A stretch of 22,095 nucleotides of DNA, taken from a virus. Location of the stretch: positions 1 through 22,095 of the IMG/VR virus record IMGVR_UViG_3300025648_000102; one strand, given 5' to 3'. Under the pieces are notes generated by a model. It was given only the letters and a program-made list of their open reading frames with translations. It ran no database searches and was not told the DNA's origin. A program made the position numbers and the translations under genes. This document shows positions 1-22,095 of this stretch, in pieces (within the stretch, counting starts at the first letter, position 1; every line of letters begins with the position of its first letter).

Positions 1-182
1 CTCTTGGCATCGTCGCTGATCTTTCTTGGATTATACGGGGCTCCCTTCATGTCGGCACGATGTACCGACTCTGTGGTGAATGTTTGGAACTTTGACTGAT
101 GAGCGGTAGACCTATCAAGTTGGTCTGCTTTCAACGTCTCGTCTTTCTTGCGCTTCTTTGGTTTTTCGTCATTCGACTCCAT
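1..182 (-). CDS. ParB-like protein, N-terminal part (partial at window edge)
   Basis: An open frame starts with ATG at 182 and runs off the left edge, giving the first 60 residues. The first 20 residues are very Lys-rich (KPKKRKK). Residues 48-59 read GAPYNPRKISDD, which resembles the start of ParB/sulfiredoxin-fold domains, where a YNPR(K/R)I stretch precedes the nucleotide-binding core. That core lies outside the window, so activity cannot be judged. The start overlaps the end of the PAPS-reductase-like gene by 14 bases, so the two are probably co-transcribed and translationally coupled. ParB-like plus PAPS-reductase-like pairs are known from prophages (the IbrB/IbrA pair of E. coli). The pairing here is seen; equivalence to IbrAB is inferred. 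Confidence 0.6.
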   Translation of the reverse strand, partial: MESNDEKPKKRKKDETLKADQLDRSTAHQSKFQTFTTESVHRADMKGAPYNPRKISDDAK

Positions 183-873
183 GATATTTCCTCCGGTAAA
201 TGGTTGATCTTATGTACGGGAATAGCTTTTCCATCTTGTCGAAATCATCCGGATATTGATCGTGTAGAAAACACAACTCATCGTGTGCAAATCCAACTCC
301 GGTTGTGATGGTTCCCTTGGCAGTGGGAGGAATTGGTATGTCGCAATCTTTCAGGAAATCCAAAACCTCCTGCTTGTTCCACCTCTTCAGCGGGTGGTGT
401 ACCTGTGACCAGAACGGGTCTCCTCCGTTTGCTGGGTCGATATTGGCAAAGAACTGCCTGCGCTTGAGTCCATCCGCTGCTTTCATCCCAGTTGCAACGA
501 GTCCAGTTATGTTTCCAGTGGTTACATAAAGCGACTGGGCATAAACGGTTTTCAGATTCCGTTCCTCATAGTTGGCAAATGCCTCAGATGGGTTGCAATA
601 TAGCCCCGTCTTTAGTGCCATGCAGAATCCATCGGACGGGTATTCGGCAACCTTGATATTCCATCTATCACGGGCAAGCCGCATATACCGATTGGTGACT
701 TCTAAGTCAGGAACAACGAAAAAGTAGAAGGCAGAAACCTTCTTAAACGTCCTAGAACATAGCTCCATTACTGCTAGGGAATCTTTCCCTGCACTGAATG
801 CTACGGTGATCTCCTCGTGTTTTTCTGCCAACTCAGACAATGAGCGCAGTGTTTCTTGGAGTTTGTTTGCCAT
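169..873 (-). CDS. PAPS-reductase-like PP-loop ATPase (phage type)
   Basis: A 234-residue protein of the phosphoadenosine-phosphosulfate reductase/ATP-pyrophosphatase fold. The PP-loop SAGKDS is at residues 27-32, after the beta strand EITVAF. Further family marks are ATGMKAADGLKRR near 128-140 and HPLKRWNKQEVLDFL near 160-174, the usual 'PL..W...EV..FL' segment. Length fits the compact phage versions. These proteins bind ATP or PAPS-like nucleotides; phage versions have no settled substrate and are more likely DNA- or RNA-modification or regulatory partners than true sulfate reductases. It overlaps the downstream ParB-like gene by 14 bases. No good Shine-Dalgarno is seen before ATG at 873. 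Fold confidence is high; the reaction is unknown. Confidence 0.85.
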   Translation of the reverse strand: MANKLQETLRSLSELAEKHEEITVAFSAGKDSLAVMELCSRTFKKVSAFYFFVVPDLEVTNRYMRLARDRWNIKVAEYPSDGFCMALKTGLYCNPSEAFANYEERNLKTVYAQSLYVTTGNITGLVATGMKAADGLKRRQFFANIDPANGGDPFWSQVHHPLKRWNKQEVLDFLKDCDIPIPPTAKGTITTGVGFAHDELCFLHDQYPDDFDKMEKLFPYIRSTIYRRKYHGVE

Positions 874-936
874 GTTGGATCTTTCGGAATTAACGACTCC
901 GTGCCGTAGGGAACTAGATTCAACCGCAACCCGACC

Positions 937-979
937 GGACGACCCCCAAACTCATTCCCCGTAAACTCAGGGGCCGTCC
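937..979. repeat. Inverted repeat / hairpin between minus-strand genes
   Basis: GGACG at 937-941 pairs with CGTCC at 975-979, and inside it CCCC (about 944-947) pairs with GGGG at 970-973. The loop carries a direct repeat AAACTCA (948-954 and 963-969). It lies between the basic-protein gene and the PAPS-reductase-like gene, with no T-run, so it may be a processing site or weak terminator for leftward transcription. Confidence 0.45.
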
Positions 980-995
980 AGAATCGGATTAAGGC

Positions 996-1187
996 TTACT
1001 TGTGGTCAGCACCTGCGCCATGACCTGCGTCACGAAGACGGCTGCGGTAGGCGTTGCGCGACTCACTCTTGCGCTGCTTGGGCTTACGACCAGCAGGCTT
1101 CTTCGAGGGAGCCTTGCGCTTGACGACGGCCTTTTTGATGGCCTTTTTGGAACCCTTAGCGGCTCCGGATGCTTTCTTGGTAGGCAT
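996..1187 (-). CDS. Small Lys/Arg/Ala-rich histone H1-like basic protein
   Basis: A 63-residue protein rich in Lys, Arg, Ala and Ser, with KKA and KKP tandem patterns (SKKAIKKAVVKRKAPSKK, residues 13-30). This resembles the tails of bacterial histone H1-like proteins. A nucleic-acid-binding role (nucleoid or virion DNA packaging) is inferred from composition only; no folded domain is visible. The C-terminus ends in a His/Gly-rich stretch (DAGHGAGADHK). It is read leftward with no obvious Shine-Dalgarno before ATG at 1187; a site related to GGTTTAAGCAACC (GGGTTAAGCAAC, 1196-1207) sits just upstream. Another minus-strand frame (989-1210) is open here but has an unnatural composition, and the frame chosen has the sensible basic protein. 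Confidence 0.6.
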   Translation of the reverse strand: MPTKKASGAAKGSKKAIKKAVVKRKAPSKKPAGRKPKQRKSESRNAYRSRLRDAGHGAGADHK

Positions 1188-1271
1188 GATTTAGATGGGT
1201 TAAGCAACACGGATGCGTTGCAGATTCAATTTTAGGGGGGTGTCAATTTTACAATAGGGGTTGTGGTCAGA

Positions 1272-1283
1272 GAAGCTGCCACC
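1272..1283 (+). repeat. AAAGCTGCCACC near copy (GAAGCTGCCACC)
   Basis: Eleven of twelve bases match, in non-coding DNA. Confidence 0.5.
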
Positions 1284-1382
1284 ATCTAGGTGTAGTGGTT
1301 CCTACCTGTTTTTGTATGACAATGAAATCATGGGTCTCTGGGATGTCCCCAATTGGCCTTACATCAATACTTAATACACGTT

Positions 1383-1413
1383 AAGCATCGGCCTAAAAAA
1401 GGTGCTTTTTTTG
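1383..1413 (+). terminator. Terminator-like hairpin with T-run
   Basis: AAGCA (1383-1387) pairs with TGCTT (1403-1407), and CCT with AGG inside it, with a TCGG bulge on the left arm; seven or more T follow (to 1412). It points rightward although the nearest upstream gene is on the minus strand, so it would end a short rightward transcript starting in about 1240-1300 or antisense readthrough. It lies directly before a GGTTTAAGCAACC site. Confidence 0.5.
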
Positions 1414-1420
1414 TTGCTAA

Positions 1421-1433
1421 GGTTTAAGCAACC
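1421..1433 (+). promoter_or_regulatory. GGTTTAAGCAACC motif, copy 1
   Basis: An exact 13-base copy whose ends GGTT and AACC are inverted repeats. The surrounding GTTGCT (1413-1418) also pairs with AGCAAC (1427-1432). It marks the left end of the structured non-coding stretch. Confidence 0.45.
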
Positions 1434-1435
1434 CA

Positions 1436-1900
1436 GTAGTCTTGAATCATCGAGGTAAGACATTCCTCACTGATCTTTGAAATACATAGTTGAGCGGTCA
1501 AGGTTCACTGGAGCCCACCCGCAGGACGGACTAACGATAAAAGGCAAATCGAATAAGCCTACCCACTGAGTCCGAGTCATACGAATCCTGCAAACCTTTA
1601 GAACGAGGGGGTTGAGCGAGTGTAGTCGAGGTCTGGGATAGCAAGGCTTACCCCAACGCCAATAGACGAGCGACAAATTCAGTTCTGGCAGTGAACGGCC
1701 AACACGCAACTATCAGGCTCGGCCTACTGATTCAAAAGTAGGGGGGCCACCCAGCATAGGTAGATTAAACGATACTTCGGGGCATTAAATAATACAAAGC
1801 TGCCACCCGAACCCGTTCACCTTATGGCTGGGCATGGGTAATGCAACCAGTTAGTCCGCATGGACTTGCTGCCTGTCACAAGTCAGGAAAGGCGCAACCA
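1436..1900 (+). ncRNA. Candidate structured RNA (or long 5' leader)
   Basis: Many helices can be drawn on the plus strand. A nested set is formed by 1521-1526 with 1586-1591 (GCAGGA/TCCTGC), 1528-1532 with 1569-1573 (GGACT/AGTCC) and 1542-1545 with 1557-1560 (AGGC/GCCT). Local hairpins include GAGG/CCTC (1452-1468), GGTTC/GAGCC with a four-base loop (1503-1516), GTTC/GAAC (1682-1695), CCTAC/GTAGG (1723-1742), GCAT/ATGC (1832-1844), AGTCC/GGACT (1853-1866) and GACTTG/CAAGTC (1863-1884, exclusive with the previous one). The ends are not defined. It could be a free RNA or the untranslated leader of the gene at 1939. It matches no RNA family I can name; it has no intact tRNA arm and no group I intron core that I can recognise. 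Confidence 0.4.
1796..1807 (+). repeat. AAAGCTGCCACC, exact
   Basis: Exact copy in the non-coding stretch, preceded by C as in three of the other four exact copies. Confidence 0.65.
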
Positions 1901-1928
1901 ATATGCCAATGCAGAGTGAACAACCAAG

Positions 1929-1938
1929 CACACACACA
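1929..1938 (+). promoter_or_regulatory. (CA)5 leader directly before ATG
   Basis: Five CA units abut ATG at 1939, with no Shine-Dalgarno in the 20 bases before it. By analogy with seven other genes here, this tract selects 1939 over the in-frame ATG at 1903. Confidence 0.55.
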
Positions 1939-2256
1939 ATGAGTAACACAAAAAAGAAAGACGTAGCTGCCACCACCGAACTCAAAGATGCGGTTAAAGC
2001 GGTGATCTACGAGATGATCGACAACAATGAGCTAACCCTCACTGAGGTTGACTTCGATAGCGAGTCGTTGGCTGAAGCTATTCGACTGGCATTCACTACG
2101 GACAAGGCTCTCAAGCAAGAGATCATGTCTGCCGTTATCGGTTCTGCCGTGAACGGCTCCACCCCTGCGAAAGCTGCTGAGATCATGCAGAAAGTCGTAG
2201 GCAAGAAAGCTGCCACCAAGACCGAGGGCATCAAACTCAAGGTCAAAGTTCGGTAA
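1939..2256 (+). CDS. Unknown acidic/helical 105-residue protein
   Basis: I do not recognise this protein. It starts with a Lys-rich stretch, then a mostly helical, Glu/Asp-rich middle (KDAVKAVIYEMIDNNELTLT, residues 17-36), and ends in a basic tail (GKKAATKTEGIKLKVKVR). There is no signal peptide, membrane segment or Cys pair. An ATG 12 codons earlier (1903) is in frame, but the CA-repeat leader ends exactly at 1939. Two AAT-coding copies of the 12-base repeat (1963-1974 near match, 2206-2217 exact) lie inside the gene. It is first in a rightward series and a hairpin follows its stop (2272-2299). Confidence 0.7.
   Translation: MSNTKKKDVAATTELKDAVKAVIYEMIDNNELTLTEVDFDSESLAEAIRLAFTTDKALKQEIMSAVIGSAVNGSTPAKAAEIMQKVVGKKAATKTEGIKLKVKVR
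2206..2217 (+). repeat. AAAGCTGCCACC, exact, in coding
   Basis: Exact copy in frame (Lys-Ala-Ala-Thr) in the 105-residue gene; the sole exact copy preceded by G. Confidence 0.65.
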
Positions 2257-2271
2257 CAAGCCACTAACCTG

Positions 2272-2299
2272 CCTCCCGTCTACAAGCTAGACGGTGAGG
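2272..2299 (+). terminator. Hairpin after stop codon, no T-run
   Basis: CCTCCCGTCT (2272-2281) pairs with AGACGGTGAGG (2289-2299) with one bulged base and a loop of about seven. No T-run follows, so it may be a processing or factor-dependent site. A GGTTTAAGCAACC motif and a CA leader come next. Confidence 0.5.
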
Positions 2300-2305
2300 T
2301 GGTAA

Positions 2306-2318
2306 GGTTTAAGCAACC
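2306..2318 (+). promoter_or_regulatory. GGTTTAAGCAACC motif, copy 2
   Basis: An exact copy between the hairpin at 2272-2299 and the (CA)4 leader at 2326-2333, 30 bases before the next ATG. Confidence 0.5.
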
Positions 2319-2325
2319 CCATTCG

Positions 2326-2333
2326 CACACACA
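2326..2333 (+). promoter_or_regulatory. (CA)4 leader before ATG 2336
   Basis: Four CA units end two bases before ATG at 2336; no Shine-Dalgarno is present. Confidence 0.5.
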
Positions 2334-2335
2334 TT

Positions 2336-2638
2336 ATGAACACTACTTCTATCGGTTCCAATCAACGACAAGCCACCTTTCCCGACGGAACAGTGGTTCT
2401 TATCTCTTATGATACTCCGGTTGCTGCCGTCTATAAGGGCAGGGTTTATCGGACATCAGCTTGGTTCTCACCAACGACCACCAAGCACATCAATAAATGG
2501 ATTGCATCTTTTGGAGACAATTCAGTCGAAGAAAAGCCGCAGGACTTCTTCTACCTGCTGCTGGATTTTGGTGCTTCCGGATTCCTTCCGTCTCCCACCA
2601 TCAAAACCATCAAAGCGAAAGCAACCCTAGTTAGTTAA
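2336..2638 (+). CDS. Small phage protein of unknown role, 100 residues
   Basis: A compact soluble protein. Residues 19-55 form a plausible beta-rich core with GTVVLISYDTPVAA and a Thr/Ser/His stretch SPTTTKHINKW (45-55), a pattern that recurs in short uncharacterised phage proteins handling no known substrate. The C-terminal third holds FFYLLLDFGASGF (66-78), hydrophobic but too short and polar at its ends to be a clear membrane helix. It lies between the 105-residue unknown and the AAA+ ATPase, each with its own CA leader, so the genes are adjacent but separately equipped for translation. The gene is probably real; its function is unknown. Confidence 0.7.
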   Translation: MNTTSIGSNQRQATFPDGTVVLISYDTPVAAVYKGRVYRTSAWFSPTTTKHINKWIASFGDNSVEEKPQDFFYLLLDFGASGFLPSPTIKTIKAKATLVS

Positions 2639-2660
2639 TCCATTCCAACCCAACAACAAG

Positions 2661-2672
2661 CACACACACACA
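2661..2672 (+). promoter_or_regulatory. (CA)6 leader before the AAA+ gene
   Basis: Six CA units followed by AC and ATG at 2675. The upstream sequence is A/C-rich with no Shine-Dalgarno. Confidence 0.55.
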
Positions 2673-2674
2673 AC

Positions 2675-3940
2675 ATGAAAACAACAGCTAAACTTAATCC
2701 CGATTCGATGCCCTGCACCGTTGGTCAGGTCAAGGCCATGATCGAAAGTCTCGACGTAGACATCCCAGTCGAAAGCATCGTGAATGCTATCGTTACTGGC
2801 GAACACTCCGAAAAACTAGCTGCCACCGTCGGAGCCAAGGCACAACGCTCAACGGAGCATCTGCTCGATGCAATGCGTCGAGACGTGGTAAATGCCACGA
2901 ACCAGTCACGGGCAGCATTGGAACTGAGTCAGGGAACCGATGCCATCTACAAGGCAACTATGGAGAAGGTCGAGAAAGCGTTGGCAGACAAGTCAACGTC
3001 AGTAACGACGGTCAGGAGGATCAAGGCAGCCCTTGTTTCTCCGACTCCATCGACCGGAGCCAACCCTGTTGAGCAGGCCATGCAACAGTATTGCGAACCT
3101 AAGAACTCAGCTTATCCGGTGCTGGTTATGGGTGATCCTTCTGCTGGCAAGACATACACCACCCGCAAGTGGGGCGAGTCCAAATTCGATCTGTTCATCG
3201 AACAAAGCTGCCACCAAGGCATCGAGGCCCGTGACATTCTCGGAGGTAACATCCTCACGAGTTGCCCTAAGAGCGGTGGCATGATCTCCCGTTGGGTTGA
3301 CGGTCGAGTCACCTATGCGGTGCGTATGGCAGCGGCAGGCAAGTCGGTTCTCCTGCTTCTGGATGAAATCTACCGTGCGCCGCAGCGTGAGATGAATGCC
3401 CTGCTTGGCTTCCTCTCTCCGGTTACAAAACCAGACGGCAGCAAGGTCTACCGTCTCTGCTCGGACAAGCCGATTGACGACGGTCATGGCAACCTCATCC
3501 CAGAGGTTGTCGAATGCCCAGTTGAGAATCTAGCAATCGTTGGAACGACCAATGTCGGAGGTCAGTTCCAGATCGAGTCGCCCGATCCAGCCATGAAGAC
3601 ACGTTGGGTCATGGTCTACGTTCACCTGACTGCTGATGACTTCAAGAGCGTCGTCCTCGGTTACGTCAAGGGTGCTAAGTTCCGTGAGTCGGTCGCCAAT
3701 GAGCTTACACGGTTCTGGACTGAGATGAGCGTCCTCAAGGCAGATGGGTATATCGAGGATTGCCCAACGTACCGCACCATCGAGAGGGCAATTTCGATTG
3801 CCAAATCCGATGACAAGAAAGACATCGGGGCAGCCGTCGAGGAAGGCATCTATTCCTACGTTGGCATCGACCTTAATGGTCGTCCCGAAACTGAGCAGAT
3901 CAACAAAGTCAAATCGGTCATCAAGTCCATCTGGGGCTAA
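2675..3940 (+). CDS. MoxR/CobS-like AAA+ ATPase
   Basis: A 421-residue AAA+ ATPase of the MoxR/CobS type. Walker A GDPSAGKT is at 153-160, Walker B LLLLDE at 226-231, a sensor-1-like TTN at 291-293 and a candidate arginine finger near R310 (AMKTRW). A helical region of about 130 residues comes first and may bind a partner. It is followed 28 bases later by a VWA-domain protein. MoxR ATPases typically act with VWA partners to remodel or insert cofactors into target complexes; phage CobS-like proteins are common but their targets are unknown. No cobalamin genes are nearby, so metal chelation is unlikely. Two 12-base repeat copies lie inside it: one near match in frame (2816-2827) and one exact copy in a different frame (3204-3215, coding QSCHQ). 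Confidence 0.88.
   Translation: MKTTAKLNPDSMPCTVGQVKAMIESLDVDIPVESIVNAIVTGEHSEKLAATVGAKAQRSTEHLLDAMRRDVVNATNQSRAALELSQGTDAIYKATMEKVEKALADKSTSVTTVRRIKAALVSPTPSTGANPVEQAMQQYCEPKNSAYPVLVMGDPSAGKTYTTRKWGESKFDLFIEQSCHQGIEARDILGGNILTSCPKSGGMISRWVDGRVTYAVRMAAAGKSVLLLLDEIYRAPQREMNALLGFLSPVTKPDGSKVYRLCSDKPIDDGHGNLIPEVVECPVENLAIVGTTNVGGQFQIESPDPAMKTRWVMVYVHLTADDFKSVVLGYVKGAKFRESVANELTRFWTEMSVLKADGYIEDCPTYRTIERAISIAKSDDKKDIGAAVEEGIYSYVGIDLNGRPETEQINKVKSVIKSIWG
3204..3215 (+). repeat. AAAGCTGCCACC, exact, out of frame
   Basis: Exact copy in the AAA+ gene, read one base off from the other coding copies (coding QSCHQ), so the DNA or RNA word, not the peptide, is repeated. Confidence 0.7.
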
Positions 3941-3964
3941 GCCGCAACCACCAACACACACACA
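3937..3964 (+). promoter_or_regulatory. CCGCAACCACCAA element plus (CA)5 leader
   Basis: Directly after the AAA+ stop codon come CCGCAACCACCAA and (CA)5 (3955-3964), then ATG at 3968. The same 13 bases recur after the stop codon at 6053-6055. No Shine-Dalgarno is present. Confidence 0.5.
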
Positions 3965-3967
3965 ACT

Positions 3968-5641
3968 ATGTCACTACGACTACCCCGCCGCACCAAGACG
4001 GCAGTGCAAAACCTGCACATCAAGACACGCACCCAGTACGTTTCAGACGGAGGTGCGAATGAGCGGTATCAACTCAACTTCATCCCAACTCTCTCCCGTA
4101 TAACCAAAACGGGTTGCTGGACTCACGACGGTAGTGAGCATTTCATCTACCTCAATGAAGGTGCGTGGGCTCTTCACGATGACCTGAAGACTGGCGACAA
4201 GCTGGGAATCACCAAGGCCATCTATCTCCATGAATGGATGCACTCCATCATGACTGAACGTGACCACCGTGCAATCAGTGATCAGCAGAAGTTGCATGGC
4301 ATCCCATTCAATCTGTGGAATCTGGCTGAGGATGCCAGAATCGAATACGCCTACCGCACCAAATATCGTAAGAAGTTTGGTTGGTTGAAATGGAACGACG
4401 GAAGTTTCGACATCAGCAATCCCAAGTCGATTCTTCTGGCATTCATTCACTGCGAGATTACTGGCACTGGTTACAACGTATCCGCACTTCGTAACCCTAA
4501 GTTGCGTGGTGTGTATTCCGATCCGATGACCCGTGAGTTAGCTAGGAAGATCGGCAGGTTCTATCGTCGGTTTGTTTCAGCAGCCACCACGTTGGACTTG
4601 GTTCCGGTTCTTGTTGATTGGCTCAAGGAGTTTCCTGAGAAGGCTGAGGGTGAGAATCCAGTCGGCAGCGGTGTTCATGGTGGCGATCTGTCCGACTCTA
4701 TGATCCTCGATCCGGAAGGATCTTCCAAGGGACGTGCCAAAAGCCCCTCCGGTGAGGAAAAGGGAGGTAAGGATACCGAGGGTGATGCAAGTCACGGAGC
4801 AGGCAGTGGTGACAGTATCTGTGACCCGAAAGACGGTGAAGAGGTTAATAACTTCGAGCAGGGCAAATACGAACCATCCCATGCTACTCCGTCAGGCCCA
4901 AAGCGTGACGGTGCAAAGGGTGTTGATCGTCGGTCGTTTGAGGAGAAAGACGCTGCACGGATTGCATCCATGCTTAGTTCTGCCTTCCGTTCCAAGATGG
5001 GGGTTGGCAAGCAGAAGTCTTCGTCACCTTCCCGTAGGCTCCGGATGCGTGAGATCGTTTCCGGTGCGCCAGTCAATCCGTACACGGTCAAGCGCAACAA
5101 CAATCGTGGCGTTCCTCACATTTCAATCGTGATGGATTGCTCCGGTTCGATGGGTGGACGGATTCGTAGATCAGCCGACGGCAAGGAATGGATTCGGCAC
5201 GATTCAGAGGGTCGAGTGCTGCTCTACGCTCTTCGTGATCTTGCCAAGACCGGAGTTATTACCGGTAAGGTTTATCTCTCAGCTTGCGGTGGTGCTTTCC
5301 ACACATTCGATCTTGGGAGTGCTACGGCAAAGGATATTGACCAATGCCGTCACAACCATTCGCTGCAAGGTTCGGAAGGATTTGTCCACACGTTCCCCAA
5401 GCACATGGCAGAGATTGCCAAGTCAAAGATTGCTCTGGTCTACACCGATGCCCAGATCACCGATGGCCCGATACCAGTGAAACAACTTCACGAGCATGGG
5501 GTCTACACAATCGGCCTCTATGTCGGAACCACTGACGTTACTGAGTCGATGAAAGAATACGGATTTGATCAACAGATCACCCGTGAGACCGCAACCAAAG
5601 TTGCCGATGTCCTTGCCCGTAGGCTTGCGACCGTTGGCTAA
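3968..5641 (+). CDS. HExxH metallopeptidase-like + VWA domain protein (CobT-like)
   Basis: A 557-residue two-domain protein. The N-terminal part has HEWMH at 88-92, a HExxH zinc motif, and LAEDARIE at 119-126, which could supply the third (Glu) ligand, as in metallopeptidase-like domains that precede VWA folds. Residues 225-330 are a Gly/Ser/Asp/Glu-rich, low-complexity linker. The C-terminal VWA domain starts near 380 and carries the MIDAS motif DCSGS at 390-394. Phage proteins of this shape are often labelled CobT. It directly follows the MoxR-like ATPase, its likely partner: the ATPase would power remodelling while the VWA domain docks to a metal-coordinating target. Whether the zinc site cleaves anything is unknown. 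Start 3968 follows a CA leader. Confidence 0.82.
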   Translation: MSLRLPRRTKTAVQNLHIKTRTQYVSDGGANERYQLNFIPTLSRITKTGCWTHDGSEHFIYLNEGAWALHDDLKTGDKLGITKAIYLHEWMHSIMTERDHRAISDQQKLHGIPFNLWNLAEDARIEYAYRTKYRKKFGWLKWNDGSFDISNPKSILLAFIHCEITGTGYNVSALRNPKLRGVYSDPMTRELARKIGRFYRRFVSAATTLDLVPVLVDWLKEFPEKAEGENPVGSGVHGGDLSDSMILDPEGSSKGRAKSPSGEEKGGKDTEGDASHGAGSGDSICDPKDGEEVNNFEQGKYEPSHATPSGPKRDGAKGVDRRSFEEKDAARIASMLSSAFRSKMGVGKQKSSSPSRRLRMREIVSGAPVNPYTVKRNNNRGVPHISIVMDCSGSMGGRIRRSADGKEWIRHDSEGRVLLYALRDLAKTGVITGKVYLSACGGAFHTFDLGSATAKDIDQCRHNHSLQGSEGFVHTFPKHMAEIAKSKIALVYTDAQITDGPIPVKQLHEHGVYTIGLYVGTTDVTESMKEYGFDQQITRETATKVADVLARRLATVG

Positions 5642-5656
5642 ACAAAAATCCCGATC

Positions 5657-5668
5657 AAAGCTGCCACC
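5657..5668 (+). repeat. AAAGCTGCCACC, exact
   Basis: Exact intergenic copy whose end is one arm of the GAAA-loop hairpin. Confidence 0.65.
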
Positions 5669-5680
5669 CCGAAAGGGGTG
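5657..5680 (+). terminator. GAAA-loop hairpin overlapping the 12-base repeat
   Basis: CACCCC (5665-5670) and GGGGTG (5675-5680) form a perfect six-pair stem closed by GAAA. The left arm is the end of an exact AAAGCTGCCACC copy (5657-5668). It sits 16 bases after the VWA-gene stop; no T-run follows. A GNRA loop is typical of stable RNA hairpins. Confidence 0.55.
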
Positions 5681-5699
5681 CGGCGTTGGTCACAAACAA

Positions 5700-5723
5700 C
5701 ACACACACTAACTCACACACACA
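5700..5723 (+). promoter_or_regulatory. Double CA-repeat leader before ATG 5724
   Basis: Two CA tracts, 5700-5707 and (CA)5 at 5714-5723, abut ATG at 5724, without a Shine-Dalgarno. Confidence 0.55.
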
Positions 5724-5963
5724 ATGAGCGCAGAAGAACTAAAACCTGAAGATGTCCAAGATTGGATCAATCTCATCAAGATAGCGTCAGACCCTACATC
5801 TCCATTTAAGGGGATGGTTGACCTGAATGGCATATTCTCACTGCCTTTGGCTATGCAGCACGAGATTTACAATGGGCTTTCTGATTCTGAGAAAGTCGAT
5901 CTCACCATTGCATACGGCAAGCGTCCTAAAGTTAAACCAACCTTCACGGGTTTAAGCCGATGA
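5724..5963 (+). CDS. Unknown 79-residue protein
   Basis: I do not recognise this protein. It is acidic at its start (SAEELKPEDVQDW) and basic near the end (YGKRPKVKP), with a predicted mostly helical middle. No Cys, signal peptide or membrane segment is present. The CA leader abuts its ATG. Its stop overlaps the start of the next small membrane protein (ATGA at 5960-5963), and the last codons contain the GGTTTAAGCC motif. Its position after the AAA+/VWA pair suggests co-regulation but not a function. Confidence 0.65.
   Translation: MSAEELKPEDVQDWINLIKIASDPTSPFKGMVDLNGIFSLPLAMQHEIYNGLSDSEKVDLTIAYGKRPKVKPTFTGLSR
5949..5962 (+). promoter_or_regulatory. GGTTTAAGCCGATG start-site element
   Basis: GGTTTAAGCC followed by GATG, with the ATG at 5960 starting the 31-residue membrane protein. 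The same 14 bases recur at 11194-11207 and on the minus strand at 16240-16227. Confidence 0.45.
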
Positions 5964-6055
5964 AACCCGTTCTATTTCTTGCCTCAATGGTTCTACAACT
6001 TCTGTTTGTTGAAGCATTCATCGTTGGAATTTTCCTAGCCCTTATTTGGAACTAA
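5960..6055 (+). CDS. 31-residue single-pass membrane protein
   Basis: It starts in an ATGA overlap with the preceding gene. After MKP, nearly all residues up to the final WN are hydrophobic, broken mainly by single Gln and Glu residues (VLQLLFVEAFIVGIFLALIW), giving one transmembrane helix. Very short phage membrane proteins of this kind can be regulators of larger membrane proteins or host-takeover factors, but nothing here says which. It is supported by the overlap, the GGTTTAAGCCGATG element and the composition. Confidence 0.5.
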   Translation: MKPVLFLASMVLQLLFVEAFIVGIFLALIWN

Positions 6056-6074
6056 ACCGCAACCACCAAAACCT

Positions 6075-6470
6075 ATGTTAAAACCAAAATACTCTTGGAC
6101 ACGCATCTTGCGTGGCACAAACGGAAGTCACTCCTTTTGGAGGGATGAGATTTCCGGATTGGTTTCCCTTAAAGATAGCTCCGGATGCACTCCGGACATA
6201 ACGGACGATGGCGTTCTTTGGCTAGAGGATTGGCTTCCTCTAAAGCTGCATCGTGACGGATATGTGTCCATCCCCTTGCGTAGTGAGAGGACGGGACGGC
6301 AAACGTCATCGGTTACGAACTTGTATGCAGGTCTAAGAATCGCTGCAAAGTTCAAGATGGAAATGATCATCGAGGATTGCTTGTGCGATCTCGAAGAGGT
6401 GAGTCACGACGTTGAAACACAGGTATATGACCGCAATGGACATCATGCCATAGGAATCAAATTCAAATGA
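6075..6470 (+). CDS. Unknown 131-residue protein
   Basis: I do not recognise this protein. It is soluble, with a Trp/Ser-rich beginning (SWTRILRGTNGSHSFWRDE) and a possible beta-rich middle; the C-terminal third is acidic then ends in HHAIGIKFK. The leader is C/A-rich and shares CCGCAACCACCAA (6057-6069) with the VWA gene leader. Its stop overlaps the next start (ATGA at 6467-6470), so the three following genes form a tightly packed group. The function is unknown. Confidence 0.65.
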   Translation: MLKPKYSWTRILRGTNGSHSFWRDEISGLVSLKDSSGCTPDITDDGVLWLEDWLPLKLHRDGYVSIPLRSERTGRQTSSVTNLYAGLRIAAKFKMEMIIEDCLCDLEEVSHDVETQVYDRNGHHAIGIKFK

Positions 6471-6652
6471 GAATCAAACTAAACGTAAGCATACCAAACA
6501 CCAACCCGACTTGCGTCATCTGCGGGAAACCCTGCGAAAACAAGTATGGAAACAATCCAGCACCCCTTAGTGCAACCGGACGGTGCTGCAATAAATGCAA
6601 CATGGAAGTTCTAGCTTCCAGAATTATCAACCTAGCCAAGAAATTATCATGA
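6467..6652 (+). CDS. Small zinc-ribbon-like phage protein
   Basis: A 61-residue protein with CVICGKPCENKYGNNPAP (residues 16-33) and CCNKCNMEVL (40-49), a C-x2-C ... C-x2-C arrangement fitting a zinc ribbon. The NNPAP and 'RCC..CN' pattern is widespread in small uncharacterised phage proteins, so the family is familiar though its role is not. It is joined by ATGA overlaps to both neighbours (6467-6470 and 6649-6652), suggesting one mRNA with coupled translation. Confidence 0.75.
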   Translation: MRIKLNVSIPNTNPTCVICGKPCENKYGNNPAPLSATGRCCNKCNMEVLASRIINLAKKLS

Positions 6653-6912
6653 GCGTTAAAACTTGCGAACGATGTGAAGTCCCTTTTGGGAAAGATGGTC
6701 ACTGCCCTGAGTGTGGTCGTGAAAAGCCCGAACGGTGCAGTTGCGGTTCATACTACCCACAGAGAATCGACAGAAGCTGCGGTGCTTATGTCTGTGATTC
6801 ATGCGGCGATCACAAGGGTCTCAGCCTTTGTTACTGCGGATGGTCGAAACATGGAACCGATGGATACCGTGAACTGATCGAAATCGGGGAGACGATTGAC
6901 GAGGATTACTAA
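6649..6912 (+). CDS. Multi-CxxC zinc-binding protein, 87 residues
   Basis: It starts at ATG 6649 within an ATGA overlap; an earlier in-frame ATG (6595) would overlap the previous gene more and is less likely. Cys pairs are C-x2-C at 6-9 and 19-22, a single Cys pair CSC near 29-31, YVCDSCG near 47-53, and CYCGW near 61-65. These fit two zinc ribbons. The C-terminus is acidic (IEIGETIDEDY). Zinc ribbons of this size often bind nucleic acid or RNA polymerase, but no particular family can be named. Confidence 0.7.
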   Translation: MSVKTCERCEVPFGKDGHCPECGREKPERCSCGSYYPQRIDRSCGAYVCDSCGDHKGLSLCYCGWSKHGTDGYRELIEIGETIDEDY

Positions 6913-6915
6913 AGT

Positions 6916-7341
6916 ATGAGCAAAGATTTATTCGATCTCTATACCCTCAATGACAGAGGGGTTGTGAAAATTCTACCCTTCAAAGGTGTGGAGCATCCGA
7001 TGTTTCTGATGATGCAGGCATTGGGTGCTACAACTGGAAAGCATTTGGTTGGTCAAGATGTGGTAGAGGATGAAGTCGGAAACAAATTCCTCATCACCTC
7101 TATATTTGTCGGGTTCCCCAAAAACATGGCAAAAATAGCCGAAGATAATTCGGTTCATCCGGAGTTGTGGGGTACAAAGGTTGTTCCGGTCGAAGTGGAT
7201 AAGGATGGTGAGTTGGCTATCAGTAGCGAAGTCTTTAACTCTGTCCCTGTGCTTTCATTCTATGCCCCGTCGATGGAATACGCTGAGGCTGTTCATCAGG
7301 GTCGTGTTGAAAGGTTCAAGGAGATGGCATCCAAACATTAG
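6916..7341 (+). CDS. Unknown 141-residue soluble protein
   Basis: I do not recognise this protein. It starts three bases after the zinc-binding gene, so it is likely in the same operon, and is the last gene before the strong terminator at 7373-7418. The sequence is balanced in charge, with hydrophobic stretches of normal soluble size and no Cys. HPMFLMMQALGATTGKHLVG (27-46) and NKFLITSIFVGFP are the most conserved-looking parts. No membrane helix is present. Confidence 0.65.
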   Translation: MSKDLFDLYTLNDRGVVKILPFKGVEHPMFLMMQALGATTGKHLVGQDVVEDEVGNKFLITSIFVGFPKNMAKIAEDNSVHPELWGTKVVPVEVDKDGELAISSEVFNSVPVLSFYAPSMEYAEAVHQGRVERFKEMASKH

Positions 7342-7372
7342 AAAAAGATTGTTAGTGTAGTGCGAAATGGGA

Positions 7373-7418
7373 GCAGGAGTTGGAGAGATTAACGTCTCTC
7401 TGACTCCTGCTTTTTTTT
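7373..7418 (+). terminator. Strong rho-independent terminator
   Basis: GCAGGAGT (7373-7380) pairs with ACTCCTGC (7403-7410) and inside it GAGAGA pairs with TCTCTC, with a TTAACG loop, followed by eight T (7411-7418). It closes the rightward 1.9-7.3 kb group. Confidence 0.9.
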
Positions 7419-7465
7419 GCCTTTTTCGCCCCAGTCCGGTGACAGGAAGTGTCGTAGTGCAACTC

Positions 7466-7477
7466 AAAGCTGCCACC
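7466..7477 (+). repeat. AAAGCTGCCACC, exact
   Basis: Exact copy after the terminator at 7373-7418, the right-most one; none is seen from 7.5 kb to the right edge. Confidence 0.65.
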
Positions 7478-7485
7478 CAAAAGCA

Positions 7486-7505
7486 ATGAACTGCCATGAA
7501 CTGCC
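7486..7505. repeat. Tandem ATGAACTGCC x2
   Basis: Two perfect ten-base copies lie side by side, so AACTGCC repeats on the same helix face. The same heptamer, in the opposite orientation and partly with the same spacing, lies by the integrase at 16109-16155. Confidence 0.6.
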
Positions 7506-7552
7506 TTGCGTGGGACACATAATTTTTGAGCATTCACGAAAAATCGTCGGGG

Positions 7553-7599
7553 GGACGGCTGACCTGCGGCTTTTCGCACCGTCCTAAGAGATTCCTTAG
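7553..7599. repeat. Two adjacent hairpins
   Basis: GGACGG (7553-7558) pairs with CCGTCC (7579-7584), and TGCG (7565-7568) with CGCA (7575-7578) inside it. Right after, CTAAG (7584-7588) pairs with CTTAG (7595-7599). No coding use is seen. Confidence 0.5.
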
Positions 7600-7826
7600 T
7601 GGGGGGGTGGGGGCAGCGGAAGGGCTCAATGCTATAGTAGAAGCACTGTTACGTTGGTGTAATGCTTCGATCATATTGCAATCACAATGCTAGCGGTATG
7701 CTACGATGTGCTTGCTCGATTGATGTCGCAGGTAATACAACATTTAAACAATATAAAAAAACCAGTTGACTGCATCTTTTTTCTTGCGAGGTTTAAGGTG
7801 TAACGGTATTCATATCCCCGATCCTC

Positions 7827-8114
7827 ATGCCTAACCAACACGCTCCCGACCACAAGGTTCTGTCGTTCTATATTCCTAGAACGCTCAATGCCTTGATTCG
7901 TAAAGCTGCTGCGGCCCAGAGGAAGACCATAACTGACTTTGTTGAGGATACCCTCACCGAGTCGGTAAGAAGCTATGATCTAACCCCTACGGAATATGAA
8001 ACAATCGCCAAAGAAACTCGTGAAGCTGAACGTGCCTCTGCGAAGAGAAACGCTGAAAAAGCTGGAAAACGCAGAATTAAATCCGGTTCAGGTTCTGGAA
8101 AGAAAGTTGGCTGA
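7827..8114 (+). CDS. Ribbon-helix-helix-like DNA-binding protein
   Basis: A 95-residue protein. Residues 9-46 (KVLSFYIPRTL then NALIRKAAAAQRKTITDFVE) have the strand-helix-helix layout of CopG/Arc-type regulators: alternating residues in a short strand, then two amphipathic helices. The C-terminus is a long basic helix and Gly/Ser/Lys tail. Such proteins bind operators as dimers and often repress their own promoter; the repeat-rich non-coding stretch just upstream would suit that. It could also be an antitoxin-type RHH, but no toxin gene follows. It is the first gene after the terminator and non-coding stretch. Confidence 0.7.
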   Translation: MPNQHAPDHKVLSFYIPRTLNALIRKAAAAQRKTITDFVEDTLTESVRSYDLTPTEYETIAKETREAERASAKRNAEKAGKRRIKSGSGSGKKVG

Positions 8115-8123
8115 TCTCCAACT
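8105..8123 (+). terminator. Weak hairpin at stop codon, followed by GGTTTAAG
   Basis: GTTGG pairs with CCAAC around a seven-base loop holding the TGA stop of the RHH gene. There is no T-run. GGTTTAAGTCACCC follows at 8142-8155 and the next ATG is at 8160. Confidence 0.35.
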
Positions 8124-8159
8124 CTTAAAAAAACACTCAAAGGTTTAAGTCACCCAACT

Positions 8160-8504
8160 ATGGAAACCAACATTGTAAAAGCTAAGTTGAAAGTCACTTC
8201 TCCGGACATTCAGGACGTTGTTACGGAAACAGAACACGAAATTGTTGAACAGATGCCGAATGTTACGCCTTCGTTGCCTAAACGAGTTCGTGATTTACCC
8301 AAGCTGGGATACACGACGAAAGAGGCAGCCCAGATCCTCGGATTCAAACATGAGGATTCCGTTTTGAAGTTGATCCATCGTGGTGACTTGAGGCCGCTGC
8401 CTCAGTTCCGTCACAAGATCATTCCCTTAGTGGAACTAGAAAGATTTTGCCGTGATTCCGTTGCTGATAGTAGCGGCGGCAAAAAGAAAGGCAGAGGTCG
8501 TTAA
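8160..8504 (+). CDS. Excisionase/MerR-type helix-turn-helix protein
   Basis: A 114-residue protein. Residues 50-62 (GYTTKEAAQILGF) followed by EDSVLKLIHRGDL and IIPLVELERFC match the winged helix of excisionase-family DNA-binding domains: 'TT.EAA..LG....V..LI..G.L' then 'V...ELERF'. The first 45 residues are unstructured-looking and the tail is basic (GGKKKGRGR). In a temperate phage this could be the Xis that pairs with the integrase at 14900-15961, or an early regulator. Against Xis, it lies about 6 kb from int. It has a short C/A-rich leader and GGTTTAAG before the start. Confidence 0.72.
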   Translation: METNIVKAKLKVTSPDIQDVVTETEHEIVEQMPNVTPSLPKRVRDLPKLGYTTKEAAQILGFKHEDSVLKLIHRGDLRPLPQFRHKIIPLVELERFCRDSVADSSGGKKKGRGR

Positions 8505-8513
8505 ACCCCTGCC
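8490..8513 (+). terminator. Hairpin spanning the stop codon
   Basis: GGCAG (8490-8494) pairs with CTGCC (8509-8513) and GGT with ACC inside it, with one mismatch and the loop CGTTAA containing the stop. No clear T-run. A CA leader follows. Confidence 0.45.
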
Positions 8514-8542
8514 CTTCAATTGGTGAACAACGAGTAGATGCT

Positions 8543-8554
8543 CACACACACACA
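8543..8554 (+). promoter_or_regulatory. (CA)6 leader before the Bet-like gene
   Basis: Six CA units, then GAAAC and ATG at 8560, without a Shine-Dalgarno. Confidence 0.55.
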
Positions 8555-8559
8555 GAAAC

Positions 8560-9378
8560 ATGAACACACTGAGCGTTCAGACGCAACAAAAAACCCAAAC
8601 CGTAGCTAACAAGGCGAGTGCCTTGACCGTATTGGCTGCGAGACTACAGGCAGATCCTGAGAAGCTGCTTCACACGTTGAAGTCCACAGTCTTCAAGGGT
8701 GCGACCAATGAGGAAGTCATGGCGTTGACCGTCGTGGCGAATCAATACGGTCTTAATCCCTTTACCAAGGAGCTATATGCTTTTCCTGCGAAAGGTGGAG
8801 GGATTGCTCCGATGGTATCGGTCGATGGATGGATTCGTATCGTCAATGATCATCCGCAGTTTGATGGCGTTGAGTTTGAGTACGTCGATGGCGAGGACGG
8901 CAAGCCGTATTCTTGCACTGCTTCGATCTATCGTAAGGATCGTTCACGTCCGACCAAGGTGACTGAGTTCTATAGCGAGACACATCGGAATACCGATCCT
9001 TGGAACAAGTCCCCACGTCGAATGCTGCGGCACAAGGCACTGATGCAGTGCAGCCGTGTGGCGTTTGGATTCTCCGGAATCTATGACGAGGATGAGGTTC
9101 GTGATGTTGCAGCAAAGTCTGTTGTGACTACATCGGCTCCGGTTTTTGATGATGCCGTTGAAGTGGTGGATTCGATTCATGGAGATGACGACATTCCTAT
9201 GGGTGCGCCAGTTTCAGCGGTTCCGATTCCTGAGCCAAAAAAAGCACGGAAACTGATCACTGCTCGTGAGGCAGAAGAGTCTGGGATGGCAAAGCGTGGC
9301 CCGTCACCGGAGGAGATGGAAGAGATTCGTCTTCGTGAACTGGCAGAAGAAAAGGCTGAAGTCCTATCCCTTTCCTAA
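8560..9378 (+). CDS. bet: Phage single-strand annealing protein, Bet/RecT type
   Basis: A 272-residue protein. The family core is clear: residues 49-77 with TNEEVMALTVVANQYGLNP and FTKELYAFP, then GGIAPMVSVDGWIRIVN and the later RMLRHKALMQCSRVAFGFSG. These are hallmark segments of Bet-type annealing proteins. They coat single-stranded DNA made by a partner exonuclease and anneal it to complementary strands during recombination-dependent replication. The exonuclease partner is probably the gene at 9815. The C-terminal 80 residues are acidic and variable, typical of a tail that recruits host proteins. It has a CA leader. Confidence 0.92.
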   Translation: MNTLSVQTQQKTQTVANKASALTVLAARLQADPEKLLHTLKSTVFKGATNEEVMALTVVANQYGLNPFTKELYAFPAKGGGIAPMVSVDGWIRIVNDHPQFDGVEFEYVDGEDGKPYSCTASIYRKDRSRPTKVTEFYSETHRNTDPWNKSPRRMLRHKALMQCSRVAFGFSGIYDEDEVRDVAAKSVVTTSAPVFDDAVEVVDSIHGDDDIPMGAPVSAVPIPEPKKARKLITAREAEESGMAKRGPSPEEMEEIRLRELAEEKAEVLSLS

Positions 9379-9380
9379 CC

Positions 9381-9722
9381 ATGAGCGTTCATCTTCCCCT
9401 TGCCTCAAAGGCTGCTCTTTACGAGTGGATCAAGGACAATCAGGAGTTCATCAAACGGAATAAACACAACGACATCATCGAGCAGATTGCTAGTGATCTC
9501 GGCATTGATGTTGGTGTGTCGCAATTGCGTTACATGATCTACACCTCGTTTCTTGAGTTGAAGAATCAACGGGTCGGGCGACCAAAGACCGGAGATGGAT
9601 TTGATCCACGTTCTTTGATCGAGGGTTATCAATCGCTTTCAGCACGTCTTCGTCGTGTTGAAGTCGAACTAGGCATAGTCGGCTATCCAAGTTTTAGCGA
9701 CCTAATCGAGGCACACAAATGA
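9381..9722 (+). CDS. Unknown 113-residue protein between bet and exonuclease
   Basis: I do not recognise this protein. The first half (DNQEFIKRNKHNDIIEQIAS then DLGIDVGVSQLRYM) suggests a small helical DNA-binding fold with a helix-turn-helix feel; the second half (GRPKTGDGFDP then IEGYQSLSARLRRVEVELGI) suggests a short coiled coil, so it may be a dimeric DNA-binding accessory protein. It starts two bases after the bet stop and ends in an ATGA overlap with a tiny membrane protein. Its place inside the recombination operon suggests a role there; this is inference. Confidence 0.65.
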   Translation: MSVHLPLASKAALYEWIKDNQEFIKRNKHNDIIEQIASDLGIDVGVSQLRYMIYTSFLELKNQRVGRPKTGDGFDPRSLIEGYQSLSARLRRVEVELGIVGYPSFSDLIEAHK

Positions 9723-9811
9723 TCGAGAAATTCTGCATCTTGGTAGCAGGCATTATCATCGGTTATGCCTTTCTGATATTGGTCGATCTATTCCACGACA
9801 AGGAGGACTAG
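9719..9811 (+). CDS. 30-residue single-pass membrane protein
   Basis: It starts within the ATGA overlap at 9719-9722. FCILVAGIIIGYAFLILVDLF (split after residue 5 by charged MIEK and before HDKED) gives one membrane helix with charged ends. It ends 3 bases before the exonuclease start, and its last codons hold the exonuclease's Shine-Dalgarno AGGAGG, so one possible use is translational coupling. Function is unknown. Confidence 0.5.
   Translation: MIEKFCILVAGIIIGYAFLILVDLFHDKED
9801..9806 (+). promoter_or_regulatory. Canonical Shine-Dalgarno AGGAGG
   Basis: AGGAGG lies eight bases before ATG at 9815. It shows that the host ribosome uses the usual anti-Shine-Dalgarno, which makes the CA-leader starts elsewhere notable. 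Confidence 0.8.
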
Positions 9812-9814
9812 ACC

Positions 9815-10972
9815 ATGACGAATCACGTTATAGACGAGCGTATGGGAATGCCTTCGTGCAGTTCCCTTGAGTCGTTGTCGCTTTGCCTCGGCAAGTTCAA
9901 CTCCGTCAGGTCACTCGGCCTGATGGAGAAACTTGATGAGAAGCAGGCTGACTATGCCGAATACGGAAATGTCGTTCACAATCACTTAGCCGAATGGTTT
10001 CTGGAGGGTAGGACATCTCCTGTCCATCCGGATCATTTGGAGACATTCAACAAGTGCAAGCGGATGGCCCAAAATGCTATCGACCAATGGTCGAGTGGCA
10101 GAAACTACACCATCCTTTGCGTTGAGAAGCGTTTCTGGTCTGAGAAATGGGGCGACAAGGGTCAGTATCAATATAGCGGAAAGCCCGACATCGTTGCTGT
10201 GACCGAATCGGGAGACATCCTGATTCTGGATTTCAAGACGTTGTATGGTGAGCAGGTCGAGTCACCTAGAAACCTTCAACTCCGTGGATTGGCTACATTG
10301 TTGGCAAATCACATCGAGGCTGGATCGAGGGCGACAATTAGCGTTGGCATCATACAACCGATGGTGTCGAACTCCGTGCCTCTCACGGTTTATCCGGAGG
10401 AGTCTTTGGCTCAGGCCAAAGCGCACGTCCGTAAGATCGTTGAGGATGCGATTGATTCACCACCAACGAACCGGAGTGCTGGCGTGAAACAATGCCAATA
10501 CTGCCCGTTCAAAGATCATTGCCAGCAATACCATTCGTGGGTGCGTAGTGAGATGACGATTGAGTTGCGAAATCTCCCGTTGCCGACCGAATGGACACCT
10601 AGTCAGTGGCGCATCTTCTTGGACAAAGAGAAGGCTGCTCGTGATTGGCTTGCCGACATGAAGGAGATTGCTCGAACGATGCTTGAGAATGATCCGGATA
10701 GTGTTGAGGGATACACGTTGAGCCGTGGCCGTGAGACCAAGACTGTGACTGATCCGAAAGCGGCATCTGAATCATTGAGTGACGTGCTTGGGAGGAATCA
10801 GTTCATGGAGTGCTGCAAGCCTTCATTGCCTGAACTAATCAAGTCCGTTGCCGCTGCCACGCAGTGCAAGTTGGACGATGCAGAACTATTTGTGATGGGG
10901 AGATTGACTGAGGCCAAGTGCGTCGAAGTCAAAGAGGGTGCGAAAACAATCAAAAAGAAAAAGGACAAGTAA
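9815..10972 (+). CDS. PD-(D/E)XK exonuclease with Cas4/AddB-like Cys cluster
   Basis: A 385-residue nuclease. Active-site marks are H55/H57 in VVHNHL, D125 in SGKPDIV, and D139 with K141 in LDFKT. Cys residues fit an iron-sulfur arrangement as in Cas4 and AddB: C15 or C24 near the N-terminus, and C217-x2-C220-x5-C226 (CQYCPFKDHC) after the nuclease core. Next to Bet it most likely digests one DNA strand to make single strands for annealing. The C-terminal 130 residues are an extra helical region. Downstream genes follow after three bases. Nuclease class is confident; the cluster is inferred from spacing. Confidence 0.85.
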   Translation: MTNHVIDERMGMPSCSSLESLSLCLGKFNSVRSLGLMEKLDEKQADYAEYGNVVHNHLAEWFLEGRTSPVHPDHLETFNKCKRMAQNAIDQWSSGRNYTILCVEKRFWSEKWGDKGQYQYSGKPDIVAVTESGDILILDFKTLYGEQVESPRNLQLRGLATLLANHIEAGSRATISVGIIQPMVSNSVPLTVYPEESLAQAKAHVRKIVEDAIDSPPTNRSAGVKQCQYCPFKDHCQQYHSWVRSEMTIELRNLPLPTEWTPSQWRIFLDKEKAARDWLADMKEIARTMLENDPDSVEGYTLSRGRETKTVTDPKAASESLSDVLGRNQFMECCKPSLPELIKSVAAATQCKLDDAELFVMGRLTEAKCVEVKEGAKTIKKKKDK

Positions 10973-10975
10973 CCG

Positions 10976-11200
10976 ATGAGCAAACTTACAATTGAAAAGG
11001 GAGTGACGATACCAACGATCTACCGAGAGGGTGTGACTGATTACTCTGCGACTATCGACGAGATGGAAGCGGGTGATTCGTTCGTCATCCCTGCGGAAAG
11101 TCGGAATACTGCGATCAGTATTTTTCGGCGCAAAAAGATCAAATGCGTTAGCAGAAAGGAAGAGGGACGAAACGGATACGTTCGAGTCTGGAGGGTTTAA
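10976..11200 (+). CDS. Small phage protein, 74 residues
   Basis: It has the layout of short phage proteins found near replication genes: 'I..G..IP..YREG', then MEAGDSFVIP (residues 30-39), a basic RRKKIKCVSRK, and NGYVRVWRV at the end. It probably forms a small beta/alpha fold. No function is known to me. It starts three bases after the exonuclease and its stop codon lies in GGTTTAAGCC, just before the RusA-like start. Confidence 0.68.
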   Translation: MSKLTIEKGVTIPTIYREGVTDYSATIDEMEAGDSFVIPAESRNTAISIFRRKKIKCVSRKEEGRNGYVRVWRV

Positions 11201-11207
11201 GCCGATG
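11194..11207 (+). promoter_or_regulatory. GGTTTAAGCCGATG start-site element
   Basis: The upstream gene's TAA lies inside the motif and the ATG is the RusA-like start. Identical to 5949-5962 and to a minus-strand copy at 16240-16227. Confidence 0.45.
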
Positions 11208-11642
11208 AGCGACAATTTCCCAATCGAGATGATTTCGTTTACGGTTCCACTTGAACCCAAGTCATTGCAGTTTTCCGGAAAGCGTCTGACTGTGCGAGGT
11301 GGGCAACCAAGGTTTTTCAAGACCAAGGATGCTCAACTCTACCAGCAGTTGATTGCGACACTGGCTAGGCCACACCGTCCTAAAACTGCCTTGAGCGGCC
11401 CATTGATACTTGCCGTCGAGTTCGTAATGCCAAGGCCGCAGCGGCTTGGAAAAAAGAACCCTAACCGACAACCGTGCTGGGTCAGGCCCGACACGGATAA
11501 TCTGATCAAGCCACTCAAGGATTCCCTTTCGGCGTTCTGGGTGGACGACAGTCAGATTTGCGTCGAGTTGGTGAAAAAAACCTACGCTGCAATCGGTGAG
11601 GATTCTCACATCGAGGTCTGCATCGGAAAGATCGAGTTATGA
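11205..11642 (+). CDS. rusA: RusA-like Holliday junction resolvase
   Basis: A 145-residue protein starting at ATG 11205; the longer frame from 11073 would overlap the previous gene and adds no domain. RPDTDNLIKPLKDSL (residues 96-110) and WVDDSQI (113-119) are the RusA acidic motifs, with Asp residues of DTDNL, KDSL and DDSQ as metal ligands. Length fits the family (about 120-145). RusA cuts four-way DNA junctions, which suits the Bet/exonuclease recombination system just upstream. Its stop overlaps the next start (ATGA at 11639-11642). Confidence 0.9.
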   Translation: MSDNFPIEMISFTVPLEPKSLQFSGKRLTVRGGQPRFFKTKDAQLYQQLIATLARPHRPKTALSGPLILAVEFVMPRPQRLGKKNPNRQPCWVRPDTDNLIKPLKDSLSAFWVDDSQICVELVKKTYAAIGEDSHIEVCIGKIEL

Positions 11643-12325
11643 AGTTGCGTCCAAAGGGCTGGGAGAAATTCCAACACTACAAGGATCGCTGCCCTCCTTG
11701 GATCAAGTTGCATCGTGATCTCCTGAACAATCGGGATTTCATGTCGTTGCCGCTTGCTAGCAAGGGGCTAGCACCCCTGCTCTGGTTGCTTGCGAGTGAA
11801 TCACCAGATGGTTCATTTGATGCAACAACGGACGAATTGGAGTTCCGTTTGCGGATTTCGAGGAAGGAAATTGAGGATGCTATTAAGCCGTTGATTTCCA
11901 GTGGTTTCTTCGAGTTGCTAGCAGGCTGCTATCAAGTTGCTATCCCAGAGACAGAGAGAGAGAGAGAGACAGAGACAGAGGTAGAGACAGAGAAGAAAGC
12001 GCAGCAAGCTGCTCCGGTGTTTCCGGAAAAGTTGGATTGCACGACCTTCAGAAATATCTGGGAAGAGTTCAGAACACACAGAAAGCAGATCAGAAACAAA
12101 CTTACCCCACTGGCTGAGAAACGCCTCCTGAAGGATCTCGAAGACCTGAGCCTTTCGGAAGCAATCATGGCCGTGGAAACGTCGATCAAAAACGGATGGA
12201 GGGGGATTTTCCCCAACAACAACAAACCAAAAAATGCACACACACACACAAGCCACAGAGATGCAAAACGATCCAGAGAGTATCCAGAACCACCTCCCCA
12301 AGTTCTCGATCTTCTCGCTGACTGA
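11639..12325 (+). CDS. Replication-initiator-like protein (winged helix + C-terminal helix)
   Basis: A 228-residue protein. Residues 19-95 (PPWIKLHRDLLNNRDFMSLP, then the helix pair and ISRKEIEDAIKPLISSGFFE) resemble the winged-helix part of phage replication organisers of the O/DnaD type. Residues 105-120 are a Glu/Arg/Thr repeat (ERERETETEVETEKK) encoded by a GA-rich microsatellite at about 11947-11996, forming a flexible charged linker. The C-terminal part (FRNIWEEFRTHRKQIRNKL, then a helix rich in Leu) is the typical partner-binding domain. It is followed and overlapped by a DnaC-like loader, the expected partner that would bring helicase to the origin. Confidence 0.7.
   Translation: MKLRPKGWEKFQHYKDRCPPWIKLHRDLLNNRDFMSLPLASKGLAPLLWLLASESPDGSFDATTDELEFRLRISRKEIEDAIKPLISSGFFELLAGCYQVAIPETERERETETEVETEKKAQQAAPVFPEKLDCTTFRNIWEEFRTHRKQIRNKLTPLAEKRLLKDLEDLSLSEAIMAVETSIKNGWRGIFPNNNKPKNAHTHTSHRDAKRSREYPEPPPQVLDLLAD
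12237..12250 (+). promoter_or_regulatory. (CA)7 leader inside the upstream gene
   Basis: Seven CA units lie in the end of the initiator gene, coding alternating His/Thr there, and ten bases before ATG 12261 of the loader. It serves as leader and as coding sequence at once. Confidence 0.5.
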
Positions 12326-12938
12326 GGAGGAGATTGATGCCCGTCAAAGGGAGTGGGAGAAGGAACGGGAGGATTCCGAAGCTAAAAAAAATGCTATCAA
12401 AGCAAAGCAAATCCTTGATGCGTCGGGACTTCCTGAGAAACACATGGCTGCAATTGAGCCGATGGGCGAGGCATGGATTAAGTTGGAAACTCGATTAAAG
12501 GCAAAAATTGGCTCCGGATTCCTCATTGCGCTATGTGGGGGCCGAGGCACTGGAAAAACTCGACTGGCAGCCTCCTGCGCTCAGCAAGCGGCATACCAGA
12601 AACGTAGCGTGACCTACAAAACGACGATGGATTTCTTTTTGGACATCAAAGCGTCGTTTCACCAGACGGGGAAAACCGAGAGGGATGTCATTGCCGAATA
12701 TGCAAAACCAAGCCTTCTAATCCTCGACGAAACTCAGGAGAGAGGGGAAACACCGTGGGAGGATCGGTTGCTCACGCATCTGATTGACCGGAGATATGGA
12801 GCGGAAAAGGACACGCTTCTCATCTCAAACCAAACCAAGCCGGCGTTTCTTGAGTCGATGGGTGAAAGCATCACGAGCCGTATCGAGGAAACCGGAGGTG
12901 TTGCCGAGTGCAATTGGCCTTCATACCGGAAAAAATAA
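12261..12938 (+). CDS. DnaC-like helicase loader ATPase
   Basis: A 225-residue AAA+ ATPase. Walker A GGRGTGKT is at 93-100, Walker B LLILDE at 142-147 and sensor 1 LLISN at about 176-180. An N-terminal helical, charged region of 80 residues would bind the helicase. An upstream in-frame ATG at 12234 exists, but by analogy the CA repeat is a leader, and the start at 12261 is preferred; it overlaps the initiator gene by 65 bases. With the initiator it would load a host or phage DnaB-type helicase. No phage helicase or primase is seen in the window. Confidence 0.85.
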   Translation: MQNDPESIQNHLPKFSIFSLTEEEIDARQREWEKEREDSEAKKNAIKAKQILDASGLPEKHMAAIEPMGEAWIKLETRLKAKIGSGFLIALCGGRGTGKTRLAASCAQQAAYQKRSVTYKTTMDFFLDIKASFHQTGKTERDVIAEYAKPSLLILDETQERGETPWEDRLLTHLIDRRYGAEKDTLLISNQTKPAFLESMGESITSRIEETGGVAECNWPSYRKK

Positions 12939-12939
12939 C

Positions 12940-13515
12940 ATGAACCCCTCCACAACACCAACGCCGATGACGGATTCTGCCCGTTTGCGAAGACATGAAA
13001 GCATAAGCTCTGATTGGGTGCATTTTACAATAAGCGAAATGCTAGAACGCGAACTTGCCGAGAAAACCAACGAGGCTTCCAACTATCATCAACATTACAG
13101 AGACGAGGCTTCCAAGGCGCAAAAATTCAAGAAGGCTTTTATTGAGCAGGAGAAAGAGGTCGAAAGGCTCCGTGATCTCCTCAAGGATCACGCTACATTC
13201 CTGCGTAAAAACGGATTCGATAGGCAGGCAGACGATCTTATGCGTCACGCCCCCACGCCAGAGGAAACCCAAGACGGGGCAACGATGAAAGAATGGTATG
13301 GAGGTTTCTCAAACGTTGAAAGCACGGAACCTTCTAACCCGACTTGCGCCACTTGCCGAGTGTTTCAGTCGATTGAGTATTCCCTGCATTACCTACGCGA
13401 CGAGGTGCAGCAAATTTATCGCGCCCTTAATGTCGGTGCAGAAGATAGTGGATACAACTTTGGAGAGATTGAAAAGCTGAAGAAAGAGATCCAGAAGCTA
13501 AAGGAGGGAAAATGA
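12940..13515 (+). CDS. Unknown coiled-coil protein, 191 residues
   Basis: It starts one base after the loader stop. I prefer ATG 12940; 12967 is an alternative. Residues 35-90 form a long charged helix (ELAEKTNEASNYHQ, KAFIEQEKEVERLRDLLKDH) and the end returns to a coiled-coil (EIEKLKKEIQKLKEGK). Between them lies a single C-x2-C (TCATCRVF). It has Pro/Thr-rich ends but no recognised domain. Possibly a structural or partner-binding protein of the replication group; function is unknown. Its stop overlaps the next gene. Confidence 0.65.
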   Translation: MNPSTTPTPMTDSARLRRHESISSDWVHFTISEMLERELAEKTNEASNYHQHYRDEASKAQKFKKAFIEQEKEVERLRDLLKDHATFLRKNGFDRQADDLMRHAPTPEETQDGATMKEWYGGFSNVESTEPSNPTCATCRVFQSIEYSLHYLRDEVQQIYRALNVGAEDSGYNFGEIEKLKKEIQKLKEGK

Positions 13516-13706
13516 TCCACGCCACAAAGTCTGAAATTGCGTCGGTTTTTATGGAGTGGGATCGTCAGTTCCGTGAATCGCCACAGCAATTCTTCCACGT
13601 CACCAATATGCTCCAGCAAAGTTATGAGGTGTACGCTGAAATGGCAGCGGATCAATTCATCGAGTTGATTCGGGAAATCCAAGCAAGGCAAAAAACGACT
13701 TGTTAA
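13512..13706 (+). CDS. Unknown 64-residue helical protein
   Basis: It starts in an ATGA overlap (13512-13515). Almost entirely predicted helix (SEIASVFMEWDRQFRESPQQ, YAEMAADQFIELIREIQA), it ends in KTTC. No family is recognised. Coupling to the coiled-coil gene suggests they are expressed together. Confidence 0.6.
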   Translation: MIHATKSEIASVFMEWDRQFRESPQQFFHVTNMLQQSYEVYAEMAADQFIELIREIQARQKTTC

Positions 13707-13713
13707 AAACGAC

Positions 13714-13726
13714 GGTTTAAGTAACC
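13714..13726 (+). promoter_or_regulatory. GGTTTAAGTAACC motif
   Basis: A one-base variant (T for C) of GGTTTAAGCAACC, located 40 bases before ATG 13754 and followed by a CA leader. Confidence 0.45.
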
Positions 13727-13741
13727 ATCATCAAGTCATCT

Positions 13742-13753
13742 CACACACACACA
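13742..13753 (+). promoter_or_regulatory. (CA)6 leader directly before ATG 13754
   Basis: Six CA units abut the start codon; no Shine-Dalgarno is present. Confidence 0.55.
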
Positions 13754-14113
13754 ATGACAACACAAACAACGCAGGAAGAGTTCGTCCTAGAAGAACGAAC
13801 GGCAACACGAGGTCAAGTCGATGCAGTCATCGCTTTGCTTCGAGGCAAGGGTTGGGTTTCAGCCGATAAACTCGTCTGGCTCACAACATTCACAAAACGG
13901 AAACTTCGTTCGATTGCTGAGGCAAGTGAAGGACTGATCGTTAGCAGTAATGAAGGCTATGCCTTTATCCACGACGTTCCTCATTCCGATGCCATATCAA
14001 CCGTGATGAGGCTGCAACGTCAGGCCCAAAAAATGCAGCAACGTGCGGCAAAAATCCTCGCCATCTTGGATCATGCCTCACCTGCTCCGGATTCATTCAT
14101 CTTTCGATCATAA
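13754..14113 (+). CDS. Unknown 119-residue protein with winged-helix feel
   Basis: Residues 18-70 (ATRGQVDAVIALLRGKGWVS, then FTKRKLRSIAEASEGLIV) look like a small winged helix: helix, 'GWVSADKLVWLT' turn, second helix, then a strand ending in GYAF. The C-terminal third is a basic helix (MRLQRQAQKMQQRAAKILAI). DNA binding is inferred from shape only. It is not a recognised family. It ends in a TAATG overlap with a small membrane protein. Confidence 0.65.
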   Translation: MTTQTTQEEFVLEERTATRGQVDAVIALLRGKGWVSADKLVWLTTFTKRKLRSIAEASEGLIVSSNEGYAFIHDVPHSDAISTVMRLQRQAQKMQQRAAKILAILDHASPAPDSFIFRS

Positions 14114-14289
14114 TGAAAGCAACAGAAGAAATCCCAACGTGCGTCTTTTTGGATGTATGGCTGCCAATGCTGGGTTCGGTACTGTGCATTTGCACGATAC
14201 TGTGCTTGTTCGCAGTCACTGCTGTTTTCGTATCCGAAACCGTTGATCGGTTTGTTCACTTCCACCAAGCACTTAACCATGAACGGTAA
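14113..14289 (+). CDS. 58-residue membrane protein
   Basis: The start codon overlaps the preceding stop (TAATG at 14111-14115). The middle, GSVLCICTILCLFAVTAVFV (residues 21-40), is a single membrane helix rich in Cys, followed by a His-containing charged tail. It overlaps the next gene by 11 bases. Function is unknown; it is the third very short membrane protein in this half. Confidence 0.55.
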   Translation: MKATEEIPTCVFLDVWLPMLGSVLCICTILCLFAVTAVFVSETVDRFVHFHQALNHER

Positions 14290-14461
14290 AGAATACTGGG
14301 ATACGGAAGGGATCAGGATGCTGAACCCAGACAACTCTATTCCATCCGTGGAAGATCGAGTTATAGCTGCATTCAATGCTGGAAGAAGGTGTGGACTCAG
14401 TGAGTTTGACCTTCCGGACGATGCTTGGATTGCGGCAGTCGAAACGGAGGAGGTCGAATGA
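14279..14461 (+). CDS. Unknown 60-residue acidic protein
   Basis: ATG 14279 is chosen because the longer frame from 14153 would lie over the membrane protein in another frame. The product is acidic (VEDRVIAAFNAGRRCGLSEF then DLPDDAWIAAVETEEVE). No family is recognised. It overlaps both neighbours, with ATGA at 14458-14461. Confidence 0.5.
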   Translation: MNGKEYWDTEGIRMLNPDNSIPSVEDRVIAAFNAGRRCGLSEFDLPDDAWIAAVETEEVE

Positions 14462-14664
14462 GCCGTCCATATCGTGAGGGCATGACCTGCCCTGAGTGCG
14501 AAGAGGAAACGGACGTGAAGGTCTATCCGTTTGTGCGCGGATACCGCTCAGGTCAATACGAGGACAACTACCCAGATGAAGGTGGTTACGTTGAGCCTGA
14601 AGACTGTCCACATTGCGGATGCGAAGGCGCATTCAATTACGAAGACACTTCAGAGGCAGATTAA
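14458..14664 (+). CDS. Small zinc-ribbon protein, 68 residues
   Basis: It starts in an ATGA overlap. CPECEEE (11-17) and CPHCGC (about 50-55) form a C-x2-C pair set consistent with one zinc ribbon, separated by a Tyr/Gly/acidic linker. Strongly acidic overall, so nucleic-acid binding is less likely than protein binding. Function is unknown. Confidence 0.62.
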   Translation: MSRPYREGMTCPECEEETDVKVYPFVRGYRSGQYEDNYPDEGGYVEPEDCPHCGCEGAFNYEDTSEAD

Positions 14665-14673
14665 CAAAAATTT

Positions 14674-14695
14674 CCTAGTGGAATGATCCTCTAGG
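14674..14695 (+). terminator. Hairpin before the last rightward gene
   Basis: CCTAG (14674-14678) pairs with CTAGG (14691-14695) and GGA with TCC inside it, loop ATGA. It is followed by GCAACCCC and ATG at 14712, the same hairpin-then-GCAACC order seen at 2272-2318. Confidence 0.4.
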
Positions 14696-14711
14696 GCAAC
14701 CCCAAAAAAAC

Positions 14712-14903
14712 ATGAGTAATGCAATGGTAGAGGCGAAAGCCTTCCTTCAGCGCATCGAGACCGGAGCCGAAGCCGAACTCGAAAGCGCACTGACCCACAT
14801 CAAAAACCTGATTGCCCACGTCGAGGCATCTGCTGAAACGGAATCGAAAGACGTTCTCAGCGATGTTGCTTCTGAGGCAACCAAGGCCGAGGCAAAGGTC
14901 TAA
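14712..14903 (+). CDS. Unknown 63-residue acidic helical protein
   Basis: It is rich in Ala, Glu and Lys (AEAELESALTHIKNLIAHVE, then ETESKDVLSDVASEATKAEA) and predicted fully helical with a coiled-coil tendency. It has no Cys or aromatic core, so it may be a small structural or scaffolding-like protein. Its stop overlaps the end of the integrase gene on the other strand by four bases, so the two transcription units converge with no space for a terminator. Confidence 0.55.
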   Translation: MSNAMVEAKAFLQRIETGAEAELESALTHIKNLIAHVEASAETESKDVLSDVASEATKAEAKV

Positions 14904-15961
14904 AACTTCACCTTGTCTGCCACGCTTGCACTATGAGTCTCACGAAGGTGTCCATACGTTCTGAGGGCCAACACGCCCCCGTCCTTATGGCCCAACCATC
15001 GGGAAACGGTAGGGATGTCCACACCGGACTCAATGCAAGTCGTGGCAAACAGGTGACGCAGGTCGTGGTGAGTGATGCGTTCAATGCCAATGTCACCACA
15101 GGCACGGGAAAGTGATTGCTCCGCTTCTTTGACCCGTAGGACGTAATCACCCTTCACCGGAAGTCTGGAAAGTAGATCCTTCATCGGGGCGATGATTGGA
15201 ATGTGTCGGGAATAACCCCCCTTGCCCGTGACGTAGATGGTCGGGTTCTTTGCCTCTCGACGAACGTCAGACCACTTGAGGCCATTTGCCTCAGCTATGC
15301 GGCAACCTGAGTAGGCGAGAAACTCAACGAGGTCGGCTGCTGCGTCGGATCGGTAGCTGTGCTTTTTCTCGTCCTTTGGCTTCCTGATTGCGGCAACCAA
15401 CCGCTTGAAATCCGCAGTTGAGGGAAGGCTCATGTTCTTTGCCTTCACCCTTGCCCGTTTGATTCCGGTCGTCGGGTCTCTCAGGATTAGACCGCTTTTA
15501 ACGGCCTCGTCCACAATCATGCGAAGGCTGCCAAGGGCATTGTTCACCAACGCTCCTGAGTATTTCCCCTTCAATGACGTGAACCACTCCTCACACTTGA
15601 TCGGCGTAAGCTCCTTTGGCTTCATCGTCTTGATCTTGGGAAACGTCTTTTCGAGAAAGATGATCGTGTTGAGTCGGTACTTCCTCGATGCCTCACGCAG
15701 GTTGGGATTTATCTCCGTGCGGCGTTTCACGTTTTCGATGCACTGACCGAGATTGGTTGCCTCGTTGAATGATGCATCCCCTGCTTTGCTAGAGGGCAGC
15801 TTTGCGAGTTCTTGCGGCAACTTGGCTTTCGCCACGGATAGCTGCTTGGTCTTCAAAGAAATCCTAACGGCCCTTCCAGAAACCCACTTCCGGATGAAGT
15901 AGGTTCCGGTCTTTTCGTTGCGGATCAGGTACTGCGTAGCTGTTGCGGTGAATTGGCTCAT
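14900..15961 (-). CDS. int: Tyrosine site-specific recombinase (integrase)
   Basis: A 353-residue tyrosine recombinase. Active-site residues are R221 (YSGCRIAEA), K247 (TGKGGYSR), the H299-x-x-R302 box (HHDLRHLFAT), H325 (WLGHKD) and Y336 (RTYGH). The N-terminal part, residues 1-160, would hold the arm-type and core-binding domains. It catalyses integration and excision between attP and a host attB. A tRNA-Lys(CTT) fragment lies just upstream of its start (16044-16087), making that the likely attachment core. The start is at 15961; CCTAGT repeats upstream may carry its regulation. Confidence 0.92.
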   Translation of the reverse strand: MSQFTATATQYLIRNEKTGTYFIRKWVSGRAVRISLKTKQLSVAKAKLPQELAKLPSSKAGDASFNEATNLGQCIENVKRRTEINPNLREASRKYRLNTIIFLEKTFPKIKTMKPKELTPIKCEEWFTSLKGKYSGALVNNALGSLRMIVDEAVKSGLILRDPTTGIKRARVKAKNMSLPSTADFKRLVAAIRKPKDEKKHSYRSDAAADLVEFLAYSGCRIAEANGLKWSDVRREAKNPTIYVTGKGGYSRHIPIIAPMKDLLSRLPVKGDYVLRVKEAEQSLSRACGDIGIERITHHDLRHLFATTCIESGVDIPTVSRWLGHKDGGVLALRTYGHLRETHSASVADKVKF

Positions 15962-16043
15962 AAGAGAAACCTAGTCTTTTCACCTAGTACGTCACCTTTT
16001 TTCTTCACCCTCGAATGCCCCGTAGGGCTAGCATTTAAGGGAG

Positions 16044-16087
16044 TGGATCGGGAAGGACTCGAACCTTCAACCAATTGATTAAGAGTC
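16044..16087 (-). other. tRNA-Lys(CTT) 3' fragment; likely attP core
   Basis: Read on the minus strand this is the anticodon-loop-to-3'-end part of a tRNA-Lys(CTT): GACTCTTAATC at the anticodon, then GAAGG TTCGAGT CCTTC as the T-arm and CCGATCCA ending the acceptor strand. The 5' half of the tRNA is missing and no CCA is encoded. Integration at tRNA genes by a phage that carries the 3' part is standard, and its position next to int supports attP. Confidence 0.75.
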
Positions 16088-16103
16088 TCCCCACACTGTT
16101 GGC

Positions 16104-16163
16104 TTCTAGGCAGTTCTAGGCAGTTACTCTGTAGGATTTCGCTGCTGAGGCAGTTCACGGCAG
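16104..16163. repeat. GGCAGTT direct repeats, candidate arm-type sites
   Basis: GGCAG starts at 16109, 16119, 16149 and 16159, thus two pairs ten bases apart, 40 bases between pairs. TTCTAGGCAG is a perfect ten-base tandem at 16104-16123. The spacing on one helix face is what arm-type recombinase or excisionase sites show. Confidence 0.55.
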
Positions 16164-16175
16164 GTTTAAGGAACC
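16163..16175 (+). promoter_or_regulatory. GGTTTAAGGAACC motif
   Basis: A one-base variant (G) of the 13-base motif, at the inner edge of the GGCAG repeats. Confidence 0.4.
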
Positions 16176-16177
16176 TA

Positions 16178-16225
16178 AAGACTAGGTGAAAATGGGAAAA
16201 CCTAGTCTTTCACCTAGTCTTTTTT
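16178..16225 (+). terminator. 15-pair inverted repeat with T-run
   Basis: AAAGACTAGGTGAAA (16178-16192) pairs perfectly with TTTCACCTAGTCTTT (16207-16221), followed by more T. A rival pairing, AAAGACTAGGT with ACCTAGTCTTT, overlaps it. The T-run faces rightward, which would stop plus-strand readthrough from entering the leftward late genes; ACTAGGT copies recur at 15969, 15982 and 17342. Confidence 0.7.
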
Positions 16226-16229
16226 GCAT
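16182..16229 (-). CDS. Possible 15-residue leader peptide
   Basis: The 14-base GGTTTAAGCCGATG occurs here on the minus strand, and its ATG opens a 15-codon frame coding MQKRLGERLGFPIFT, with an RLG repeat. Two copies of the same 14 bases elsewhere sit on gene starts. The frame lies over the 15-pair inverted repeat, so translation of it could change which hairpin forms. It may equally be chance. Confidence 0.25.
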   Translation of the reverse strand: MQKRLGERLGFPIFT

Positions 16230-16263
16230 CGGCTTAAACCTTGAGCATTAACCAAGTGTTTAA

Positions 16264-16911
16264 TTAAACAGAAGACCCCATTCGGGCTTTTTGGGTTTCC
16301 ACAAAATCCGTGAACACCCTCACCTCCCGAAGGAACATCTTCCGGTCGTCATCATTCCAGTGATCGTATGGGCATTGACGCACCCATTTCTCGAAGTCCT
16401 GCATGATTGCCTGAATGGTGTAGAACCCAACCCTCGGAGGGCATTGCTTCTTTATCTCATCCTTGGTGATGAGCCTTCCACCACGGGCCGAACGACTCGT
16501 TTCCATCGGGGAAAGGTGATTCTGGGCTGCCATTTCAAGCAACTCGGCCTGCTTCATTGGGTCAGAAGTATGCCTCAAGACTGCTGCATGATGGGCCGAA
16601 CTGAGCTTGGGATTGCGGATTTCGGACGGGATGCCTGCCAGTTTTTCGGCACGAGAAACCCTTACCCAGTCAAATTCCAACTGCTGAAGAGCCTCATTGG
16701 TGAACTGCTCCCCGTACTTTTCCTTGGCCTGAGATACCCAATCACCAATCAAAAACTCCATCGACGTGTCGATAGACCGGAGGTACTTCAGGACATCTAC
16801 CGCATCCTCTTGGGTGCAATCGGCAGATAGGACGAGGCCGTTGGGGCTGAATGTGGCGCATTGAGAAATGCGCTGCTGAATGTTGGCTAGGCTTTGGTTG
16901 GTGGTTTGCAT
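16264..16911 (-). CDS. DNA-binding-like protein, plasmid/phage regulator type
   Basis: A 215-residue protein; the start at 16911 is chosen because GGAG lies ten bases before it and the longer frame would run into the previous gene. Residues 47-75 (YLRSIDTSMEFLIGDWV, YGEQFTNEAL) and 100-145 (LSSAHHAAVLRHTSDPMKQ, LLEMAAQNHLSPMETSRSA) resemble a family seen on plasmids and phages, with a helix-turn-helix-like ParB-type middle. It overlaps the upstream gene by 25 bases. A lysogeny or partition regulator is possible given its place beside attP; this is inference. Confidence 0.6.
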   Translation of the reverse strand: MQTTNQSLANIQQRISQCATFSPNGLVLSADCTQEDAVDVLKYLRSIDTSMEFLIGDWVSQAKEKYGEQFTNEALQQLEFDWVRVSRAEKLAGIPSEIRNPKLSSAHHAAVLRHTSDPMKQAELLEMAAQNHLSPMETSRSARGGRLITKDEIKKQCPPRVGFYTIQAIMQDFEKWVRQCPYDHWNDDDRKMFLREVRVFTDFVETQKARMGSSV

Positions 16912-17336
16912 TGGGATCTCCAGTGGTTTTCTTTTCCGTTCTTTTTGTAGGAGGCAACCGCTGCCTCGGACTTGAAATGCTCGTTTCTGGGAAGGTCTAG
17001 TGTTTCCAGCCACTCATTCGCAGCGGCATTGATTGCTGCTGGCGTGAGGCCGTACTGCTTGGCTGCATCACGCTGAGACTTGTAAATGTTCAAACGATTC
17101 AATCCCGTGGCAAACATGAGTCCAACCACGGATACCCATAGATTCGATGGAATCAGGAGCTTCTGGATGATTCGTTGGAGGTAGTGACTTTCGGAAACCG
17201 TGATAGTGCGACTGGTGGATTGCCGTATAAAAGCAGCAACGCCAGTCCACCCTGATTCCCGATGAATTTCTTTGAGAATGTCCTCTAGGGAATCAATCTC
17301 ATCTGCCATGTCTGGGGTGAATGATGCTTCTCGCAT
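16887..17336 (-). CDS. Helix-turn-helix DNA-binding protein
   Basis: A 149-residue protein. SQRDAAKQYGLTPAAINAAA (about residues 87-106) reads as a helix-turn-helix with 'A...GLT.AAIN' turn, preceded by a hydrophobic segment (NLWVSVVGLMFATGLN) that may be a packing helix. The tail is basic. It begins five bases after ACTAGGTGATCC, which matches the end of 16S rRNA and may act as a strong Shine-Dalgarno. Coupled to the next gene by a 25-base overlap. It could be a repressor or a small packaging protein. Confidence 0.6.
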   Translation of the reverse strand: MREASFTPDMADEIDSLEDILKEIHRESGWTGVAAFIRQSTSRTITVSESHYLQRIIQKLLIPSNLWVSVVGLMFATGLNRLNIYKSQRDAAKQYGLTPAAINAAANEWLETLDLPRNEHFKSEAAVASYKKNGKENHWRSQCKPPTKA

Positions 17337-17376
17337 GGATCACCTAGTTACATCCTTCCTCCAATTGATGCAAGTG

Positions 17377-17389
17377 GTTTAAGCAACCT
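17377..17389 (+). promoter_or_regulatory. GGTTTAAGCAACC motif, copy 3
   Basis: An exact copy whose first bases are the stop of the minus-strand metallopeptidase gene. It is in inverted orientation relative to the gene starting at 17336, 41 bases upstream of it. Confidence 0.4.
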
Positions 17390-17747
17390 TTTTCAAGAAA
17401 ACACCCAAGGCTTTTCGGACGATAAAATGGGCAAGATAGCAGGTTGCCTCATCCCCCTTATCCCTAACCCCACTATCCGACATGATTTGGTTTGCGGCGT
17501 GTATTGCCTCGTGGCAAAGCAGGGCAATGGTATCTGCGTCTACAGGACGTTTTTTTAGAAAGATGATCGAGGCAGACCGTTTAGTCCTCCTAGCACACAT
17601 CCCACGGGCCTCTTTGTATTCGTCGATATGGTCAAAATCAGTGATCTTTTTCTTTTTCAACCATTCAACTGCCTGCTTGTGGTCACAGGGAGCAACAATC
17701 CACACCACGTCATCGAAGACTCCGGTTTGAATCTTGATTTCGGTCAT
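17379..17747 (-). CDS. HExxH zinc metallopeptidase-like protein
   Basis: A 122-residue protein starting at ATG 17747 in an ATGA overlap. LLCHEAIHAANQIM (about residues 72-86) is a HExxH zinc motif and the later GDEATCYLAHFIV supplies a possible third ligand (E), a pattern of small phage-encoded metallopeptidases. The N-terminal half is a charged soluble region. It sits downstream of the metallophosphoesterase in the late leftward operon. Substrate is unknown; a role in virion protein processing or against host factors is only a guess. Confidence 0.68.
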   Translation of the reverse strand: MTEIKIQTGVFDDVVWIVAPCDHKQAVEWLKKKKITDFDHIDEYKEARGMCARRTKRSASIIFLKKRPVDADTIALLCHEAIHAANQIMSDSGVRDKGDEATCYLAHFIVRKALGVFLKKVA

Positions 17748-18742
17748 AGCACCTTGCCATTGAGAATCCTTTTGTTGTCTACCTCGAACCACCCACTGCC
17801 ACGCTCAACAACAGCAAAGCCGTGTCCCCACTTGTTGATGGGCATATACCGTGGATGCAAATCACAAAGGCAGCCCAATGACCAAGTGGTAATCATTTTG
17901 CCCTGAATGGTGCTTTCTGTGTGTTCGCTCGTCTGATGGTGATGACCAACTAGCGCACATGACTTTGCCCTGAGAAACAATCCACGGGCTGCGTTGACTG
18001 GGCCGATTAGTGGGGTTGCGTACTCGTGACCATGAAGGATCGTCAGGTCTTCAATTTGGATCAGCTGCTTTTCGGTAACGTAATCAATCCCTCTGTTTTC
18101 AAAATCCATGAGAACCGGAAACCGAAACTCAGGGATGTCTAGCAACTCAGGGGCTTTGCACCTCAAGAACGACTGGTAACGCTCGTCATGATTGCCATCC
18201 TTCCAGATGATTTTTGTCTTTGGAAATTTCTCAGCTAGATAGTCCAAGAATTGCTTGGTTGCCTTGATTTCATGGTGGGTATTTCTCTCCCTTGGATCTT
18301 TTTCAAACCTAGACAACTGGTAGAAATCAATCGTGTCTCCATTCAGCAGGATTACGTCCACCTTGCGCTTTTTTAGGTAATCCAATGCTGCTTTCAGAGC
18401 TACGTTGCAATGGAATGGCACATGGACATCATTGATGATGCCGACTTTTTTGCCCTCAAGTATGTACGGCTCCCATTTCCTTTTGTAACTTGTGGGCAGC
18501 TTGGTTGGATCTTGCGGCTTGCCGTTTGCTCGATAAAACTCACGGTTTTTTATACCATCCCTTGCTGTCTTGCCGTTATTCCCGCGAAAGTTTCTTAGAT
18601 GGGATCTACAAGATTCAAGGCTTGTCCACACCTCTGGGTTATTTGCGTAAAGTTTTTTTGCTAGCGTCAGAGTGGGGATTTCTGAAAAGCGTCTTAAAAT
18701 ATCTTTTACAAGAGATGCGCCGATGGGATTGCTGCTACTCAT
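17744..18742 (-). CDS. Calcineurin-type metallophosphoesterase
   Basis: A 332-residue protein starting at ATG 18742 in an ATGA overlap. Metal-binding motifs are present in order: D105-x-H107 (NDVHVPFH), GD at 135-136 (NGDTIDF), GNHDE at 173-177, HGHE at 227-230 and GHHH at 256-259, so the active site looks intact. The first 60 residues look like a small helical DNA- or protein-binding domain common to phage versions. Substrates of these phage enzymes are mostly unsettled (phosphodiester or nucleotide). Encoded between the endolysin-like and metallopeptidase-like genes. Confidence 0.88.
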   Translation of the reverse strand: MSSSNPIGASLVKDILRRFSEIPTLTLAKKLYANNPEVWTSLESCRSHLRNFRGNNGKTARDGIKNREFYRANGKPQDPTKLPTSYKRKWEPYILEGKKVGIINDVHVPFHCNVALKAALDYLKKRKVDVILLNGDTIDFYQLSRFEKDPRERNTHHEIKATKQFLDYLAEKFPKTKIIWKDGNHDERYQSFLRCKAPELLDIPEFRFPVLMDFENRGIDYVTEKQLIQIEDLTILHGHEYATPLIGPVNAARGLFLRAKSCALVGHHHQTSEHTESTIQGKMITTWSLGCLCDLHPRYMPINKWGHGFAVVERGSGWFEVDNKRILNGKVL

Positions 18743-19314
18743 ATAGAAAACTGTTTTTGTAGATCGTTGATGCGATTCAGCCACCCTTGCAGGTTTTTAT
18801 ATTCATTCGGGTTGTTGGCTACTATGGACTGGTAATGCGCTTTGCTTTTTGCAAGGAAAGCCAAAGCCAACCCATTGCTGTCAGGGCATTGCATGGCAGC
18901 ATTCAGTGTCTTTTGACCCATAACCCCGTCTACGGTTAGATGCGCCCCATAGTCGTTCAAGGCAAACTGAAGCAGTTTAATCTCCTCTGAGTCACCCTGA
19001 TTTACTGCCTGTACGAACACTAGAATGCACAAGGGGTACGGCAATCCATAGCACTTGCAACCCTCCCAGTAGTTTTCCAAGTAGGTCATCATGATCCACT
19101 CCGGAGTAGCCGTAACGGTTCCCGTTTCGTCAACCGGAAGGTTGTCATCGACTTGATTCAATCCAGCAAAAGTCAACCCGTGGGAATCTGGTCTTTCTGG
19201 AATAATGTTCCCTTGTGAGTCGGTAACAATTTCATCCGGTAAAACAATGGCAAGTGCCTGCTGAAAATAGCTAGACTCTTGATCTGCTGCGTCGAGGATG
19301 TCTTCCAGTTTCAT
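18739..19314 (-). CDS. Endolysin-like protein (GH108/peptidoglycan-binding type)
   Basis: A 191-residue protein. Residues 26-54 (PDEIVTD ... RPDSHGLTFAGLNQ) resemble the start of phage GH108 muramidases, where Glu precedes a 'D..GG.T..GI' segment; here the Glu may be E28 but the usual EGG is replaced. Residues 78-107 (YLENYWEGCKCYGLPYPLCI, then VFVQAVNQG) and 114-137 (LLQFALND then VDGVMGQKTL) match the rest of that family and its peptidoglycan-binding part. It has no signal peptide. The holin-like gene just upstream supports a lysis role. Catalytic residue is uncertain. Confidence 0.7.
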   Translation of the reverse strand: MKLEDILDAADQESSYFQQALAIVLPDEIVTDSQGNIIPERPDSHGLTFAGLNQVDDNLPVDETGTVTATPEWIMMTYLENYWEGCKCYGLPYPLCILVFVQAVNQGDSEEIKLLQFALNDYGAHLTVDGVMGQKTLNAAMQCPDSNGLALAFLAKSKAHYQSIVANNPNEYKNLQGWLNRINDLQKQFSI

Positions 19315-19610
19315 GCCGATGGGGGCTCAGGAGGTTGCGGCAACGGTGAATCTGGAGCGGATGGAAAATGGCTCAGGGATTCTTGCCATCTTGCCCATCC
19401 CAAAAGAAGCGTCAGGATAGTTGTTATTCCTGCCGAGAATGCCACGGTTCCTGCGTCAATCGGGGGAATCTTGCCATCCAAAGCAAGTCTAAGAATCTGA
19501 GCCCACATAAAAGCGCAATCAGTAAGAATAACTGCACCAAAGAGCAGCCGAATGGCTGAAGGCATCCCCGTAACGGTCGAGAATGCCTTTCCCAGATAGG
19601 AATCGCTCAT
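19311..19610 (-). CDS. Holin-like membrane protein, 99 residues
   Basis: Two hydrophobic segments (AIRLLFGAVILTDCAFMWAQ at about 19-38, and AGTVAFSAGITTILTLLLGWA at about 53-73, read in two parts) with a short polar loop, and a Pro-rich tail. A small protein with two helices directly before an endolysin-like gene fits a holin. It is joined by ATGA overlap (19311-19314) to the endolysin-like gene. Topology is inferred from hydrophobicity only. Confidence 0.6.
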   Translation of the reverse strand: MSDSYLGKAFSTVTGMPSAIRLLFGAVILTDCAFMWAQILRLALDGKIPPIDAGTVAFSAGITTILTLLLGWARWQESLSHFPSAPDSPLPQPPEPPSA

Positions 19611-19613
19611 GGA

Positions 19614-20252
19614 TTAAAAAATGGCTGGGAACCACTGACTGACGTAAATCAGGACGTAATACCAAAACGCACATCCAGCGGCAAAAACAATGCCCGTAAC
19701 AACTAGGGCAACCAATATGGAAATCCATCCTCCCGATCCGGTCATCGGCTTCCAAAAAGCACCAAGAAAAACACCAGTGGTAATCGTCGATAGAAGGAAG
19801 ACAACAAACGTGTTAATCCTCGATTCTTTTTGAACCTTTGCTGTTGCGGCCCTAGTCAAAGATTGCTCAGTAACTAGGGCCGCATGGGTATTGCTATTGT
19901 CCGTAACAAGATTTGAAATCTGTCCTTCAAGTATCTGGGTATTTGTCCAGAGAGAAGCAATTGTGTTTGATTCGATAGCTTGATTTGTCTCCAAAGTATC
20001 AATGGCTATGCGTTGTGTAGCGTTCGTTGCAAGTGGTGCAATGACGCTTATCGCTTGGGCATCAGATTGATTTGCCGTTTGGAGAGTATGCGCTGCTGAA
20101 GATAACCCAATTGTTGATGGGATAATAATGGGTTGCGTCTTGTTTGCAACCGGATGAGCGCAACCCGATACAAAAAAAACCAATGCTAATGCCAATATGA
20201 TGGCAAAAACGTAAAGCGATACTTCTAAAACTAAGGGAAGAATCTTTCTCAC
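19614..20252 (-). CDS. Spanin-like lipoprotein with C-terminal membrane helices
   Basis: A 212-residue protein. An N-terminal hydrophobic segment ends in VSGCAHP (about residues 28-34), a lipobox that would anchor the mature protein in the outer membrane. The middle (about 60-145) is Asn/Thr/Ala/Gln-rich and likely coiled. Near the C-terminus are two membrane segments (TFVVFLLSTITTGVFLGAFW and WISILVALVVTGIVFAAGCA). A lipoprotein plus C-terminal membrane anchor is the layout of unimolecular spanins, which connect inner and outer membranes for the last lysis step. One helix is usual, two here is unusual. Gene order next to holin and endolysin supports it. Confidence 0.62.
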   Translation of the reverse strand: MRKILPLVLEVSLYVFAIILALALVFFVSGCAHPVANKTQPIIIPSTIGLSSAAHTLQTANQSDAQAISVIAPLATNATQRIAIDTLETNQAIESNTIASLWTNTQILEGQISNLVTDNSNTHAALVTEQSLTRAATAKVQKESRINTFVVFLLSTITTGVFLGAFWKPMTGSGGWISILVALVVTGIVFAAGCAFWYYVLIYVSQWFPAIF

Positions 20253-20290
20253 GTTTGAAATCGGTTGTATGCGCCTATTTCTAAAAAGCG

Positions 20291-20536
20291 TTAATCGTTC
20301 TTATTGCCTCGAATTCTGGTTATGTAGAACGCTGCGGCGCAAACACTGGCAAATGCACCAATAATGCCAGCAATTGTAGATACCTCTGTGGCAATAATTT
20401 GCTGCTGAACAAGTTGTTCAGATATTGAGATTGTGGGGGTAAGGGAAACAGCAAGTGCGACTTTAGATGTAATCGTGCCACCAATTCCAGTAACCAGTGA
20501 TGCGACTCCAGCTATGTTTTGAGAATGTGCGCTCAT
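20291..20536 (-). CDS. Small membrane protein, second holin candidate
   Basis: An 81-residue protein with a hydrophobic first half (IAGVASLVTGIGG, KVALAVSL) and a clear helix near the end (IAGIIGAFASVCAAAFYI), followed by a charged tail RIRGNKND. This shape is common in holins or antiholins. It is the first gene of the lysis cassette after the structured spacer at 20552-20596. It could also be a structural membrane protein. Confidence 0.55.
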   Translation of the reverse strand: MSAHSQNIAGVASLVTGIGGTITSKVALAVSLTPTISISEQLVQQQIIATEVSTIAGIIGAFASVCAAAFYITRIRGNKND

Positions 20537-20551
20537 TCTTTATGCCAAGAA

Positions 20552-20595
20552 TGCCCCAAGGCCATTTCTGACCTTGGAGCCGATTCTGTGGGGCA
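20552..20595 (-). terminator. Nested inverted repeat between minus-strand genes
   Basis: CCAAGG (20556-20561) pairs with CCTTGG (20572-20577), and TGCCCC (20552-20557) is complementary to GGGGCA (20590-20595), the two sharing two bases. It lies between the small 64-residue gene and the lysis cassette, without a T-run. Confidence 0.45.
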
Positions 20596-20600
20596 GACGA

Positions 20601-20795
20601 TTACTTGCTAAAACGGATGTTCAACACACCAGTGCCAGAAGGCTGGATCGTGATGTTCATTGCCGTCAGGTTGGCCCAAGACTCACCGTTAGGAAGGGTA
20701 AGAACAGGGGTTAGAGCAGCGGTGATGGCTGCGATGTCGGCAGCGGCAAGGGCTGCATTTGCGGTGACGGGCTGGGTTTGAAGCGTGATTGGCAT
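20601..20795 (-). CDS. Unknown 64-residue Ala/Thr-rich protein
   Basis: Rich in Ala, Thr and Leu with a beta-rich ending (NLTAMNITIQPSGTGVLNIR). It looks like a short virion or tail-decoration protein but matches no family I know. No signal peptide. It lies between the zinc-ribbon gene and the lysis cassette, separated from both by short spacers with hairpins or AT-rich DNA. Confidence 0.5.
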   Translation of the reverse strand: MPITLQTQPVTANAALAAADIAAITAALTPVLTLPNGESWANLTAMNITIQPSGTGVLNIRFSK

Positions 20796-20911
20796 CTTTA
20801 GAGTTTGGTTATGGTCTCCTTTTTTCGCATTATGCTTATCCCTTTACCTTAAAGTATTGGGGGCAGCATTTATGCGTTGGGGGTTCCAATCAGAGGACGT
20901 TTTGTCAACAA

Positions 20912-21175
20912 CTACCACTTTGCAGGAGTTGCAGCACATTTGGCAGACCTGAACCCAGTTTTTGCGTCCATGTTGCACCCACAAAGTAGGCAGCGACCAT
21001 TGTCGTAAAAGTTGCACGACATACAAATTACAAGCCGTTGATGTTGCTCTTCAGAAGTTACAGGATCTTGACCGGATACAATTGCCCCAGCTTCCGCCAC
21101 AAGGGCTTTACCAAAGTTGGCTACTTGGGTCATCAGGGGTGGTGGTGTGGGTTTCATAGAACAGTTACAGCTCAT
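20912..21175 (-). CDS. Phage zinc-ribbon protein, 87 residues
   Basis: It starts at ATG 21175 in an ATGA overlap with the Cys-rich gene; a longer frame exists but lies over that gene. The C-terminal half has ICMSCNFYDNGRCLLCGC (about residues 50-67) then KCAATPAKW, the 'RL.IC..C....RC..CGC...K.....CP..KW' layout of small phage zinc-ribbon proteins found near structural genes. Four or more Cys would bind one zinc. Role is unknown; it may be tail- or virion-associated. Confidence 0.68.
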   Translation of the reverse strand: MSCNCSMKPTPPPLMTQVANFGKALVAEAGAIVSGQDPVTSEEQHQRLVICMSCNFYDNGRCLLCGCNMDAKTGFRSAKCAATPAKW

Positions 21176-22095
21176 TGGAGTATGGGAATGCCCAAGAGGG
21201 CGGATAGATCGACTTTCGGCTTGGGAGATCCGAGGTTGATGAACGACGGAATCCCCATCATCTGACCGATCATGCTTTGAACTTGAGAAAAGCAAGTCGG
21301 GTTTGGAGTTGCAGAGGTGCAAGATCCGTCACAAGAAGTGTAGAGACATCCTTCGGAGTTTTCACCACAAGACGAATAATCGTAGCACGGTCCAAAACAC
21401 ACACCATGAGCGTCTTGTGCCGTATCTCCACCATTACACACTCCACAATCGTCAAGGACGGCATTCCCACAGCAGTTGTTTGCGCAATCTAAAGATAATG
21501 CGTTGCAATCCCAATTATTATTATTATTAACACCTGCTTCATTGGTGGGGGAATAACAAAGCCCATTACAATCGAGAGTAGCATCCCCGTTGCAATATCC
21601 TAAACAATCAAGATAGATGCAGTTTCCATTGCTGTCCTCTCCACAAGCAGAGACATCCCAGCAATTCCCACCGCAAACATTTTGGTAATCGCTATATTCG
21701 CAACCAACTCCCCAGATAATGTTGCAAATAGAACCAAAACCATTGCAAATGCAAGGAGATAATCCGTTGTTGTCTAAACAACCACAATCATTTGTTCCAC
21801 ACTCACTACAACAATGCCCTCCTGCGTTGACACTTTGAGGGGAGCATTCTGTAATATTGTAATCACTAAAATCATAAAAAGTATTTCCATCCTCGTTTGA
21901 GGGGGAATAGTAATTTACACCCGAGCAATCAATAATTGCATCTCCGTTGCAGTATCCAAGAGCATCCAATGTTGAAGATCCACCGCATACACCATTGCAA
22001 TCAGCCCCTGCTTGCGAAGATGATATTCCTAAATCGGGGCCACAAAGTCCGTTACAATACCATTGTGCTGCATTAGTGTCAGAACAATTCGTGTA
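21172..22095 (-). CDS. Cys-rich repeat protein, C-terminal part (partial at window edge)
   Basis: The frame stays open to the right edge, giving 307 residues with no start in view. It has 38 Cys, about one residue in eight, in repeats such as DCNGVCGG, GYCNGDA, DDCGVCNGGD and CGEDSNGNC. This 'DC.G.CNG' layout is seen in extracellular or surface proteins of bacteria and some phages, where Cys pairs or calcium stabilise short loops. A run of Asn codons (AAT repeat, about 21513-21530) gives NNNNN. The last 40 residues leave the repeat. A tail-fibre, baseplate or surface-adhesion role is likely but not shown; disulfides would require assembly outside the cytoplasm. Confidence 0.7.
   Translation of the reverse strand, partial: YTNCSDTNAAQWYCNGLCGPDLGISSSQAGADCNGVCGGSSTLDALGYCNGDAIIDCSGVNYYSPSNEDGNTFYDFSDYNITECSPQSVNAGGHCCSECGTNDCGCLDNNGLSPCICNGFGSICNIIWGVGCEYSDYQNVCGGNCWDVSACGEDSNGNCIYLDCLGYCNGDATLDCNGLCYSPTNEAGVNNNNNWDCNALSLDCANNCCGNAVLDDCGVCNGGDTAQDAHGVCFGPCYDYSSCGENSEGCLYTSCDGSCTSATPNPTCFSQVQSMIGQMMGIPSFINLGSPKPKVDLSALLGIPILQ

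Follow-up and report, generated by a model that had tools for sequence, protein, structure and literature searches.

The word AGCTGCCACC, 10 bp long and invariant in all of its copies, occurs eight times on the plus strand and never on the minus strand between positions 1274 and 7477 of the DNA analyzed here, in and around a phage operon for an AAA+ ATPase and a VWA-domain partner protein. Probably it serves as a binding site through which this early gene block is controlled. The interpretation that we favor, tentatively and with slightly less than even confidence, is that the copies are dispersed, asymmetric DNA sites, oriented with transcription, for a phage regulator serving the operon.

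The window, a stretch of 22,095 bases from a virus record, is 100% identical over its length to part of IMGVR_UViG_3300006104_000005 (G001; 40,255 bases). G002 joins both ends of G001, and the phage genome closes at ~40.2 kb. Copies of AGCTGCCACC are confined to 6.2 kb of this genome and the remainder has none. A tyrosine integrase, RecT, a PD-(D/E)XK nuclease, a RusA-like resolvase and an endolysin-like protein are encoded in the window; the large terminase gene lies outside it in the same genome. Because relatives of the terminase in GTDB bacterial genomes are labeled, nearly without exception, Verrucomicrobiota, the host probably belongs to that phylum. The array is absent from all GTDB loci with terminase relatives, and a search of GTDB genomes for relatives of the AAA+ protein returned none. 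Features of the operon region are collected in Table 1. The VWA-domain protein had no match in Pfam or PHROG searches.

Table 1. Features of the operon region in window coordinates, with gene starts called by eye and, for copies of the repeated word, the first position of the 10-mer core
Feature	Coordinates	Strand	Core start	Remarks
Copy 1 (GAAGCTGCCACC)	1272..1283	+	1274	intergenic, non-coding; between divergent operons, upstream of leader
Leader of AAA+/VWA operon	1430..1834	+		long, non-coding; no plausible plus-strand gene
Copy 2, exact	1796..1807	+	1798	non-coding leader; twister-like element 28 nt downstream
Twister-P1-like self-cleaving ribozyme candidate	1835..1922	+		degenerate; 31.7 bits
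Operon gene 1, 105 aa	1939..2256	+		no assigned family
Copy 3 (GTAGCTGCCACC)	1963..1974	+	1965	in gene 1; frame V-A-A-T
Copy 4, exact	2206..2217	+	2208	in gene 1; frame K-A-A-T
MoxR/AAA_5-like AAA+ ATPase	2675..3940	+		
Copy 5 (CTAGCTGCCACC)	2816..2827	+	2818	in AAA+ gene; frame L-A-A-T
Copy 6, exact	3204..3215	+	3206	in AAA+ gene; frame S-C-H
VWA-domain (CobT-like) partner protein	3968..5641	+		DxSGS motif and family alignment
Copy 7, exact	5657..5668	+	5659	non-coding; past VWA stop codon
Terminator-like hairpin	7369..7414	+		strong; closes operon
Copy 8, exact	7466..7477	+	7468	intergenic, non-coding; past terminator-like hairpin
Ribbon-helix-helix (CopG/TacA-like) protein, 95 aa	7827..8114	+		candidate binder; weak family matches
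HTH_17 excisionase/regulator-like protein, 114 aa	8160..8504	+		candidate binder; weak family match

A preliminary description of this DNA had listed eight places for a 12-base repeat, and its positions and mismatch counts (five exact copies, one with one mismatch and two with two) are correct. It had also noted that the minus strand and the DNA to the right of 7.5 kb were free of copies, which holds for the window and for the whole 40,255-base record. The repeat is real and far above chance, but its invariant part is the 10-mer, the leading AA of the 12-mer being variable. A thirteenth base, C, said to be shared by four of the five exact copies, is in fact the base before the 12-mer; the base after it is C in three of five. 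A search for the 12-mer with up to two mismatches gives 10 matches, compared with 1.9 expected in shuffled sequences (maximum 5), and the extra two-mismatch matches in G001 lack the AGCTGCCACC core. Spacing between successive copies, which lie both in and between genes, ranges from 167 to 2453 nt. Among the IMG/VR matches listed for the 14-mer CAAAGCTGCCACCC, the eight copies are found in G001 only, and no other contig has a comparable array.

The word is overrepresented in both classes of DNA. Four non-coding copies are observed where a first-order Markov model predicts 0.003 in 3.1 kb of non-coding DNA, and the four coding copies compare with a mean of 0.19 and a maximum of 2 in 2000 synonymous-codon shuffles, a check proposed in the preliminary description that leaves the word standing. 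The coding copies span two frames (A-A-T and S-C-H) and two genes, as had been noted, and the view that the word is functional at the nucleotide level, beyond selection on the peptide, is borne out by the shuffles, the intergenic copies and conservation in relatives. In the AAA+ gene, conserved Cys–His codons overlap one of the copies, and protein constraint may contribute there. AGCTGCCACC also stands at the top of the list of strand-biased words at this locus.

Three relatives identified by a terminase search (G004, G005 and G006; 72–73% identity, two of the three being fragments) form the basis for comparison. All keep the gene order of the window around the PAPS-reductase gene and the AAA+ and VWA genes, with protein identities to the window of 35–40% for AAA+ and 26–27% for VWA; no DNA similarity to the window is detectable in the operon region. 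Conservation of the exact 12-mer did not hold, as GCTGCCACC is absent from all three, but its core TGCCACC is enriched in the same operon and on the same strand. Mostly in the form TTGCCACC, it is present in 8–11 copies per operon, with ratios of coding to other strand of 11:1, 9:0 and 8:1. Copies within the relatives' genes exceed the expectation from synonymous shuffles (P ≤ 0.001), and 3–6 non-coding copies are observed versus ~0.1 expected from composition. One half of the word, TGCCACC, stays constant, and its 5′ half varies (AAAGC or NNNT). In a three-way alignment with G005 as reference, the 7-mer core is kept at 5/9 sites in G006 and 6/9 in G004 (11/18, the aligned sites not being independent), against a background of 24–28% for all 7-mers and 29% for 7-mers of the same composition. 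At several aligned places the core is unchanged while its flanks have diverged.

Placement is also common to both lineages: (i) a core lies 21 nt (window) or 17 nt (the three relatives) after the VWA stop codon and (ii) a copy in the leader precedes a twister-like ribozyme by ~28 nt (window) or 8 nt (relatives). G005 and G004 have one conserved minus-strand copy, which sits within a minus-strand gene; this is consistent with an orientation of the copies by transcription. More distant VWA phages have no TGCCACC array.

We infer that a protein binds the word, that DNA is its target and that repression is the effect. The regulator would bind its sites as DNA duplex (AAAGCTGCCACC). With sites upstream of the operon, in the leader, between and inside genes and just past the terminator, the bound protein would block initiation and would also act as a roadblock to elongation, so that the operon would be kept off in the prophage or its expression tuned. 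The candidate binders are the HTH_17 protein and the ribbon-helix-helix protein, encoded beside the operon here and in G005. The HTH_17 protein has an orthologue at the same place in G005; the ribbon-helix-helix proteins of the two phages give no BLASTP alignment to each other, and no solved structures informative on either candidate were found. Counting against the operator interpretation are the location of half of the copies (4/8) in genes, the weak family matches of the candidate binders, the lack of an immunity-repressor homologue among the proteins tested, the failure of the sigma-70 model to recognize a promoter, and the possible protein constraint at the Cys–His codons.

The many short, asymmetric, transcription-oriented sites known as stoperators in Cluster A mycobacteriophages (L5, Bxb1, TipsytheTRex) are 13 bp long; 20–30 of them are spread genome-wide, chiefly in the short gaps between genes, and the repressor, whose binding blocks elongation of transcription, is a monomeric, two-domain protein (HTH and stoperator domains) of ~183 residues (PMC9283540, PMC6550527). 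Related Cluster A phages have variant stoperator motifs with part of the sequence in common, which drift with the repressor (PMC6550527). The present array resembles this arrangement in having multiple short asymmetric sites in one orientation in a tailed, temperate phage that encodes an integrase, and the constant TGCCACC with its variable 5′ half recalls motif drift among relatives. However, the conserved core here is 7–10 bp, the 8–11 copies are restricted to one operon rather than spread genome-wide, and half are inside genes. No two-domain repressor was found among the proteins scanned, only the HTH_17 and ribbon-helix-helix proteins, and none of the proteins tested is an immunity-repressor homologue. 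By analogy, the system would appear to work like stoperators yet not to be a member of that family; we do not file it as a stoperator system because the genomic distribution and the intergenic placement differ, and no such repressor turned up among the proteins scanned.

Cox/Xis-type boxes, such as the P2 Cox boxes, are short, asymmetric, one-orientation repeats recognized by small winged-HTH proteins with a second role as transcriptional repressors, and they cluster near promoters or attachment sites. The likeness lies in the short repeats of one orientation and in an HTH_17 protein encoded beside the operon, whereas the word studied here is dispersed over 6 kb and occurs inside genes. Dispersed operators in AAA+/VWA operons do not appear to be unique to the window, because a more distant AAA+/VWA phage (L101, the same as L081) carries eleven AATCCTGTACAGGATT palindromes (≤2 mismatches) over its early operon (L101:1306–8495), 9 of the 11 intergenic (0.05 expected). 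The same phage has many CCCTAGGG palindromes, and both sets look like dispersed operator-like sites, although AATCCTGTACAGGATT is a motif of another kind than that of the window. Copies of GGTGACTGCCACC in G008 were rejected as the same array, being near-palindromic, located around ribbon-helix-helix genes and resembling another operator. Repeats of other types are AGTCTGCGA in L112 and the tandem repeats of L132 and L139.

If confirmed, dispersed operators of this kind would extend stoperator-like or equivalent control beyond actinobacteriophages, to phages of a phylum in which phage regulation is little studied, and would assign the AAA+/VWA module, which is poorly understood, to a specific regulatory circuit together with the self-cleaving ribozymes that recur at it. 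The copies provide exact sites that could be used to pull down the regulator.

The main rival, which we consider possible but unlikely, is that UGCCACC is recognized in the operon transcript by an RNA-binding protein or small RNA acting on translation, stability or antitermination, with the twister-released leader as a potential decoy. The orientation with transcription is compatible with an RNA element, as are the copy directly 5′ of the ribozyme in both lineages, the conservation of the relatives' leader (88% mean column identity versus ~75% over the aligned operon region) and the position of the relatives' post-VWA word within a strong hairpin that shows a single compensatory change. Presentation in a common hairpin or loop is nevertheless ruled out, as the cores are no more unpaired in local folding than 7-mers of the same composition (0.404 versus 0.408, P = 0.98). 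Structural contexts differ among copies, and the part of the word that is presented varies between the hairpins at the intergenic copies. The leader folding z is only −1.3 to −1.5. The complement GGTGGCAGC is found nowhere else in the phage, and pairing with a phage-internal antisense is ruled out by the lack of any complement of AGCTGCCACC in G001. Not all copies fit the operon's RNA, because copy 8 lies 52 nt beyond the terminator-like hairpin and copy 1 lies upstream of the leader; judging from these positions, both are unlikely to be transcribed with it, an argument made less firm by the failure of the sigma-70 model, the only one used, to recognize an operon promoter.

The leader itself, ~400–590 nt of non-coding sequence (L100:1640–2226 in G005), matches no Rfam family and is possibly a structured RNA. 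Scores of the adjacent element against twister-P1 (RF03160) are 31.7 bits in the window, 44.3 bits in G005 and 48.9 bits in G006, all below the gathering cut-off of 67.2 bits; the latter two candidates, with these scores at L064:18155–18225 and L068:1216–1286 in the AAA+/VWA operon leader, contain the twister core nucleotides. Self-cleaving ribozymes recur at the AAA+/VWA module, with twister-like elements in G005, G006 and the window and type II hammerheads in the more distant phages L081 (6818–6881 and 6324–6406) and L109 (5974–6049), immediately ahead of the AAA+ gene or behind the VWA gene. Hammerhead ribozymes are known to flank prophage genes (PMC3088659). The likeness to these hammerhead and twister systems is in self-cleaving ribozymes occupying gaps of operons of this type; the difference is that the repeated word lies outside the ribozyme and also occurs far from it. 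One could imagine a dispersed RNA- or DNA-level code of phage AAA+/VWA operons, in which the ribozyme-freed leader, with its end near one of the copies, would vie with those in the mRNA for a dedicated factor, so that the operon would sense its own transcription, but we regard this as improbable.

Equally doubtful is a role of the copies as replication, partition or recombination sites (iterons, centromere-like boxes or a Chi-like word). The word is direct, asymmetric and multi-copy, and the phage has genes for RecT, a PD-(D/E)XK nuclease and a weak ParB_N-like protein. However, iterons or parS sites would form a compact array at an origin or centromere, and these copies are spread over 6.2 kb inside the genes of one operon, with none elsewhere in the phage genome. 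The opposite-strand copy in the minus-strand gene of G005 and G004 fits orientation by transcription better than a fixed replication strand. A count in the host, suggested in the preliminary description, was made in six Verrucomicrobiota genomes that do not include the true host: with 2–27 copies per strand in 3–9 Mb, they have no consistent strand skew and no excess over a reversed control, which excludes a host-wide word (Chi or uptake sequence) in these genomes. The preliminary description had left binding, packaging, replication and RNA roles open; we favor regulatory sites of one operon over a packaging, replication or host-wide word because of the confinement, the syntenic placement and the lack of enrichment or bias in the six Verrucomicrobiota genomes.

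That codon usage (GCC ACC for Ala–Thr) and composition produced the copies as a by-product, picked from many words, is scarcely credible and, for the 10-mer, refuted. Three of the four coding copies share the A-T frame, and TGCCACC by itself shows only mild enrichment across the genes as a whole (P = 0.06), but none of the 2000 synonymous shuffles reaches the count of the 10-mer, four copies are non-coding, the word heads the strand-biased list, and the relatives have conserved, enriched variants.

Several further sequence features were observed. Runs of CACACACA lie directly upstream of start codons in the window 21 times on the plus strand and 0 times on the minus strand (for example at 1930, 2325, 2660, 5700–5723, 8544, 12234 and 13740), and ACACACACGA precedes starts in G005; these A/C-rich leaders occupy the place where clear Shine–Dalgarno sequences would stand. 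At L017:14977–16519, as in G005, a PAPS-reductase-like protein adjoins a weak ParB_N-like protein directly before the terminase. L112, another phage with a VWA gene, carries AGTCTGC(G/A)A in genes and gaps with a 21 versus 6 strand distribution (L112:7176–19800). A second strand-biased word of the window, GGTTTAAG, occurs nine times on the plus strand (1421, 2306, 5949, 7790, 8142, 11194, 13714, 16163 and 17376) and once on the minus strand; several copies lie shortly before gene starts, and it is possibly a promoter or operator element.
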